Of a stretch of 64,000 nucleotides of DNA, positions 1-64,000 are shown one piece after another (position 1 is the first letter of the stretch; each line of letters opens with the position of its first letter). The stretch is from the NCBI GenBank assembly GCA_902614655.1, contig CACMLX010000006.1, positions 1-64,000 on the forward strand, written 5' to 3'. The translations under genes and the position numbers were made by a program. The DNA is from an uncultured Pelagibacteraceae bacterium. GTDB taxonomy: Bacteria; Pseudomonadota; Alphaproteobacteria; Pelagibacterales; AG-422-B15. The notes beneath the pieces are model-generated. The model was given only the letters and a program-made list of their open reading frames with translations. It ran no database searches and was not told the DNA's origin.

Positions 1-1768
1 TAATTCCACATGCAACGTTCAGCTGATCCTCAGGAGATGTTGATCTGTACTGACTACCTATCTCAAAGATCGAGAATGAGTCAAAGTTTCTATTCTTATT
101 TTTTTTAATTGCTTGAAGAAGATTAGGCAGAAGATTAGGTCTTAATATATCCAGCTCCTCTGAGATGGGATTTACAATTTTTAATTTATTTATATCGCCA
201 AATACTTCACAATTTTTTGAGTCTGTGAATGAAAATGTTACTAATTCATCATATTCAATTGAAGCAATAAAGTGTCTAGCTTTCATCAACTTCTTTTGTG
301 CGTAATTTAAGATATTTTTATTAATTTTACTTTTTAGTCTAATATTACTTGTCGGAATATTTTCATATCCTTTAATACGAATAACTTCTTCACTTATGTC
401 AGCTTCCCCGTGAATGTCTTGTCTCCAAGAAGGTATTGAACATTTGATAACATCACCTGTTTGGCTCGTTTCAATTCCTAAAGAACTAAGTATGGATATC
501 AATTCTTTATCAGACACTTCAAAACCAAGTCTTCTCGAAATATAACTACTAGAAGTTGACACCTCATTTTTATTTTCTTTTATATTTCCAGCCAACTCAA
601 CCTCACTGCACTCACCGCCACATATTTCAAGAATTAATTGTGTTGCAAGGTCTATTCCTTTTAAGGTTGAATTTGGATCAATGCCTCTTTCAAAACGATA
701 TCTTGCATCACTTAGAATTGACAAGTTTCTTCCCGTTTTAGCTGTATTAATCTCATCAAATAAGGCTGATTCAAGTAAAACGTTCTTTGTCTCAGTACTG
801 CAACCTGTACATTCGCCCCCCATGATTCCCCCTAAGCCTAGTACTTTTTTTTCATCCGATATTACGCACATACCATTTTTTAGGTGATAATCTTTTTCGT
901 CTAGCGCCAAGAAACTTTCTCCATCATTTGCTTTACGTACTATAATTTTGCCATCTATTTTATCTGCATCGTAAACGTGAAGCGGGCGATTCTCGTCATA
1001 CATTACAAAATTAGTTATATCTACCAGCGCAGAAATTGGCCTTAAACCTATTGACTTAAGTTTATTTTTAAGCCATTCCGGGCTTTCAGTATTCTTTACA
1101 TTTCTAAAATATCTTCCAGCAAAGGCTGAGCATATTGTATTATCTTGTATTTCAATTTTAATTGGTGATTTAAAGGAGCCTTTTTCTCTAGATATTTTTC
1201 TCTCTAACAATTCCCCCATGCCAGCTGAAGCAAGATCTCGAGCTATTCCTTTTACACCTAAACAATCTTGTCGATTTGGAGTGATACCAATTTCTATTAC
1301 AATATCATTAAGGCCATAAATCTCTGAAAAAGATGTTCCAATATTTTCTTTTTCCTCAAGTCGAATTATTCCGTCATGCTCATTTGAGATGCCAAGCTCG
1401 TATTCTGAACACATCATTCCATAAGACTCAACTCCCCTAATCTTGGCAGCTTTAATTTTCATTTGATTAACCGGAATAGTTGAACCAACCGGCGCATAAA
1501 CCACTTTCATGCCTTTCTCTACATTTGGTGCACCACAAACTACATCAACCTTTTCCTTACCAATATCAACTTTGCATAGTTTTAATTTATCCGCATTTGG
1601 ATGTTTTTTTTCTTCAAGCACCTGTCCAACAATAAAATCCTTGTATGCTTTACCTGTGTCTTGAATATCTTCAACTTCAAGACCGATAGAAGTGAGTTTC
1701 TTTTCAATTTCTTCGAAATGAGCATTTGTCTTAAGATGCTCAGTTAACCACGAATAACTAAATTTCAT
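1..1768 (-). CDS. pheT: Phenylalanyl-tRNA synthetase beta subunit (3' end outside window)
   Basis: Charges tRNA-Phe as the beta half of the cytoplasmic alpha2beta2 PheRS. The reading frame is open from an ATG at 1768 to the left edge, giving 589 codons of the usual 790-800. The N-terminus reads MKFSYSWLTEHLK, followed by an EMAP/Myf-type tRNA-binding OB fold at about residues 40-150 (HPNADKLKLCKVDIG, then GVESYGMMCSE), which is typical of bacterial PheT. The ATG follows the pheS stop codon with no gap, so the two are probably translationally coupled. It is the last visible gene of the thrS-infC-rpmI-rplT-pheS-pheT operon. The truncation is only the window boundary. Identity is secure; no regulatory site of its own is seen. 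Confidence 0.96.
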   Translation of the reverse strand, partial: MKFSYSWLTEHLKTNAHFEEIEKKLTSIGLEVEDIQDTGKAYKDFIVGQVLEEKKHPNADKLKLCKVDIGKEKVDVVCGAPNVEKGMKVVYAPVGSTIPVNQMKIKAAKIRGVESYGMMCSEYELGISNEHDGIIRLEEKENIGTSFSEIYGLNDIVIEIGITPNRQDCLGVKGIARDLASAGMGELLERKISREKGSFKSPIKIEIQDNTICSAFAGRYFRNVKNTESPEWLKNKLKSIGLRPISALVDITNFVMYDENRPLHVYDADKIDGKIIVRKANDGESFLALDEKDYHLKNGMCVISDEKKVLGLGGIMGGECTGCSTETKNVLLESALFDEINTAKTGRNLSILSDARYRFERGIDPNSTLKGIDLATQLILEICGGECSEVELAGNIKENKNEVSTSSSYISRRLGFEVSDKELISILSSLGIETSQTGDVIKCSIPSWRQDIHGEADISEEVIRIKGYENIPTSNIRLKSKINKNILNYAQKKLMKARHFIASIEYDELVTFSFTDSKNCEVFGDINKLKIVNPISEELDILRPNLLPNLLQAIKKNKNRNFDSFSIFEIGSQYRSTSPEDQLNVACGI

Positions 1769-2839
1769 CTAGCTTAAGTCTCCTATGATCGAAGGTATGT
1801 TCAAAGGTGAAAAGCCATAATGCTTATTCCATCTAAGATCACTATCAAAGAAAGTTCTCAAATCACTAATTCCGTATTTGAGCATTGCAAGCCTCTCTAT
1901 ACCCATACCAAATGCATAACCTTGATATTCATTTGAATTGATATTTACATTTTCAAGCACGTTTGGATGAACCATTCCACACCCTAAAATTTCCAACCAA
2001 TCCTCACCCTCTCCAATAATTAATTGATTTCCTTTCTTAGTATATCCAATATCAACTTCTGCAGATGGTTCAGTAAAGGGGAAATGACTAGGTCGAAATC
2101 TCATATTTAATTTATCAGTCTCAAAAAAAGTCTTGAGGAATATTTCTAAACATCCTTTGAGGTGGCTCATGTTGCTTTCTTGATCTATTACTAAACCCTC
2201 AACTTGATGGAACATAGGAGAGTGCGTTTGATCATTATCACATCTAAACGTTTTTCCAGGAGCAATTAATCGAATTGGTGGTTTTTGCTTTAACATACTT
2301 CTTATTTGAACTGGCGAGGTATGAGTTCGCAGAACATTTGGCATTCCATCAGTCTCAGTTTCAACATAAAAAGTATCATGCATTTGTCGTGCAGGGTGGT
2401 GTTCAGAAGTATTTAAAGCAGTAAAATTATTGTAATCAGTTTCAACTTCAGGTCCTTCAGCAACAAAAAAATCTAAGTCACCAAATATAGTTATAACTTC
2501 CTCTATAACCTGACTGATTGGGTGAATAGTTCCGTATGCCCTTGAAGTAGATAGAGTGATATCTAAAGTTTCAGAGTTAAGTTTTTTTTCTAATTCCTCG
2601 CTATTTAACTCTTCAGTCTTTGAAGCTATTATTTCAAGAACAGAGTCTTTAATTTTATTTAATTTTTCAGCATGCTGCTTTCTTTTATCACCAGAAAGAC
2701 TGGCTAGCTCTTTCATTTCGAGAGAAATAATACCTTTCTTACCAAGAAATTTTATCCTAAATTCATTTATGCTTTCGATATTTGTAAAGTTATCTGAAGC
2801 TTCTTTAATTTCAGTTTCTAGCTCTCTAAAATCTTTCAT
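1769..2839 (-). CDS. pheS: Phenylalanyl-tRNA synthetase alpha subunit
   Basis: Catalytic alpha subunit of PheRS. The 356-residue length is normal (about 330-350 in the family). It has an N-terminal coiled coil at about residues 1-85, then the class II synthetase core. Motif 2 is seen as TFRCDNDQTHSPMFHQVEG (about residues 197-215) and motif 3 as GYAFGMGIERLAMLKYGI near the C-terminus, with the ATP-contacting arginine present. The start is the ATG at 2839. The 71-bp gap to rplT holds no clear terminator, so it is probably co-transcribed with the upstream ribosomal protein genes. The stop abuts the pheT ATG. Confidence 0.97.
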   Translation of the reverse strand: MKDFRELETEIKEASDNFTNIESINEFRIKFLGKKGIISLEMKELASLSGDKRKQHAEKLNKIKDSVLEIIASKTEELNSEELEKKLNSETLDITLSTSRAYGTIHPISQVIEEVITIFGDLDFFVAEGPEVETDYNNFTALNTSEHHPARQMHDTFYVETETDGMPNVLRTHTSPVQIRSMLKQKPPIRLIAPGKTFRCDNDQTHSPMFHQVEGLVIDQESNMSHLKGCLEIFLKTFFETDKLNMRFRPSHFPFTEPSAEVDIGYTKKGNQLIIGEGEDWLEILGCGMVHPNVLENVNINSNEYQGYAFGMGIERLAMLKYGISDLRTFFDSDLRWNKHYGFSPLNIPSIIGDLS

Positions 2840-2910
2840 CGTAGAACAACAATATCAGATTTAGTTTTTTCTGTAATAATAATATGCTTGAGAATATGAT
2901 GCCAACTGAA

Positions 2911-3267
2911 TTATTTGGCTGAGGACTGAACCTGTTTTGCTAAATGCTCAAAAGAAGTAGGTTCATTCATAGCAAGATCAGCTAAAATTTTACGATCTAA
3001 CTCGATGTTTAATTTTTTAAGACCATTCATGAAAACTGAATAAGAAATTCCATGTAGTCTAGCTCCAGCATTTATTCTTTGTGTCCAAAGTGATCTAAAC
3101 TCTCTTTTTTTCACTCTTCGATCACGATAGGCATACTGCATTGATTTTTCTACAGCTTGCTTTGCGACTTTAAAAGTATTCTTTCTTCTGCCTCTATATC
3201 CTTTAGCTTGCTTAATTACTTTTTTATGTCTTGCGTGTGCAGTAACTCCTCTTTTAACTCTTGCCAT
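2911..3267 (-). CDS. rplT: 50S ribosomal protein L20
   Basis: Early-assembly 23S rRNA-binding protein of the large subunit. The 118 residues match the family length. The N-terminus [19 protein letters not shown] and the basic helix [20 protein letters not shown] are signature L20 sequence, and the C-terminal globular half includes the [18 protein letters not shown] segment. It follows rpmI by 16 bp. In other bacteria L20 represses the infC-rpmI-rplT operon by binding its leader RNA. I did not find a defined copy of that RNA site here, so such control is only an inference from the conserved order. Confidence 0.97.
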
Positions 3268-3283
3268 TATATCTTCCTATTTA

Positions 3284-3481
3284 TTAAGCGTAGGGTAAAA
3301 ACTTTTTAACTATTCGGGCATCTTGGTCAGATAAAATTGTAGAACCTCTTTGGTTTCTTATCTGATTATTTGTTCTTTTAATCATACCGTGTCTTTTTCC
3401 ACTTTGATATGATTTAACTTTACCTGAAGCTGTAAGCCTAAATCTCTTATTAGCGCCTTTTTTTGTTTTTAATTTACTCAT
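3284..3481 (-). CDS. rpmI: 50S ribosomal protein L35
   Basis: Small basic ribosomal protein. I place the start at the ATG at 3481, giving [20 protein letters not shown] and a 65-residue protein, the usual L35 length. The frame stays open to an upstream ATG at 3523, but the extra 14 residues ([14 protein letters not shown]) match nothing in the family. The order infC-rpmI-rplT is the conserved bacterial arrangement. The 78 bp between infC and this gene contain no obvious terminator. Confidence 0.95.
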
Positions 3482-3559
3482 ATTGGATGAACGGTTTATA
3501 GACCCTAGGTAAGAAAAAATCAAAAGTTTTTTATTAATGATAAGAATTAACTACTGCTG

Positions 3560-4108
3560 CTAATTTGCAGTGAAAATCATGGTAAATTGGCGACCTTCAA
3601 GTTTTGGCTCTTGCTCGATTTTACTTGTCGTACCCATTGTTTCTCGAATTCTTTCCATTAAATTTTCAGCAATATCATGATGTTCGAACTCTCTACCTTT
3701 AAATCGGATAGTAAATTTTACTTTATCGCCTGCAGCGATAAATTTTTGAGCAGCCTTTACCTTGAAGTCGTAATCGTGAACATCAATTCCCGGTCTCATC
3801 TTAATTTCTTTAATTGTAATTTCTTTTTGTTTTTTCTTGGACGTACTAGCTTTTTTTTGGGCCTCATATTTAAATTTTCCAAAATCAAGAATTTTGCAAA
3901 CAGGAGGGTCAACTTGTGGTGATACTTCAACTAAATCAAGGCCTGCATCTGAAGCTTTTTGCATCGCCTCATCAGTATTAACAACCCCTAAGTTGTTACC
4001 TTTTTCATCAATTAATCTTACAGTGGAAGAAGTTATAAATTCGTTTATGCGAAACTTTGGACCTTTAGTAGATAGCTGGGCTCTATTATTTTTTCTTTGA
4101 AGTGCTAT
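3560..4108 (-). CDS. infC: Translation initiation factor IF-3, non-canonical AUA start
   Basis: IF-3 keeps 30S and 50S subunits apart and proofreads start codons. The C-terminal half has KEITIKEIKMRPGIDVHDYD and the KVKFTIRFKGRE segment. The first AUG in frame (3964) would give only 134 residues and delete most of the N-terminal domain. Upstream of it the frame continues with unmistakable IF-3 sequence (KFRINEFI, VRLIDEKGNNLGVV) to a stop shared with thrS at 4124-4126. No ATG, GTG or TTG lies between. An AAGGAG at 4115-4120 sits 6 nt before an ATA at 4106-4108, which I take as the start (182 residues, normal length). An ATT at 4112-4114 would leave no spacing. Enterobacterial infC also starts at a rare codon (AUU), used for autoregulation by IF-3. 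Confidence 0.93.
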   Translation of the reverse strand: MALQRKNNRAQLSTKGPKFRINEFITSSTVRLIDEKGNNLGVVNTDEAMQKASDAGLDLVEVSPQVDPPVCKILDFGKFKYEAQKKASTSKKKQKEITIKEIKMRPGIDVHDYDFKVKAAQKFIAAGDKVKFTIRFKGREFEHHDIAENLMERIRETMGTTSKIEQEPKLEGRQFTMIFTAN

Positions 4109-4120
4109 TTTAATCTCCTT
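4106..4120 (-). promoter_or_regulatory. Shine-Dalgarno and AUA start of infC
   Basis: Reading on the minus strand, thrS ends with TAG, then ACA, then AAGGAG (4120-4115), six bases ATTAAA, and ATA (4108-4106) followed by GCA CTT CAA. The strong ribosome-binding site with normal spacing selects ATA as the start. The alternative ATT directly abuts the Shine-Dalgarno. Because a rare start codon is rejected by abundant IF-3, this is a plausible autoregulatory element. That role is known for enterobacterial infC and inferred here. Confidence 0.75.
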
Positions 4121-4123
4121 TGT

Positions 4124-5863
4124 CTATTGATGAGACGGCATCATACATTTTTTTTGAAAAAAATCATTTAATTTTTCAAATTTAATTTTTTCTTGCTTCT
4201 CATTACCAAACTCTCTCAATGTTACAGTATTGTCTTCCATTTCATTCTTACCTAGGATTAATTGATAAGGTATTTTTTTTAGAGAGTTTTCTCTAATTTT
4301 ATAGCTTATCTTCTCATTTCTTAAGTCCTTTTCAACTCTAATACCGTTATTTTTAAGAGATGAAAAAACACTCTCTGCATATTCGTTTATGTCAGAAGTA
4401 ATCGGCGCTACCACAGCCTGAACTGGTGACAACCAAATAGGCAAATTACCAGCGTAGTGCTCTATTAAAATTCCAATAAAACGCTCTAAAGATCCAAATA
4501 ATGCTCTGTGTAACATAACCGGATTGTGCTTTAAACCGTCTTCGCCTACATAAGTAGCATCAAGTCTTTCAGGTAAATTTAGATCAACTTGCAACGTTCC
4601 ACACTGCCATTCTCTTCCAATTGCATCTTTGAGAATAAATTCTAGTTTCGGACCATAAAATGCTCCTTCACCTGGATTTAAAGTATATTCTAATCCTGTA
4701 GCTTCCATTGCCTCACGAAGAGCAGCCTCAGATTTGTCCCATACATCATCATTGCCGACTCTTTTTTCAGGACGGTCAGAAAATTTAATTGATACATTTT
4801 CAAATCCGAAATCTTTATAAATACTTAAAACTAGATCGCATACCTTTTTGCTTTCTTCGGTAATTTGGTCTTCAGTACAAAATATATGTGCATCATCTTG
4901 TGTAAATGCCCTGACTCTCATTAAACCATGAAGAGCACCCGATGGCTCATATCTGTGAACTTTTCCAAACTCAGCAACTCTCAAGGGAAGATCTCTGTAA
5001 CTTTTAAGTCCTTGTTTATAAACTTGTACCCCACCAGGACAATTCATTGGCTTTAGAGCATATACTCGATCTTCTCTTGGTTCAGTAGTAAACATATTGT
5101 CACCAAATTTTTCGAGATGCCCTGATTTTACCCATAAGGACTTATCCATTATATCTGGTGTATTAATTTCTTCATACCCAGCCTCTTCTTGTCGCTGACG
5201 CATATAATCAATAAGTGTCCTAAACAATGTCCAACCATTGTTATGCCAGAAAACTGAACCTTGAGCTTCCTCTTGAAAATGAAATAAATCTAATTCTCTT
5301 CCAAGTTTCCTGTGGTCTCTTTTTTCAGCTTCTTTAAGTATGTTTAAATGATTATCTAGTTCTTCCTGAGACTCCCATGCAGTTCCATAAATTCTTTGAA
5401 GCATAGGGTTGTTTGAATCTCCACGCCAATAAGCGCCTGCTACTTTTGTCAATTTAAATGCTTTTCCAATTTTACCTGTTGATTCTAGATGAGGCCCCTT
5501 GCAAAGATCAAACCAGTCACCGTGATAGTATACTTTGAGTTCTTCACTCTCAGGTAGGTCCTTAATAATCTCTACCTTATAGTTCTCTCCCTTATCAGAA
5601 AATAGCTTAATCGCATCTTCCCTGCTCATTACTTTGAATGAAGTCTTTTCGTCACGATTAACAATCTCTTTCATTTTCTTTTCAATAGTTCCAAGATCTT
5701 TTTCAGTAAACGGCTCTTTTCTATCAAAATCATAATAAAAACCATTTTCAATTACTGGACCAATCGTAACTTGCGTATCAGGAAACAACTCCTGCACAGC
5801 CATAGCTAAAACATGGGCAGTATCATGTCTTAAAGTATTTATAAATGGTTCGTCGTTACTCAT
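4124..5863 (-). CDS. thrS: Threonyl-tRNA synthetase lacking the TGS (N1) domain
   Basis: Charges tRNA-Thr. The protein is 579 residues against about 640 usually. It begins [20 protein letters not shown], which aligns with the start of the editing domain (N2) of typical enzymes. The N-terminal TGS/ubiquitin-like domain of about 60 residues is absent, and the frame upstream of the ATG hits a stop five codons back, so it is not a mis-set start. The editing domain (about 10-170), the catalytic core with zinc ligands (Cys in MNCPGG, His in [17 protein letters not shown], His in [13 protein letters not shown]) and the anticodon-binding domain from about residue 475 are all present. It is the first gene of the translation operon and ends directly before infC. 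Confidence 0.95.
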
Positions 5864-5888
5864 AAGGCTTAAGTATTATATCATCTAT

Positions 5889-6812
5889 CTATAAATGAGA
5901 ATCTATTTTATCGAAGACTTCTTCCATACTAATATTTCTTATATTTTTGGAAGAAATTGATAAAAAACTGCCTGTTTCAATACTTACTTTCTCTGGTGTA
6001 GTGTGGCCACCAAATAATGCTAAACCTCTGCATCCTAAGTGCGCAGCTAAGTGTGCAGGTCCTGTATCATTTGAAATTACATATTTTGCACCAATAAGCA
6101 ATTTCGCTAATTGAAAAAAATTTGTTGGCTGATTGTTATGTAAACATAACTTTACATTATATTTTCTTGCTGCATTTATTTCTCCTGGTCCTGGAGCAAT
6201 AACAATATCCATTTCAAATAACTTTGATTTAAGCTTTGAAATGAGCTCTTCATAATAAGGCCAGATCTTTTGATGATGTTTTGGAGAACAAAAAGGAAAT
6301 AAAACTATGTAATTTTTTTTAATTTCAGAAGAAATATGAAAATCATCATCTATCATCCAAGAAACTTGCGGTTTTTCCGCATACTGCGTATCTATTTTTG
6401 ATCTTGATAATTGTAATTTAAATCTTTCTAAAATACTTTTTTTATCAAATTCTTCTTTTGTTTCATTAAATCTTAACATTGTCCTTGAGGAGATCCATTC
6501 AGAAGAAGATAGGTACTTTCGATAAAATTCAGTTCGATGGGAATTTTGTAAATCAAAAATTCTTTCAAATTTATATTTGCTAAAAAATTTCTTCAATTGA
6601 TATAGGTAGATTAAATTCCATCGAGACTTCCTCTTATCTAAAATTACTTCATCAATAAAAGGGCACTTACCAAAATAATTATTAAATGCCGGTGTAGTTA
6701 AGACATATATTTTATATTTTGAGTAATGCTCTCGAATATCTTTTAAACACCCATTTATTTGAATAATATCTCCAAAAGAACCATGCTTAATTACCAAAAT
6801 ATTTTTAACCAT
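5889..6812 (-). CDS. Glycosyltransferase family 9 (heptosyltransferase-like)
   Basis: Likely transfers a heptose or other sugar onto the lipopolysaccharide core on the cytoplasmic face of the inner membrane. The 307 residues fit the WaaF/WaaC/RfaF class. The N-terminal fold opens with ILVIKHGSFGDIIQINGCL, the usual nucleotide-sugar enzyme start with the GDxx loop. The C-terminal donor site reads YVISNDTGPAHLAAHLGC followed by LALFGGHTTPEK, diagnostic of family 9. The start ATG at 6812 directly abuts the stop of the upstream glycosyltransferase, so they are one transcription unit. The exact acceptor cannot be read from sequence. Confidence 0.85.
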   Translation of the reverse strand: MVKNILVIKHGSFGDIIQINGCLKDIREHYSKYKIYVLTTPAFNNYFGKCPFIDEVILDKRKSRWNLIYLYQLKKFFSKYKFERIFDLQNSHRTEFYRKYLSSSEWISSRTMLRFNETKEEFDKKSILERFKLQLSRSKIDTQYAEKPQVSWMIDDDFHISSEIKKNYIVLFPFCSPKHHQKIWPYYEELISKLKSKLFEMDIVIAPGPGEINAARKYNVKLCLHNNQPTNFFQLAKLLIGAKYVISNDTGPAHLAAHLGCRGLALFGGHTTPEKVSIETGSFLSISSKNIRNISMEEVFDKIDSHL

Positions 6813-7952
6813 TTAATTTATAACTTCTTTGTAAAAATTTACTGTTTCCTCACACATTTTAATTTTTGAATATTTTTCTCTAACATGTGCAATGCATGCT
6901 TCTGAAGTCTTTTCTGATTTATATTTTTCATTAGAAATTGCATCAATAATTTTTTTGCATAGATCCTCAGCGTTATTATTTTCAAATAAGTAGCCTGTTT
7001 CACCTTCATTCACTGTCTCGACTGACCCTCCATGATTTGACGCTATTACAAATTTACCCATTGCTTGGGCCTCAACAGAAATTCTACCAAAAGCTTCTGG
7101 ATCAGTTGACGCAGAAATTACTAAATCAGCCAAACTATAAAAATTATTCAGATCAGTTCTTGAGCCCACAAAATGCAGAGATTTTGAAAGGTTGTGTTCA
7201 TTTGCAAAATTTTTTAGTGAATTCTTTAGTTTATAATTTTCATCAGGACCAACAAAAATTATCTCGAATTTATGATTTGTTTTTTTAATAATAGTAGAAA
7301 TCGCTTGAAGAAGAAGTTTATGTCCCTTCCACCCCGTTATTCTTCCGGCAAGAAGGATCTTAATTGCATCATAATCAATATTGAATTCTTTTATAATTAA
7401 TTCTACCTGCTGAGCTTTAACATTATTTGGATCATAAAAATTGAAGTCTATGCCTCTAGAAATAGTTCTAATATTATAATTTTTAGTTGGGTAACAATTA
7501 TTTATATGATCATTAATAAACTCTGAAATTGCTATTGTTCCATTTGTTTTTAACATAATGGAGTTATAGTATTTTTTTAGTGGGTTACTAAAGTTGTATG
7601 TACCATGAAATGTAGTAATAAATTTTGTGCCAGTTACAACGCATGCAAAGTATGAGCTCCATGCAGGTGCTCTACTTCGAGCGTGAACAATTGTAATATT
7701 TAGTTTTTTGATTAGTTTTATAATTTTAATTATATTAAAAAAGATTCTGATTGGATTTTTAGAGTTAACAGAAGCATAAAAAACTTTTTCATTATAGTCT
7801 TTTACTTCTGATGTTTTGGGCCCTGAATGAGTTAGAATATAAGAATTATAGTTCTTCTCTGATAAAAAATTTGCAACATCAACACATCCTTGAGAAGCAC
7901 CACTTACATCAAGATTAGGTATTACTTGTAATACGCAAATTTTTGATTGCAT
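6813..7952 (-). CDS. Glycosyltransferase family 4 (GT-B fold)
   Basis: Retaining glycosyltransferase of 379 residues, probably in cell-envelope polysaccharide synthesis. The N-terminal acceptor domain contains a glycine-rich DVSGASQGCVDVANFL loop and IVHARSRAPAWSSYFAC. The C-terminal donor domain has ILLAGRITGWKGHKLLLQA, FVGSRTDLNNFYSLADLVIS and the EAFGRISVEAQAMGKFVIAS motif with the conserved E-x7-E. It is followed with no gap by the family 9 enzyme. It is transcribed divergently from the hydrolase gene, with 40 bp between. Substrate unknown. Confidence 0.85.
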   Translation of the reverse strand: MQSKICVLQVIPNLDVSGASQGCVDVANFLSEKNYNSYILTHSGPKTSEVKDYNEKVFYASVNSKNPIRIFFNIIKIIKLIKKLNITIVHARSRAPAWSSYFACVVTGTKFITTFHGTYNFSNPLKKYYNSIMLKTNGTIAISEFINDHINNCYPTKNYNIRTISRGIDFNFYDPNNVKAQQVELIIKEFNIDYDAIKILLAGRITGWKGHKLLLQAISTIIKKTNHKFEIIFVGPDENYKLKNSLKNFANEHNLSKSLHFVGSRTDLNNFYSLADLVISASTDPEAFGRISVEAQAMGKFVIASNHGGSVETVNEGETGYLFENNNAEDLCKKIIDAISNEKYKSEKTSEACIAHVREKYSKIKMCEETVNFYKEVIN

Positions 7953-7992
7953 ATAGTATTTCTAATAGTTAAATGATTAATAGTAAATCATT

Positions 7993-8739
7993 ATGCAAAA
8001 TAAAATTAATTACATCAATTCTTCTTTTGATGAACAAATCGCTTATTCAAAAGATGATCTAAAATCTCAAACAACAATTTTCTTCTTTGGAGGGTACAGC
8101 TCAAGCATGGATGGAACTAAGGCAACTGCTTTGAGTAAATGGTGCATTGAAAATAAATTGAATTTTTTGAGATTTGACTATTCTGGTCATGGCGCGTCAA
8201 AGGGTAGATTTGAAGATGGCGGAATTAGTAAGTGGTCAGTAGAAGCAAGTGAAATATTTGAAAAATTTAAATCAAATAAAAATATAATCATCGGTTCGAG
8301 TATGGGTGGATGGATTTCCTTGATCGTATCTAAGCAAAAATCAAATTATGTGCATGGTCTAGTAGGCATAGCATCAGCACCAGATTTTGTTGTAGGTGAA
8401 TGGAATAGGCTAAGTGTTGAACAAAAAAAACAAATTAAGTCTGAAGGTAAAATTATAATTAATTGGGATAAGTACGCTGAAGATTACACCATAACTTATA
8501 AATTTCTTGAAGATGGAAAAAAAAATATGCTCTTAACAAGGCCAATAAATATCTTTTGTCCTGTAAGGCTTCTTCATGGAAGGAAAGATCAGGTAGTAAG
8601 TTTTACAACCTCTGAGAAAATTATTGAATTGTTGGAAAGTAAAAATAAAAAACTGACAATTATTGAAGATGGAGATCATAGTCTTTCAAGAGAAACTGAT
8701 CTAAATACTTTATACAAAAATATCGAAGAATTATTGTAA
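7993..8739 (+). CDS. Alpha/beta-hydrolase fold protein
   Basis: Cytoplasmic hydrolase of 248 residues, probably an esterase or thioesterase of the palmitoyl-protein-thioesterase-like/ABHD10-like group. The triad can be seen: nucleophile serine in IIIGSSMGGWISL (about residue 103), aspartate in RLLHGRKDQVV, and histidine in EDGDHSLS. There is no signal peptide or membrane segment. The stop overlaps the start of the following DMT permease (TAATG), so they are co-translated. This pairing gives no direct clue to the substrate. Confidence 0.8.
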   Translation: MQNKINYINSSFDEQIAYSKDDLKSQTTIFFFGGYSSSMDGTKATALSKWCIENKLNFLRFDYSGHGASKGRFEDGGISKWSVEASEIFEKFKSNKNIIIGSSMGGWISLIVSKQKSNYVHGLVGIASAPDFVVGEWNRLSVEQKKQIKSEGKIIINWDKYAEDYTITYKFLEDGKKNMLLTRPINIFCPVRLLHGRKDQVVSFTTSEKIIELLESKNKKLTIIEDGDHSLSRETDLNTLYKNIEELL

Positions 8740-9629
8740 TGAATTCAACTCTTAATAATTATTCACTTTTGGTATTTCTTGGTGCTGTTTGGGGAGCCTC
8801 TTTTGTAGCAATAAAGTTTTGCAACTTTATGTTTAATCCAATTGAAATAGGGTTTTTTAGAACATTTATTGGGGCGATTTTTCTTCTTTTAGCAGTTCTA
8901 TATAGAGCAGGAAGCCTTCAGCTTTTTAAAGAAAATACTTTTACTTACGCAATCATTGGATTATTTAACGCCGCGATCCCTTTCACTTTGATCCCTTACG
9001 GGTTATTAACTCTGCCTAGCAACATAGGTGTTATTATAATGTCAGCCAACCCTTTTCTTGCATTGATATTGGCACATTATTTTACAGATGATGAAAAATT
9101 AAACCTTAGAAAAATGATAGGAACTATAATTGGTTTTTCTGGAGTTGTGTTCGCGGTTGGCGTGCAAGTTTTTGTAACTGATATGTCAAGTTTTATCGGC
9201 GCTCTAGCGATTTATTTAGCGGGTTGTTCATATGTGGTATCAAATTTAATTATTCGAAAAGTTTCAAACTTGCCTTCCGATATGGTAACGATGAATACGC
9301 TCGCATGGGGAAGTATATGGCTTATTCCATTGATGCTATTATTTGCTGAACCAATAAATTATGAAATGAATCTTACGGCGATTTCTGCATTATTTTATTT
9401 AGGCATAATTCCAACTGGCCTAGCATTTAGTCTGAGACAAATATTGATTAGAACTGCGGGAACTACTTTCATGATGCAGGTGGCATATTTAATTCCTGTA
9501 TTTGGAATATTTTATGGCTGGGCATTAATGAATGAACCACTAAAATTTTCATTATTAATTGGTGTAATACTTGTAGTAATTGGGATCGCAATTAGTAGAC
9601 TACAAGTTGAGTCGAATACAGGAATTTAA
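8739..9629 (+). CDS. DMT-superfamily permease (two EamA domains)
   Basis: Inner-membrane exporter of 296 residues with about ten hydrophobic segments in two EamA repeats. The first repeat contains VFLGAVWGASFVAIK, and the second starts near residue 150 at MSSFIGALAIYLAGCSYVVS. Family members export amino acids or other metabolites; the substrate cannot be inferred here. The start overlaps the hydrolase stop by one base. The 3' end overlaps the convergent dehydrogenase-like gene by four bases. Confidence 0.85.
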   Translation: MNSTLNNYSLLVFLGAVWGASFVAIKFCNFMFNPIEIGFFRTFIGAIFLLLAVLYRAGSLQLFKENTFTYAIIGLFNAAIPFTLIPYGLLTLPSNIGVIIMSANPFLALILAHYFTDDEKLNLRKMIGTIIGFSGVVFAVGVQVFVTDMSSFIGALAIYLAGCSYVVSNLIIRKVSNLPSDMVTMNTLAWGSIWLIPLMLLFAEPINYEMNLTAISALFYLGIIPTGLAFSLRQILIRTAGTTFMMQVAYLIPVFGIFYGWALMNEPLKFSLLIGVILVVIGIAISRLQVESNTGI

Positions 9630-10474
9630 TTATTTAAATTAATGATTTGATTATAACCTTCTTTATATGAGGGGTATTCTAGAATAATGCCAAGTTCTTC
9701 TTTGATAAGCCTGTTGCTCACTTTTTTATTTTCAGAAAAAAAACTTTCTATTTGTTCTTTTTTACTTAACGTTTCATAGAGAACTTCATTGGGTATGATA
9801 ATTGAAATCTTTTTTGAAATATAATCAATCACATCATCAAGAGTCGACGGACAGTCGTCAGCAATATTGTATATAGAAATAGGATTCGGTTTATTCATTG
9901 AAGCTAAAATAATATTTGTTAAATCATTGATGTATATTCTTGAAAAAAAATGTCCCTTTTTTATTATTCTTATGAAATTTCGAGATTGAATTCTCCCAAG
10001 AATATTTCTTTCTGGTCCATATATGCCAGCAATTCTAAAAATATGTAAGGGTAGATTATATTTTCTAGACAACTGACTCCACTGATCCTCTGCAAGCTGG
10101 CGGCTAATTCCTCTTTTAGACTTAGTAAGTAATCTTGAGGTTTCACTCACAAATTGACCGTCATGATCGCCATAAACACTTGTAGCAGATAGGTAGCCAA
10201 TCCATTTAAGATTAATTAATTCATGTAAATTAAATTTTATATTTTCTAAAAAAATATCACCACTTTGATCTGGTGGCACAGATATAACTAAATGAGTTAT
10301 TTCATTTTTATATTTTTTGAGAATATTTGGGGTCTTCGAAGGGTCAATGATTCGAATGTTTTTTTGATTAATTTGTTTACTATTTAGACTTCGAGAAGTG
10401 GCAAAAATTTCTTTACCACTTACCTTGCTTGCAAGATGTTTGGCTGTATATCCATAACCAAATATAAAAATCAT
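9626..10474 (-). CDS. NAD(P)-binding epimerase/dehydratase-like protein (YeeZ-like)
   Basis: Extended short-chain dehydrogenase/reductase-like protein of 282 residues. The N-terminal nucleotide loop is IFGYGYTAKHLASKV, and the body has WIGYLSATSVYGDHDG, with the Ser and Tyr region typical of nucleotide-sugar epimerase-like proteins, followed by FRIAGIYGPERNILGRI. It is close in layout to E. coli YeeZ, whose substrate is unknown. It lies four bases downstream of queG on the same strand, so it is probably co-transcribed. Confidence 0.75.
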   Translation of the reverse strand: MIFIFGYGYTAKHLASKVSGKEIFATSRSLNSKQINQKNIRIIDPSKTPNILKKYKNEITHLVISVPPDQSGDIFLENIKFNLHELINLKWIGYLSATSVYGDHDGQFVSETSRLLTKSKRGISRQLAEDQWSQLSRKYNLPLHIFRIAGIYGPERNILGRIQSRNFIRIIKKGHFFSRIYINDLTNIILASMNKPNPISIYNIADDCPSTLDDVIDYISKKISIIIPNEVLYETLSKKEQIESFFSENKKVSNRLIKEELGIILEYPSYKEGYNQIINLNN

Positions 10475-10478
10475 AAGT

Positions 10479-11654
10479 TTAATTTAACCATTCTTCTTGG
10501 ACATTTTTATTTTTTTCAAGAGAGAAATATTTTTTTTTATAGTTTTCAATATGATTACTATCAATCACTTGCTTTAATGACCAAACAGCCATTGCTCTTA
10601 CAGTAGAAGATTCATCTTCTAAAAGTGCCTCAATATCTTTCTTGTATTTTTTTTCTTTACTATTTCCAACTGCGATCAATACATTTCTTAAAAATCTATC
10701 TCTGCCAATCCTTTTAATACTGGATTTAGAAAACTTTTTTCTGAAATCTTCATCTGTTAAACTTAAAAAATCACCTAAATCAGGCTTGATAAGATCATCT
10801 CTTGGATAAAAACCAATTTCTTTAGATTTTTTTGCAAATTTATTCCAGGGACAGACAGCTAAACAATCATCACAGCCATAAATTCTATTTCCAATTAGTT
10901 TTCTCATATTTTTATCTATAATTCCTTTATGTTCTATTGTGAGATATGAAATACATTTAGTAGCATCTAATTTGTAAGGCTCAACAATTGCACTAGTTGG
11001 ACATATATCAATACAGTTTGTACATGAACCACAATGATCAATTTCTGGATGAGTATTATTTATTTTTTTATCAACAAAAATTGATGAAAGAAATAACCAT
11101 GATCCAAAGTCTTTTGAAACTAGATTTGTATGCTTACCTTGCCAACCAATGCCGCCTTTCATAGAAATAGGCTTTTCCATAACAGGAGCTGTATCCACAA
11201 AGTATTTAAAACTACAATTAAGCAACTTTGAAATTTTAAATGAAAGACTTTTCAATTTTTTTTTAATTATTTTATGATAATCAGAATTCCTTGAGTAAAC
11301 AGAAATTATACCCTTATTTTTTTCAGACAATAACTCAAGCGAATTACATTCAAAGTGATAGTTGATTCCAAGAACAATTATTGACTGAGCTTCATCCCAC
11401 AAAATGTTTGGATTTGATCTATAATTGGATCTTTCCTCCATCCATACCATTTCACCGTGATGATTTTTTTCCAAGAACTCATCTAGCTCTTTTTTAAAAT
11501 CCAAGTTCGGGTTTATATCTACAATACCAAAAGTATCAAAACCATGCTGCTCTATTAATTTTTTAAGTTTATTACTTTTATCTAGTTGACTTTCTTCAAC
11601 TGATCTTTGAATCCTAATGGCTGAGGAAGAATGCTTACTATCTCTTTTGGACAT
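10479..11654 (-). CDS. queG: Epoxyqueuosine reductase QueG
   Basis: Cobalamin-dependent iron-sulfur enzyme that makes the last step of queuosine in tRNA wobble positions. Two ferredoxin-type clusters are seen: CGSCTNCIDICPTSAI and, further on, YGCDDCLAVCPWNKF. The conserved FVDTAPVMEKPISMKGGIGW segment carries the catalytic Asp. A C-terminal HEAT-like repeat (VRAMAVWSLKQ) is present. The only ATG start, at 11654, lies 73 bp inside gltB. I found no ATG, GTG or TTG in this frame after the gltB stop that keeps the N-terminal domain, so a long overlap or a rarer start codon must be used. The C-terminus reads VQEEWLN. Confidence 0.92.
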   Translation of the reverse strand: MSKRDSKHSSSAIRIQRSVEESQLDKSNKLKKLIEQHGFDTFGIVDINPNLDFKKELDEFLEKNHHGEMVWMEERSNYRSNPNILWDEAQSIIVLGINYHFECNSLELLSEKNKGIISVYSRNSDYHKIIKKKLKSLSFKISKLLNCSFKYFVDTAPVMEKPISMKGGIGWQGKHTNLVSKDFGSWLFLSSIFVDKKINNTHPEIDHCGSCTNCIDICPTSAIVEPYKLDATKCISYLTIEHKGIIDKNMRKLIGNRIYGCDDCLAVCPWNKFAKKSKEIGFYPRDDLIKPDLGDFLSLTDEDFRKKFSKSSIKRIGRDRFLRNVLIAVGNSKEKKYKKDIEALLEDESSTVRAMAVWSLKQVIDSNHIENYKKKYFSLEKNKNVQEEWLN

Positions 11655-14600
11655 ACGTGTATAAATTTGTGTATTTCAGTTTCCCAGTTGTCTAATATGC
11701 TTTTCGCATAAAGACTTCCCGTATTTTGGTAATGTGAAAGAATAATTTGGTTAAGTTCATTTGTCCAATAATCAGATGCTATAGTATCAAAAATAAGAGT
11801 TTCAGCGTTAACTCTCTGATTAAATTTTTTATCCTCATCATAAATAAAAGCCATGCCTCCTGTCATTCCTGCTCCGAAATTATCTCCAGTTTTTCCAAGC
11901 ACAATAACAGTGCCGCCAGTCATGTACTCACAGCCGTTTGAGCCACATCCTTCTACAACTGTAATCGCCCCTGAATTCCTAACGGCAAATCGCTCACCTG
12001 CTTGCCCAGCGGCATATAATTCTCCTGAAGTAGCACCGTACAAAACTGTATTTCCGATTATTGTATTTTCATTTGTAACTAAATTACTATTCTTATGAGG
12101 TCGAATTGAAATAGTTGCACCAGATAGACCTTTACCAACATAATCATTTGAATCCCCATAAAGATTTATTTTTAGACCCTTAATAGCAAAAGCTCCTAGT
12201 GACTGACCCGCTGATCCAGTCAGATTAATTGTTAGATGCTCTTTATTAACTTGGTTGTCTTTGAAAGTCCTGTATATAGTCGAAGATAATCTTGTGCCAA
12301 CAGCTCTATCAGTGTTTCTAATGGGGTAGTTTAGTTCAGTTTTTTGTCCAGTTTGTAAAAATTTAGATGCATCCTCAATAATTTTTTGGTCAAGTGTTGA
12401 ACCAACATCATTGATAATAGAGTGATTAAAGTATTCTACGTTTGGATCTTTTTCCGCTTGAATAAGCAATGAATTAAGGTCTAAGTCATCTAAATGAGTT
12501 GATCCCCTTGATATTTGATACAACAGGTCAGTTCTTCCAATGATTTCGTTTAGGCTTTTGAATCCAAGTTTTGCTAAGATTTCTCTTACCTCTTCAGCTA
12601 TATAGCTAAAAAGATTAACCACTTTTTCAGGGCTGCCTGAAAATCTCGCTCTTAAGTCCTCATCTTGAGTACAAACTCCAACTGGACATGTGTTTGAGTG
12701 ACATTGCCTTACCATTATACATCCCATCGCAATGAGTGAAGTTGTGCCAACCCCAAACTCCTCGGCGCCCATGATTGCAGCAATTACAACGTCACGGCCT
12801 GTTTTGATACCCCCATCAGTTCTAAGCACAACGTTTTGCCTTAAGCCGTTAAGTGTCAAAACTTGATTCACTTCTGTTAAGCCCATTTCCCACGGGATAC
12901 CCGCGTATTTAATACTTGTTTGAGGACTTGCTCCAGTTCCACCATTATGTCCTGAAATTAAAATGACGTCAGCTTTAGCCTTCGCAACACCTGCCGCTAT
13001 TGTTCCAATTCCAGATGATGCTACAAGCTTTACACAAACTCTAGCATCTGGGTTTGCCTGTTTTAAGTCATAAATAAGTTGAGCAAGATCTTCTATTGAA
13101 TAAATATCATGATGTGGTGGAGGGCTTATAAGTGTAACACCTTCTGTTGAGTGGCGAAGCTTGGCTATCTCAGCAGTCACTTTAAATCCAGGAAGCTGAC
13201 CGCCCTCACCAGGCTTAGCTCCTTGTGCTATTTTAATCTCTATTTCCTCACAGTTATTTAAATATTCAGTTGTTACACCAAACCTTGCAGAAGCTACTTG
13301 TTTTACTCTTGAGTTGGCACTGTCTCCATTATTGAGAGGCTTCGATCTTTCAATCGATTCACCACCTTCGCCTGAACAAGAAGCACCTCCGATCCGGTTC
13401 ATTGCTATTGCTAGTGTTTCATGGGCCTCCTTTGAAAGTGCTCCATGTGACATACTTCCTGTACCGAAGCGCTTTCTGATAGACGTTATTGATTCTACTT
13501 CGCTTAATTCGATTGAACTTTCACTTTCTTTAAACTCGAGCAAATCTCTAATATTGATTGGAGCAAAGTTGCTCATGGAGTTTGAATATTTTTTAAACAT
13601 CTCATAAGAGTCATCCGCAACCGCTGTTTGTAGAAGGTGTATCAACTTGCCTTCATAAGCATGAGTTTCACCACCGTTTCTGTACCGATATATACCACCA
13701 ATTGGCAATGTTTGTACGCTATCCGAATACGCATAATTATGAAGATCGGTTAGTTTTTTTTCAATTCCAGATAGGCCAATGCCTGACATACGACTTTGTA
13801 CACCAAGGAAATATTCATTGACCATTGAGCGGCTCAAACCAACAGCTTCAAAATTAAATCCGCCCCTGTAAGCACTGATAACTGAAATTCCAAGCTTAGA
13901 CATAACCTTGAGTAAGCCTTGGTCTACTGCTTTTTTATATCGCTCAACACATTCCTCGTAAGATAAATTTCCAAACAGTCCTTTTTGTTGTCTTTCATAA
14001 ATACAGTCTAATGCTAAGTAAGGGTTTACGGTAGTGGCACCAACACCAATGAGTACAGCAAAGTAATGAGTATCCAGACACTCTGCAGACCTTACGTGCA
14101 ATGATACAAAAGATCTTATACCTTTACGTGTCAAATCTGTGTGAACTGCAGCGGTGATCAATATCATTGGTAAAGATAATTTGTCGTGATCCGCACTAAT
14201 ATCAGACAGCACAATATGAGACTTTCCACTTAATACTGCAGTCTCTGACTCGAATTGAATACGCTTTATTTCCTCTTTTAAATTAAAGTTACTCTTATGA
14301 ACTGTACAATCAATCACAGTGGTGGATTCTTGTCCCCGAGCAGAAATCTTTTTAAACAATCCATTTGTTATAAATGGACTATCAATTACAAAAACATTTT
14401 CTTCATACGGATTAGGAGAAAGAATATCCTGCAAATTCCCAAATCGAGTTTTTAAACTCATTCTGCTTTGCTCTCTTAGACTGTCAATTGGAGGATTTGT
14501 TACCTGACTAAATTTTTGTCTAAAAAAATGAGACAATGGTCGATACTTGTCCGATAATACAGCAACAGGAGTATCATCGCCCATGCTTCCAGTAGATTCC

Positions 14601-16102
14601 TTGGCATCACTTACCATTGGATGAAGAATAAGTTCTAGTTCTTCCATTGTGAAGCCGGCCGCAATCATTCTCTTTCTTAATTTTTTATCTTCTATAACTG
14701 TCGACTCTCTTGAAACTGTTACTCTTTTATCTAGTCGAATTATTTTTTTGACATACTCTTCATACGGTGCTTCTTTCGCAAGATAGTCTTTTAAATCAGA
14801 GTTACGATAAATTTTACCCTCCTTCAAATTTATTCCTATTATATCTCCAGGGCCCAGTCTGCCTTTTTCAACTATCTTTGACTCATCAACTCTGACCATT
14901 CCTGTTTCAGAACCAGCATATATTATTTTATCATTTGATACAGAGTACCTCATTGGCCTTAAGCCATTTCGATCCATACCGCCAATAATCCAATTTCCGT
15001 CAACTGCAGCTATTGCGGCGGGTCCATCCCATGGTTCTACAATAGCATTGGAAAATTCATACATATTTCTATGCTCAATTGGCATCAGTTCACTTCTTTT
15101 TGACCATGCCTCTGGTATTAAAAGAGTTTTAACTAGAGGAACTGATCTTCCAGCTCTAACATATAATTCAAATGCGGCATCTAAGGCGGCTGAGTCGGAA
15201 ACATTTTTTTCTATAATCGGTTTAACTTGTTCACTATCATCACCAAATATTTCTGATGTAATTCTTGTTTGATGATTTCTCATCCAGTTTGTATTTCCGG
15301 AAATTGTATTTATCTCCCCATTGTGAGCCAACATTCTAAATGGTTGCGCCAAACCCCAGGATGGAAAGGTATTAGTAGAATATCTTTGATGAAACACTGC
15401 ATAAGAAGACACGAAATTATTATTAGCTAAATCAGGATAGAATATGGAAAGTTGTTCAGCTAAAAATAGCCCCTTGTAGATGATTGACTCAAAACTTAAA
15501 GAGCATACATAAAACCCATTAATTTGCTGTTTTGCTATTCTCTTTTCAAGTCGACGTCTTACTAGGTATAATTCTTTTGAATAATCAAAATTCCTTTCTC
15601 TTTCAATGTTATTGACGAACATAACCTGCTCAATCTCAGGTCTAGTTGAATTAGCTTTTTCACCAATAACACTATTATTAATAGGCACTTGTCTCCAGCC
15701 ATATATATAGTATCCATGATCAAGAAGTTCCGACTCGATTATTGTTCGACACTTTTCTAGAGCTGCATAGTCGTTTCTTGGCAAAAACATCATACCAATG
15801 CCTAGAGGCTCATCTCTTTTTTCATGACCAGTTTTAGCAATTTCGTCATCAAAGAAGTTTATAGGTATTTGCGTAAGTATACCTGCACCATCCCCTGTCT
15901 TACCATCAGCATCAACGGCACCTCTGTGCCACACAGCTTTTAGCGCATCGATACCACCTTCTACAACTTCTCTTCTTTGCTTGCCGTCAACTGATGCTAC
16001 AAAGCCAACACCACATGCATCGTGCTCTTGTTTAGGACTATAAAGGTGTCCTTCTTCCAAAGCTTGCTTATTTTTTTTGTATCTATTTAAATCTGAACTC
16101 AT
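11582..16102 (-). CDS. gltB: Glutamate synthase (NADPH) large subunit
   Basis: Transfers the amide of glutamine to 2-oxoglutarate, the GOGAT half of ammonium assimilation. The length of 1506 residues is standard. A 29-residue propeptide precedes Cys30 (EHDACGVGFVAS), the N-terminal nucleophile of the glutaminase domain (about 30-440). The FMN synthase domain (about 850-1220) carries the [3Fe-4S] cysteines in VRQCHSNTCPVGVCTQ near residue 1130. The glycine-rich GXGXG beta-helix (GSNGCEYMTGGTVIVLGKTG) forms the C-terminus. The ATG overlaps the gltD stop by four bases, so the order is gltD-gltB. queG overlaps its 3' end. Confidence 0.97.
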   Translation of the reverse strand: MSSDLNRYKKNKQALEEGHLYSPKQEHDACGVGFVASVDGKQRREVVEGGIDALKAVWHRGAVDADGKTGDGAGILTQIPINFFDDEIAKTGHEKRDEPLGIGMMFLPRNDYAALEKCRTIIESELLDHGYYIYGWRQVPINNSVIGEKANSTRPEIEQVMFVNNIERERNFDYSKELYLVRRRLEKRIAKQQINGFYVCSLSFESIIYKGLFLAEQLSIFYPDLANNNFVSSYAVFHQRYSTNTFPSWGLAQPFRMLAHNGEINTISGNTNWMRNHQTRITSEIFGDDSEQVKPIIEKNVSDSAALDAAFELYVRAGRSVPLVKTLLIPEAWSKRSELMPIEHRNMYEFSNAIVEPWDGPAAIAAVDGNWIIGGMDRNGLRPMRYSVSNDKIIYAGSETGMVRVDESKIVEKGRLGPGDIIGINLKEGKIYRNSDLKDYLAKEAPYEEYVKKIIRLDKRVTVSRESTVIEDKKLRKRMIAAGFTMEELELILHPMVSDAKESTGSMGDDTPVAVLSDKYRPLSHFFRQKFSQVTNPPIDSLREQSRMSLKTRFGNLQDILSPNPYEENVFVIDSPFITNGLFKKISARGQESTTVIDCTVHKSNFNLKEEIKRIQFESETAVLSGKSHIVLSDISADHDKLSLPMILITAAVHTDLTRKGIRSFVSLHVRSAECLDTHYFAVLIGVGATTVNPYLALDCIYERQQKGLFGNLSYEECVERYKKAVDQGLLKVMSKLGISVISAYRGGFNFEAVGLSRSMVNEYFLGVQSRMSGIGLSGIEKKLTDLHNYAYSDSVQTLPIGGIYRYRNGGETHAYEGKLIHLLQTAVADDSYEMFKKYSNSMSNFAPINIRDLLEFKESESSIELSEVESITSIRKRFGTGSMSHGALSKEAHETLAIAMNRIGGASCSGEGGESIERSKPLNNGDSANSRVKQVASARFGVTTEYLNNCEEIEIKIAQGAKPGEGGQLPGFKVTAEIAKLRHSTEGVTLISPPPHHDIYSIEDLAQLIYDLKQANPDARVCVKLVASSGIGTIAAGVAKAKADVILISGHNGGTGASPQTSIKYAGIPWEMGLTEVNQVLTLNGLRQNVVLRTDGGIKTGRDVVIAAIMGAEEFGVGTTSLIAMGCIMVRQCHSNTCPVGVCTQDEDLRARFSGSPEKVVNLFSYIAEEVREILAKLGFKSLNEIIGRTDLLYQISRGSTHLDDLDLNSLLIQAEKDPNVEYFNHSIINDVGSTLDQKIIEDASKFLQTGQKTELNYPIRNTDRAVGTRLSSTIYRTFKDNQVNKEHLTINLTGSAGQSLGAFAIKGLKINLYGDSNDYVGKGLSGATISIRPHKNSNLVTNENTIIGNTVLYGATSGELYAAGQAGERFAVRNSGAITVVEGCGSNGCEYMTGGTVIVLGKTGDNFGAGMTGGMAFIYDEDKKFNQRVNAETLIFDTIASDYWTNELNQIILSHYQNTGSLYAKSILDNWETEIHKFIHVCPKEIVSILPQPLGFKDQLKKVN

Positions 16103-17538
16103 GATGCTTTAACCTTACTAACCTCCGCCAGTTTTTTAGCTTCGATATAACTGTGTATTGAATTGGCCACATCTCGACCATCCCTTATTCCCCAAACTAC
16201 TAATGAAGCTCCTCGGACAATATCTCCTGCAGCAAAGACTCCATCAATATCAGTCATCATAGTATTAAAACCAACTCTTACTGTGCCCCACTTTGTCACT
16301 GGTAAGTCTTTAACATTAAAAAGTGTGGGTAAATTTTCAGGAGAAAAACCTAGAGCAGCTATGACCATATCAGCCTTCAAATTAAAATCAGATCCATCTA
16401 TTTGTTGAGGTGTTCTTCTGCCATCGGCATCAGGCTCACTCAATCTCATTTTGACGCATTCAATTTGATAACCATTTTTTATAACATTCATATTAATTGG
16501 GAGAGATTGCCACATGAATTCGACACCTTCCTCTTCAGCATTATTTACCTCTCTTGCAGAACCAGGCATATTTTCTTTATCTCTACGATATAAACATTTC
16601 ACAGATTTAGCCTTTTGCCTTACAGCAGTTCGTACACAATCCATTGCCGTGTCACCGCCACCAATGACCACAATGTCTTTACCTTTTGCATCCAACTCAC
16701 CTTCATCAAATTTCTTAACTTCATCCCCAAGTCCTTTCCGATTAGATGCGGTTAAGTATTCTAATGCTGGAATTATGTTACTTGTACTTTCGCCCAGGCT
16801 AATTTCTTTAGCTTTATAAACACCTGTAGCTATTAAAACTGCATCATGTTTTTTTTGAAGGTCTTCAAATTTTATGTCTTTTCCAATCTCAACATTAAGA
16901 TGAATATTAATTCCAGAGTCTTTTAAGTATTGCATTCTTCTTTGAACGATATCTTTTTCTAATTTAAAATTCGGGATACCGTAAATTAGTAATCCACCAG
17001 CTCTATCGTAACGATCATAAACATGAACCTTGTAACCTTTTTTTCTAAGCTCTTCTGCCGCTGCTAGTCCTGCTGGTCCTGCACCAATTACACCTATGCT
17101 ATTTTCTTTTTCTATGTACTTTTCAACCTTGATAGGGGTAATCCATCCATTCTCAAATGCATTATCTGTTAAATATTTCTCTACTGAGCCAATTGTTACG
17201 GATCCATGTCCTGATTGCTCAATTACGCAATTACCCTCACATAATCTATCTTGAGGACAGATCCTACCACATATCTCAGGCATATTATTTGTACTTGATG
17301 AGATTTCATAAGCCTCTTCCAACCTGTCCTCTGCGGCAAGCTTTAGCCAATCAGGTATATGGTTATGAAGTGGACAGTGGACTGTGCAATATGGAACGCC
17401 ACATTGAGAGCATCTGCTCGACTGCTCTTTCGCACTGTTTTTAATGAAATTATCATAGATTTCTCGAAAGTCTTTTTTCCTATCTTTTGATAATCTCTTG
17501 TCAGGATACTCTTGATTTAGATCAGTGAATTTAAGCAT
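16099..17538 (-). CDS. gltD: Glutamate synthase small subunit
   Basis: Flavoprotein that takes electrons from NADPH and passes them to GltB. It has 479 residues. The N-terminal iron-sulfur region is CSQCGVPYCTVHCPLHNHIP followed by CGRICPQDRLCEGNC. The FAD-binding loop is GVIGAGPAGLAAAEELRKKG (about residue 148) and the NADPH loop is DIVVIGGGDTAMDCVRTA (about residue 290). It is the first gene of gltDB and reads divergently from uppP. The 160-bp intergenic region contains two inverted repeats that could bind a regulator. Confidence 0.97.
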   Translation of the reverse strand: MLKFTDLNQEYPDKRLSKDRKKDFREIYDNFIKNSAKEQSSRCSQCGVPYCTVHCPLHNHIPDWLKLAAEDRLEEAYEISSSTNNMPEICGRICPQDRLCEGNCVIEQSGHGSVTIGSVEKYLTDNAFENGWITPIKVEKYIEKENSIGVIGAGPAGLAAAEELRKKGYKVHVYDRYDRAGGLLIYGIPNFKLEKDIVQRRMQYLKDSGINIHLNVEIGKDIKFEDLQKKHDAVLIATGVYKAKEISLGESTSNIIPALEYLTASNRKGLGDEVKKFDEGELDAKGKDIVVIGGGDTAMDCVRTAVRQKAKSVKCLYRRDKENMPGSAREVNNAEEEGVEFMWQSLPINMNVIKNGYQIECVKMRLSEPDADGRRTPQQIDGSDFNLKADMVIAALGFSPENLPTLFNVKDLPVTKWGTVRVGFNTMMTDIDGVFAAGDIVRGASLVVWGIRDGRDVANSIHSYIEAKKLAEVSKVKAS

Positions 17539-17548
17539 AATTTTTAAT

Positions 17549-17569
17549 TATGTCACACTTATTGACATA
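17549..17569. promoter_or_regulatory. Inverted repeat upstream of gltD
   Basis: Perfect 7-bp arms TATGTCA and TGACATA with a 7-bp spacer, 11 bp upstream of the gltD start codon. This position would allow a repressor or a leader structure to act on gltDB. It does not resemble an NtrC or sigma-54 site. The regulator is unknown, and in sequence this AT-rich a chance origin is possible. Confidence 0.4.
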
Positions 17570-17626
17570 TATAGAATCTCATTAATAATTTAGATTGTCT
17601 TATATCAGTCTAATAATATATTAATA

Positions 17627-17641
17627 GTCATACAGTATGAC
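17627..17641. promoter_or_regulatory. Palindrome in the gltD/uppP divergent region
   Basis: Perfect 15-base palindrome GTCATAC-A-GTATGAC, 58 bp before uppP and 89 bp before gltD. The half-site TATGACATA is close to the TGACATA arm of the repeat at 17549-17569, so one regulator might use both. The rest of the 160-bp intergenic gap is plain AT-rich sequence with no ORF. Confidence 0.4.
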
Positions 17642-17698
17642 ATAAACATAACTTTTGCTTGCCTATTTGGCGTAAAACTCTATTTTTTCATATCTGTT

Positions 17699-18496
17699 AT
17701 GCATATTTTTCCAGTAGTTATTTTAGCAGTTATTCAAGGAATTACTGAATTCTTGCCAATTTCAAGTTCAGCTCACTTACTTATTACCGCAGAAATGATG
17801 AATATAAGAGAAAATTTATCTCTCGATATAAGCCTTCATTTAGGCACATTAATGGCTGTATTGATCTATTTTAGAACTGAGGCACTTAACTTCTTTAAAT
17901 TTATGATGCCTTTCCTTACGTCGAACAAAATATCCAAAACAAAGATGAATCAAAATTTGATTGTTGCATCATTACCGATAATTTTTATTGGTGGCTTAGC
18001 TTATATATCTGGTTTTGCTGAAATCTTTAGAAATCTTCAATTTATAGGTCTATCAACTATAGTCTTTGGTTTAGCGCTTTATTTTGCGGATATTAGATCT
18101 AATCAGAAAAGTCTTAAAGTGGATAATCTATCGTACAAGAAATCTCTTGTTGTTGGTTTTTTTCAAATTTTTGCAATTATTCCAGGTGCTTCAAGAGCAG
18201 GCGTAGTTTATACAGGTTCAAGAATAGTTGGTTTAAATAGAGTCGAGTCTGCAAAATTTTCAATGCTATTATCAATACCTGTAATACTAATATCAGCCTC
18301 AATTCCTGTTATTGAAATAGCGAATGACTCAATTGCAATAAATTTTTTATATTTATTATCTGGTTTTATAATTTCTTTCATTACTGCATACTTATCAATA
18401 AGTATATTGTTGAATTGGGTAAAAAATAATTCGATGATACCATTTGTAATTTACCGAATAATACTTGGATCGATAATTTTGATTTATTTCACCTAA
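17699..18496 (+). CDS. uppP: Undecaprenyl-diphosphate phosphatase (BacA/UppP)
   Basis: Inner-membrane enzyme that recycles the lipid carrier for peptidoglycan and other envelope polymers, and can confer bacitracin tolerance. It has 265 residues and about eight hydrophobic segments. The two family signatures are present: GITEFLPISSSAHLLI near the N-terminus and IPGASRAGVVYTGSRIVG near residue 162. The start ATG at 17699 is supported by the signature beginning about 16 residues later. It is convergent with the NDUFA9-like gene at its 3' end. Confidence 0.95.
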   Translation: MHIFPVVILAVIQGITEFLPISSSAHLLITAEMMNIRENLSLDISLHLGTLMAVLIYFRTEALNFFKFMMPFLTSNKISKTKMNQNLIVASLPIIFIGGLAYISGFAEIFRNLQFIGLSTIVFGLALYFADIRSNQKSLKVDNLSYKKSLVVGFFQIFAIIPGASRAGVVYTGSRIVGLNRVESAKFSMLLSIPVILISASIPVIEIANDSIAINFLYLLSGFIISFITAYLSISILLNWVKNNSMIPFVIYRIILGSIILIYFT

Positions 18497-18497
18497 A

Positions 18498-19403
18498 CTA
18501 TGAAATATATGTACTAATTATCCCGCTAGGCGAACTTGGTTCAATTCCTAATTTTTCTAAATTAAATTCAGTTTTTGAGATGATATTGTCTTTTCTTAGA
18601 AGTTTTACTTGATCAAACGTTATAAGTGGAGAAGGTAAGGGCAGCATCATAAATGCAATAAAATTTGCAAAAGACAATGGAACTGGAACTATTAGCCTTT
18701 TAATTTTTAAAGTGTCTAAAATTAATTGGTATATTTCTTTCAGACTCATTTTTTCCGGTCCACCGAATTCAAAAATCTTACCATTATATTTATCATCCAA
18801 AAGAAGTATGTTTATAGCTTTGGCGATATCTTTAACATAAACACATTGATATTTGTTATTAGCGAATAAAGGTACAACAGGTAAACTTTTTAATAGTTTC
18901 GCTTGAACTGAAAAGAAACCGTCACCAGGTCCAAAAACTATTGATGGTCTGATTATGATTGCGTTAGGATAACTCATTTGGATATTTTGCTCTCCCAAGC
19001 CTTTTGATTGTTGATATTTTGAATCGCTTTCGATATCGGCTCCAATGGATGAAATATGAATGAACTTCTCAACCTTATATCTTGAACATAAGTCTGCAAT
19101 GTTTTTAGGTCCCAAAGAATGGCAATTTTCGAAAGACTGGCCACCAGTACTATCATTTAAAACGCCCACAAAATTAATAACGATATCAGAGTTTTTTATG
19201 TATGGCTCAATTGTATGCTTAAGCATGATGTTGCCCTTTACAACATCCAATTGTTCAATTGGCGCCATCGTTCTCAAGTGGCCGGCTAAATGAGGGTTTC
19301 TGCATACAATTTTTAAATCATGACCTTCTTTAAGTAGTTCAGAGATACAATATTTAGCTAAAAAGCCAGATCCACCTATCAATGTAATCTTTTTTTTCTT
19401 CAT
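18498..19403 (-). CDS. NDUFA9-like complex I-associated NAD(P)-binding protein
   Basis: Extended short-chain dehydrogenase-like protein of the complex I NDUFA9/39-kDa subunit group, common in alphaproteobacteria. I start it at the ATG at 19403 (MKKKKITLIGGSGFLAKYC), which puts the GGSGF nucleotide loop near residue 9. A longer frame from a TTG at 19457 adds 18 residues unlike the family and would overlap the divergent rnd start. Further support is the FIHISSIGAD segment, the YxxxK-like YQQSKGLGE and IIRPSIVFGPGDGFF. There are 301 residues. The role is probably stabilising complex I or lipid-linked redox; this is inference. Confidence 0.8.
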   Translation of the reverse strand: MKKKKITLIGGSGFLAKYCISELLKEGHDLKIVCRNPHLAGHLRTMAPIEQLDVVKGNIMLKHTIEPYIKNSDIVINFVGVLNDSTGGQSFENCHSLGPKNIADLCSRYKVEKFIHISSIGADIESDSKYQQSKGLGEQNIQMSYPNAIIIRPSIVFGPGDGFFSVQAKLLKSLPVVPLFANNKYQCVYVKDIAKAINILLLDDKYNGKIFEFGGPEKMSLKEIYQLILDTLKIKRLIVPVPLSFANFIAFMMLPLPSPLITFDQVKLLRKDNIISKTEFNLEKLGIEPSSPSGIISTYIS

Positions 19404-19456
19404 ATTTTTTAAATATACCTTTATGTACTGTCTTGAAATAAGGTAAATCTCATACA

Positions 19457-20068
19457 ATGCAAACTATTTTACATAAAAATGATTTGGGTGATGGCATTGA
19501 ATTTTCAAATATTGTTGCCGCAGATTGCGAAATGATGGGACTGCAACCTTACAGGGACCCGCTATGCTTAATTCAACTTTTTGATGGGGAGGGTGATTGT
19601 CATTTAGTACAGTTTATTGACCAAAGCTTTAACGCTCCAAATCTTAAAAAATTATTAAGCGGTGATAAAACATTTATTTTTCATTATGCCAGACATGATT
19701 TAGCTGCTATCAAACATGACTTAAATGTTATGATAAAAAATGTTTACTGCACTAAAATTAGTTCGAAGATAGCCAGAACTTATTCCCAGGGCCATGGCTA
19801 TAAAGATTTATGTAAAGAATTGCTAAATATAGAGATTTCAAAAAAACAGCAATCAAGTGATTGGTCAAATCCAAATTTATCTAAGGAACAGATTAATTAT
19901 GCCGCTACGGACGTTATTTACTTACATCGTATTAGAGATAAATTAGATGAAATACTTGAAAGGCAAAATAGAAAACAGCTTGTCCAGGCATGTATAGAGT
20001 TTTTACCAACGCGAGTAGAGTTGGATTTAAGAGGTTGGAATAATGATATATTTTCACATTCAAGCTAA
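19457..20068 (+). CDS. rnd: Short RNase D-type 3'-5' exoribonuclease
   Basis: DEDDy exonuclease of 203 residues, the short alphaproteobacterial form with no HRDC domain. The acidic residues are visible: Exo I is AADCEMMGLQPYRDPLCLIQ (Asp-x-Glu), Exo II is FHYARHDLAAI, and Exo III is NYAATDVIYLHRIRD with the catalytic Tyr and Asp. It probably trims tRNA or other small RNA 3' ends. It is followed after 3 bp by kdsD, the start of the rnd-kdsD-lptCAB run. Confidence 0.88.
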   Translation: MQTILHKNDLGDGIEFSNIVAADCEMMGLQPYRDPLCLIQLFDGEGDCHLVQFIDQSFNAPNLKKLLSGDKTFIFHYARHDLAAIKHDLNVMIKNVYCTKISSKIARTYSQGHGYKDLCKELLNIEISKKQQSSDWSNPNLSKEQINYAATDVIYLHRIRDKLDEILERQNRKQLVQACIEFLPTRVELDLRGWNNDIFSHSS

Positions 20069-20071
20069 ATA

Positions 20072-21037
20072 ATGAAAAGTAGTATAATAATAAATGATGG
20101 AAAGGAAGTAATTAATACCGAATTAAAGGGCATTAAAATGCTCAATAAAATAATTGATAAAAATTTTGATAGGGCTGTCAAAGCTCTCGCTAAAATAAAA
20201 GGAAGAGTAATTGTTACTGGTGTTGGAAAATCTGGTCATATAGCAAGCAAAATATCTAGTACAATGAGTTCAACTGGAACCCCTTCTCAGTACTGTTCTC
20301 CAACGGACATGAGCCACGGAGATATGGGAGTTATTTCAAAAAAAGATGCGCTAATTGTAATTTCTAATTCTGGAAATAGCAATGAACTAAGAAATCTTAT
20401 AAATTACGCAAAAAAATACTCGATCTTAATTATTGGAATATCATCTAACTCTGATAGCGAACTAATTAAGGCTTCAAATATAAGCTTAATAATGCCAAAT
20501 GCACCCGAAGCATGCTCAATAGGGTTAGCTCCCACAACCTCTACTACAATGGCACTGATAATAGGTGATGCCATATGCGTGTCATTAATGAAAGTAAAAA
20601 AGTTTAAAATGTCAGACTATAAAAAATTACATCCTGGAGGCTCACTTGGAATGCAAATGCTTCAAGTACAAGATATAATGCATTTAAAAGATAAAATTCC
20701 CTTAGTAGCTGATAACGCTAAAATGAAATCAGTAATTATTGAAATGACAAAAAAATCGTTTGGTCATGTTGGGGTAAAAAACCGGTATAATAAATTAGTT
20801 GGCATCATTACTGACGGAGATTTGAGAAGAAACATCAAAAGCGATTTTCTAAGCCTGGAAGCAAGAGAAATTATGAGCTTAAGACCAAAACTAATCTTAA
20901 AAGATGAACTTGTTGTAAATGCATTAAATTTGATGAATATTAACAAGATTACTTGTCTTTTTATTGTCAACAATAAAAGAGACAAAAAACCAACAGGAGT
21001 TATACACATACATGATTGCATTCGTTACGCTCCGTAA
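20072..21037 (+). CDS. kdsD: D-arabinose 5-phosphate isomerase (SIS + two CBS)
   Basis: Converts ribulose 5-phosphate to arabinose 5-phosphate, the first step of Kdo synthesis for lipopolysaccharide. It has 321 residues. The SIS domain (about 35-180) shows VTGVGKSGHIASKISSTMSS and LIVISNSGNSNELRNLI. A linker with SDYKKLHPGGSLG follows, then two CBS domains (about 205-320) containing IMHLKDKIPLV and GIITDGDLRRNI. The position before lptC-lptA-lptB matches the conserved Gram-negative kdsD-(kdsC)-lptCAB order. No kdsC-like phosphatase lies here. Confidence 0.94.
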   Translation: MKSSIIINDGKEVINTELKGIKMLNKIIDKNFDRAVKALAKIKGRVIVTGVGKSGHIASKISSTMSSTGTPSQYCSPTDMSHGDMGVISKKDALIVISNSGNSNELRNLINYAKKYSILIIGISSNSDSELIKASNISLIMPNAPEACSIGLAPTTSTTMALIIGDAICVSLMKVKKFKMSDYKKLHPGGSLGMQMLQVQDIMHLKDKIPLVADNAKMKSVIIEMTKKSFGHVGVKNRYNKLVGIITDGDLRRNIKSDFLSLEAREIMSLRPKLILKDELVVNALNLMNINKITCLFIVNNKRDKKPTGVIHIHDCIRYAP

Positions 21038-21533
21038 GATTAAACTTAAAGTCGTTTTTTACACCATATTATTTCTAGTCTTCTATACAAGTATTGCTTT
21101 TACAGATGATCAATTAGTAATTGAGATTGATAACCCAAAATTTTCTGAAAAAGGATTAGATGATAAAGTATACGAAATTAAAGCAGAAAAAGGTTTTAAA
21201 TCTAACGACCAATTAGAATTAATTACTGTCGAAGGGAAGTTTAAAACTGACAAAGGTGCCTGGATTTATTTGAAAGCAAATAAAGGTAATTTCTTGCAAT
21301 CTTTAAATTTCTTAAGTTTAGAGGGTGATATAATATTTTACACTGAAGAAAATGAAACTTTGAGTTCAGATCACGCAACATTTGATATAAAAAAAGACGT
21401 AATAGTATTTATTGATAATGTTAGTCACACAAAAAATGATCTGAGGATCTTAGCAAATAGTTCAAGGGCAATTAAGAACCTAAATATAATTACTTATGAA
21501 GGAAATGTTTCAACAAGAATTTCAATTAAATAA
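21012..21533 (+). CDS. lptC: LPS export protein LptC
   Basis: Single-span inner-membrane protein that hands lipopolysaccharide from LptBFG to LptA. I use the ATG at 21012 (MIAFVTLRKIKLKVVFYTIL), preceded by AGGAG at 20995-20999. It overlaps the end of kdsD by 26 bp and gives 173 residues. A hydrophobic anchor at about residues 12-30 is followed by a beta-rich periplasmic domain with repeated strand patterns such as YEIKAEKGF and ITVEGKFKTDKG. Primary identity is weak, as is usual for LptC; the position between kdsD and lptA supports it strongly. The next gene overlaps by 38 bp. Confidence 0.85.
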   Translation: MIAFVTLRKIKLKVVFYTILFLVFYTSIAFTDDQLVIEIDNPKFSEKGLDDKVYEIKAEKGFKSNDQLELITVEGKFKTDKGAWIYLKANKGNFLQSLNFLSLEGDIIFYTEENETLSSDHATFDIKKDVIVFIDNVSHTKNDLRILANSSRAIKNLNIITYEGNVSTRISIK

Positions 21534-21987
21534 TACTTTATCAAAATTACTTATATCTTTTTTAGTGATTTTTATCTTCTGTATTAATAATGTAACTGCA
21601 AAAGAACTTAAAATTACTTCAGAAAAATTAGAAATTGATAGAGGTAAAAAATTATCTATATTTACTGGGAACGTATATGCAAAACAAGAAGATATGGAAA
21701 TATGGTCAGAAAAACTTATTGTAAAATATACAGAAAATGAAGAGCAAATAGATGAGGTGAAAGCTGAGAGTAAAGTAAAAATTATTAGAGATAATATGGT
21801 AGCTACAAGTGAAATAGGCTATTACTGGCCACAAAACAATGAGTTAAATTTGGTTCACAATGTAAAAGTAAATGAAAATGGTAATATTGTTAAATGCGAT
21901 GAATTATTCCTAGATCTCGAAAAATCCGTAAGTATAATGAAAAGTAACTCATCTGAGAGAGTTGAGGCTATAATCCTAACAAGGTAA
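21496..21987 (+). CDS. lptA: LPS periplasmic bridge protein LptA
   Basis: Forms the periplasmic bridge that carries lipopolysaccharide to the outer membrane. It has 163 residues with an N-terminal signal peptide: hydrophobic stretch LLISFLVIFIFCINNVTA, cleavage probably near residue 35. The mature part has the OstA/LptA beta pattern: ITSEKLEIDRGKKLSIFTGN, then MEIWSEKLIVKYTENEEQ and further repeats. The start could also be the second ATG at 21505. It overlaps lptC and is followed by lptB after 9 bp. Confidence 0.9.
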   Translation: MKEMFQQEFQLNNTLSKLLISFLVIFIFCINNVTAKELKITSEKLEIDRGKKLSIFTGNVYAKQEDMEIWSEKLIVKYTENEEQIDEVKAESKVKIIRDNMVATSEIGYYWPQNNELNLVHNVKVNENGNIVKCDELFLDLEKSVSIMKSNSSERVEAIILTR

Positions 21988-21996
21988 TATTATTTA

Positions 21997-22749
21997 ATGA
22001 CAATTAAACCTGAACTAGTAAAAACAAATAATGGCCTGGAAGTCAGAAACTTAATAAAATCTCTATCAAGAAAACAAATCGTCAGGGATGTCAGCTTAAA
22101 ACTGCAAAGAGGTAAAACAATTGGATTACTAGGCCCAAATGGCGCAGGAAAAACTACAACCTTTTATATGATTATGGGCCTTATTGAAAGCGACGGAGGT
22201 GATATCATTTTAGATGGAGCTAATTTGACATCTCTACCAATGTACAAAAGAGCAAGAATGGGCTTAGGTTTTCTGCCGCAGCAACCATCCATCTTTAGAG
22301 GTATGTCTGTTGAGGACAATCTACTCTCAATTCTCGATACTCAAAACATACAGAAAGATCAAAAACAAAATACATTGGAAGAACTTTTAACTGAATTCTC
22401 GCTTACACATTTAAGAAGAGCCATGCCTCATATGTTGAGTGGCGGTGAGAGAAGAAGAACTGAAATTGCACGTTGCTTATGCTCAAGTCCAAGTATAATT
22501 TTGATGGATGAGCCGACTGCCGGAGTTGATCCTATCGGAATTGATGACATTAAGATTTTAATTAAACAGTTAATGAATAAAAATATTGGAGTATTAATTA
22601 CTGATCACAATGTAAGAGAGGTGCTTGATATATGCGATTATTCTTATGTGATGCATGCTGGAGAAATTATCGCTGAAGGAGAAAGCGACATAATTTTAGG
22701 CAATAAAGAGGCAAGAAAATTTTATTTAGGTGACTCATTTAGATATTAA
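21997..22749 (+). CDS. lptB: LPS export ABC transporter ATPase LptB
   Basis: Cytoplasmic ATPase that powers extraction of lipopolysaccharide from the inner membrane. It has 250 residues. Walker A is GLLGPNGAGKTTTFYM, the signature is MLSGGERRRTEIARCL, Walker B is IILMDEPTAGVDP, and the switch histidine is in VLITDHNVRE. The Q-loop reads LGFLPQQPSIF. The stop codon TAA at 22747-22749 touches the last base of the convergent tRNA-Ala gene. lptF and lptG are not in this window. Confidence 0.96.
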   Translation: MTIKPELVKTNNGLEVRNLIKSLSRKQIVRDVSLKLQRGKTIGLLGPNGAGKTTTFYMIMGLIESDGGDIILDGANLTSLPMYKRARMGLGFLPQQPSIFRGMSVEDNLLSILDTQNIQKDQKQNTLEELLTEFSLTHLRRAMPHMLSGGERRRTEIARCLCSSPSIILMDEPTAGVDPIGIDDIKILIKQLMNKNIGVLITDHNVREVLDICDYSYVMHAGEIIAEGESDIILGNKEARKFYLGDSFRY

Positions 22750-22825
22750 TGGTGGAGCTAGTCGGACTTGAACCGACCACCTCGTCGCTGCCAGCGACGC
22801 GCTCTCCCAGATGAGCTATAGCCCC
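22750..22825 (-). tRNA. tRNA-Ala (anticodon GGC)
   Basis: On the minus strand a 76-nt cloverleaf folds cleanly. The acceptor is GGGGCTA pairing with TAGCTCC, including the G3-U70 pair that identifies alanine tRNA. The D arm is GCTC..GAGC, the anticodon stem CGTCG/CGACG with loop CTGGCAG (anticodon GGC, reading GCC and GCU), and the T arm GTCGGTTCAAGTCCGAC. The CCA end is encoded. It starts 4 bp after the stop of the FYDLN gene and ends exactly at the lptB stop codon. Confidence 0.97.
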
Positions 22826-22829
22826 CTAC

Positions 22830-23198
22830 TTAGTTTTCCTCAATATCATCTGGATTACCATCACCAATATCTAGTTCTTCAACATGCTCAGATATTACTT
22901 GATCATCATTTTCAGTTTCCTCAAGGCTAATGGTTTCATCATCAATTGTGTCTTCAATTTCTATATCCTCTACCTCGGCAATTGACTCGGAGGCATCACT
23001 ACCGACAAGGTTATCGTCAGATACAGTATCAACGTCATCAGTAAATACTTGTTTTGCATTCGTAAGAAGAGTGTCGGCAGATGGATCAAAATACTCGGTA
23101 CCACAGTTTGGACATATCACAGGTTTGCGATTTAAGTCGTAAAATTTAGTCTCGCAATTTAAACATACTACTTTTTTACCCCACTCTGGCTTTGGCAT
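22830..23198 (-). CDS. FYDLN-acid family protein (TIGR02300)
   Basis: Small acidic protein of 122 residues, restricted mainly to alphaproteobacteria and of unknown function. The N-terminus MPKPEWGKKVVCLNCETKFY holds the first CxxC, the name motif FYDLNRKPV follows, and a second CPNCG completes a probable zinc ribbon (residues 12-33). The remainder is very rich in Asp and Glu and is probably disordered. It is divergent from aroA across 96 bp, a conserved arrangement. It is probably co-transcribed with tRNA-Ala downstream. Confidence 0.9.
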   Translation of the reverse strand: MPKPEWGKKVVCLNCETKFYDLNRKPVICPNCGTEYFDPSADTLLTNAKQVFTDDVDTVSDDNLVGSDASESIAEVEDIEIEDTIDDETISLEETENDDQVISEHVEELDIGDGNPDDIEEN

Positions 23199-23294
23199 AA
23201 ATAATCCCTTTATTATAATGGTATGATTTTGGTATAACTCAAATATATATAATATATAACCTTAGACTAAGAATATAAATTGACAATATAAAAA

Positions 23295-24578
23295 GTGGTA
23301 AAATTAAAAGGCTCAATAAAAATATCTGGAGATAAGTCAATTTCACATAGAGCACTTATTCTATCTGCGATGGCAACCGGTAAAACAAAAATAACTAATT
23401 TATTGGAGTCTGAAGACATAAACAGCACAATAAATGTTTTAAAATCGTTGGGCGTTAAGATTAAAAAGGAAAAAAATATTTGGGTAGTTTATGGTAATGG
23501 CACTTGTGGTTTTTTAGAGCCTACAAAGGCTCTTGATTGTGGCAATAGTGGTACCACTGCACGACTAATGATTGGAGCTGTCTCGTCTAATCCAATAAGA
23601 TGTTCTTTCGTGGGAGATAAATCACTCAGTAAAAGATCCATGTCTCGTGTCACAAAAATACTGGAAAAAATAGGAGCTCAAGTAAATCTTACAAATTATG
23701 ACTATTTGCCTTTAATAATTTCAGGGTCTGAAAATCTTTTACCACGCCACCACATTATGATTAAAGCTTCTGCACAAGTAAAATCCTCAATTATATTAGC
23801 TGGTCTAAATATTAAAGGAAAAACAAAAATCACTGAAAAAATTAAGACAAGAGATCATACTGAAAGATTAATGAAGTATTTAAAGATTAATTTCAAAATG
23901 AAGGTTTTAAAAAACAATCACACAGAGATAGAGCTTAATGGACCATATGAAATCAAACCAAAGAACATTAGTGTTGCAGGTGATCCCTCAAGTGCTGCTT
24001 TTTTTATTGTAGGAGCTCTAATTACACCCGGATCAGCTATAAATTTAAAAAATATTGCGTTAAATCCTACAAGGATAGCTTTCTTAAAAATTTTGAAAAA
24101 AATGGGAGGGAAAATTAAAATAAAAAAGTTAAAAAATAGTTGTGGTGAAGATGTAGGCAACATAAATGCGGAGTACAGCAGACTTAAGGGAGTTGTAATT
24201 AATTCTAAGTTATCACCGTTTCTAATTGATGAGTACCCTATTCTCTCCATTGCAGCTTCACAAGCAAGGGGAAAAACTATTATGAAAGGATTAGCAGAAT
24301 TAAGACATAAAGAAAGTGATAGGATTAAAAGTATTGTCATTAACTTGAAAAAACTAAATATTAACGTTACTCAAGTAAAAGATAATATTGAAATATATGG
24401 AAAAAAAATAGATTTAAAAAAAAATAAAACTATAAAAACATTTGGTGATCATAGAATAGCAATGTCATTTTCAATTTTGAATTTGATATGCGATAATATG
24501 TTATTGATTGATGACGTAAATTGTATCTCAATAAGTTACCCTAAATTTAAGAATCATTTAGACAAGTTATTGAATTAA
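23295..24578 (+). CDS. aroA: 3-phosphoshikimate 1-carboxyvinyltransferase (EPSP synthase)
   Basis: Sixth step of the shikimate pathway to aromatic amino acids. It has 427 residues. The start is GTG at 23295; an in-frame stop just upstream excludes a longer form. Motifs: ISGDKSISHRALILSAMATG, DCGNSGTTARLMIGAV, DPSSAAFFIVGALITPG, ELRHKESDRIKSI and FGDHRIAMSF. The segment GDKSLSKRSMSRV has Ser where most enzymes have Pro (RPM), a small oddity next to the phosphate-binding region. It is followed by cmk after 5 bp. It is functionally related to the trp genes downstream. Confidence 0.95.
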   Translation: MVKLKGSIKISGDKSISHRALILSAMATGKTKITNLLESEDINSTINVLKSLGVKIKKEKNIWVVYGNGTCGFLEPTKALDCGNSGTTARLMIGAVSSNPIRCSFVGDKSLSKRSMSRVTKILEKIGAQVNLTNYDYLPLIISGSENLLPRHHIMIKASAQVKSSIILAGLNIKGKTKITEKIKTRDHTERLMKYLKINFKMKVLKNNHTEIELNGPYEIKPKNISVAGDPSSAAFFIVGALITPGSAINLKNIALNPTRIAFLKILKKMGGKIKIKKLKNSCGEDVGNINAEYSRLKGVVINSKLSPFLIDEYPILSIAASQARGKTIMKGLAELRHKESDRIKSIVINLKKLNINVTQVKDNIEIYGKKIDLKKNKTIKTFGDHRIAMSFSILNLICDNMLLIDDVNCISISYPKFKNHLDKLLN

Positions 24579-24583
24579 ATTAC

Positions 24584-25219
24584 ATGGTTCAAATAATCAC
24601 AATAGATGGTCCAGCATCATCCGGTAAATCTAGTTTAGCAAAAAAAATTTCATTAAAATATGACTCACCAATTCTTTATAGTGGTCGGTTATATAGGGCA
24701 GTTGCATTAGATATTATTAATCAAAATATTAATTTGAATAATAAAAGTGCGATTTTAAAATGTATTAAAAGAATAAATAAAAAAAAGTTAGACTCTAAGG
24801 ACCTTTTTTCTAGAAAAGTCGATCTTATTTCCTCTGTAATTTCATCAAAAAAATACATACGGGAAAGTCTTTGCGAATTTCAGAAAAGTTTTCCAAAAAA
24901 ATACGCAAAAAAAAATCACTACGCAATAATCGAGGGCCGAGATATTGGTACAATCATATTTCCAAAAGCAAAATATAAAATTTTCATGTGGGCTGACGCT
25001 GAAATTAGAGCAAAAAGAAGGTATGAGCAAATTATAAAAAATGGCGGAAAAGCAAGCATTAAAACAATTTATAAGGAAATTGTCGCACGTGATAAAAAAG
25101 ATATGAGTAGAAAAATTGCACCTCTTAAGCCAGCTGTAAATTCAGTATTGCTAGATACCACTTATCTTGATATAGAACAGGCTTTTAATGCAATTATTAA
25201 AATATTGACTAGTAAATAA
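24584..25219 (+). CDS. cmk: Cytidylate kinase
   Basis: Phosphorylates CMP and dCMP. It has 211 residues. The P-loop is TIDGPASSGKSSLAKKIS, the substrate-side motif is YSGRLYRAVALDI (usually DTGAMYRAVA, so divergent), GRDIGTIIFPKAKYKIFMWA carries the nucleoside-binding Arg-Asp, and RKIAPLKPA is near the C-terminus. The aroA-cmk-rpsA order is widely conserved in proteobacteria. It ends 3 bp before the rpsA start. Confidence 0.92.
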   Translation: MVQIITIDGPASSGKSSLAKKISLKYDSPILYSGRLYRAVALDIINQNINLNNKSAILKCIKRINKKKLDSKDLFSRKVDLISSVISSKKYIRESLCEFQKSFPKKYAKKNHYAIIEGRDIGTIIFPKAKYKIFMWADAEIRAKRRYEQIIKNGGKASIKTIYKEIVARDKKDMSRKIAPLKPAVNSVLLDTTYLDIEQAFNAIIKILTSK

Positions 25220-25222
25220 AAT

Positions 25223-26920
25223 ATGGAATCTGAACAAATTAAAAACGATGCTAAAAGTGAATTCGATTTACTACTTGCCGACTCAATAAATAATACAAAA
25301 TTAAAAGAGGGTACGATCATCAAAGGCACTATCGCAGAGCTCGAAGAAGATGCTGTTATTGTAGATATAGGTGCAAAAGTTGAAGGTAGAATTTCTAAAA
25401 GAGAGTTTGTTTTTCAGAAGGACCAAAAGGAACTTGAAGTTGGCGACAAGATAGATGTTTTTTTAGATAAAATAGAAAACCATAACGGTGAATGTGTCCT
25501 ATCAAGATCGAAAGCTAAATCAAAAGAAATATGGGGTGAGATTGAGAAATCATTTGAAGCTGGTGAGCTGATAGAAGGAGTAATAACAGGTAAAGTTAAA
25601 GGCGGATTATCATGTGAGATTGGTGTGACGGCATTTCTACCTGGGAGTCAAATTGATACAAGGCCAGTGAGAGATGTAACTCACTTAATTGATATACCGC
25701 AAAAATTCAAGATACTTAAAATGGATCTTAAAAGAAACAATATTGTAGTTAGCAGAAGAGCTGTACTCGAAGAAATGCATAAGGAAGTCAGAGAAGAAAG
25801 GTTTTTACAACTTAAGCTAGGAGATATTGTTGAAGGAAAAATAAAAGCAATTACTGATTATGGGGCTTTCGTGGATTTAGGTGGTTATGACTCACTACTG
25901 CATAGCAGTGATATAACCTATAAAAGGATTGCTCACCCATCTGAGGTTCTTAAAATTGATCAACAAGTAAAGGTAAAAATCATAAAAGTTGATCCAGAAA
26001 AAAATCGAGTTTCAGTAGGTATGAAACAGCTTGAGGATGATCCATGGATAAAAGTAAAAGATAAATTTAAAGAAAATGATAGAGTAAATGGAGTTGTAAC
26101 AAACGTAACTGACTACGGAATTTTTATTGAAATTGAAAATGGCGTGGAAGGTCTTTGTCACAAAGACATGCTTACATGGAGTCAAAAACAAAACTCAAAA
26201 CCAGGAAATTTATACGCAAGATCACAATCTGTTGATTGCCAGATATTAGAGATTGATCATGAGAAAAGAAGATTAAGTCTTGGTATTAAACAACTAATGC
26301 CCAACCCGTGGAAAAAATTTAATGAGGTTAACCCTATTGGTTCTATTTTGGAGACTACAGTAACAAGTATTAAAGATGGCATTCTTTTCTGCAGTATCGA
26401 CGAAGAAATAGATGGTGCACTATTCAGTAAAGATCTATCTTGGGACGCTGATCCTAGAGAGGAAATAAAAAAATATAAAGTTGGAGATAAAATAAAGGTT
26501 AAAATTATTTCTAACGAAAATGAAAAAATTTCACTATCAGTTCGCGAGATAAGCGGAAATCCTTTTGATGAAATTAAAAATAAAAATAAAGGTGATATTG
26601 TGACTTGTAACGTCTTGGAGATAGGTGATTTTGGTGTCAAAGTTAAGGTTGGAGATAGTGGACCAATTACTACAATAAGAAAATCTGATTTAGCTATGAG
26701 AAAATCTGATGCTAGACCCGATAGATGGGCCAAAAATGACAAATTAGATGCAACGATTACTAATATAGATATGTCCAACTATAAGATCAGCCTGTCTATT
26801 CGTGCAATGGAGGAAGAAATTGAGAAAGAGGCAATGGAAAAGTACGGGTCTAAAGATTCAGGAGCCTCACTTGGGGCAATACTTGGTAAGGCGTTAGGAA
26901 GAGATAATAAGGAAGACTAA
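25223..26920 (+). CDS. rpsA: 30S ribosomal protein S1
   Basis: Binds mRNA leader sequences on the small subunit. The 565 residues match alphaproteobacterial S1. Six S1 OB-fold repeats can be counted, beginning near residues 30, 113, 201, 286, 373 and 457. The best conserved are repeats 3 and 4 (GKIKAITDYGAFVDLGGYDS and GVVTNVTDYGIFIEIENG). It is likely the highest-expressed gene of the aroA-cmk-rpsA run. A promoter for ihfB follows its stop. Confidence 0.97.
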   Translation: MESEQIKNDAKSEFDLLLADSINNTKLKEGTIIKGTIAELEEDAVIVDIGAKVEGRISKREFVFQKDQKELEVGDKIDVFLDKIENHNGECVLSRSKAKSKEIWGEIEKSFEAGELIEGVITGKVKGGLSCEIGVTAFLPGSQIDTRPVRDVTHLIDIPQKFKILKMDLKRNNIVVSRRAVLEEMHKEVREERFLQLKLGDIVEGKIKAITDYGAFVDLGGYDSLLHSSDITYKRIAHPSEVLKIDQQVKVKIIKVDPEKNRVSVGMKQLEDDPWIKVKDKFKENDRVNGVVTNVTDYGIFIEIENGVEGLCHKDMLTWSQKQNSKPGNLYARSQSVDCQILEIDHEKRRLSLGIKQLMPNPWKKFNEVNPIGSILETTVTSIKDGILFCSIDEEIDGALFSKDLSWDADPREEIKKYKVGDKIKVKIISNENEKISLSVREISGNPFDEIKNKNKGDIVTCNVLEIGDFGVKVKVGDSGPITTIRKSDLAMRKSDARPDRWAKNDKLDATITNIDMSNYKISLSIRAMEEEIEKEAMEKYGSKDSGASLGAILGKALGRDNKED

Positions 26921-26940
26921 ATATTCATTGCATTCAATTA

Positions 26941-26968
26941 TTTACAATGGAATTTAAAATCATATAAT
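26941..26968 (+). promoter_or_regulatory. Sigma-70-type promoter for ihfB
   Basis: TTTACA (26941-26946), 16-bp spacer, perfect TATAAT (26963-26968). The ihfB ATG begins 7 bp after the -10, so transcription would start at or next to the start codon and the mRNA would be essentially leaderless. No Shine-Dalgarno is visible before the ATG, which fits. Confidence 0.55.
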
Positions 26969-26974
26969 TGAATA

Positions 26975-27283
26975 ATGAGTTTAATTAAATCAAAGCTTAT
27001 TCAAAATATTACTGAAGCGAACCCTCATCTTTTTGTGAGAGATGTTGAGAGAATTGTTAATACAATTTTCAATGAAATAACTCAGTCTTTAGCTGACGGT
27101 AAAAGAGTTGAATTAAGAGGATTTGGTGCATTTTCTGTACAACACCGCAAAGAACGTACAGGCAGAAACCCAAGAACCGGTGAAGCAGTTAATGTTGAGG
27201 AAAAATATATACCTCGCTTTAAGACTGGAAAAGAACTTAGATTAAAACTAAATAAACAAGAAAACTCTTCTAACGAGAGTTAG
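26975..27283 (+). CDS. ihfB: Integration host factor beta subunit
   Basis: DNA-bending nucleoid protein of the HU/IHF family, 102 residues. The sequence [20 protein letters not shown] followed by [20 protein letters not shown] is the IHF-beta form of the beta-arm (the IHF-beta hallmark is NPRTGE with a VEEK-P-FK-GKEL series), so it is IHF-beta and not HU. The position after rpsA is conserved in proteobacteria. It is probably transcribed from its own promoter just upstream. Confidence 0.92.
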
Positions 27284-27306
27284 AAAGATTTCATAAAACA
27301 AAAATT

Positions 27307-27999
27307 TTGACTAAAAACCCAATTTACTGCGCTATTGATACGAGTTGTATTGATGATGCAGATAGAATTATTAATGAAATTTCACCTTATATTGGCGGAA
27401 TCAAATTAGGTCTCGAATTCTTTACATCATGTGGGGTCAAGGGAATTGAAAAAATTTCAAAATATGAACTTCCATTATTTTTAGATTTCAAACTATACGA
27501 CATACCAAATACAGTAAAAAAATCACTTCACAATATTCTGTCTTTCAATCCTACATATACAACACTTCACGTTTCGGGAGGTGCCCGTATGTTAAAAGAA
27601 TGTGTCGATTTAAAAAAAGAATTAAATAGTAATACAAATTTAATTGGTGTCACAATGCTTACAAGTTTTGATGATGACTCAATCAATGAAATTGGCATGA
27701 GCGGTACAGTTAATAAGAATGTAGATAATCTATCTGCGTTGGCATTTGATTGTGGAATGGATGGTATTGTTTGTAGCCCAATGGAGATAAAAAAAGTCAA
27801 AGAAACATTCGGATCTAAATTAAAAGTTATTGTGCCTGGAATAAGAAATCAGACAGACAATAATAATGATCAAAAGAGAACTCTTTCAGCTAAAAAAGCA
27901 ATTGAGCTTGGTGCGGATGTCATTGTTGTGGGAAGGCCAATAACTTCTGCTGACTCACCTGGAAAAGCTGCTGAAATTTTTCATCAAAGTATAAAGTGA
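27307..27999 (+). CDS. pyrF: Orotidine 5'-phosphate decarboxylase
   Basis: Last step of UMP synthesis. It has 230 residues from a TTG start at 27307. The catalytic Asp-Lys-Asp array appears in LFLDFKLYDIPNTVKKSL, the phosphate-binding end is IVPGIRNQ and then VIVVGRPIT, and the N-terminal ligand Asp is in YCAIDTSCIDDADRI. The stop overlaps the trpF GTG start by four bases (GTGA). It starts a run of tightly coupled genes through folC. Confidence 0.93.
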   Translation: MTKNPIYCAIDTSCIDDADRIINEISPYIGGIKLGLEFFTSCGVKGIEKISKYELPLFLDFKLYDIPNTVKKSLHNILSFNPTYTTLHVSGGARMLKECVDLKKELNSNTNLIGVTMLTSFDDDSINEIGMSGTVNKNVDNLSALAFDCGMDGIVCSPMEIKKVKETFGSKLKVIVPGIRNQTDNNNDQKRTLSAKKAIELGADVIVVGRPITSADSPGKAAEIFHQSIK

Positions 28000-28637
28000 C
28001 TAAAGCGTTTATTAAAATTTGTGGAGTAAAAGATATTAAAATTGCTAAACATGCAATCAATTGTGGTGCATCTTTTTTGGGCTTTATTTTTTTTGAAAAT
28101 TCAAGCAGAAATATATCAATCAGTAAATGCGCAGAAATTTTAGATGAAATAAATGGCAAAGTGAACACAGTTGCAGTAACTGTAAACCCAAGTCCTAGTG
28201 ATTTAGAGACTTACTCAAAAATGAAGTTTACGCATGTTCAATTGCACGGAAATGAAAGTTTAAATGAAGTTAGGAAAATTAATGAAGCTTATAATCTTAA
28301 AATAATAAAATCATTTAGCATATCGACAGTATCTGATTTAGATAAAATAAAAGAATATTGTCCTTTCATTGACCATATTCTATTAGACTCAAAAAAAAAG
28401 AAAGATATGCCTGGAGGGACTGGCCAGACATTTGATTGGAAGATTATCAAAAATTTTTGCCCAAATAAGTCATTTTTTCTATCAGGGGGCCTCAACACTA
28501 ACAATATATCAGAAGCATTAAATTTAAAAAAAACTGAATATTTTGATGTTAGCTCTGGCGTTGAGAATTCAGAGGGTATAAAAGATGAAAAATTAATATC
28601 TGAATTCATATCAAAGGCAAACAAAGCTGTAAAATGA
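27996..28637 (+). CDS. trpF: Phosphoribosylanthranilate isomerase
   Basis: Third step of tryptophan synthesis. It has 213 residues with a GTG start at 27996. Catalytic Cys is in IKICGVKD and catalytic Asp in HILLDSKKKK. Other family motifs are THVQLHGNES, MPGGTGQTFDW, FLSGGLNTNNI and FDVSSGVENSEGIKD. All expected residues are present, so a canonical TrpF sits beside the unusual TrpB and TrpA. It overlaps trpB by four bases. Confidence 0.94.
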   Translation: MTKAFIKICGVKDIKIAKHAINCGASFLGFIFFENSSRNISISKCAEILDEINGKVNTVAVTVNPSPSDLETYSKMKFTHVQLHGNESLNEVRKINEAYNLKIIKSFSISTVSDLDKIKEYCPFIDHILLDSKKKKDMPGGTGQTFDWKIIKNFCPNKSFFLSGGLNTNNISEALNLKKTEYFDVSSGVENSEGIKDEKLISEFISKANKAVK

Positions 28638-29863
28638 AACTAGAAAAAGGAATTCCTCTCATTGACCAACATGACGAAAATGGATATTGGGGCGGTAAAT
28701 TTGGTGGAAACCAAATAGCTGAAAGTCTCAATTATCCAATTGAAGAATTAACTCGTGAATTTGAAAAATTAAGAAACGATGAGACATTTATCGCTGAGAG
28801 AGATTATTATTTTAAAAATTTCGTTGGAGCGCCAACTCCATTTATAAAATTAGAGAACCTTACAAAGCATCTTGGTGGAGCTCAAATTTATTGCAAACTA
28901 GTTTCTAAAGCAACAGGTGGAGCGCACAAAGCTTATAATGCAGTCGTTCACAGTTTGATATGTAAGCGATTAGGCAAAACTTTTATAGGGGGTGACACTG
29001 GCGCCGGATATGCGGGAAAGATGCTCAGTATGGCTGCGGCAAAATTTAATTTAAAATGTAAAATATTCATGGGCGCGAAGGATGTAGAAAGACAGTCTAT
29101 AAATGTATTTTCTATGCGAAGTTACGGTGCTGAAGTCGTTCCTGTAAACTCTGGCTCACAAACTTTAGTGGATGCTGTGTCAGAGTGTATGAGATGGTGG
29201 ACAAGTGAGAATGAAGAAGCACATATGTGTGTTGGAAGTACTGTTGGCCCTACAATTTTTGTCAAAATATGTGCTTGGTCTACCGCTCAAATATCCAGAG
29301 AAATGAAAAAACAAGTAATGGATGAATTTGGTGAAGTTCCAAAAGATATGAAATTAATTAATTGTGTTGGTGGAGGATCGTCAGCTGCAGGTTTTTGGAA
29401 CGAATGGATTGATTATGATAATATTGAACTCATAGGGGTAGAAGCTGGTGGACCAGAGGGGTCCTCAAAACATGCCGCGCCTTTGACAAATGATTCACCC
29501 ATCGGGGTTCTTCATGGAGCAACTCAATATGTTATTCAAGACGATCAGGGGGAAATTGAAGAAACAGAATCAATAAGTGCTGGACTTGATTACCCAGGTG
29601 TGAGCCCGCTTCATTGTTTTTTAAAAGAGACTGGAAGAGCAAGATACACTTCTGCTAGTGACGAGGAGGCATTAGAAGCTTTTCAATTAGTAAGTAAAAA
29701 TGAGGGCTTTGTGAGCCCCTCTCTTGAACCTTCACACGCATTCGCAGAAGCAATCAAAATTGCACCTAAACTTAGTAAAGATACAATTATTGTTGTAGAT
29801 TCTTGCGGAGACTCTGCAAAAGACTCAAAAATTATTGCTGAGAGACTTGGTTACAAAATATGA
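28634..29863 (+). CDS. trpB: Tryptophan synthase beta-chain homologue with remodelled active site
   Basis: PLP enzyme of 409 residues in the trpB position, overlapping trpF and trpA by four bases each. It is clearly of the TrpB1 lineage (CKIFMGAKDVERQSINVFSM, NCVGGGSS, SISAGLDYPGVSP) and keeps the PLP lysine (Lys99 in GGAHKAYN). Against the Salmonella enzyme, gap-free from residue 99 to 180 by hand, it differs where TrpB is nearly invariant. Catalytic Glu109 is Asp121, Gln114-His115 are Tyr126-Ala127, Lys167 (salt bridge to TrpA Asp56) is Val179, Ser377 is Cys391, and the SGRGDKD loop is SCGDSAKD. Tunnel residues Tyr279-Phe280 also appear changed. It may still make tryptophan, or may have a new substrate. 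Confidence 0.85.
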   Translation: MKLEKGIPLIDQHDENGYWGGKFGGNQIAESLNYPIEELTREFEKLRNDETFIAERDYYFKNFVGAPTPFIKLENLTKHLGGAQIYCKLVSKATGGAHKAYNAVVHSLICKRLGKTFIGGDTGAGYAGKMLSMAAAKFNLKCKIFMGAKDVERQSINVFSMRSYGAEVVPVNSGSQTLVDAVSECMRWWTSENEEAHMCVGSTVGPTIFVKICAWSTAQISREMKKQVMDEFGEVPKDMKLINCVGGGSSAAGFWNEWIDYDNIELIGVEAGGPEGSSKHAAPLTNDSPIGVLHGATQYVIQDDQGEIEETESISAGLDYPGVSPLHCFLKETGRARYTSASDEEALEAFQLVSKNEGFVSPSLEPSHAFAEAIKIAPKLSKDTIIVVDSCGDSAKDSKIIAERLGYKI

Positions 29864-30666
29864 CATCATCTACTTTAGTTAAATCTTTTGAACGAGCAAA
29901 AGAAGATAATAGAGCTGCGCTATTAACTTATACAGTTGGAGGAGACCCAGATAAAAAAACTTCACTGAACATATTTAAATCAATTGCAGATTCAGGTGTT
30001 GATATTATTGAATGTGGACTTGGACATGGAGCCAACATTGGTGATGGTGGCGCAATTCAAGACAGTACTTACAGGGCGCTATCTAATGGGATTAAAACAA
30101 ATGACATTTTTGAAATTATTGAAGAGTTCAAAAAAGATTATGAGACAGATGTAATCATAATGACATACCAGAATAAAATTATGGCTTACGGGGAAGATGA
30201 TTTCCTTAAGAGATGCATTAGAAGTAAAGTTTCAGGCATAATATGTGTTGATTGGCCATGGCCACTTAATCTTGATTTTGCAAAAAAATGTAAAGAAAAT
30301 AGTATTGTATTCATACAATTGCTTTGCCCTACTACAAATGAAGACCGACTAAAAAGTATATTAAATGATGCTCATGAGGTTGTTTACTATATTTCAATGC
30401 TTTCAACTACAGGTCAAAAATTAAAAGTAAGTTCAGACGAAATAAAGAAAAGATTTAATTTAATTAAAAAGATATCTCCCCATAAAAAATGTATAATTGG
30501 TTTTGGTATTACAGCAGATACAATAAATGATTTTAAGGATACTGATGCGTGCGTTGTAGGATCGGCTTTGTGCAGAGAAATAACAAGATCAATTGACGAG
30601 GAACTTAATCCTGCCACAAATGTAGGTAATATGGTAAGTGATTTAAAACAAAAGCTGAGCTCATGA
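29860..30666 (+). CDS. trpA: Tryptophan synthase alpha-chain homologue with remodelled loop 2
   Basis: TIM-barrel lyase partner of the preceding TrpB, 268 residues. The catalytic acids Glu49 and Asp60 of the Salmonella enzyme are kept as Glu51 and Asp62, and the catalytic-loop Thr183 is kept in STTGQK. Phosphate-site glycines remain in GFGITADT and VVGSALC. The normally fixed loop ELGIPFSDPLADGP is here ECGLGHGANIGDGG, so Asp56, which contacts TrpB Lys167, is lost. The usual RxGVTG loop is MLSTTG, and the A-D-L/V-P region is VDWPWP. The partner's matching Lys is lost too. The start overlaps trpB and the end overlaps accD by four bases. Confidence 0.83.
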   Translation: MTSSTLVKSFERAKEDNRAALLTYTVGGDPDKKTSLNIFKSIADSGVDIIECGLGHGANIGDGGAIQDSTYRALSNGIKTNDIFEIIEEFKKDYETDVIIMTYQNKIMAYGEDDFLKRCIRSKVSGIICVDWPWPLNLDFAKKCKENSIVFIQLLCPTTNEDRLKSILNDAHEVVYYISMLSTTGQKLKVSSDEIKKRFNLIKKISPHKKCIIGFGITADTINDFKDTDACVVGSALCREITRSIDEELNPATNVGNMVSDLKQKLSS

Positions 30667-31517
30667 ATTGGTTAACAAGAACTATTTCAAAGGTATTTCC
30701 TAGAAAGAAAAAAAGTTTAGATATCGCAGAAAATGCCTGGATTAAATGCTCTCAATGCCAAACAATGCTCTATTCGAGTGATCTAGAAAAAACTCTTTTT
30801 GTGTGCCCTAATTGTGATGAACATTTACAAATTCATCCTCGAATTAGATTTAAAAATCTCTTTGATGGTGGTGTATTTGAAGAAATAAAATATCCCTCTG
30901 GATTCACTGATCCACTTAATTTTAAAGCTTTAAAAACTTACAAAGAGCGATTTAATGATGCTCGTCAGAAAACAGACATGGATGACTGTTTTCTTATTGG
31001 TTACGGGCAAATTAATAATATCAATGTAACTATTGCTGCTCAAAATTTTCATTTCATGGGTGGTTCTGTGGGAGCTTCAGCTGCAGAGGCAATGATTAAA
31101 GCGGCAGAACACTCGGTCACAAACCATACTCCATTAATTGTATTCACTTGTTCGGGAGGTGCAAGAATGGATGAAAATCAGCATTCTCTTCAATCACTTC
31201 CAAAAACAACAATAGCTTGTCAAATGGTTAAAGATGCTAGGTTGCCTTATATAGTTGTTAATACAAATCCAACAAGTGGAGGCGTGTCTGCATCTTTTGG
31301 ATCATTGGGATCAATTACATTAGCTGAACCAAACGCATTAATTTGTTTTGCAGGTCCCAGGGTAATTTCAAATACTGTAGGTGAGACTCTGCCTGATGGG
31401 TTCCAAAGATCAGAATATCTATTAGAACATGGGTTTATAGATCAAGTGGTTCATAGAAAAGAACTTAAAGATAAATTATCTCAAATAATTTCATTATTAC
31501 TTAAAAGAGTAGCCTAA
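30663..31517 (+). CDS. accD: Acetyl-CoA carboxylase carboxyltransferase beta subunit
   Basis: Half of the carboxyltransferase that makes malonyl-CoA for fatty acids. It has 284 residues. A four-cysteine zinc ribbon is present (CSQCQTML then CPNCDEHL, residues about 33-55), then the crotonase-type core with SGGARMDENQHSLQS, NPTSGGVSASFGSLGSITLA and FQRSEYLLEHGFIDQVV. The trpA-accD-folC order is the usual alphaproteobacterial one. The folC TTG start follows the stop with no gap. Confidence 0.95.
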   Translation: MNWLTRTISKVFPRKKKSLDIAENAWIKCSQCQTMLYSSDLEKTLFVCPNCDEHLQIHPRIRFKNLFDGGVFEEIKYPSGFTDPLNFKALKTYKERFNDARQKTDMDDCFLIGYGQINNINVTIAAQNFHFMGGSVGASAAEAMIKAAEHSVTNHTPLIVFTCSGGARMDENQHSLQSLPKTTIACQMVKDARLPYIVVNTNPTSGGVSASFGSLGSITLAEPNALICFAGPRVISNTVGETLPDGFQRSEYLLEHGFIDQVVHRKELKDKLSQIISLLLKRVA

Positions 31518-32804
31518 TTGAAAATATCAAATGAACAAATTGATAAGCTCTTAGACGAGCTGCTTGAACTTCATCCAAAAAGGATAGATTTATCACTTGA
31601 TAGAGTTTGTAACCTATTAGAAAAATTAAATAACCCTCAAAATAAAATAAATAATATTGTTCATATTGCTGGAACTAATGGAAAATTTTCTACACTAAAA
31701 TTTATTCAGGACATCTTAAAAAGTAATAGTAAATCGACGAATGCCTATATCTCGCCTCACCTAATTAGATTTAATGAGAGGTTTCAGCTTATTGATAGAG
31801 AAATATCAAATGAGGAGCTGTATTCCGTTCTAAATAAAGTGAAAGATTTTAATCATAGCGACCCGATTACTTTCTTTGAAATTACTAGTACCGCTTTTTT
31901 TGAAGCCGCCTCAAATAGCCCAGCTGATTATACGCTTCTTGAGGTAGGTTTAGGTGGAAGACTGGATAGCAGCAATGTAATAACTCCTGCAATCTCTGTT
32001 ATTACCTCAATTTCTAGGGATCATCAGGATTTTTTAGGAGATAGCATTGAGATGATAGCATTTGAAAAGTCTGGAATAATTAAGAATGAAATCCCAACTA
32101 TCATTGGTTATCAACCTTACCCAGAAGCTAAAGAAATACTTCTGGATCAGGCGGAATATAAAAAAGCTCCGATATTTGCCCATAAAATTCACTGGAACTT
32201 AACGGAACATAATAACAAGTTAATATATGAAGATGATCAAAATAAAATTGAATTTGATAAGCTAAATACACATAATATATTTCAGAAAAAAAACCTTGGA
32301 CTTGCATTGGCTGCAGCTTCAAAACTACCCAATATTGATATCAATTCTTTTGTCTCTAAAAATCTTCACAATAAAACCTACTTTCCGGGAAGAATGGAAA
32401 AAATATCTGATGGAAAATTAGGATCTACTATAGCTTCAACAAATGAATTGTATTTAGATGGTTCTCATAATGAGGATGCTGCGAGTAATCTTAATGATAC
32501 AATTAATCAGCTTACGAATAAAAAGTTGTGTATAATTTTAGGAATGATCAATACGAAAGATCCAATTAGTTATTTAAGCAAATTTGATAAAATTGATGCT
32601 CTAACTGTTATTACGATACCAAATGAAGAGAGTGCAATTGATTCAAATGAATTATATGCTGAGCTTAAAAAGTATTATGAAAATGTAAATAGAGCCGACA
32701 CAATTCAGGAAGCATTGGCTAATTTAAATAATAATTACGAAGATGCACGTATCCTAATATGTGGATCTTTATATTTAGCTGGAAAAGTTTTAGAAATGAA
32801 TTAA
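31518..32804 (+). CDS. folC: Folylpolyglutamate synthase / dihydrofolate synthase
   Basis: ATP-dependent ligase that adds glutamate to dihydropteroate and folates. It has 428 residues with a TTG start at 31518. Mur-ligase-like motifs: HIAGTNGKFSTLKFIQ (P-loop), YTLLEVGLGGRLDSSNVI, SRDHQDFLGDSIEMIAFEKS with the carbamylated-Lys region GIIKNEIP, FPGRMEKI and LYLDGSHNEDAA. The P-loop has Phe where nearly all FolC have Gly (GTNGKGS), a local oddity. It overlaps the convergent trxA by four bases. Confidence 0.92.
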   Translation: MKISNEQIDKLLDELLELHPKRIDLSLDRVCNLLEKLNNPQNKINNIVHIAGTNGKFSTLKFIQDILKSNSKSTNAYISPHLIRFNERFQLIDREISNEELYSVLNKVKDFNHSDPITFFEITSTAFFEAASNSPADYTLLEVGLGGRLDSSNVITPAISVITSISRDHQDFLGDSIEMIAFEKSGIIKNEIPTIIGYQPYPEAKEILLDQAEYKKAPIFAHKIHWNLTEHNNKLIYEDDQNKIEFDKLNTHNIFQKKNLGLALAAASKLPNIDINSFVSKNLHNKTYFPGRMEKISDGKLGSTIASTNELYLDGSHNEDAASNLNDTINQLTNKKLCIILGMINTKDPISYLSKFDKIDALTVITIPNEESAIDSNELYAELKKYYENVNRADTIQEALANLNNNYEDARILICGSLYLAGKVLEMN

Positions 32805-33124
32805 GCGATTGAGTCTTCAATCCACTCAACGATTGCAGTTTTAGATACCGCTCCTACTTTTGTTGCAGCAGCCTCACCATTCTTAAAAACTAACATAGTT
32901 GGGATCCCTCTAACACCAAACTGTGTGGGTGTATTAGGGTTTTCATCAATATTAATTTTAGCAACGGTGATTTTATCAGCCATTTCATCTGATATCTCTT
33001 CAAGAGAGGGACCGATTTGCTTACAAGGTCCACACCAGGGTGCCCAAAAATCAAGCACAACAGGCTTATCTGATTTCAATACTTCTTCTTCAAAAGATGC
33101 GTCTGTTACATTAATAGTTGCCAT
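32801..33124 (-). CDS. trxA: Thioredoxin
   Basis: General cytoplasmic disulfide reductase, 107 residues. The active site is FWAPWCGPCKQIGPSLEEIS (residues about 27-46), the cis-proline loop is VRGIPTMLVFKNGE, and the buried Asp is in VVLDFWAPW. There is no signal peptide. The location next to folC is seen in other alphaproteobacteria. It has its own 94-bp upstream region before rmuC, with no clear terminator. Confidence 0.97.
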   Translation of the reverse strand: MATINVTDASFEEEVLKSDKPVVLDFWAPWCGPCKQIGPSLEEISDEMADKITVAKINIDENPNTPTQFGVRGIPTMLVFKNGEAAATKVGAVSKTAIVEWIEDSIA

Positions 33125-33218
33125 AGTGATTCCCTTCCTAAAGTTGTCTGTAATTTATGTATGAGGGGAGCCAAAGTCAAGGCTAAATACAAGATAATTT
33201 GATCCTAAATAACTGATA

Positions 33219-34214
33219 TTATTTGATTTTTTTTATTTTTGTAGAGGAAATTTCTTCTGTTTCTGGGATTTCTTTATCAGGTTTTAAGCCCCCCAGTTTA
33301 ATCATTTTTTTGACTCGCGATACCAAGCTTCCTTTTCCGTCTCTTAATCTACTCTTTGCAGTTTCAATTGATCCCATTGATTTACTCAATTCATATCCTG
33401 CATTTTCAAAAGCACTATATACCTTTTCAACCTGAGAATAAATTTCAAGAGCTGTGCCTGCTATTAGATCTGCATTCTTATTTCTTTCGTTAATTGACCA
33501 CATATTATCAATTATTTTTAATACAGATATCAAAGTAGATGGGCTAGCTAAAATTATCTTATATTTATTTGCCTCAAGTATGATTTCCTCGGTTTTATCT
33601 AGCATTGAGTCAAAGGCACTCTCATACGGCATGAACATTATAACTGCATCTAATGTTTTAATCTTATATATCTTTTGATAATTAGCTTCACTGAGTTTTT
33701 TTAAGTGACTACGTATCGATTGGATATGTCTCTTATGAGCATCTTCTTTTATTAATTGATCTTCAGAATTGCAATATTCTTGCCAAGCACTGAGTGAGAC
33801 CTTTGAGTCAATTATTATGTCCCTGCTGTCTGGTAAATGTAAAATAATATCTGGATATTTTCTTCTTAGTTCACCATTCACCTCATCATCAAACTTTTTT
33901 TGTACTTCAAAATCCTTTCCTTCTCTTAACCCTGATTGTTGCAAAATATTAGTCAATAAAATTTCACCAGCTGCACCTTGTTTTTTTGTTCCGCCTGTAA
34001 ATGCAGAAGTTAATCTGTTGACCATCTCATAACGTTCTTCATCTTTACCTTCTTTAAAAGAAATTTTATCACTTAAATCTTTAACTAGATCTTTTACATC
34101 GTTTAAACTTTCATTTTCTTCGATATTATTTGAATTTCTTTTAAATAAATGAACAGTTATTCCGCCAATTAATGCCCCAATTGCAAATATTATGATTGTA
34201 ATAATACTATCCAT
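33219..34214 (-). CDS. rmuC: DNA recombination protein RmuC homologue
   Basis: Nuclease-like protein that limits DNA inversion at short repeats. It has 331 residues. An N-terminal membrane span (IITIIIFAIGALIGGITVHLF) is followed by a coiled coil and the RmuC core, with GAAGEILLTNILQQSGLREG, PDIILHLPDSRDIIIDSKVS and DAVIMFMPYESAFDSML. The 3' half of sbcB overlaps its start by eight bases, so a nuclease pair may be translated together. It is a little shorter than many homologues because of a short coiled coil. Confidence 0.9.
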   Translation of the reverse strand: MDSIITIIIFAIGALIGGITVHLFKRNSNNIEENESLNDVKDLVKDLSDKISFKEGKDEERYEMVNRLTSAFTGGTKKQGAAGEILLTNILQQSGLREGKDFEVQKKFDDEVNGELRRKYPDIILHLPDSRDIIIDSKVSLSAWQEYCNSEDQLIKEDAHKRHIQSIRSHLKKLSEANYQKIYKIKTLDAVIMFMPYESAFDSMLDKTEEIILEANKYKIILASPSTLISVLKIIDNMWSINERNKNADLIAGTALEIYSQVEKVYSAFENAGYELSKSMGSIETAKSRLRDGKGSLVSRVKKMIKLGGLKPDKEIPETEEISSTKIKKIK

Positions 34215-35631
34215 CTAGTTTACCTCTATGATATTCATCTAGCTCCTGAATGTAGGTATCTATTTCTTCTAGACGATTCATGTCAATTTCATCGTCACTT
34301 TCTCTTAAATCATCTATTTCTGTCATAGCCGCTGGAATAGTATTCCATGTACATTTATCCATTGATAATATTTTTTCAGCTACTTCCTTATCTCTTCTTT
34401 GAATTTCTTTTTTTGGTAAATATTCAGGTTTTTCATTGTAAATTACCCTTTTTGCGAATTCTTTTGATCTAATATCTGTAATTTTTTCTGCAATTTCGTA
34501 TTTTTTTTCCCATTCCGCCGCGTGAAAATCTGACATCAAATAATTGTCTTTGGAACTTGGAAAACCATTGTATATCTGCTCTTCAACTGGCTTTTCGGTT
34601 TGATCTTGGGTTAATTCTCTGTCTTCTCCTTTATCAAGAAGTAAATTTTTAAATTTCTCAATAAAATTCTTATTGCCCCTAACTTTTTTCATTCTCTCAT
34701 TTACAATTTCTGGTGTGAGGTCTTTATATTTTTCTGATCGATATAAATATTCTTCATTTAAAAGTATCGGTTGCTCATTTGCTTTGATCATATGAAAACA
34801 CTTATCTTTTCCTTTAAATAATTTTTTTAGTTCTGATCGATCTAGATCAAAGATATAATCAGGATCGACAGTTAAATCATAACAATAGACATGGTTTTCA
34901 TAAGATGGATCTTTTGTTAAATAGGCAAGACCATGCGTATATTCTTTTCCTCTGAAAAATCGACTTGCACAAAATACTTTATCTTGATTCACATATGTAT
35001 ACACATCTTGCTTTGAAGCTGTTTGAAGAGCACTCTCCCAAACATCATTACATTTTTTTTTAACAAGCTTACACACACCAAGTGTTGCTTCAACATCTGA
35101 AAGAGCATCGTGAGCTTTAGAATGTTCTATGCCATTTGCTGCAGCAAATTTTTCGAGTCTAAAAGTTATTTTTCCTGTTTCATCATCAAGAGGTCTTACA
35201 AAAGCATTTGGATAAACGGCAGCAGCAGAGTGAAGCAGTTTCATTGCATCTCCTCTTTTATTTCCATTTGTATTTGTAATGTAAGGTGGAAGTGCTGATT
35301 GATAAAGAGATTGTCTTAAGTGCATGTCATCAAATGATATTGAATTGTATCCGATAAATAACGACTCGCCCCAGGTGAGAAATTTACTTTGCATTTGGGA
35401 AATCAAACTAAAATTAGAGTTTTCATGATTTTTTAATTGATCTATGGAAACCCCATTTACTAATAATGCTTTTGCTGAAGGAACAGGATATTCCTTCTTC
35501 ATCCGACCTCTTAAATCAAATTGGTCCAAAATATTGAAGTCTTCGTCAGTACAAATTGCGGCTGCTTGTATTATTGATCCGTAGGCAGCATTCAACGTTG
35601 ATGTTTCAAGATCCCAGAAAATATATTTCAT
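34207..35631 (-). CDS. sbcB: Exonuclease I
   Basis: DEDDh 3'-5' single-strand DNA exonuclease of 474 residues, for repair and recombination. The first motif is FWDLETSTLNAAYGSIIQAA, the second is FIGYNSISFDDMHLRQSLYQ and the third is SKAHDALSDVEATLGVCKL. The SH3-like and extended exonuclease I C-terminal domains follow. The start at 35631 overlaps the upstream small gene by four bases. Together with rmuC it forms a small DNA-maintenance cassette. Confidence 0.93.
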   Translation of the reverse strand: MKYIFWDLETSTLNAAYGSIIQAAAICTDEDFNILDQFDLRGRMKKEYPVPSAKALLVNGVSIDQLKNHENSNFSLISQMQSKFLTWGESLFIGYNSISFDDMHLRQSLYQSALPPYITNTNGNKRGDAMKLLHSAAAVYPNAFVRPLDDETGKITFRLEKFAAANGIEHSKAHDALSDVEATLGVCKLVKKKCNDVWESALQTASKQDVYTYVNQDKVFCASRFFRGKEYTHGLAYLTKDPSYENHVYCYDLTVDPDYIFDLDRSELKKLFKGKDKCFHMIKANEQPILLNEEYLYRSEKYKDLTPEIVNERMKKVRGNKNFIEKFKNLLLDKGEDRELTQDQTEKPVEEQIYNGFPSSKDNYLMSDFHAAEWEKKYEIAEKITDIRSKEFAKRVIYNEKPEYLPKKEIQRRDKEVAEKILSMDKCTWNTIPAAMTEIDDLRESDDEIDMNRLEEIDTYIQELDEYHRGKLDG

Positions 35632-35909
35632 TTAATTTCCTTCTTCTCCAAGCATCTGAAATCAACCTCTGGTTTCTGCCCATTAAAATTTATATGACAA
35701 ATATTTATTTGGTGTCTTTGGCACCATATTTGAATACCTCTCTCAGTAAAACCTACATCGATTCTTGAGTAATCCTGAAGTGATTTTGCATCTGTCTGGC
35801 CAGTCATAAATTCATCAGAACACTTAACGCAAACAATTGGCTCTTTGATTTGATTTAACAGATAACTGAGTTTTCCTATATCTTGCTCTAGGCTATTATC
35901 CTCACTCAT
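35628..35909 (-). CDS. Conserved-looking small cytoplasmic protein, unknown function
   Basis: A 93-residue protein I cannot name. It has a coiled N-terminus, a CVKCSDEF pair at about residues 26-33, and a later GIQIWCQRHQINICHINF with Cys and His residues. The Cys/His arrangement suggests a small metal-binding fold. It is tightly coupled: its stop overlaps the sbcB start and its start overlaps the nuclease gene upstream, both by four bases. The coupling argues that it is a real gene. Confidence 0.65.
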   Translation of the reverse strand: MSEDNSLEQDIGKLSYLLNQIKEPIVCVKCSDEFMTGQTDAKSLQDYSRIDVGFTERGIQIWCQRHQINICHINFNGQKPEVDFRCLEKKEIK

Positions 35910-36307
35910 TCACACCAGTCTTTCTTATTATTTTTATCATACAAAACTCCTAGACTGTGTGAGACCATCAATTTTGAAACATTTTCACCATCTACAATTA
36001 TATAAGACAAGATTCTACCGAAAAAGTCTCTATTGTATTCGGTTTCAAATTCAATTCTTTTTCCTTCTGAAATTAATTGGTTAATGTACTCACGAGCTTC
36101 AACCCCAAGTATATACTCTTTCTCACATTTAGGATTTGAAATTTCAGGAGTATCTAGATCAAGCAGTCTAACTTTATCTTTCTTTCCTTCATATATTACA
36201 TAGCATGTATCGCCATCGTAACAAAACAGGTCATTTTGTTTTCTTATTTGTATATCTGCAAATGAATTAGAGATAAATAAAATTAGAACAGAGAAAATTC
36301 TTATCAT
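35906..36307 (-). CDS. Secreted staphylococcal-nuclease-like protein
   Basis: Small exported nuclease of 133 residues. The signal peptide MIRIFSVLILFISNSFADI probably cleaves near residue 18. The catalytic set of the SNase fold is present: Arg, Asp and Glu in VRLLDLDTPEI, at the same spacing as Arg35, Asp40 and Glu43 of staphylococcal nuclease, and Arg87 in RDFFGRILSYI. Two Cys pairs may form disulfides in the periplasm. It is co-transcribed with the 93-residue protein downstream. Whether it is active on RNA, DNA or both is not known. Confidence 0.85.
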   Translation of the reverse strand: MIRIFSVLILFISNSFADIQIRKQNDLFCYDGDTCYVIYEGKKDKVRLLDLDTPEISNPKCEKEYILGVEAREYINQLISEGKRIEFETEYNRDFFGRILSYIIVDGENVSKLMVSHSLGVLYDKNNKKDWCE

Positions 36308-36316
36308 TAATAAATA

Positions 36317-36802
36317 TTAATTGATAATTTCGTGAGGGTATACTCCTAGTAAATTATTTTTTTCAATCCAGACTTTAATTTCCTTCTCATCATCTGTGAT
36401 GGTAATCCTACACCAACTTGAGTCACACTTATTAATTTTTGCATGAACAAAAGGATCTATTTTAGCAAGTATCTTGTTTTTGTTTGGTTTATCATATCCA
36501 TAACTGAAAGGTTCTTTTGATGTAAGCGCGTATCTTTTACCTGAAAAAAGAATATGAGACATCCAGCCAGTTACTCCATCTTTTGGGTCACGCACCTGTC
36601 GCCAACCTTCAATATCCCTTATAATCTCAATTGGATAACCTTTAAGTTGATAGCGATAAATAATTGTGGCCTCAGGGAATGGGCCTTTTCTTAAGTTTGC
36701 ATCACCTTTTAATGAAACCCATCGAGGAACAGGAAGGTCAGATGAAGACGTTGATAATGTTGTAAAAAGTAGAAGAAATATCGGTATTAGTATTTTATGC
36801 AT
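36317..36802 (-). CDS. Exported SH3-like domain protein
   Basis: Alphaproteobacterial periplasmic protein with two bacterial SH3-like repeats (SH3_4 type). I start it at the ATG at 36802 (MHKILIPIFLLLFTTLSTSS), a clear signal peptide. An upstream ATG at 36844 would put 14 polar residues before it and overlap the efflux gene more. Repeat 1 spans DANLRKGPFPEATIIYRYQL to WRQVRDPKDGVTGWMSHILF, and repeat 2 is less conserved (INKCDSSWCRI). It has 161 residues and probably binds peptidoglycan or peptides. It overlaps the cation transporter gene by eight bases. Confidence 0.78.
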   Translation of the reverse strand: MHKILIPIFLLLFTTLSTSSSDLPVPRWVSLKGDANLRKGPFPEATIIYRYQLKGYPIEIIRDIEGWRQVRDPKDGVTGWMSHILFSGKRYALTSKEPFSYGYDKPNKNKILAKIDPFVHAKINKCDSSWCRITITDDEKEIKVWIEKNNLLGVYPHEIIN

Positions 36803-37724
36803 CAACAAACTCTTTTTCCTCAATAACATTACTTGGGTCGACATGTAATATTATTTCTGCATCTGGAAATTGATTAAGTATGTTTTCTTCTACTTGATCA
36901 GCAATATTGTGCGATTCTTCTAAGCTTACATGCTCTGATACCTCAATGTGCATTTGCATAAAAAACTTTCCTTTACTCGACCCACTTTGACGAGTACGAA
37001 CATCATGAAATCCAAGAACTTTATTATGGCTTTTTACAATGTCAAAAATCTCAGACTTGAGATCATCATCAATTTCACGATCAATTAATACAGCAATTGA
37101 TTTTTGAAAAATAGCAATTGTTGTATAGATCATATAAATCGAAATTAAAGCGGCAATTAATGGGTCCGCTCTTGAGAAATCAGCAAACATCACAAGCATA
37201 ATTCCAACAAAGGCCGCAATATTTGTTAATAAATCACTAAAGTAATGAAGCTTTTCTGACTCTACGCTTAATGAAGCCGTGTCTTTCATTATTCTTGTTT
37301 GAAACCTCACCAACATAAGAGTGGCAAATATTGAGATTGCAATAACAATAAGTGCTATTTCGGAATTAATAATTGTAATTTCAGGATCAATAAAGTTTTG
37401 GTAGGCCATATACAGTATAAATATTGAAATTAGTAAAATAATAATTCCCTCTATAAAAGCAGATAATGCTTCAGCTTTACCGTAACCAAAACGGTATTCA
37501 TTAGTATTTTTCTTTAATGAGATTCTAACTAAAGTAAATGTAGTTAGAGTGATAATGAGATCAAAAAAACTATCTGCAAGTAATGACAAAATTATAATAG
37601 AGCCAGTAGCAAAATATGCAAATGCTTTGATAAAAATTAAAAAAAGAACAACTCCGAGAGTGATCAATGAAGATTTTTTTATTTTTTCTCCATACTCATT
37701 TTGAGAAATATTTGCGTAAGTCAT
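36795..37724 (-). CDS. Cation diffusion facilitator (FieF/ZitB type)
   Basis: Inner-membrane divalent-metal/proton antiporter of 309 residues with six membrane spans. The metal site is formed by DSFFD in helix 2 (DxxxD) and HYFSD in helix 5 (HxxxD), the FieF-like arrangement. A cytoplasmic C-terminal domain with FHDVRTRQSGS and IILHVDPSN carries His and Asp residues for dimer metal sensing. The start codon overlaps the pdxH stop by one base. Zn(II) or Fe(II) are the likely ions. Confidence 0.9.
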   Translation of the reverse strand: MTYANISQNEYGEKIKKSSLITLGVVLFLIFIKAFAYFATGSIIILSLLADSFFDLIITLTTFTLVRISLKKNTNEYRFGYGKAEALSAFIEGIIILLISIFILYMAYQNFIDPEITIINSEIALIVIAISIFATLMLVRFQTRIMKDTASLSVESEKLHYFSDLLTNIAAFVGIMLVMFADFSRADPLIAALISIYMIYTTIAIFQKSIAVLIDREIDDDLKSEIFDIVKSHNKVLGFHDVRTRQSGSSKGKFFMQMHIEVSEHVSLEESHNIADQVEENILNQFPDAEIILHVDPSNVIEEKEFVDA

Positions 37725-38347
37725 TAAGGATAAAGTCTTGATTTAATCCATTGATCATTTGATAATGTAAAGACAATCCTGTCGTGAAGTCTTGTTTTAT
37801 AATCGTCTCTACTTTTCCAGACTTCTACTTTTTCAGGTTGTATAATTACCCCTCCCCAATGATCAGGTCTGGGTATCTCTTTACCTTCATAATTATCTGC
37901 GAATTTTTTAAATTCTGCATCAAGCACTTCTCTACTCTCAACTGTTTCAGACTGTTTCGAAATACTTGCTGAAATTTGAGCATTACGATCTCGAGATGCA
38001 AAATAATTGTCTGAAATTGAAGCATCAATCTTTTGTACTTCACCTTGAATACGAATAGAAACACCTTGCGCTCGACTGTACCATGTGAGGTGACCTTTAT
38101 TATTATGAAAAAGCTCCTTACCTTTTTGAGACTGATAGTTTGTGTAAAAAACAAAGCCTTTGTTTGATACATCTTTTATGAGTATCACACGTGCGTTTGG
38201 ATTACTTTCCGCATCGACTGAAGAAACAAGTGCGGCATTAGGATCTAGTTCTACTAATTCCTTTTCTTTTTCGTAAAAATCCTTCCACGCATCTAACCAG
38301 TTGTTGTAATTAGAAATATCATTGCTCATTAGTTTACTTATAGTCAA
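37724..38347 (-). CDS. pdxH: Pyridoxine/pyridoxamine 5'-phosphate oxidase
   Basis: FMN enzyme that makes pyridoxal 5'-phosphate, the cofactor of several enzymes in this window. It has 207 residues. Motifs: NARVILIKDVSNKGFVFYTN, KGELFHNN with the FMN Lys and Gln region, VSIRIQGEVQKIDASISDNY, RPDHWGGVIIQPEKVEVWKS and the C-terminal DRIVFTLSNDQWIKSRLYP. It is followed by the efflux gene with a TAATG overlap. A 389-bp region upstream holds two small ORFs. Confidence 0.95.
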   Translation of the reverse strand: MTISKLMSNDISNYNNWLDAWKDFYEKEKELVELDPNAALVSSVDAESNPNARVILIKDVSNKGFVFYTNYQSQKGKELFHNNKGHLTWYSRAQGVSIRIQGEVQKIDASISDNYFASRDRNAQISASISKQSETVESREVLDAEFKKFADNYEGKEIPRPDHWGGVIIQPEKVEVWKSRDDYKTRLHDRIVFTLSNDQWIKSRLYP

Positions 38348-38401
38348 ATTGTAAAAAAATTGAATTGAAATAAGAGCGAATGAGATGCATTATCAAAAAT
38401 A

Positions 38402-38527
38402 ATGATTGAAGTGTTAAAAAAAATTTGGTTTTTACAACTCAGATTTGTCAAAATTTATCTATCAACAGGTGTGTATCCACCTTTAATTAGAAATAGAAAA
38501 CGTAATAATTGGAGTAAAAAGAAGTGA
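38402..38527 (+). CDS. Possible 41-residue basic small protein
   Basis: A short ORF from ATG at 38402 to TGA at 38527, in the pdxH to DnaJ intergenic region, reads MIEVLKKIWFLQLRFVKIYL then STGVYPPLIRNRKRNNWSKK plus K. It has a hydrophobic-aromatic first half and a very basic tail. No convincing ribosome-binding site is seen and I do not recognise it. It ends exactly where the convergent 49-residue ORF ends. It may be a real small membrane-associated protein or chance. Confidence 0.3.
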   Translation: MIEVLKKIWFLQLRFVKIYLSTGVYPPLIRNRKRNNWSKKK

Positions 38528-38677
38528 TTATTCTTGCTTTTCTTGATTTTTGATAACAACTTCGGTAACACGCTGCATTTGACTTTCAATCCTTACAGAA
38601 TGATCCTTAAAGTCCTGTCGAATTAAATAAACAAGATAAATTAATACACAAACAGCAATGAATGTTAAAAATTCCAT
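38528..38677 (-). CDS. Probable 49-residue single-span membrane protein
   Basis: A short ORF from ATG at 38677 to TAA at 38528 starts MEFLTFIAVCVLIYLVYLIR. That is one clean membrane span, followed by a charged, probably helical cytoplasmic tail (QDFKDHSVRIESQMQRVTEV) ending VIKNQEKQE. This topology is typical of small bitopic regulators or scaffold proteins. It lies on the same strand as the DnaJ gene upstream and pdxH downstream. No name can be given. The clear span-plus-helix design makes it more credible than a random ORF. Confidence 0.5.
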   Translation of the reverse strand: MEFLTFIAVCVLIYLVYLIRQDFKDHSVRIESQMQRVTEVVIKNQEKQE

Positions 38678-38736
38678 GCTGTTATTATAGCTCTAAATGC
38701 ATATTTAAAAATGATAAAAAAGAATAGGGATTTTGC

Positions 38737-39471
38737 CTACTTTTCACCTCTAATTTTTAAAATTTGTTCATATGCATCATTAATTCTTTGAAAGTTCTCT
38801 TTTGCTTTTTGAATAAGGCTTTTATCAGTAATGCCTTTTGCCCGAACGATATCTGGATGGTTTTTGCGAGCTAAATTTCTGTAAACTTTTTTAATTTCTG
38901 CAGACGTTTGAGATTTAGAAACACCAAGCACCTTGTACGGGTCTTCTTTGACAAATTCAGGTCGAGAATTTCTTAATCTATTAAACGTTGCTTGATCAAT
39001 TCCAAAAATCTGGCTAACTTTTTTTATATATTTTAGTTCTGGAGCCGATAAATCGTGATCAGCATATCCAATTTCAAAAAGGCCTAATATGACTTGCTCT
39101 AACATTTGTGGAGTTCGGTAAAAAGTGTCTCTTAACTGCTGAGCGTAAGGTTCAAATCCTGCACTGGTTTGTGCAGCTTCTTTCCATATTGCTCCAACCT
39201 GTTTCATATTTTCTTGAGGTATTTTAAATATTTTTTTGAATTTTCTTATTTCGTCATCAGTGACTCTTCCATCTGCTTTTGCCAACTTTGCACAGAGAAC
39301 AACAAGCCCTAAAGCATAAACACCTTGATTACTATTAAAGTTAGCCCCAGGATTTCTAAAGTTTGTTTTCTTTCCAAGAAAGTATGCACCTGCAGTAAAT
39401 GCAAGTGCGCCCAAAGGGCCCGCTATCATGTTTCCCAAAGAGGCTGCGATTAAATATTTCCAAATGTTCAT
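38737..39471 (-). CDS. Membrane-anchored TerB/DnaJ co-chaperone (DjlA-like)
   Basis: DnaK co-chaperone anchored at the inner membrane, 244 residues. An N-terminal hydrophobic region (LIAASLGNMIAGPLGALAFT) is followed by a TerB-like helical domain at about residues 50-150 (LAKADGRVTDDEIRKFKK). A C-terminal J domain starts at DPYKVLGVSKSQTSAEIKKV with the essential HPD in ARKNHPDIV. This is the DjlA layout. It is divergent from the DMT permease. Confidence 0.9.
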   Translation of the reverse strand: MNIWKYLIAASLGNMIAGPLGALAFTAGAYFLGKKTNFRNPGANFNSNQGVYALGLVVLCAKLAKADGRVTDDEIRKFKKIFKIPQENMKQVGAIWKEAAQTSAGFEPYAQQLRDTFYRTPQMLEQVILGLFEIGYADHDLSAPELKYIKKVSQIFGIDQATFNRLRNSRPEFVKEDPYKVLGVSKSQTSAEIKKVYRNLARKNHPDIVRAKGITDKSLIQKAKENFQRINDAYEQILKIRGEK

Positions 39472-39518
39472 AGGTTTAAAATTTGATTAATGATAATCTA
39501 AATTTTAATAAAATCTAT

Positions 39519-40421
39519 ATGAACAGAAATAATATTAAGTTGGGCGCGCTCTATATGCTGATATCTGTTACAGGTTTCAGCGTCATGGATATAGCAGTAA
39601 AATGGACAACTGCAGAATATTCTATAGGCATGGTCATTGCGGCACGTATGATAGGAGGCTTGATCCCTCTTTTTCTAGTTGTACCCAAAGAAAGGTGGGG
39701 TAATTTTTTTCATACTACTAAACCTGGCTTGATGTTTATTCGAGCATTCACTGGAACAGCCGCACTTTTTTGTGTTTATGCAAGTCTTCATTATTTACCC
39801 CTTGCAACAACTGTAAGTCTCACGTTTGCATCACCAATTTTTAGTACGCTGCTGTCGATATTTATACTTGGTGAACTCGTAAGAGTAAGAAGGTGGATTG
39901 CAATTGTGATTGGTTTTGCAGGAGTCTTGATCATAATCAATCCAACATCCAGTGAGTTTAGTGTCTACATGTTATTACCAATTTTATTTTGTGTATTCTT
40001 TGCGATGGTATCGATTTCAATCCGTTTATTAAGTGAGACCGAACCATCGTATTTGATTGCTTGGTATTTCACTTTATTTGGTTTCATTGCATCTTTGTTT
40101 ACAATTCCTTTTGGAGGATGGAAAATACCAGTATCTTGGTTTGACCTTGGAATATTAACAGCCGTTGGGATTTTTGGAGGAATTGGAAACCTTGCTCTGA
40201 CCTCAGCATTTAAACATGCTGAAGTCTCTCTGGTTACACCTTTGAAATATCTAAGTTTAATTTATGGAATAATATTTGGTTATATGATTTGGAATGAGAT
40301 ACCTGCGTGGAACACTTATGTCGGTGCTGGATTTATTATCTTATCAGCAATATTTATTCTTAGACGTGAGACTGCTCTTAAAAAAGAAATCCAACCAGAA
40401 AAATTCTCAATTCAGCGTTAG
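39519..40421 (+). CDS. DMT-superfamily permease (RhaT/EamA type)
   Basis: Inner-membrane transporter of ten predicted spans. The start is the ATG at 39519 (MNRNNIKLGALYMLISVTGF), giving 300 residues. An earlier TTG at 39483 only adds hydrophilic residues. The first EamA repeat runs to about residue 145, the second from about 150 with SVYMLLPILFCVFFAMVSIS. The C-terminal tail is short and cytoplasmic. The substrate is unknown. It overlaps the convergent enoyl-CoA hydratase gene by four bases. Confidence 0.85.
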   Translation: MNRNNIKLGALYMLISVTGFSVMDIAVKWTTAEYSIGMVIAARMIGGLIPLFLVVPKERWGNFFHTTKPGLMFIRAFTGTAALFCVYASLHYLPLATTVSLTFASPIFSTLLSIFILGELVRVRRWIAIVIGFAGVLIIINPTSSEFSVYMLLPILFCVFFAMVSISIRLLSETEPSYLIAWYFTLFGFIASLFTIPFGGWKIPVSWFDLGILTAVGIFGGIGNLALTSAFKHAEVSLVTPLKYLSLIYGIIFGYMIWNEIPAWNTYVGAGFIILSAIFILRRETALKKEIQPEKFSIQR

Positions 40422-41182
40422 TTTTTATTTAAAAAAGTGTCTATACCTTTTTTGGTTTCAGGCATTTGTAGATTTTTAACCATTGCTTTACTTGCAAAGT
40501 CGTAGGCATCAGTAATTTTCATTGCTGACTGTTTGTATAATGTTTCTTTCGTGAGCGCGAGCACTTCGGGCGTGTGATCACAAACTTGTTGAGAAAATAG
40601 TTCGACCCTTTTATCTAATTCGTCATCTTCTAAATATTCGTTGATTAGACCTGCTTCTTGTGCTCTTTGAGCATTCAGAGGTTGACCACTCACTAATAAT
40701 TCCATAACATTTTTTGAAGATATTGCACGGGCTACAGATACTGACGGTTGATGACAACCAAAATTAAAGTTTATACCACCAAGCGCAAATCTTGCTGATT
40801 TAGAACTAAAAACACAATCCATTATACTGACTAATCCCAGTCCGCCAGCGGTTGCAATACCTCTTACTTTAGCAACAAAAATCTTTGGGCTTGTTCTAAT
40901 TTTCATTAACATTTCAGAGCACTCCGCAAATAGAAGTTCTTGTGATTTTTTATCATTATTCTTAATCATCTCTTGAACTTCATTAAAACTATGTCCGCTA
41001 CAAAAGATTTTTTCATTTGAACTTTCAAATATAACAAGTTTGTGATCTTTGGACTCATTAACGCGATCTATCTCCATTTTAATTGCTGACATCATCTCCA
41101 TGGTCAGGCAATTTGCTGGTGCATCATTAAGAGTGAGCGTTACAACTTGTCCATCATCTTTACTGACTAAAATATCCGTCAT
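40418..41182 (-). CDS. Enoyl-CoA hydratase/isomerase family protein
   Basis: Crotonase-fold enzyme of 254 residues. The oxyanion-hole segments are KIFCSGHSFNEVQEM and RGIATAGGLGLVSIMDCVFS. The usual Glu positions are only partly kept (FNFGCHQPSVSVARAI), so hydratase activity is not certain; isomerase, thioesterase or hydrolase roles are possible. The start overlaps the AlaX-like gene by four bases. It is last in the operon of Rieske-less protein, glutamine-synthetase-like enzyme, AlaX and this gene. With glutaryl-CoA dehydrogenase nearby, an acyl-CoA role in amine breakdown is plausible. Confidence 0.8.
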   Translation of the reverse strand: MTDILVSKDDGQVVTLTLNDAPANCLTMEMMSAIKMEIDRVNESKDHKLVIFESSNEKIFCSGHSFNEVQEMIKNNDKKSQELLFAECSEMLMKIRTSPKIFVAKVRGIATAGGLGLVSIMDCVFSSKSARFALGGINFNFGCHQPSVSVARAISSKNVMELLVSGQPLNAQRAQEAGLINEYLEDDELDKRVELFSQQVCDHTPEVLALTKETLYKQSAMKITDAYDFASKAMVKNLQMPETKKGIDTFLNKN

Positions 41183-41898
41183 GAACTAAACCTTATATTA
41201 ATTCGCCTGTTTCTCTTACCTTTATTTTCAATCTTTCCAATCTCAAGTGGTCCAATTTCTTTTGTAGATTGACAGTGCGTTCCTCCACAACATTGAAGAT
41301 CGATAATGTTTTCTCCCTCACCAATTTGAACTGTTTGTACTTTGTTATCTATAACTGGAGGTGAAACGGCAGCCCCTTTAGCTAAGTGGGGATTTGATTT
41401 TAGTTCATCTCCTGTAATTTGATTTATGATTATGGGATAGTCTTTACTAATAATATCCCTAATCTTCTCATTTAACTCTTCTTTATTGAGCATTGATGGA
41501 TCAACATCAAAATCTATTCTTGATTTAGCACTTCCAACCGACGCTCCTGTTATAAGGGCATCTACTAAGCTACACAAAATATGGCAACTCGTATGCATTT
41601 TCATATGAGCGTATCTGAGTTCCCAATTAATCTTAAGTTCAGCAGATTGATTAATTAAGCTTTGATCGATAGGGCCATCAACAATATGCAAAATTTCATT
41701 CGGCTTTGATCCTTTTTTAGTGTCTACAACTTTGAGAACTTGGTCCTTTAATACAATCTCGCCTTGATCTCCAGGTTGTCCGCCTGACTCTGCATAAAAA
41801 ATTGTTCTATCCAATTGTATTATATTTTCTTCAATTCCAATAATACTGGCTTCTGTTTCTTTTAAGTAACTATCTTGATTGAAAAGAAGGTCAGTCAT
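41179..41898 (-). CDS. AlaX-type trans-editing alanyl-tRNA deacylase
   Basis: Stand-alone editing domain homologous to AlaRS, which hydrolyses mis-charged Ser- or Gly-tRNA-Ala. I start at the ATG at 41898 (MTDLLFNQDSYLKETEA), giving 239 residues. The longer frame from 41991 runs back into the glutamine synthetase gene. The zinc ligands are visible: MHTSCHILCSL (HxxxH) and QCCGGTHCQS (CxxxH), and the typical FYAESGGQPGDQGEI precedes them. It sits four bases after the synthetase-like gene and overlaps the hydratase start. Its presence within an amine-catabolic operon is unexplained. Confidence 0.88.
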   Translation of the reverse strand: MTDLLFNQDSYLKETEASIIGIEENIIQLDRTIFYAESGGQPGDQGEIVLKDQVLKVVDTKKGSKPNEILHIVDGPIDQSLINQSAELKINWELRYAHMKMHTSCHILCSLVDALITGASVGSAKSRIDFDVDPSMLNKEELNEKIRDIISKDYPIIINQITGDELKSNPHLAKGAAVSPPVIDNKVQTVQIGEGENIIDLQCCGGTHCQSTKEIGPLEIGKIENKGKRNRRINIRFSS

Positions 41899-41902
41899 AA
41901 AT

Positions 41903-43273
41903 CTATAAATAAAAATCGTATTCTTCTGAAGGTATGAAACTGTTATCCATATGTTCAAATTCACCTTCTTTGGCTGATACGTATAAATCAAGATACTCTT
42001 TTCCTAAATACTTAGATAAAATTTTTGATTCTTTAAAACGATTTAGTGCAGACTCCATATTTTTTGGCATTTCAGGATCAGCAGTCTTATCAGCGCCTTC
42101 AGTGTTATCAAAACTTACTTGGTCTGTTGGTGATAGTTTTTTTGTAAGTCCATGATGAAGTCCAGAAAGGATACAGGCTAAAACAAGATATGGATTTGCA
42201 TCAGCTGATGCTACCCGGTGTTCAATTCTTTTTGCGCTATCTGATCCAGCAGGTATTCTTAATGAAACATCTCTTCGATTCCATGACCAACTTTTATTCA
42301 CTGGAACAAAATTTCGAGTTTGTATTCTTCGATAACCATTTCTATTTGGAATAAATATCGGAAATGAGTCATAAAAAGTTTCTTGAAAACCAGCTAAAGC
42401 ATTTTTTAACTTGTTATTTCCGTACCGACTCTTCGTCGCAAAAATATTTTTTCCATTATCATCGTACACTGAGATATGCAGGTGCATTCCATTTCCAGTC
42501 TCCTCAAGAAATGGCTTTGCCATAAATGTTGCCTCAAACCCATGCTTTGCAGTTGTTTCTTTTATTATTCTTCTTAACATTGCTGCATCATCCGCTGCTT
42601 TAAGCAGATCACCGGTATGCTTTAAATTAATTTCGTACTGGCCAGCAGCAAATTCACTTGAAGCCGTTGTAGCAGGGATATCTTGAATTTTACAGTTCTC
42701 ATTAATTTCATCAAATAAATCCCCAAACATATCAAGATCAGGAATTCCATATACATGAGTTTTGCTCGCACCTAATGCAGGAACTGGCTTGCCTTCCTCA
42801 TTTCTTCTTTTATCCAACAAATAAAACTCTAATTCAAAAGCTACTACTGGATTAAATCCGGTGCCTTTGAATTTATTCATTACTTTTTCTAAAATATTTC
42901 TTGGATCAACCTCCGCTGGATTTTCTATTACGCCCCATTTTTCCTGTTCTTTTCTCATAGAAATTAGTACTTGAAGAACCTTGTTATCCCAAGGAACGGG
43001 CTTAATGGAATTTTTAACGGGCATTAAAACCCCATCTGGATCTCCGTCAGTCCAACCAAGGTTCATCGTGTTGGTTACGCCACCGAGGACATCTAAATAA
43101 AATGCAGAAAAAGGTAACAATACTCCATCTGAAAAAATTTTATCTGCCTCTAGTAGTGGAAATCTTTTTCCCCTCACATATCCACAGAGGTCTGTAAATA
43201 TTGCGTCTACATATTGGATATTATGATAACGATTAAGCACTTCATCAAATTCTGATTGTGTTGCAAGTTCCAT
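41903..43273 (-). CDS. puuA: Glutamine synthetase family protein, PuuA-like gamma-glutamylamine ligase
   Basis: ATP-dependent ligase of 456 residues, likely joining glutamate to putrescine or another amine. Glutamine synthetase fold: VDAIFTDLCGYVRGKRFP near the N-terminus, VAFELEFYLLDKRRN (metal ligands), NGMHLHISVYDDNGKN (ATP/metal), and the RVASADANPYLVLACILSG segment with the glutamate-site Arg region. No adenylylation Tyr motif is seen, unlike GlnA. A PotD-like lipoprotein, PotABC, a PuuB-like oxidase and a PuuD-like hydrolase occur within 20 kb, which favours the Puu route. True substrate specificity is inferred. Confidence 0.85.
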   Translation of the reverse strand: MELATQSEFDEVLNRYHNIQYVDAIFTDLCGYVRGKRFPLLEADKIFSDGVLLPFSAFYLDVLGGVTNTMNLGWTDGDPDGVLMPVKNSIKPVPWDNKVLQVLISMRKEQEKWGVIENPAEVDPRNILEKVMNKFKGTGFNPVVAFELEFYLLDKRRNEEGKPVPALGASKTHVYGIPDLDMFGDLFDEINENCKIQDIPATTASSEFAAGQYEINLKHTGDLLKAADDAAMLRRIIKETTAKHGFEATFMAKPFLEETGNGMHLHISVYDDNGKNIFATKSRYGNNKLKNALAGFQETFYDSFPIFIPNRNGYRRIQTRNFVPVNKSWSWNRRDVSLRIPAGSDSAKRIEHRVASADANPYLVLACILSGLHHGLTKKLSPTDQVSFDNTEGADKTADPEMPKNMESALNRFKESKILSKYLGKEYLDLYVSAKEGEFEHMDNSFIPSEEYDFYL

Positions 43274-43291
43274 ATAGGTATCGAATTAAGA

Positions 43292-44386
43292 TTAGACTAA
43301 GTCGTTCAGGTATGTCTGTAAATGATTAAGGTAAAATTTCTGATATTGAACTAAGCTCGTCTCTAAATCCCCATATTTGCCAGGCTGATAGGACCTGCTT
43401 TCAATTCCCTTTTGATTCATTTCACATAACTGGGAGTCTTCAGTAGAAGTTTGGTCCCACAAAAAAATCATTTTATCAATATCAACTTCCGCATCTTTAT
43501 GAGTTACCCAATATTGGGTCACTACTGTTTTATTTTGACTAATTGGTGAGAATAAAAAAAGTATCACAAATTCGTTATTTGCAACAAAGCTGTTAAATGG
43601 GCTGAAACCAATTGCAGTATAACCATTGTCAGCACCAATCTCCCTAAAATCACCCATCAATGTTGAACAAGTATAACTGCCATCCATTGTTTCTGATGCA
43701 ATACCTTCAGGTAAAGGTGTACGCTCTGCAATTCTAAAATATTTTGAGTCATGTTCACTGAACTCTCCAACAAATAAACCTCTTTTTAAAGTTTGTTCTG
43801 TCCACTCTTTAATACGTTTTGCAAGTTTAGGGGCCTCAATCCCCGAACCAACACCTGCTCCATAAGAATTGCAATAATCTTCACCATGCACACTTAGATA
43901 ATCTTTGTGCGTAAATTCACCTCCCCAGCAGTGAGCGCATTCTTTAAAATTATGAATTGTAGCTAAATGTGAAGCATTAAAAATAAAATCTTTTTGAAAA
44001 GCAATCTTACCATCATTCAGTCCATGTATTTTGATGTATGGTTCAAGTGGTTTAATGAATTCATCAAATGAATAGGGAGAGTATGATAAATTGATAAATA
44101 CTAAACTCTCATACACCTTTAAATGGCACTTAATATTTGGATCAGATGCGGAAATTGAAAGTTGATTATCATCTGTTTTTTTTATCTCTATAAATCCTTC
44201 ATTTAAGTTGTATGTAAAAATATTGTTTTGATTAAAGTACGAGAGATGGGTGAGAAAAACCCATTGTTTTTTGAAAATTGCATCATAACTTGCATGAAAT
44301 ATCTCTGAATTTGTAAAGAAAAGTTGATCCATTCCTGCGTGTGGATCTTGGCTCTCTATTAAACTTTTGATTTTTTCACTTATCAT
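43292..44386 (-). CDS. Rieske-less ring-hydroxylating oxygenase alpha-subunit homologue
   Basis: A 364-residue protein plainly homologous along its length to the intact Rieske oxygenase at 51596-52834. Shared are an N-terminal QWVFLTHLS, LKVYESLVFINLS, NFKECAHCWGGE, LMGDFREI and GFSPFNSF. A stretch of about 50 residues that should contain both halves of the [2Fe-2S] motif (CxH then CxxH) is missing between about residues 72 and 87. In the mononuclear iron site the first His (152) remains, the second is displaced by a three-residue insertion (His160), and the C-terminal acidic residue is kept in STEDSQL. It is intact as an ORF, and 18 bp upstream of puuA. The role is unknown: a cofactor-poor pseudoenzyme, a subunit partner, or a new enzyme. 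Confidence 0.8.
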   Translation of the reverse strand: MISEKIKSLIESQDPHAGMDQLFFTNSEIFHASYDAIFKKQWVFLTHLSYFNQNNIFTYNLNEGFIEIKKTDDNQLSISASDPNIKCHLKVYESLVFINLSYSPYSFDEFIKPLEPYIKIHGLNDGKIAFQKDFIFNASHLATIHNFKECAHCWGGEFTHKDYLSVHGEDYCNSYGAGVGSGIEAPKLAKRIKEWTEQTLKRGLFVGEFSEHDSKYFRIAERTPLPEGIASETMDGSYTCSTLMGDFREIGADNGYTAIGFSPFNSFVANNEFVILFLFSPISQNKTVVTQYWVTHKDAEVDIDKMIFLWDQTSTEDSQLCEMNQKGIESRSYQPGKYGDLETSLVQYQKFYLNHLQTYLNDLV

Positions 44387-44438
44387 AAGTAATTTTCAAT
44401 ATATTTTAATAATTGTTAAATTTAAATAAAAAATCATC

Positions 44439-45932
44439 ATGAATGATACTGATATTGAAATTTGTTATTTATCCGCTTCAGATACATTAAAGAAGTATAA
44501 AGAAAAAAAACTATCTCCAGTTGAAGTCCTGTCGGCTGTAATTAAAAGAATAGAAACAGTTAATCCTAAGATCAATGCATTTAATTATCTTGATTTTGAC
44601 AAGTCTCTAGAACTTGCAAAAGAGTCTGAGAAAAAATTTTCAAATAATAATGATGTTCTGCCTCTTGAAGGGTTACCTTTAGCAATAAAAGACGAAGTGA
44701 ATATAAAAGGACAACCAAATCGTAATGGTTGCTTACTTCTTAAGAATAATATCGCACAGAAAACTGATATTGATGTTAAAACGATAGTCAATTCTGGCGC
44801 GATACTTCACGGTCGCACAACCAATCCAGAATTTTCTCTCACTTCTTTTTGTCACTCAAAACTAAATGGCGTAACAAGAAACCCTTGGAACTTAGATATG
44901 ACACCTGGTGGATCAAGTGGAGGTAGTGCGGCTGCATTAGCTTCAGGTTGTGCAATGTTGACAACAGGAAGTGACATTGGAGGTTCAATAAGAATTCCAG
45001 CAGGTGCATGCGGCGTAGTGGGATTCAAGCCTCCTCATGGAAGAAATGCTCAAAGTTATCCATTCAATCATGACCCTTACTGCGTAACAGGACCGCTTGC
45101 AAGAACAGTGGTTGATACTGCAATGATGCAAAACATTATGTGTGGACCAAACCAAAAAGATATAACATCTTTACGGCCAAAAAAAATATTACCATTAAAT
45201 TACGAAAATATTAAAAATTGGAAAATAGCTTATTCAATGGACTTAGGATTTTTTGAGATTGATAAAGAAGTGGAACAGAATACGCTGACAGCATTAAAAA
45301 AATTTGAAAGTCTTGGATGTCAAGTCACAGAAGTGAAACTTAATTGGAAAAAAGATGAAGTAAATTCAGTTTGTTTCAGTCATTATGCAAATTCATTTTA
45401 TAAAGAAATTTCTGAACTTTCAGACTCTGAAAAGGAACAGCTTAGTGATTATACTAAAATGTTTAGTGGTGTTACTGAAATACACATTGACTCTTTAAAA
45501 AATAATAAAAAAACTTATCACGAACAAATTGGTGCTCACTTGGGTTATGGCGTTGAAGAAAGTGCAATGGTAACTGGAAAAATGTACGAAGAAATTGGCC
45601 CAATATTGGAAAAATATGATTTATTTATTTGTCCTACAAATGCCTTACCAGCAATCAAGGCAGATATTGATATAGTTAATGACCGCGTCATTATTAATGG
45701 GAAAGAACAAGAATGTGCTGATTTTGCATGGTGTATGTCTCATCCATTTAATATGTTAGGTAAACTGCCAGTACTTTCAGTGCCCTCTGGCTTTGGTTCA
45801 AACCGAGTGCCTACTGGCATCCAGATTATCTCGCGCTCCTACAGTGATGAATTAGTGTTCCAAGGAGGACACAACTACGAAATGGTCGATCCGTGGCTGA
45901 ATAGCGGGAAAAATAGACCTATTCTTGGCTGA
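44439..45932 (+). CDS. Amidase signature enzyme
   Basis: Hydrolyses an amide bond, 497 residues. The Ser-cisSer-Lys triad can be seen: Lys in PLAIKDEVNIKG, cis-Ser in TPGGSSGGSAAALASG and nucleophile Ser in GSDIGGSIRIPAGACGVVGF. It is divergent from the Rieske-less gene and upstream of the binding-lipoprotein gene on the plus strand. In this setting it may act on an amide of an amine or an omega-amide intermediate; this is inference. No export signal is seen. Confidence 0.88.
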   Translation: MNDTDIEICYLSASDTLKKYKEKKLSPVEVLSAVIKRIETVNPKINAFNYLDFDKSLELAKESEKKFSNNNDVLPLEGLPLAIKDEVNIKGQPNRNGCLLLKNNIAQKTDIDVKTIVNSGAILHGRTTNPEFSLTSFCHSKLNGVTRNPWNLDMTPGGSSGGSAAALASGCAMLTTGSDIGGSIRIPAGACGVVGFKPPHGRNAQSYPFNHDPYCVTGPLARTVVDTAMMQNIMCGPNQKDITSLRPKKILPLNYENIKNWKIAYSMDLGFFEIDKEVEQNTLTALKKFESLGCQVTEVKLNWKKDEVNSVCFSHYANSFYKEISELSDSEKEQLSDYTKMFSGVTEIHIDSLKNNKKTYHEQIGAHLGYGVEESAMVTGKMYEEIGPILEKYDLFICPTNALPAIKADIDIVNDRVIINGKEQECADFAWCMSHPFNMLGKLPVLSVPSGFGSNRVPTGIQIISRSYSDELVFQGGHNYEMVDPWLNSGKNRPILG

Positions 45933-45938
45933 TATATA

Positions 45939-45968
45939 TTGACCATATTTCCATAATGGGTGTACAAT
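45939..45968 (+). promoter_or_regulatory. Sigma-70-type promoter for the binding-lipoprotein gene
   Basis: TTGACC (45939-45944), 18-bp spacer, TACAAT (45963-45968); five of six consensus bases in each hexamer. It lies just after the amidase stop and 36 bp before the ATG, with an AAAGGA-like ribosome-binding site in between. It allows the lipoprotein to be made in excess of the transporter. Confidence 0.55.
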
Positions 45969-46004
45969 TTTTCAAGATTTAACAAAAAAAAGGAATGATT
46001 AATT

Positions 46005-47081
46005 ATGAAAAAATCAATATTTACAGTTATTTTAGGGGCTTCACTACTGGCCCTTATTATAGGATGTGAACGAAAAGAGGAAGTTGCAGAGTCTAAGCCT
46101 GGACCTGGGTCTGTTTTTTTATGGGGTGGATATGATGACGATGGCTTATTTGGACCTTACGTTGAAGCTCATGGTTCTCCTGAATATTCCATATTTGGTG
46201 ATGCCGAAGAAGGGTTGCAAAAACTTAAAGCTGGTTTTGAAGTTGACTTAGCATGGCCATGTCAAGGCGAAATTAAAAGATGGGTCAGAGCGGGAGTATT
46301 GGAGCCATTAGATATATCTCGATTAGAACATTGGGATGATATGTTTCCTGAGGTAAGAGATTTACCAAGTGGAATGGTTGATGGTAAACATTATTTTGCA
46401 CCGGTTGACTGGGGTGACACTACTTTATTCTACATGGCTGATAATGTTTCATTTATGAACGCTGATAACGAAAGCTTTGACTTAATGGAAGATCCAAGAA
46501 TGAAGGGTAAAGTTGGTATATTAGATTCTGCCGCAGACTCTTTATTCTTAATGATGCATCATTTAGGAATTGATATAAGAGATAAGGATCAATTAACAAA
46601 AGCCGCTATTGATCAAGGTATTTCAAAATTCCGAGAAATGAGAGACAACGGTCAGATCCGAGCATTCTTTGGTGATACATCGTCAATGGTTGAAGCATTA
46701 GGTAACGGAGAAATAGATGTTGCCTTGGGTTGGAATGAAATTGCATGGAATGCTGGTGCAAAAATGATGCAACCTGCTAACGGAACCATGACTTGGGCAT
46801 GTGGACTTGCGATCGTGAAAGGTGCGGATAAAGAAAAGGCTTACGCGATGATTAATGCAGCTACAAGTCCTGAGACTTCGGCTTACTTACTAAGTGAGTG
46901 GGGCTATGGTCATTCTAATAAAAAAGGATTTAGTACAATTACCGCTGAGGAATTAGCTGAGCGCGGTGTTGCTTCCAATCCTGCAGAGCACTTATCTAAC
47001 GGTATGTTCTCTGTTATGCCTTCAGATGAGGTGACTGACTACATGGAAGCTCAATGGGCTGAAATGGTAGCTGGCGGTTAA
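46005..47081 (+). CDS. PotD/PotF-like substrate-binding lipoprotein
   Basis: Periplasmic binding protein for a spermidine/putrescine-type ABC transporter, 358 residues. The signal peptide with lipobox SLLALIIGC puts the lipidated Cys at residue 21. The core matches PotD/PotF in outline: LWGGYDDDGLFGPYVEAHG at the start, GDAEEGLQKLKAGFEVDLAW, GVLEPLDISRL and GMVDGKHYFAPVDWGDTTLF. It sits at the amidase side and is convergent with potA, so it is transcribed apart from its likely permease. The ligand is not certain: polyamines or another cationic amine. Confidence 0.88.
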   Translation: MKKSIFTVILGASLLALIIGCERKEEVAESKPGPGSVFLWGGYDDDGLFGPYVEAHGSPEYSIFGDAEEGLQKLKAGFEVDLAWPCQGEIKRWVRAGVLEPLDISRLEHWDDMFPEVRDLPSGMVDGKHYFAPVDWGDTTLFYMADNVSFMNADNESFDLMEDPRMKGKVGILDSAADSLFLMMHHLGIDIRDKDQLTKAAIDQGISKFREMRDNGQIRAFFGDTSSMVEALGNGEIDVALGWNEIAWNAGAKMMQPANGTMTWACGLAIVKGADKEKAYAMINAATSPETSAYLLSEWGYGHSNKKGFSTITAEELAERGVASNPAEHLSNGMFSVMPSDEVTDYMEAQWAEMVAGG

Positions 47082-47105
47082 TCTGAAATTTGTGAAATCT
47101 AATTT

Positions 47106-47136
47106 AGCCTGCTCTGTATAGAGCAGGCTATTTTTT
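47106..47136 (+). terminator. Rho-independent terminator after the binding-lipoprotein gene
   Basis: Perfect 10-bp stem AGCCTGCTCT / AGAGCAGGCT with a GTAT loop, followed by A and six T. It works in the plus direction; there is no good U-tract in the minus direction. The stop codon of the convergent potA (47128-47130) is inside the distal stem arm and the next base. Confidence 0.92.
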
Positions 47137-48210
47137 GTCTAATAAAGAAATATCTTCAAGACTTATACTAATAAAGCAGTCATTATTCTTGAATGACTGA
47201 TTGTCAAAGTGTTGTGAGGATACAGTTATAATTTTTTCTAATTCTTTTGTTTCAACATAAAATTTTGTCATTTCACCAAGATATGATGTTTGTCGAATTT
47301 TTCCCTCTAAACAAATATCCCAGTCTGATTTTACTGTATCGATCTTCATGGCTTCAGGTCTAATGCTGCACACTGCATCAAAAGAGTTTTCGCTAATATT
47401 AAGGTTATTTTTTATCTTAAATTCTCCAAGATTTTCAATTGAAACGTTTATATATTCACCATCTTGAGTTTTTGTAGATGCTTTAAGGAAATTAGTCTCT
47501 CCAATAAAATCACTCACAAATATATTTTGTGGATTTTTATATAATTCATTAGGGGCTGACAATTGTTGTATTTTACCTTCACTCATCACAGCAACTCGAT
47601 CGGACATACTTATTGCTTCTTGCTGATCATGCGTTACAAACACAAATGTAATTCCTATCTCTTTTTGAAGAGACCTTAATTCGAGTTGCATCTCATCTCG
47701 TAATTTTTTATCTAATGCGCCAAGAGGCTCATCAAGTAATAGTACTTTGGGTTGTCTAACTAAAGCTCTAGCTAAAGCGACTCTTTGTCTTTGTCCTCCT
47801 GATAATTGGCTACTAAATCTTTCCTCATAGCCCTCTAATTTAACCAGCGATAAAACATCTTTCACTCTTTTTTCAATTTGCTCTTTACTTAAACCTAATT
47901 TTCTTAGTCCAAATTGAATATTTTTTTCAACATTTATGTGAGGGAATATTGCATAATTCTGAAATACCATATTCGTAGGTCTTTTATCTGGTGGCAAGGA
48001 AGTAATATCTATGCCATCAAGTAATAAGTTTCCAGTTGTTGGATACTCAAAACCAGCAAGCAATCGAAGCAAAGTGGTTTTACCACATCCTGATGGTCCC
48101 AGAAGAGAAAAAAACTCACCCTCATGAATTTGAAATGAGACATTATCAACTGCTCTTACACTACCAAAGTGCTTTGATATTTCATTAATCTGTATGAAAG
48201 AACTATTCAT
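47128..48210 (-). CDS. potA: Polyamine-type ABC transporter ATPase (PotA-like)
   Basis: Cytoplasmic ATPase of 360 residues. Walker A SLLGPSGCGKTTLLRLLAGF, signature QLSGGQRQRVALARALV, Walker B VLLLDEPLGALDKKLRDEMQ and the switch His in FVFVTHDQQEA are intact. The C-terminal part has the TOBE/OB region (VCSIRPEAMKI). Last of potB-potC-potA; it overlaps potC by eight bases. Its stop codon falls within the terminator of the convergent gene. Confidence 0.92.
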   Translation of the reverse strand: MNSSFIQINEISKHFGSVRAVDNVSFQIHEGEFFSLLGPSGCGKTTLLRLLAGFEYPTTGNLLLDGIDITSLPPDKRPTNMVFQNYAIFPHINVEKNIQFGLRKLGLSKEQIEKRVKDVLSLVKLEGYEERFSSQLSGGQRQRVALARALVRQPKVLLLDEPLGALDKKLRDEMQLELRSLQKEIGITFVFVTHDQQEAISMSDRVAVMSEGKIQQLSAPNELYKNPQNIFVSDFIGETNFLKASTKTQDGEYINVSIENLGEFKIKNNLNISENSFDAVCSIRPEAMKIDTVKSDWDICLEGKIRQTSYLGEMTKFYVETKELEKIITVSSQHFDNQSFKNNDCFISISLEDISLLDKK

Positions 48211-49018
48211 GTATATTTATTCCAAATTCGGCTTTCTTTTTTCCCTGACCAAGATTTCTTAACCAAAATGCTAACAAAACTATCAGTGTAGTAAACACAA
48301 TTATTACTGCCCCTAGTGCTAATACGTGAGGTAATTTTTGAACAAATCTCATTTGAGCCCACATGTACATAGGTAATGTGGCATCGCTTCCTGTTAGAAA
48401 GAAAGCAAGAACAAATTCATCAAAAGAAATTATAAAACTAAGTAATAGTGATGCTATTATACCCGGTAAGTACAATGGTAATGATACTCTAAAAAATGTA
48501 CCCCAGGCATTTTCTCCAAGATCTCTTGAGGCTTCCTCTAATGAAAAATCAAATCCTTCAATTCGAGCAATTAAAATAAGCATCGCAAATGGAGTGCAAA
48601 AGAGTATATGGCCCAAGGTAACTGGTACAAGTCCAAGTTTAAAACCGAGAGCCAACCAGATTATAAGTAAAGATACAGCTAGAATAATTTCAGGAATTAA
48701 AAACGGCATCATTATTGCTCCGTAGGAGATATTTTGACCTCTAAATTTATATCGTGCGAAGGCCTTTGCGGCAAAAAGTGCAATTGTTGTACTTACAGTA
48801 CTCGCTACCACACCTACCTTAATACTCGCCCAAAGCGCATTGTGTAAATTTGATTTTGACCACATTTCTTCATAATGTTCAGTCGTGAATCCCGTTAGAG
48901 GAAATGACATGTAGTTTCCATCATTAAAGCTAAACAATGGCAAAAATAAAACTGGTACATATAAAAAGGCAAAATAAAGCAATGTATATATTAGCAAAGT
49001 ATTATTTTTTTGTTCCAC
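48203..49018 (-). CDS. potC: Polyamine-type ABC permease (PotC/PotI-like)
   Basis: Inner-membrane permease of 271 residues and six spans. The EAA loop for the ATPase contact is EEASRDLGENAWGTFFRVSL followed by PLYLPGI. It follows potB with no gap, and the potA start overlaps its end. It is the inner subunit paired with PotB. Confidence 0.9.
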   Translation of the reverse strand: MEQKNNTLLIYTLLYFAFLYVPVLFLPLFSFNDGNYMSFPLTGFTTEHYEEMWSKSNLHNALWASIKVGVVASTVSTTIALFAAKAFARYKFRGQNISYGAIMMPFLIPEIILAVSLLIIWLALGFKLGLVPVTLGHILFCTPFAMLILIARIEGFDFSLEEASRDLGENAWGTFFRVSLPLYLPGIIASLLLSFIISFDEFVLAFFLTGSDATLPMYMWAQMRFVQKLPHVLALGAVIIVFTTLIVLLAFWLRNLGQGKKKAEFGINIHE

Positions 49019-49903
49019 TTATGACATCCTTTGACTAAGTTTTTTGGTTGAGTACGAAACTGCTATCGTTACAATTGCAACGGTAAATAACATTATAGTT
49101 GCAGATGCAGCTCCGAGCGGGATATTATTAATTTTCCCAAAGTACCCCTGTATCATATTCGACAGCATTCTTCCATCAGTGCCTCCAAGCAATGCGGGAG
49201 TAACATAATCTCCAACTGTAGGAATAAAAATAATTAATATCGCACCGATTATTCCAGGTAGAGATAAAGGAAGTGTTATTTTCCAAAATACTTCAAATCG
49301 TGATAATCCTAAATCTCTTCCAGCTTCAATTAATGAGAAATCTATTTTATCTAATGAAACATACAAAGGAAGTAAAGCAAAAGCAGCCCACGCGTGAGTG
49401 AGAGTAATAATAACTGCAGTTTCTGAATACATCAGAAAAGTAAGTGGTTCATTTAAAAGTCCTACATTAATTAATGATGAGTTTATGACACCCTTAGTTC
49501 CTAATATTATCTTCCATGAAAAAACTCTAAGGAGATAGGATGTCCAAAAAGGTAAAGTTAACAACACAAGCCATAACATTTTATTTTTCTTCACATAGAA
49601 TGCTATGTAATAACAAACAGGATAAGCTGTTAAAAGGGTAATTAAAGTAACAAGAAAAGATATTTTAATAGATTTTATTAAAAGTGAAACAAGTAAATTT
49701 TTTTGAAAAAAATCAATATATCTTTGAACTGTAAAAGAATAATTTATTTCTGTGAAACTTGTTTGTGTAAAGAAACTAAAGCTTAACATTAATGTTAAAG
49801 GTATTAACATCACTAAAATAACCAAAATTAAAGCTGGAGAAAGTAAGGAATAAGCTTTCGCAGGCTCACTTCTGGCATATATTGACTTCAAAGCTTTCAA
49901 CAT
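49019..49903 (-). CDS. potB: Polyamine-type ABC permease (PotB/PotH-like)
   Basis: Inner-membrane permease of 294 residues with six spans and the EAA loop EAGRDLGLSRFEVFWKITLP. The N-terminal cytoplasmic helix before the first span is typical of PotB/PotH. It is first of the potBCA unit and lies 36 bp downstream of the oxidase gene on the same strand, so uptake and oxidation of the amine are probably co-regulated. Confidence 0.9.
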   Translation of the reverse strand: MLKALKSIYARSEPAKAYSLLSPALILVILVMLIPLTLMLSFSFFTQTSFTEINYSFTVQRYIDFFQKNLLVSLLIKSIKISFLVTLITLLTAYPVCYYIAFYVKKNKMLWLVLLTLPFWTSYLLRVFSWKIILGTKGVINSSLINVGLLNEPLTFLMYSETAVIITLTHAWAAFALLPLYVSLDKIDFSLIEAGRDLGLSRFEVFWKITLPLSLPGIIGAILIIFIPTVGDYVTPALLGGTDGRMLSNMIQGYFGKINNIPLGAASATIMLFTVAIVTIAVSYSTKKLSQRMS

Positions 49904-49939
49904 GAAAAAATTTTAATTTATATAAATAAGAGATGCAAT

Positions 49940-51295
49940 TTATATTTCTTTTTTACTTCTATCTGTAAAATTGGCATACCACAGGTATAATCTTAGATAC
50001 CAAAGTCTCAAAAAACTAAGTGGTATTTTTGGTGATAGGCCTTGATAGACTTTTGAAATATTTGTTTCACCACTATTAGACTCATAAATCATTTCAGCTA
50101 ACTTCTTCCCACAGTATACAGTCGTATTGTTACCATTAGCTTGATAACCATATGAAAAATAAACTGACCTATCTTCCTCTAATGAACCAAAGGCTGGAAC
50201 AAAATCCCTTGTCATAACTACTGTTCCTCTCCAATAGTGATCAATATCAACTCCACCCCAATTAGGAAAAACTCCTCTGAATTTTTTTGTCATAAATTCT
50301 TGCATTTTTTCAGCACTTTTCTCATCCCCATAAGTATCACCTCTTGTTCCGAATAACATTCTATTTGAAGGCATTCTTCTATAATAATATAAAATCTCTC
50401 TAGAGTTGCAGATTGGATTAAGAGTTTTATAGTTTTGTAATTTAAACTCATCTTCTGACATTTCTCTGGTGACAATTATATTTGATAAGACGGGCATCAT
50501 TCTATTTGCAAAACTTGGGTGAAGAGACTCATCTGTGTATCCATTTGTTGCAACTACAACCTTATTTGCGGTAATCGATCCGCTATCTGTAATTAGTTTA
50601 TGAGAACCATTTCTCTCCCATTTTATTACTCTGGAAAAACTATGAAGTTTCGCTCCTACATCTACAGTTGCTGATGCAAAACCATCCATAAAAGCCATAG
50701 GGTTCATTGCAAATCCTGCCTCAGTAAAAACAGCTCCAAACTGTTCAGTTGACTGATGTCCAACTTCATCGAACTCCTCTTTGGGTATCCACTTGGTATT
50801 GATGCCAAAGTATTTTTTAAGATCATTTCCCCACTCTTTTAGTTCCTCACTACTATCAGGGTGGTGGGCAACATCTAAATTGCCCTTTCCTGTTTTTTCG
50901 CATTCTATATTATTTTCAGAAATGAGTGAGGATAGGAGCTCAACGCCTTCGATTTGAGAAGCAAAAAATTTTTTTGTTTCATCAAGGCCAAATTTTGTTA
51001 TCAATTGGTTAACCGATAATTTTGTTGCAGGCAAACAGCAGAAGCCAGCATTTCTTGCACTGCTTGCAAATCCAAAATGTCCTGCCTCTAGTAATCTTAC
51101 GTCACCACCATAATTTTTTGCAATGTGGTAAGCTGTGCTAATTCCAGTAAAGCCACCACCGATAACACAAACATCACACGTTTCATCGCCAACTAACTTT
51201 GGAAACTTATACTGATTAATATTACTAACTTTTTCCCAATAACTCTTAACAGGCTTATTAACATCATAAATATCTTTGTTATATAGTTGTTTCAT
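49940..51295 (-). CDS. FAD-dependent amine oxidoreductase (PuuB-like)
   Basis: D-amino-acid-oxidase-fold flavoprotein of 451 residues, probably oxidising gamma-glutamylputrescine or a related secondary amine. The FAD loop is DVCVIGGGFTGISTAYHIAK (about residue 40), followed by LLEAGHFGFASSARNAGFC and, near the C-terminus, YWRGTVVMTRDFVPAFGS and FSYGYQANGNN. These closely follow the PuuB plan. Substrate is inferred from the PuuA- and PuuD-like genes. It overlaps the small secreted protein gene by four bases. Confidence 0.88.
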   Translation of the reverse strand: MKQLYNKDIYDVNKPVKSYWEKVSNINQYKFPKLVGDETCDVCVIGGGFTGISTAYHIAKNYGGDVRLLEAGHFGFASSARNAGFCCLPATKLSVNQLITKFGLDETKKFFASQIEGVELLSSLISENNIECEKTGKGNLDVAHHPDSSEELKEWGNDLKKYFGINTKWIPKEEFDEVGHQSTEQFGAVFTEAGFAMNPMAFMDGFASATVDVGAKLHSFSRVIKWERNGSHKLITDSGSITANKVVVATNGYTDESLHPSFANRMMPVLSNIIVTREMSEDEFKLQNYKTLNPICNSREILYYYRRMPSNRMLFGTRGDTYGDEKSAEKMQEFMTKKFRGVFPNWGGVDIDHYWRGTVVMTRDFVPAFGSLEEDRSVYFSYGYQANGNNTTVYCGKKLAEMIYESNSGETNISKVYQGLSPKIPLSFLRLWYLRLYLWYANFTDRSKKEI

Positions 51296-51558
51296 TTTTC
51301 ATTTCGATTTTTATTTTTTCTTTCTAAGCAGCAGCGGACAATCTCCCCATTAGATATTAGTACCCAATTTTCGTATTTATCTTTTACTGAAGTTTCCATA
51401 TTAAATTTTATTCTATCAAGAACGAAATCTGATTTAGGACCTCCAAATTTCTTATTACTAACTTGATTTTCATTTTCAATTATATTTTTAAAATTGTTAG
51501 CTGTTGAGAAATTGAGCAAAGAAAAAAAAATAATAGTTATTATTAAGTAAGCTTTCAT
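51292..51558 (-). CDS. Small secreted protein, unknown function
   Basis: An 88-residue protein with a signal peptide (MKAYLIITIIFFSLLNFSTA) and a short mature part containing FVLDRIKFNMETSVKDKYEN and a WVLISNGEIVRCCLERK segment with two adjacent cysteines. I do not recognise a family. It is coupled to the oxidase (four-base overlap) and follows the Rieske oxygenase gene, so it could be a periplasmic accessory of amine uptake or oxidation. Confidence 0.6.
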   Translation of the reverse strand: MKAYLIITIIFFSLLNFSTANNFKNIIENENQVSNKKFGGPKSDFVLDRIKFNMETSVKDKYENWVLISNGEIVRCCLERKNKNRNEK

Positions 51559-51595
51559 TTCATTTTATAATAAAATAAGATTATCGTATATTTAT

Positions 51596-52834
51596 TTATG
51601 GTAATTGCATGTTGGTAAAATACCAATTATAAAAGTAAGTTACCGCTGACTCATTTTCAGATAACACTCCGGGTTTAAAAGACTGAGATAGCAGGCCTTC
51701 CTGGTTATTTTCAATTATTGTAGTATCATGCGCCGTAGTAACATCCCATATATAGCTTACTTCCTCGGGCTTAAAGTCTTTATTCTCTACAGCTTCTTCG
51801 TTTACGAGCCATATGAGTTCCACTTCAGACTCTAGAAGTGAGATGGGTTTAAAAATAAACATCACGCCAAAATCATTTGTGAAATAACAACAGCCAAATG
51901 GATTAAAGCTTACTTGGGTTAATCCACCATCAAAATCTTTAAACTGTCCCATTAGAGAAGAAGCTGGCTTTCCATCTTTGGTTTGTGATAAGTTTCCGTT
52001 TCCAATTGGAGTTCTATCAACATATCTGTTTAAGCCTTTTTTCAATCCTTCTTCTGTTTCAAGATAAACCTCAGACGGAGTTCCATTTTTTTTACATTCC
52101 TCGACCCAAGGTTTAATTTTATTTAAATATTCATCAGTCTCTTTTTGAGGCGCAGTACCTATTCCGGCACCCATTGCGACAACCCAGTCTTTGTCTTGTA
52201 CTGCACAAAGCTCAGGATGTGCCGTGGGACAGTGATAACACTCCTGAAAATTTTCAAGAACTAATTTAAAATTTGCGTGAGTTGGGTATTTTTTTCTTAT
52301 CGCAATTTTTGACTTACTCGTCTGATGAAATTCCATCATTTCTTTTAGAGGATTTATAAATTCATTAAAATTCATCGGTTCACCTAAAGATAAATTAATA
52401 AATATTAATCCTTCATAAATTTTAAGATGGCACTTTCTAAGACCCCACTCTTCTTTTTTAAAATCCTCCGGCATAAAACGTGCAGCTTTAAGCTCACCTT
52501 CTGCTGAAAAACTCCAAGCATGATAGGGACACACTAAAAGTTTTTTTGAACCCTCTTCATCTAAACAAATTCTTGATCCTCGATGAGTGCAAACATTATA
52601 AAATGCTCTTACTTCATTGTCTCTTCCTCTAATAACTATGATGGATTCCTTTTCGGCATCAAAAACAAAATAATCACCTGGATTAGGAATACGACTTATG
52701 TGATCTACCATTAACCACTGTTTGAAATAAATTCGCTTCATCTCCTCGGAAAAAATATTCGAATTTGTATAAAAGTCTTGGGGTAAAGTTTTACCCTCCT
52801 GATAGTTTTTTAGCAGATGGTTAAACTCAAGCAT
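51596..52834 (-). CDS. Rieske non-heme iron oxygenase alpha subunit
   Basis: Oxygenase of 412 residues in the group that includes glycine betaine (GbcA-like), stachydrine and choline monooxygenases; such enzymes N-demethylate quaternary amines or hydroxylate them. The Rieske cluster ligands are complete: CTHRG (Cys82, His84) and CPYHAWSF (Cys102, His105). The mononuclear iron site has His201 and His206 in NFQECYHCPTAHPEL and Asp370 in TAHDTTII. No ferredoxin or flavin reductase partner lies nearby. It starts 4 bp after the aminotransferase stop, in one operon with the oxidase and transporter genes. A truncated-domain paralogue is at 43292-44386. Confidence 0.9.
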   Translation of the reverse strand: MLEFNHLLKNYQEGKTLPQDFYTNSNIFSEEMKRIYFKQWLMVDHISRIPNPGDYFVFDAEKESIIVIRGRDNEVRAFYNVCTHRGSRICLDEEGSKKLLVCPYHAWSFSAEGELKAARFMPEDFKKEEWGLRKCHLKIYEGLIFINLSLGEPMNFNEFINPLKEMMEFHQTSKSKIAIRKKYPTHANFKLVLENFQECYHCPTAHPELCAVQDKDWVVAMGAGIGTAPQKETDEYLNKIKPWVEECKKNGTPSEVYLETEEGLKKGLNRYVDRTPIGNGNLSQTKDGKPASSLMGQFKDFDGGLTQVSFNPFGCCYFTNDFGVMFIFKPISLLESEVELIWLVNEEAVENKDFKPEEVSYIWDVTTAHDTTIIENNQEGLLSQSFKPGVLSENESAVTYFYNWYFTNMQLP

Positions 52835-52838
52835 TTAT

Positions 52839-54236
52839 TTATGATGCAGACCAAAGGCCTTCTTTCTTGATGTCGTCTGTGGCTAACTCAATTCCTTTTC
52901 TAAGTATACTGACGAGCTCATCTATTTGTTCCTTTGTGATAATCAAAGAAGGAGACATGACGCAAGTGTTAAATAAAGGCCGTACAATCAGGCCAAGATT
53001 TTGACAATGTGAATTGATGCGAGAGGCAATCTCGTATTGTAAATTCAGAGGATCTTTTTTTTCTTTACTGATTACACATTCAACAGCCGCCATTAATCCC
53101 TCACCACGCACATCACCAACAATCGGGAGATCAATTAATTCACTTAATTTAGATTGAAAATAAGGGCCGACTTCTTGTACATGCTCAAGAAGGTTATTTT
53201 TTTCAATATAATCAAGTGTTGCTGTTGCTGCTGCCATGCTCACTGGGTGACCCGAGTCAGTAAATCCATTTGAGAATATAACTTTTTCTTTATTATCAAG
53301 TTGAGACATAAGCTTTTCAGATATAACAACTGCTCCACAAGGTACGTACCCTGAAGTAATCCCTTTTGCTAAAAGAATGATATCAGGTTCTAAATCGAAA
53401 TAATTTTCTGAAGCGAATATATGACCTAATCTTCCAAAGCCAGTTACTATCTCATCAGAAATATAAATAACATCGTACTTAGTACAAATTTCTCTTGTCT
53501 TTTTATGATATCCTTTAGGAGGAACAATTACCCCACCTGATGCTAGGATTGGCTCTGCAATAAATGCTGCGACCTTATCTTGACCAAGTTCTAAAATTTT
53601 ATTTTCCAACTCTTTAACTTTTAGATCACAGAATTCTTCATCGCTTAAGTCATCTGGTTTTTTAAATGGATTTGGCGCAGACAAATGATGGACCAAGTTA
53701 TCTGCAAAATCAAAGTTGTTTTTATCTCTTTCTTTACCTGAACATGAAGCCCCTAAAAATGTACTTCCGTGATATGCATCATGACGTGAGATAATTTGTT
53801 TCTTATCTCTTAACCCACGAACATTATTATAAAACATTACAAATCTTAATGCAGAGTCTACTGCTGAGGATCCTCCAGAAGTAAAAAATACTCTTTTAAG
53901 ATCACTAGGCGCATATTTAACAAGTCGTGAAGCATAGTTATATGCTATCTCAGTGGACTCAGTAAATGGGCTGGCGTATGGCATTTTTGTAATCTGATTA
54001 TAAACAGCATCAGCAATTTCTTTTACACCATGTCCCACGTTAACATTCCACATTCCTCCAGGACCATCAATAAGCTGTCTTCCTGTTTGATCGTAAAGAT
54101 AAATTCCTTTTGACTTATCAATAATTGTCCTGCTGTCTTCACCGCGATACTCAAGATACTGCCATGGGTATAGAATTCTATCGTCAAGAGTATTAAGGAG
54201 ATCTTTTTTTTCGGGAATCGGAGTTGATTTGGGCAT
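52839..54236 (-). CDS. Class III omega-aminotransferase
   Basis: PLP enzyme of 465 residues moving an omega-amino group, for example from putrescine, cadaverine or a similar amine, to pyruvate or 2-oxoglutarate. The catalytic Lys is in LLAKGITSGYVPCGAVVIS; PLP contacts are FFTSGGSSAVDSALRF and the YISDEIVTGFGRLG loop. It is first of the minus-strand run through Rieske oxygenase, oxidase and transporter. An 18-20 bp palindrome overlaps its -35, implying regulation by the TetR-type protein nearby. The predicted transcription start is at or near the ATG, so it may be leaderless. Confidence 0.9.
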   Translation of the reverse strand: MPKSTPIPEKKDLLNTLDDRILYPWQYLEYRGEDSRTIIDKSKGIYLYDQTGRQLIDGPGGMWNVNVGHGVKEIADAVYNQITKMPYASPFTESTEIAYNYASRLVKYAPSDLKRVFFTSGGSSAVDSALRFVMFYNNVRGLRDKKQIISRHDAYHGSTFLGASCSGKERDKNNFDFADNLVHHLSAPNPFKKPDDLSDEEFCDLKVKELENKILELGQDKVAAFIAEPILASGGVIVPPKGYHKKTREICTKYDVIYISDEIVTGFGRLGHIFASENYFDLEPDIILLAKGITSGYVPCGAVVISEKLMSQLDNKEKVIFSNGFTDSGHPVSMAAATATLDYIEKNNLLEHVQEVGPYFQSKLSELIDLPIVGDVRGEGLMAAVECVISKEKKDPLNLQYEIASRINSHCQNLGLIVRPLFNTCVMSPSLIITKEQIDELVSILRKGIELATDDIKKEGLWSAS

Positions 54237-54241
54237 ATTGA

Positions 54242-54272
54242 AGTATAACCTATATTGAACAGCTGTTCAATA
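54242..54272 (-). promoter_or_regulatory. Promoter with palindromic operator before the aminotransferase
   Basis: A perfect palindrome TATTGAACAGCTGTTCAATA lies at 54253-54272. On the minus strand the half-site TTGAAC (54265-54270) is a good -35; 17 bp later comes TATACT (54242-54247), five of six matches. The gene's ATG begins 5 bp after the -10. The operator core ATTGAA-N6-TTCAAT is the same as in the site at 58679-58696, and resembles known BetI/TetR-type operators. Confidence 0.7.
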
Positions 54273-54301
54273 ATTGAATTTTAAAAAAATACCCTATTTG
54301 G

Positions 54302-55501
54302 CTATTCATATAGGTCCGCAGGTACTTTGTTACGTCTTTCAGGGCTAAAAAATTGTCTTTTTACAACCTTACACTTTGCCCATATTTTTTTATATTCCAA
54401 TTCCTCTGGGTGATATATTTCTGCAAAAATGTTTTCTTTTATCTTAATTCCATATGGACGCTTCAGAGATGCGAGCGCAACGTTTCTTTTCATAGTAGGT
54501 GACCACATTGCTGCCGTAACAATACCTATGTCTTCTTTTTTTTCATTATAGATCACAGAGCCTACTGCGGGCTTATCACCATCTATGTCAAGTCCAACTA
54601 AACATCTTTCAGAATTACCTGTCTCTTTTTCTTTCTTTAAAGCGCGTTTACCGACAAAGTAACTTTCTTTATTAAGATGAACCAGCCAACCCATTCCAAT
54701 TTCATACGGTGAACGCATTCTCACTGGTCTTAAGGAGTCTTCAGCTGCCATAAAATCAGTATTGGTTTGAATAAAGCCAGCTTCAATCCTTGTCATCTCA
54801 AGAGCATGCATACCAAAAGGTCTAATCTTTAATTCTTTTCCAGCTTCCATAATACTATCCCACATGTTTTCTGCATTAGCTGGATCAGTCCATAATTCAT
54901 ATCCTAAATCACCTGTGAAGCCTGTTCGCGAGATTAAAACATCATATCCATTAATATTATATTGTTTCATTCCAAATGGTTTTAATAATTCAAGGTCGTC
55001 TGCTCCATAGTTCTTTAGTGTTGAACAAGAAGTAGGTCCTTGGATTGCTAATGCAGCAGTTGTGTCTGTTGCATCCTCACAAGAAACATCAAAACCTTCA
55101 GCAGAGTCATGTAACCAATTATATATCTTTACTGCACAGCAAAGCATGAATTTTGTATTCGAAAATTTAAATATGGTACCATCGTCCATCACTTTACCAT
55201 CTTCATTACACCAAATTATGTATGCAACTGTATTGTCTTCCATCTGTGATAAATCTCTTGTTACAAGATAATCAACAAATCTATTAGCATCGCTGCCATT
55301 GATCATGTATTTGCACATAGGCGTGAGATCCATAACTGAAGTACCATTTCTAGCGGCAGTATATTCCAACTCAGTTGTTGAGTATTCTGTGGGTACGGTA
55401 AAACCGTTCCAGTTATAATATTTATTTGTTCTTGAAGCTAAGCTTGTTCTAGAGTGAAAAGGAGTTTTTTTAAGTGCCGTAAATCTTAAATCTCTATTCA
55501 T
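54302..55501 (-). CDS. GcvT-family folate-dependent aminomethyl/methyltransferase
   Basis: Glycine-cleavage T-protein-like enzyme of 399 residues, from the ATG at 55501 (MNRDLRFTALKKTPFHSRTS); a longer frame to 55588 overlaps the flavoprotein gene. The fold is clear: TPMCKYMINGSDANRFVDYL, LAIQGPTS, ISRTGFTGDLGYELWTDP and the catalytic-Asp/folate region near IQTNTDFMAAEDSLRPVRM. Such proteins move a one-carbon unit from a methylated amine or sulfonium (dimethylglycine, sarcosine, DMSP types) to tetrahydrofolate. It follows the two flavoproteins with a 2-bp gap, suggesting demethylation. Confidence 0.85.
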   Translation of the reverse strand: MNRDLRFTALKKTPFHSRTSLASRTNKYYNWNGFTVPTEYSTTELEYTAARNGTSVMDLTPMCKYMINGSDANRFVDYLVTRDLSQMEDNTVAYIIWCNEDGKVMDDGTIFKFSNTKFMLCCAVKIYNWLHDSAEGFDVSCEDATDTTAALAIQGPTSCSTLKNYGADDLELLKPFGMKQYNINGYDVLISRTGFTGDLGYELWTDPANAENMWDSIMEAGKELKIRPFGMHALEMTRIEAGFIQTNTDFMAAEDSLRPVRMRSPYEIGMGWLVHLNKESYFVGKRALKKEKETGNSERCLVGLDIDGDKPAVGSVIYNEKKEDIGIVTAAMWSPTMKRNVALASLKRPYGIKIKENIFAEIYHPEELEYKKIWAKCKVVKRQFFSPERRNKVPADLYE

Positions 55502-55503
55502 AC

Positions 55504-57015
55504 TCAAGCATCCTCCAAAATAGCTTGAGCTGCATTTCTTCCTGGAATTCCAGTTAAGCCTCCACCTGGATGGGTACCTGCACCACACATATATAGTCCA
55601 TCAAGGTGGGTTCTATATTGTGATGCCCCAGGAATTGGTCTGAGCATAAAAAGTTGATCAATTTGAATTTCTCCATGATGCCAATGTCCACCTGTGACAT
55701 GAAAATTTTTTTCTATATCGTCAGGAGTAACGATTGCTTTAGTCTCTATACAGCTTTGAATATCAGGTGCATATTTCTCTATTAATTTTATAACTGCGTC
55801 TACATAGTTATCTTTAATATTATCCCAACCCTCTTGCGCACCATAGGAAGCATATTGAACTTGAATATCTAATGCAGGATTACTCTGGTCAGAATTTTTA
55901 AGTTTCATTTCTAAAATAGGTTCCATAGAAAGCTTATCAAATTTACTTGGATTGAATGCTTCTTCTATATAATCAATTGACGGCGCGATCACCATTCTAC
56001 TCTCTAAATCATCTTTATCGCAATTAATAAATTCAGGTTGTTTATTGAGACTTAATGATAATTTTGCAACTTTCCCTTTTGATCGGTGATGTTTGATTCT
56101 TCTTTTCACATCAGTATCTAAATTCTCAGTTCCTAAAAGGGAAAAATAAGTAGATCTTGGATCTGCATTAGAAATAATTTTTTTTGCATAAATTTTTTCA
56201 CCATTGTGAAGTTCAACCCCAACTGCTTTATCATTTTCAGTAATGCATCTTTTAACCGATGAAGAAGTTTTGATTTCAACTTTATTTTTATTGCTGATAT
56301 CAAGTAAAGTATCGACAAAAGCTTTACTACCACCATCAATTTCATATATTCCACCAAAAATTGAGTTGTCGTGTGTGGCCATGCGAAAAAGTAGATTAAT
56401 CAATGAACCTGGTGACCTTGGGCCCAAATTAGAACCAAGCACCGCGTCATGGGCGATTAGGCCTTGCAAAAGAGTATTTTCAAAATTGTCTTCTAATTCG
56501 TCCGCAATATTTAGCCCTACCATTCTTGCAAACTCATTAAATTTTTTCTTTCCAAGCATTCGAACATTCATGCCTAATTTGAATAATTTAAAGTAGTCAG
56601 AGAAAGTATTGTTCATGATCCTTGGTGGTGAAGCCATCATGAAAGAACCTAAAGCCTTTGAAAAGGAGGACATTTTATCATGAAATTCTACATATCTGTC
56701 TGCATCCTTCGAAGAGAAACCTGAAATAACTTTATGGTCAATATGTTGGTTTCCAACTAGGCGAATATGTTGACCAGACTCAGACAGTGCAATACTAGAC
56801 TTTGCTTTATACTTTACTGTCAGTCCACCAAGAGAGCTTGACACACTCAGAGGTATCTGAGGAACGAAATTGGTTATACTCTCTTCAAGGAGTCCTCCAC
56901 ATTTCTCACGTGCCTCACAAATTAGAACCTTACGGTTTTTTTTTGCAAGAATATTAGCACATACAAGACCATTATGGCCTGCGCCAATAACAATTACGTC
57001 ATAATTGTCTGACAT
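55504..57015 (-). CDS. CrtI/PYROXD2-like FAD oxidoreductase, paralogue 1
   Basis: Flavoprotein of 503 residues with the dinucleotide loop VIVIGAGHNGLVCANILAKK and C-terminal FAD contact GLYMCGAGTHPGGGLTGIPG. It is the shorter of two adjacent paralogues of the phytoene-desaturase-like superfamily, and only about 30 percent alike by eye, apart from these ends. It lacks a membrane span, and no carotenoid genes are near, so it probably oxidises an amine or related compound. The start overlaps the upstream paralogue's stop by one base (TAATG). Confidence 0.85.
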   Translation of the reverse strand: MSDNYDVIVIGAGHNGLVCANILAKKNRKVLICEAREKCGGLLEESITNFVPQIPLSVSSSLGGLTVKYKAKSSIALSESGQHIRLVGNQHIDHKVISGFSSKDADRYVEFHDKMSSFSKALGSFMMASPPRIMNNTFSDYFKLFKLGMNVRMLGKKKFNEFARMVGLNIADELEDNFENTLLQGLIAHDAVLGSNLGPRSPGSLINLLFRMATHDNSIFGGIYEIDGGSKAFVDTLLDISNKNKVEIKTSSSVKRCITENDKAVGVELHNGEKIYAKKIISNADPRSTYFSLLGTENLDTDVKRRIKHHRSKGKVAKLSLSLNKQPEFINCDKDDLESRMVIAPSIDYIEEAFNPSKFDKLSMEPILEMKLKNSDQSNPALDIQVQYASYGAQEGWDNIKDNYVDAVIKLIEKYAPDIQSCIETKAIVTPDDIEKNFHVTGGHWHHGEIQIDQLFMLRPIPGASQYRTHLDGLYMCGAGTHPGGGLTGIPGRNAAQAILEDA

Positions 57016-58643
57016 TAATAATAATTACCAGTTTGAGGGATATTCATATCAATTAGAACCTCCCTTGCAGCATTCGCTCCTGGTGCGCCCATAACTCCGC
57101 CCCCTGGATGGGTTGATGAACTGCACATATACATATTTTTAAGTGGTGTTCTGTACTGCGCATATCCAGGCACAGGTCGATTAAACATGAGTTGGTCCAT
57201 TGTTAATTCGCCTTGAAAGATGTTTCCTTCTGTCAATCCTACTTCATTATCTAATTCTAATGGTGTACGAACTTCATAGTGATTAATTAAATCTTTAAAA
57301 TTTGGAGAAAACTCAGCAATACAATCAACAATATGTCTTCCAAATTCCTGTTTTCTTTCTTCATTCCACCCGCCATTTGCAAGATTGAATGGAACATATT
57401 GAATAAAGACAGACATATAATGCTTTCCGGGAGCTGCCATTGTTGGATCGCTTTTAGAGGGAATACACATATCTACGTAAGGATTTCTTGACCATTCGCC
57501 TCGTTTCCAATCATCGTAAGCTCCTTCCATTTCTTCAATAGTTTCTGTGAAGTGCATATCACCTCCACCACCTGGATCACCTTCTGGAATACATGGAAAT
57601 TCAGGAAGGCCATCTAAGGCAATATTCAGTTTTCCCGATGAACCTCTTATTTTAAAGTTTTTAACTCTTTCAACAAATTCACCAGGTAAAGAGCTTTCTT
57701 CAGTAATTTTTAAAAACGTTCTTTTAACATCTAAGTTAGATACAATTTTTTTTGCGTAATATTCATCACCTTTTTTGGTAGCAACTCCAATCGCACGACC
57801 GTTTTTAGTAATGACATTAACGACTTCATTATCTGGTTTTACTTCACCGCCGTGAGCATTGAGACAACCTGTCATTGCTTTTGTAATAGAGCCCATACCT
57901 CCTCTTGAGTACCCCCATGCTCCAACAGAACCATCTACTTCTCCCATATAATGGTGGAGTAATACGTAAGCAGAGCCAGGTGAGCAAGGACCAAGAGCAG
58001 TTCCGATAATTGCACTTCCAGCTAAGTGAGCTTTTGTAATATCACTTTCAAAATATTCATCTAAATAGTCTCTGATGCTCATTGTGTAAAATCGAATAGT
58101 GTCATAAATTTCTTTTTCACCAAGACCTCCTAGCTCGTCTTTAGCTGCAAAATGTTTTGCGAACTCCAGAGCACCAAATAAATCTTTTGGTTTAAAAGAA
58201 GTTAAATCTGGTGGTGTCATTTTTAAGAGTGGTTTAATAATTTTACATTGTCTTAAAACATCGCGACTGTACCTTTCATAAGCCTCTGCATCTTTGTGGG
58301 AATGTCTTCTGATAGAATTGATCGTCATATCATGATCATGATAGTGGGCATAGTAGTCCCCATTTCTCATCATTGTTGCGCTACCTTCGTAAGGAATAAT
58401 TTGTAAACCATATTTGTACAGTTCAAGATCACGCATGATCTCAGGTCTTAGTAAGCTGCAAACATATGAACAGTTAGAATATTTCCATCCTGGATAGAGC
58501 TCGCGACTAACAGCAGCGCCTCCAATCCATTCATTTTTTTCTAGGACAACAACATCTAGTCCTGCCTTCGCCATATAACTAGCGGCGGTCAAACCATTGT
58601 GACCCGCACCAATTACGATTACATCGTGTGTATTTTTTGCCAT
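57015..58643 (-). CDS. CrtI/PYROXD2-like FAD oxidoreductase, paralogue 2
   Basis: Flavoprotein of 542 residues. FAD loop VIVIGAGHNGLTAASYMAKA, then VLEKNEWIGGAAVSRELYPG, and a C-terminal MYMCSSSTHPGGGVMGAPGA. It is first gene of the minus-strand operon, with paralogue 1 and the GcvT-like gene. Its start faces the TetR regulator across 98 bp carrying the shared palindromic operator, so it is the most likely direct target. Substrate unknown; carotenoid desaturation is unlikely in this setting. Confidence 0.87.
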   Translation of the reverse strand: MAKNTHDVIVIGAGHNGLTAASYMAKAGLDVVVLEKNEWIGGAAVSRELYPGWKYSNCSYVCSLLRPEIMRDLELYKYGLQIIPYEGSATMMRNGDYYAHYHDHDMTINSIRRHSHKDAEAYERYSRDVLRQCKIIKPLLKMTPPDLTSFKPKDLFGALEFAKHFAAKDELGGLGEKEIYDTIRFYTMSIRDYLDEYFESDITKAHLAGSAIIGTALGPCSPGSAYVLLHHYMGEVDGSVGAWGYSRGGMGSITKAMTGCLNAHGGEVKPDNEVVNVITKNGRAIGVATKKGDEYYAKKIVSNLDVKRTFLKITEESSLPGEFVERVKNFKIRGSSGKLNIALDGLPEFPCIPEGDPGGGGDMHFTETIEEMEGAYDDWKRGEWSRNPYVDMCIPSKSDPTMAAPGKHYMSVFIQYVPFNLANGGWNEERKQEFGRHIVDCIAEFSPNFKDLINHYEVRTPLELDNEVGLTEGNIFQGELTMDQLMFNRPVPGYAQYRTPLKNMYMCSSSTHPGGGVMGAPGANAAREVLIDMNIPQTGNYY

Positions 58644-58666
58644 AAAATATAGAATATTTAGGAATC

Positions 58667-58709
58667 ATGATAATAAAAATTGAATGATTATTCAATACAA
58701 AACTATCTT
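58667..58709. promoter_or_regulatory. Divergent promoter region with shared TetR operator
   Basis: Palindrome ATTGAAT-GATT-ATTCAAT at 58679-58696. On the minus strand its half TTGAAT (58690-58695) is a -35, with TATCAT (58667-58672) as -10 at 17 bp, leading to the flavoprotein operon. On the plus strand TTGAAT (58680-58685) and TATCTT (58704-58709, spacing 18) could drive the TetR gene. One repressor dimer here would block both. Confidence 0.65.
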
Positions 58710-58741
58710 TAATAGTTATCTTTGTGTATTGTTTATTTGAT

Positions 58742-59389
58742 ATGATGAAGGCTTTAGTTAATAAAAAAACTACAAAACAGGCTAGTGAAACTGAGATTTC
58801 TGTTAATCATCAAAAGTTGATTGACGCTACGATAGAAACAATTGCGAAAAGAGGTCTGGCGGATACCACGATTGCTCATGTAGCAAAAAGAGCTAAAGTT
58901 TCTCAAGGTTATGCAAATTTTAGATTTAAATCGAAGGACAATTTATTAATAAGTTCGCTGCAGTATTTATCTGATGAATATAAAAAATCATGGCAAAAGA
59001 TATTTGAGGAAAATAATATAGATCCAATTGATAGAATAATACGTATAGTTCAAAATGATTTCAGCTCAAAAATTGCCAACAGAAATAAAATTTCAGTATG
59101 GATTGCGTTTTATAGCGAGGTGAAATTTAGACCTTCTTATTTAACTATTTGTCAAAGACAAGATGAAATTTATTCTCAACAAATGGAGAAGTTAGTTAAT
59201 GAAATTAATAATATTACCAATCAAAAGGAGTTTACACCGAAAGAAGTAAGTGAAACCTATCACTCCATGGTCGATGGATTGTGGCAGAGAATTTTGTTTG
59301 ATCCAAAAATTTATACCCATGAATTTTGTAAAAATTTAGTCCTTAAATATTTTAAAAGTATCTATGTTAATGAAGATAGGTTTGCATGA
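58742..59389 (+). CDS. TetR-family regulator (BetI-like)
   Basis: DNA-binding repressor of 215 residues, from the ATG at 58742; GTG 58724 is possible but adds unlikely residues. The HTH is at about residues 27-70: LIDATIETIAKRGLADTTIA, HVAKRAKVSQGYANFRFKSK and DNLLISSLQYL, nearest in style to BetI. The C-terminal ligand domain is less conserved. The operator palindrome is directly upstream, as expected for autorepression. It is coupled with the MFS gene by a four-base overlap. The inducer may be the quaternary or methylated amine used by this locus. Confidence 0.87.
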   Translation: MMKALVNKKTTKQASETEISVNHQKLIDATIETIAKRGLADTTIAHVAKRAKVSQGYANFRFKSKDNLLISSLQYLSDEYKKSWQKIFEENNIDPIDRIIRIVQNDFSSKIANRNKISVWIAFYSEVKFRPSYLTICQRQDEIYSQQMEKLVNEINNITNQKEFTPKEVSETYHSMVDGLWQRILFDPKIYTHEFCKNLVLKYFKSIYVNEDRFA

Positions 59390-60543
59390 ATACTACAGTT
59401 CAAAATCTTTTAGGTACAAATTACAAAACATATATTGTCCTATTTCTCTGTGCGTTAATTATTGGTATTAAGCTTGGTACATTAATACCTCTACTTGCAC
59501 TTATTTTAGAAGCACGAGGATATAGCAACACTGAAATTGGCCTCAATGTAGTAGCACAACCCCTTGCAGTAATATTATTTGTAAGAATAACACCTATAAT
59601 TATTCATAAGATAGGTTTAGCGAAATCAATAATCATTGCTCAAATATTTACAATAATTCTTTATTTTACTTTTCCGATTTTTGATAGTTTGACATCTTGG
59701 TTTGTTATCAGATTCATAATTGGTTTTGCTGGAGCCCTTGCTTGGAACGCATTTGATACATGGATGCTGTCAATGGCTGATGACACAAATCGCGGTAAAA
59801 TTGTAACAATTTATAACACAGTATTTGTAATCGGTTTTGCAAGTGGTCCGATAGTATTGTCCTTTACTGGAATCGAAGGCTGGTTACCTTTTATCGTTAT
59901 TTCTTCTCTTTCTTTTATAGCTATTTTGCCACTTATTATGCTTGAGATTGAAGACCCGAAATTACCCGATAAAAAGTCTCTTCCAGTGTTTGCGGCAATC
60001 ATTGCAGCTCCAACAATTTTTGGAGCAGCGATTTTATGCGGTTTAGACGATGTAATGTTTGTATCTTTCTTTCCCATTTTCATGATTAAGAACCAATTTG
60101 CTCAAGAGATTGCATTGCAATATGTAACTATTACTCTTGTAGGAGGCGTGATGTGCCAACCCTTGATTGGCGTATTGCTAGACAAATTTAATAAAAGACT
60201 GCTATTAAATATAGCAGTTTTAATTACGTTCTTTTGTCCAATTCTATTCGCTATCTATCTAGATAATTTTTATGTAATGGCAGCGAGTTGTTTTATATGG
60301 GGAGGTGCTGCAAGTGGTCTTTTTGCAATCTCACTTACAATGCTTGGTGAGAGATATAGCGCATCTCAAGTTGCAGGTGCTACAGCAATTCTTGTAATGG
60401 TCTTTGAGGTTGGCTCGCTTATTGGTCCTTTAATTGGAGGAAGAGTGATGGATGCAGTTGGGCCAATGGGCTTTATCTATACAGTTACATCTTTTACTTT
60501 TATTTTCTTAGTGATATCAATATACCGAACGATTTGGAGATAA
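59386..60543 (+). CDS. Major facilitator superfamily transporter
   Basis: Inner-membrane permease of 385 residues with 12 spans. MFS features: ARGYSNTEIGLNVVAQPLAV, WNAFDTWMLSMADDTNRGKI and GLFAISLTMLGERYSASQVA. It is similar in outline to YcaD-type carriers. It is in the TetR-MFS-GNAT unit, so it probably imports or exports a compound tied to the regulator's inducer. Confidence 0.85.
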   Translation: MNTTVQNLLGTNYKTYIVLFLCALIIGIKLGTLIPLLALILEARGYSNTEIGLNVVAQPLAVILFVRITPIIIHKIGLAKSIIIAQIFTIILYFTFPIFDSLTSWFVIRFIIGFAGALAWNAFDTWMLSMADDTNRGKIVTIYNTVFVIGFASGPIVLSFTGIEGWLPFIVISSLSFIAILPLIMLEIEDPKLPDKKSLPVFAAIIAAPTIFGAAILCGLDDVMFVSFFPIFMIKNQFAQEIALQYVTITLVGGVMCQPLIGVLLDKFNKRLLLNIAVLITFFCPILFAIYLDNFYVMAASCFIWGGAASGLFAISLTMLGERYSASQVAGATAILVMVFEVGSLIGPLIGGRVMDAVGPMGFIYTVTSFTFIFLVISIYRTIWR

Positions 60544-60548
60544 AGTAT

Positions 60549-61004
60549 ATGTCAGATGAATTACAAATAAAATTTGCTCAACCAGAAGATTGCGAAAAAA
60601 TTGGTGAGGTCTTTGATATGTATCGGCAGTTTTATAAAAAGGAGTCAAATATAGAAGCCTGTAAAAACTACATTCACGAACGCCTTAGTAATAACGAGGC
60701 ACATATATTATATATTGAAAATGAAAAAGAATGCATTGGCATGACGCAACTGTATACGACTTTTGACTCACTGGAGTTAAGTAAAAAAATAATACTCTAC
60801 GACTTATATGTGAGATCTGAATATAGAAATAAAGGTATTGGCCGTATGCTGATGAATGCTGCGAAAAGGTTTGCTGAAGAAAAAGGCGTAACGAGTGTTG
60901 AGTTATCGACTGCTATTACAAATAAAAATGCTCAAAGTCTCTATGAGTCATTAAACTATCAACGAGATACCGAGTACTACGATTACTATCTACAGATTAA
61001 GTAA
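60549..61004 (+). CDS. GNAT-family N-acetyltransferase
   Basis: Acetyl-CoA-dependent transferase of 151 residues from the ATG at 60549 (MSDELQIKFAQPEDCEKIGE), with GGAG at 60536-60539 as a ribosome-binding site; the upstream TTG at 60534 is inside the MFS gene. The acetyl-CoA loop is RSEYRNKGIGRMLMNAAKRF and the second motif is AITNKNAQSLYESLNYQRDT. It is plausibly an amine or polyamine acetyltransferase given the context; specificity is not readable. Confidence 0.85.
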   Translation: MSDELQIKFAQPEDCEKIGEVFDMYRQFYKKESNIEACKNYIHERLSNNEAHILYIENEKECIGMTQLYTTFDSLELSKKIILYDLYVRSEYRNKGIGRMLMNAAKRFAEEKGVTSVELSTAITNKNAQSLYESLNYQRDTEYYDYYLQIK

Positions 61005-61007
61005 GTT

Positions 61008-62372
61008 TTATTTTGAAATATGATCCAGTGTTTGGTCCAGCGAGGTTTTCAGCTTTTCACAAAGTTCATCAACATGGTTATTATTGAATATAAGAGGTGG
61101 GCAGAAGATCATGCCATCCCTTACAGCTCGCATTACTAACCCGTTCTGAATACAATAGTCTCTGCAAATCGTTCCAACTGTTCCAGTGTCTTCAAACATT
61201 TCTCTAGTTTCTTTATCTTTCACTAATTCCACAGCACCAATAAAGCTCTTCATTCTTACTTCACCAACTAAAGGGTGCTTTTCAATCTCGCGCATTTGCT
61301 GCTCCAGATAAACTGAGACATTTCGTGATTGTTCAATAAGATTTTCTTCTTTGATAATTTTAAGATTTTCAAGGCTCACTGCACAAGCTACGGGGTGGCC
61401 TGAGTAAGTATAACCGTGGTAAAATTCACCACCCTCATTGATTAAAGTTTCACAAACTCTGTCGCAAATCATGATTCCAGACAGTGGGATATATCCTGAG
61501 GTAATCCCTTTGGCCATCGTGATAATGTCAGGTTTAATATTATAAGTATCTGATCCAAACCAGTTTCCTGTTCTACCAAATCCACAAATGACCTCATCAA
61601 CAACAAGAAGAATGTCATATTTTTTACAGATTTCTTGGACTCTTGGCCAGTAAGTATCAGGCGGAATAATAACTCCTCCAGCTCCTTGAATTGGTTCTCC
61701 TATGAACGCTGCAATATTATCTGAGCCAATTTCATTAATTTTTTCCTCAATTTTGTTAGCCGCGTGAATACCAAAGTCGTCATGAGACATATTGCTTCCA
61801 TACTTATACCAATAAGGAGGCATCACATGTTCAAAACCTGGCATCATATCTCCTTGAGCATGCATTGCTGTCATACCACCCAAACTCATCCCAGTCATCG
61901 TACTTCCGTGATAGGCATATTCTCGGCTGATAAATGTTTTTTTATTAGGCTTGCCTTTTAAATCCCAATATCTTCTAACCATTCTCACAACAGTGTCGTT
62001 GGCTTCAGAACCGCTTGAAGAAAAAAATGCATGATTTAGATCGTGCGGACTTATTTCAGCTAACTCTTTAGCAAGTTCAATTGATGGTGGTGTTGCTGTT
62101 TTAAAAAAAGAATTATAATAAGGTAATTCTTGCATTTGCTTATAAGCAACATCTGCAAGATTCTTTCTTCCATAACCTACATTTACACACCACAAACCAG
62201 ACATCGCATCAAGCAACTGTTTATCATCTGATGTAGTAAGGTGAACACCATCTGCTTTTGTGACGATGATACTTCCTTCTTCTGCAAGCGACTTATAATC
62301 TGTAAAAGGATGCAGATGATGAGCTGTATCAATTTCCTGCCATTGCTTTGTTGTACGATTTAGATAAGCCAT
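61008..62372 (-). CDS. Class III aminotransferase (SpuC-type, putrescine/cadaverine-like)
   Basis: PLP enzyme of 454 residues. Motifs: FFSSSGSEANDTVVRMVRRY, EYAYHGSTMTGMSLGG, VVDEVICGFGRTGNWFG and the catalytic Lys in ITMAKGITSGYIPLSGIMI. The overall plan is that of putrescine-pyruvate aminotransferases (SpuC) and beta-alanine-pyruvate enzymes. It lies 2 bp after the glutaryl-CoA dehydrogenase stop on the same strand. Together they would send a C5 diamine via 5-carbon acids to glutaryl-CoA. It is distinct from the aminotransferase at 52839-54236. Confidence 0.9.
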   Translation of the reverse strand: MAYLNRTTKQWQEIDTAHHLHPFTDYKSLAEEGSIIVTKADGVHLTTSDDKQLLDAMSGLWCVNVGYGRKNLADVAYKQMQELPYYNSFFKTATPPSIELAKELAEISPHDLNHAFFSSSGSEANDTVVRMVRRYWDLKGKPNKKTFISREYAYHGSTMTGMSLGGMTAMHAQGDMMPGFEHVMPPYWYKYGSNMSHDDFGIHAANKIEEKINEIGSDNIAAFIGEPIQGAGGVIIPPDTYWPRVQEICKKYDILLVVDEVICGFGRTGNWFGSDTYNIKPDIITMAKGITSGYIPLSGIMICDRVCETLINEGGEFYHGYTYSGHPVACAVSLENLKIIKEENLIEQSRNVSVYLEQQMREIEKHPLVGEVRMKSFIGAVELVKDKETREMFEDTGTVGTICRDYCIQNGLVMRAVRDGMIFCPPLIFNNNHVDELCEKLKTSLDQTLDHISK

Positions 62373-62374
62373 AA

Positions 62375-63580
62375 TTATTTAAAAGCCTGTATACCTGTTA
62401 AGTTTCTTCCCATTATTAAAGTATGCACATCGTGCGTACCTTCATATGTCTTTACAGTTTCTAAATTTACCATGTGTCTCATTACATGATACTCATCTGA
62501 AATACCATTACCACCAAGAATATCTCTCGCACTCCTGCAAATATCTAAACTTTTTCCAACATTATTTCTTTTAATTAGGCTTACCATGTTGCTATCTGAC
62601 TGATCTTCATCCATCAAACGCCCAACTCTGAGTGCAGCCTGTAGACCTAAAGCAATTTCTGTTTGCATATCAACTAATTTAGACTGAACAAGCTGAGTGC
62701 TAGCAATAGGTTTTCCAAACATCATTCTGTCCAATGCGTATTGTCTAGCTGTTGCAAAACAAAACTCTGCTGCTCCTAGAGCACCCCATGAAATTCCGTA
62801 TCTTGCACTATTTAAGCATTGAAAAGGTCCACCCAAACCTGTCGCTTTTGGCAAAACTTTATCTTCCGAACAAAAAACATTTTCCATAACAACTTGCCCC
62901 GTTGCTGAAGCACGTAAGGATAGTTTACCTTCAATTTTAGGTGTTGATAGGCCTTTGGAATCTCTGTCAACAATGAATCCTCTGATTAAATTATCTTCAT
63001 CCTTGGCCCAAACAATAATTACATCTGCGAAGGGCGCATTACTGATCCATGTCTTGGTACCAGTCAATTCATAACCCCCTTTCACTTTTATCGCTTTGGT
63101 TTTCATTGCACCAGGATCACTACCAGCATCAGGCTCTGTCAGACCGAAGCTTCCAATGATTTCCCCTTTTGCAAGTCTTGGTAAATATTCTTCTTTTTGC
63201 GCGTCAGTACCAAATTGATAAATAGGAAACATAACAAGGCTTGTTTGAACCGACATAATAGATCTGTATGCACTATCAATATTTTCAATTTCTCGAGCAA
63301 TAAGACCATAGGAAACATAATTCGTGCCCGCACATCCATATCCATGTAGATAAGAACCTAGAATTCCAAGTTCACCCATTTCATTGAAAATCTCTCTACT
63401 GAAATTTTCATTTCTGTTGTCATCTATGATTCTAGGCAAGAGTTTTTCCTGACAGTAAGATCTCACTGACGACTTTAAAATTTTCTCCTCACTTGAAAGT
63501 TGATCATCGATGACTAAGATGTCATCCCATGCAGACATTGCTTTATGTTGTGATTGTTTATCTTGAATATTTATAACCAT
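62375..63580 (-). CDS. gcdH: Glutaryl-CoA dehydrogenase-like acyl-CoA dehydrogenase
   Basis: FAD enzyme of 401 residues, oxidising and decarboxylating glutaryl-CoA to crotonyl-CoA. It keeps the family pattern: [20 protein letters not shown] (substrate/FAD), [20 protein letters not shown] and the catalytic Glu in [20 protein letters not shown], closely matching glutaryl-CoA dehydrogenases. It is operon partner of the SpuC-like aminotransferase. It links lysine, cadaverine or related C5 catabolism to the hydratase at 40418-41182. The electron acceptor ETF is not in the window. Confidence 0.88.
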
Positions 63581-63628
63581 TAAAGCTGTTATATGATATT
63601 ATCCTGATATTAGTAAACTAATTTTTTT

Positions 63629-64000
63629 ATGGATGCTCAAAATAAGCCACTAATTGCTGTATTTGCCGACGTAATTGAAAAAGAAGAATTGCATCGGACA
63701 TACCATGCGTCAGGAACGAACTATATAAAAGCTGTTGCTGAAGCTACTAGCTGCATACCTGTCATTTTACCAGCCCTTGGTTCAACAATTGACTACAGAA
63801 ACACTCTGAGAAAATTTGATGGGGTGATGCTGACGGGCAGCCTCTCAAACGTTTATCCTGAATTTTATAATAAAGACAAAATAGTTGAACCATTAGACAT
63901 AGATAGAGATAAGACTGTTCTCCCTATGATTGATTTCATATTTAAAAATGAAATTCCTATGTTAGCTATTTGTAGGGGCTTTCAAGAAGTTAACGTTGCA
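63629..64000 (+). CDS. puuD: Gamma-glutamyl-GABA hydrolase-like (PuuD) N-terminal half (window edge)
   Basis: Class I glutamine-amidotransferase-like hydrolase of peptidase C26, cut off by the right edge at residue 124 of about 250. The start ATG at 63629 gives MDAQNKPLIAVFADVIEKEE. The oxyanion segment is DGVMLTGSLSNVYPEF (family TGSxSNVxP) and the nucleophile Cys is in LAICRGFQEVNVA, usually GICRGxQEMNV. It probably releases an amine-derived acid from its gamma-glutamyl form, matching puuA. It is divergent from gcdH, with 48 bp between. Confidence 0.9.
   Translation, partial: MDAQNKPLIAVFADVIEKEELHRTYHASGTNYIKAVAEATSCIPVILPALGSTIDYRNTLRKFDGVMLTGSLSNVYPEFYNKDKIVEPLDIDRDKTVLPMIDFIFKNEIPMLAICRGFQEVNVA

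Follow-up and report, generated by a model that had tools for sequence, protein, structure and literature searches.

An unusual TrpAB variant of SAR11 bacteria, probably a working tryptophan synthase, with matched changes in both subunits

The trp locus and the substitutions in TrpB

The window, i.e., the whole stretch of 64,000 nucleotides analyzed here, contains the genes trpF, trpB and trpA in this order. They were assigned from open reading frames (ORFs) and profile searches, supplemented by alignment for trpB and trpA. Residues of the window TrpB and TrpA were numbered by alignment with the E. coli proteins, to which they are 42% and 25% identical, respectively. The genes and the aligned TrpB sites are as follows:

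27996..28637, + strand: trpF, ordinary phosphoribosylanthranilate isomerase
28634..29863, + strand: trpB of the SAR11 (D109) type, 409 aa
29860..30666, + strand: trpA, 268 aa, matching variant alpha subunit
28928..28930, + strand: Lys99, equivalent to the PLP lysine Lys87, kept
28994..28996, + strand: Asp121 at the position of Glu109
29009..29014, + strand: Tyr126-Ala127 at the positions of Gln114-His115
29168..29170, + strand: Val179 at the position of Lys167
29588..29590, + strand: Asp319, equivalent to Asp305, kept
29801..29824, + strand: SCGDSAKD in place of the LSGRGDKD loop (residues 376-383)

The ORFs and the profile search agree with the preliminary description of this DNA in that trpB (28634-29863, + strand) is intact and follows an ordinary trpF. 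The gene encodes a 409-aa TrpB product and overlaps both trpF (28634-28637) and trpA (29860-29863) by 4 bp. Elsewhere in the window, positions 41179-63580 resemble a region for amine catabolism. Judged by eye from the translations, an extended series of ABC transporter genes lies there along with two Rieske-type oxygenases, several aminotransferases and FAD oxidoreductases, and a protein like glutamine synthetase.

The window TrpB passes the trpB cut-off of TIGR00263 (ncbifam) by a small margin (401.9 bits against 392.45); the TrpB of Pelagibacter ubique HTCC1062 (genome G058, locus L180) reaches 403.7 bits with the same profile. TrpB2 (TIGR01415) is a homologous PLP enzyme, but the window protein lies far below its cut-off, with 111.9 bits against 518.85. 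The window TrpA scores 170.1 bits against a TIGR00262 cut-off of 102.35. The best PDB sequence and fold matches of the window TrpB are TrpB1 proteins. Structure modeling, suggested in the preliminary description, yielded a TrpB fold with P. furiosus TrpB as the top Foldseek match (TM ~0.83); the AlphaFold model is of moderate quality (mean pLDDT 67.1, below 50 in residues 1-28 and 276-329), so it was used for the fold class and pocket analysis was set aside.

Alignment with E. coli TrpB confirms the residue assignments made earlier: Lys87 and Asp305 are kept, Glu109 is replaced by Asp121, Gln114-His115 by Tyr126-Ala127 and Ser377 by Cys391 (S377C), and the 376-383 loop is altered. Glu109, the indole-activating residue of studied TrpB1 members, is a catalytic feature outside the cut-off definition of TIGR00263; it is missing from the window TrpB, where an acidic residue (Asp121) remains. 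The earlier view that these catalytic replacements are unusual stands for E109D, Q114Y and H115A, which are rare: E, Q and H at 109/114/115 are kept in 59/59 alphaproteobacterial TrpB1 rows covering the sites. The comparison comprised 66 loci in a non-random sample (40 from the best-scoring matches and 26 from 20 mostly lower-scoring genomes), five of them being TrpB2 and two not covering the site. The same view does not hold for Cys377 and Leu279-His280, which are ordinary: genomes of the same family have them in their canonical TrpBs (L035, L036, L037), as do most alphaproteobacterial TrpB1 rows compared. Tyr306, where E. coli has Phe306, is ordinary as well, being carried by canonical alphaproteobacterial TrpBs.

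Among the best 80 of 174 relatives found in genome_contigs, hence the nearest ones, D109/Y114/A115 is present in 80/80 TrpBs. Farther out in the clade, positions 114/115 vary, with Met/Ala found in L033 and Met/Phe in both L149 and L150. One D109-type TrpB (L133) carries Met at position 305.

The TrpA loop, the subunit contact and selection

In Salmonella, the two subunits are joined by a salt bridge between alpha-Asp56 and beta-Lys167. In the window, the two catalytic acids of TrpA are kept, and the loop containing position 56 is rebuilt, as seen by alignment:

30010..30012, + strand: TrpA Glu51, equivalent to catalytic Glu49, kept
30022..30036, + strand: TrpA GHGAN in place of PFSDP (53-57), with Ala58 at the position of Asp56
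30043..30045, + strand: TrpA Asp62, equivalent to catalytic Asp60, kept

Other SAR11 bacteria mostly have PHNTP at TrpA 53-57. In the 80 genome_contigs loci (best 80 of 174), 0/79 TrpA rows have PFSDP and most carry GHGAN or PHNTP; Asp56-Pro57 is kept in 50/50 alphaproteobacterial TrpA rows found among the compared loci. Passages of a study of the complex state that changes of alpha-Asp56 or alpha-Pro57 significantly lower TrpA activity only inside TrpAB (PMC6608616).

The states of the two positions are matched. Across 163 distinct TrpA/TrpB pairs, which are related by descent and thus do not count as independent events, beta-Lys167 is paired with an acidic alpha-56 in 63/63 cases (51 Asp56, 12 Glu56), and Val, Ile or Leu at beta-167 is paired with Ala, Thr or Cys at alpha-56 in 99/100. 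The 99 include one broken TrpB reading (L153), and the sole exception, L077, comes from a misassigned ORF taken for TrpA. Beta-Lys167 is absent in two separate tree clades, the D109 type and the ETMN type described below. The TrpA-TrpB contact is rebuilt together with the beta active site, both beta-Lys167 and alpha-Asp56 being lost. This matched change is new here; K167V, the rebuilt TrpA loop and the SAR11-wide distribution go beyond the preliminary description. Two alphaproteobacterial TrpBs (L236 and L237) have Ser167, their partner TrpA not being among those found.

In comparison with canonical TrpB1/TrpA (Salmonella, E. coli, P. furiosus), the window pair shares the fold-type II PLP enzyme, Lys87, Asp305, TrpA Glu49/Asp60 and adjacent trpB-trpA genes, but differs in E109D, Q114Y, H115A, K167V, the 379-381 loop and the TrpA PFSDP loop. 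In a maximum-likelihood TrpB tree of 66 rows, with long branches and bootstrap values that had not fully settled, 20 D109 rows form one side of a branch with 100/100 support and a stem of 1.49 changes per column. An ordinary TrpB1 in which the same substitutions are common had been named earlier as the outcome that would speak against an unusual enzyme. The tree agrees with this in part: the D109 clade sits among Pseudomonadota TrpB1s, at an attachment point that is not well supported, but as a separate long-stemmed clade whose substitutions at 109, 114 and 115 are uncommon in the other TrpB1s compared.

Small AT-rich genomes, the long stem (1.49 changes per column) and the variation at 114/115 within the clade (L033, L149, L150) could be taken as signs that the substitutions are neutral decay in a streamlined genome, with no functional meaning. 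We regard such drift as highly improbable, given the constancy of D109/Y114/A115 in all 80 of the nearest relatives (best 80 of 174), the matched beta167-alpha56 states and the low dN/dS of trpB (~0.02-0.04). Between close relatives, both genes are under strong purifying selection: the ratio is ~0.02 (window vs L043) and ~0.04 (window vs L044) for trpB, and ~0.10 in both comparisons for trpA.

Distribution, copy number and probable role

The window comes from SAR11 (Pelagibacterales), which ranks among the most abundant bacterial groups in the ocean. The closest relatives of the window TrpB (best 80 of 174) belong to Pelagibacteraceae/Pelagibacterales, one of them being labeled only as Alpha proteobacterium. 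Some TrpB match is found in 378/397 genomes of the order; a hand count, made mostly from scores alone, assigns 341 of the 397 to the D109 type, 12 to HIMB5/g3, 5 to ETMN and 3 to the canonical type, with a distant match only in 17 and none in 19. In the class set (386 genomes, 5 of Pelagibacterales) and the overlapping phylum set (397 genomes, 2 of Pelagibacterales), scores of 680-900 bits are confined to Pelagibacterales, and the best other match among those listed has 408.6 bits. Within the searched genomes, the D109 type is restricted to Pelagibacterales. In one scan of viral_contigs, 0/37 pattern matches were confirmed as this type. Genome G058, that of HTCC1062, carries it (L180).

The SAR11 TrpB cluster itself has been known since 2008: the window protein belongs to the SAR11-like Sargasso Sea TrpB1 cluster of Kagan et al. 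2008 (PMC2395257), whose section on the cluster is silent on SAR11 active-site residues, TrpA residues and replacement of the pair. Neither the catalytic nor the interface changes of SAR11 were found described in the literature searched, with subscription papers mostly outside it and the sources (among them PMC2395257, PMC7311316, PMC9512447, PMC6608616, PMC8187860, PMC11917138, PMC5069961 and PMC10030771) represented by parts of their text. Searches of the same scope found neither a paper on E109D in tryptophan synthase nor a measured activity for the D109-type enzyme.

The window's own genome has one TrpB1. The full-genome search for a second, canonical trpB, proposed in the preliminary description, found none; the other match is short and weak (57 residues, 17.8 bits, E 6.4e-4). 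Each of 13 SAR11 genomes that are complete or nearly so (G065 with another type, the remaining 12 with D109) contains one TrpB1, one TrpA and no TrpB2 above the cut-off. TrpB2 is present in 3/17 SAR11 genomes searched (G001:C8, G303:C10 and G388:C10; 608-649 bits), the three carriers having been included on the strength of earlier matches that hinted at TrpB2; TrpB1 was not found in the incomplete assemblies of two of them, G303 and G388. In the single-contig genome G157, TrpA is split by a stop (G157:C1:517488-518248), and in G047 (L019) it falls into two ORFs; either a sequencing error or a real loss may account for these cases.

The upstream pathway is retained. TrpD occurs in 140/151 genomes of the order that are at least 90% complete and in 11/11 single-contig genomes, and TrpC together with TrpD in 11/12 equally complete genomes of the family; neither was found in the window's own assembly, which is 83% complete. 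Joint loss of TrpB and TrpD is not seen: all 7 order genomes of at least 90% completeness that lack a TrpB1 match (five show a distant match only, two none at all) have TrpD, which fits assembly gaps and yields no support for co-loss. The medium described for HTCC1062 in passages of PMC5069961 consists of artificial seawater, vitamins, glycine, glycine betaine, pyruvate and DMSP, tryptophan not being listed.

Single copy, retention of TrpD and TrpC and growth of HTCC1062 with no listed tryptophan make tryptophan synthase by far the likeliest role. We hold with considerable confidence that these SAR11 bacteria possess a single tryptophan synthase and that the D109-type TrpB, with its rebuilt active site and subunit contact, is its beta subunit; the enzyme is very probably a working one, and the window's own organism would then make its tryptophan with it. 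The compensated tryptophan synthase offered as one option in the preliminary description thus gains support from copy number, operon, order-wide pathway, purifying selection and growth of a cultured carrier.

The other option, a nucleophile or amino acceptor other than indole and serine, is not supported as a physiological role, and a different physiological product is unlikely. An E109D enzyme engineered by Brzovic et al. in 1992 reportedly shows a large rate loss and a shift of nucleophile preference towards indoline. Together with the alteration of Glu109, Gln114, His115 and the 379-381 loop, this reported preference would suit a TrpAB making another amino acid, with tryptophan as a side product or imported. 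We consider such a change of specificity very unlikely, as 13 complete or near-complete genomes have a single TrpB1 and TrpA and no TrpB2, TrpD is kept across the order, HTCC1062 grows in a medium not listing tryptophan (according to the part of PMC5069961 describing it), Asp305 and TrpA Glu49 and Asp60 are kept, and the gene context is trpF-trpB-trpA.

The SAR11 TrpB and its adjacent TrpA would convert indole-3-glycerol phosphate and serine to tryptophan, with Asp instead of Glu as the indole-activating carboxylate in this lineage. The role of Glu109 in indole activation and the rate loss reported for engineered E109D suggest that Asp should here cost rate, a point against this reading. In passages of PMC9512447, beta-Glu109 hydrogen-bonds indole N1 during C-C bond formation, the indole sub-site spans Phe306 to His115, with residues 109, 115 and 306 touching indole or framing the sub-site, and Gln114 is linked to closed-state stability. 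The SAR11 pocket has Tyr114/Ala115/Tyr306 where E. coli has Gln114/His115/Phe306. We hypothesize that Tyr114 fills the space left by His115 and Gln114 and that indole thereby moves closer to the shorter Asp109, each change in the pocket offsetting the others. Coupling to TrpA would no longer run via the 167/56 pair, and alpha-to-beta allosteric signaling may be unlike that of Salmonella. The position of 109, 115 and 306 at the indole sub-site (per the same parts of PMC9512447), with 109 and 115 differing here, may mean that this tryptophan synthase has altered side specificity or slower indole addition while its role is unchanged; as compensation by Tyr114 could restore normal kinetics, we give this refinement somewhat less than an even chance.

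A partial parallel is the stand-alone TrpB of Pelodictyon luteolum, as described in sections of PMC11917138: it is likewise a natural TrpB1 with altered alpha-beta coupling, but there six residues remote from the active site determine the coupling, and trpA and trpB are unlinked. The SAR11 TrpAB is very likely an unusual variant of a known enzyme and not a new kind of enzyme.

Most of what is understood about tryptophan synthase, a classic model of catalysis and allostery, comes from Salmonella. Here, abundant bacteria run an enzyme in which the indole-activating Glu, the carboxylate-loop residues and the alpha-beta contact pair are all different, and matched. Such enzymes offer natural, evolved answers to the question of which tryptophan synthase residues are truly required, and the natural double changes are material for testing allosteric coupling.

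TrpAB lineages in one chromosomal slot

Within one order, several forms of the TrpAB pair occupy the same locus. At least four lineages occur in SAR11: D109, canonical, HIMB5 (a label only) and ETMN, named for E-T-M-N/H at 109/110/114/115. In the tree, HIMB5/g3 (6 rows) and ETMN (3 rows, stem 3.46) are groups separate from D109. In the nine HIMB5-type members from Pelagibacteraceae (L161-L169, from G065, G220, G170, G314, G227, G064, G103, G183 and G345), TrpB Asp305 is replaced by Gln or Thr (by Asn in L169) and TrpA Asp60 by Glu; loci L038-L040 fall in the same divergent lineage. In three genomes with a type related to HIMB5 (G005, G006, G008), Asn305 in TrpB is combined with Asp60 in TrpA. 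The HIMB5 type is the sole TrpB1 of the single-contig genome G065. TrpA Glu60 is also present in L033 and in an otherwise canonical alphaproteobacterium (L235) and is thus not unique to this type. The ETMN lineage (L170-L174, from G290, G092, G354, G350 and G201) is very long-branched, with Leu167 and a TrpA loop SFNTS or PFNTS; its member L170, in a slightly shortened stretch, scores 311.5 bits, below the trpB cut-off of 392.45.

Comparisons within genera reveal uneven divergence. Between L180 and L283 (G065), which share a genus code, other genes are 49-77% identical (trpF 56%, accD 76%), TrpB 38% and TrpA 30%; between L037 and L039, also of one genus code, the values are 50% for TrpB, 45% for TrpA and 79% for accD. 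The window and L033 (G025, same genus) share 99% identity in himD and 87% in pyrF, but 40-53% from trpF to accD. The strong divergence of the trpF-trpB-trpA-accD-folC block of L033 suggests block replacement, and in the simplest reading of these sequences, trpBA pairs, at times with neighbors, would have been exchanged in place.

A new finding here is that a single chromosomal slot holds four TrpAB lineages, of which three bear replacements of their own. We tentatively speculate, with more doubt than conviction, that at least four lineages, three of them distinguished by particular catalytic and interface residues and the main type lacking the Salmonella salt bridge, swap as whole trpBA pairs in this slot and are selected as alternative alleles, e.g., by an alpha-beta interface inhibitor.

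Acquisition of the D109 type by the family of the window through horizontal transfer was considered from the comparison with L180, in which TrpB is 71% identical against 32-45% for non-trpBA genes. It is not claimed, because TrpB is also 80-82% identical between Pelagibacteraceae genera whose non-trpBA genes are at 32-50%.
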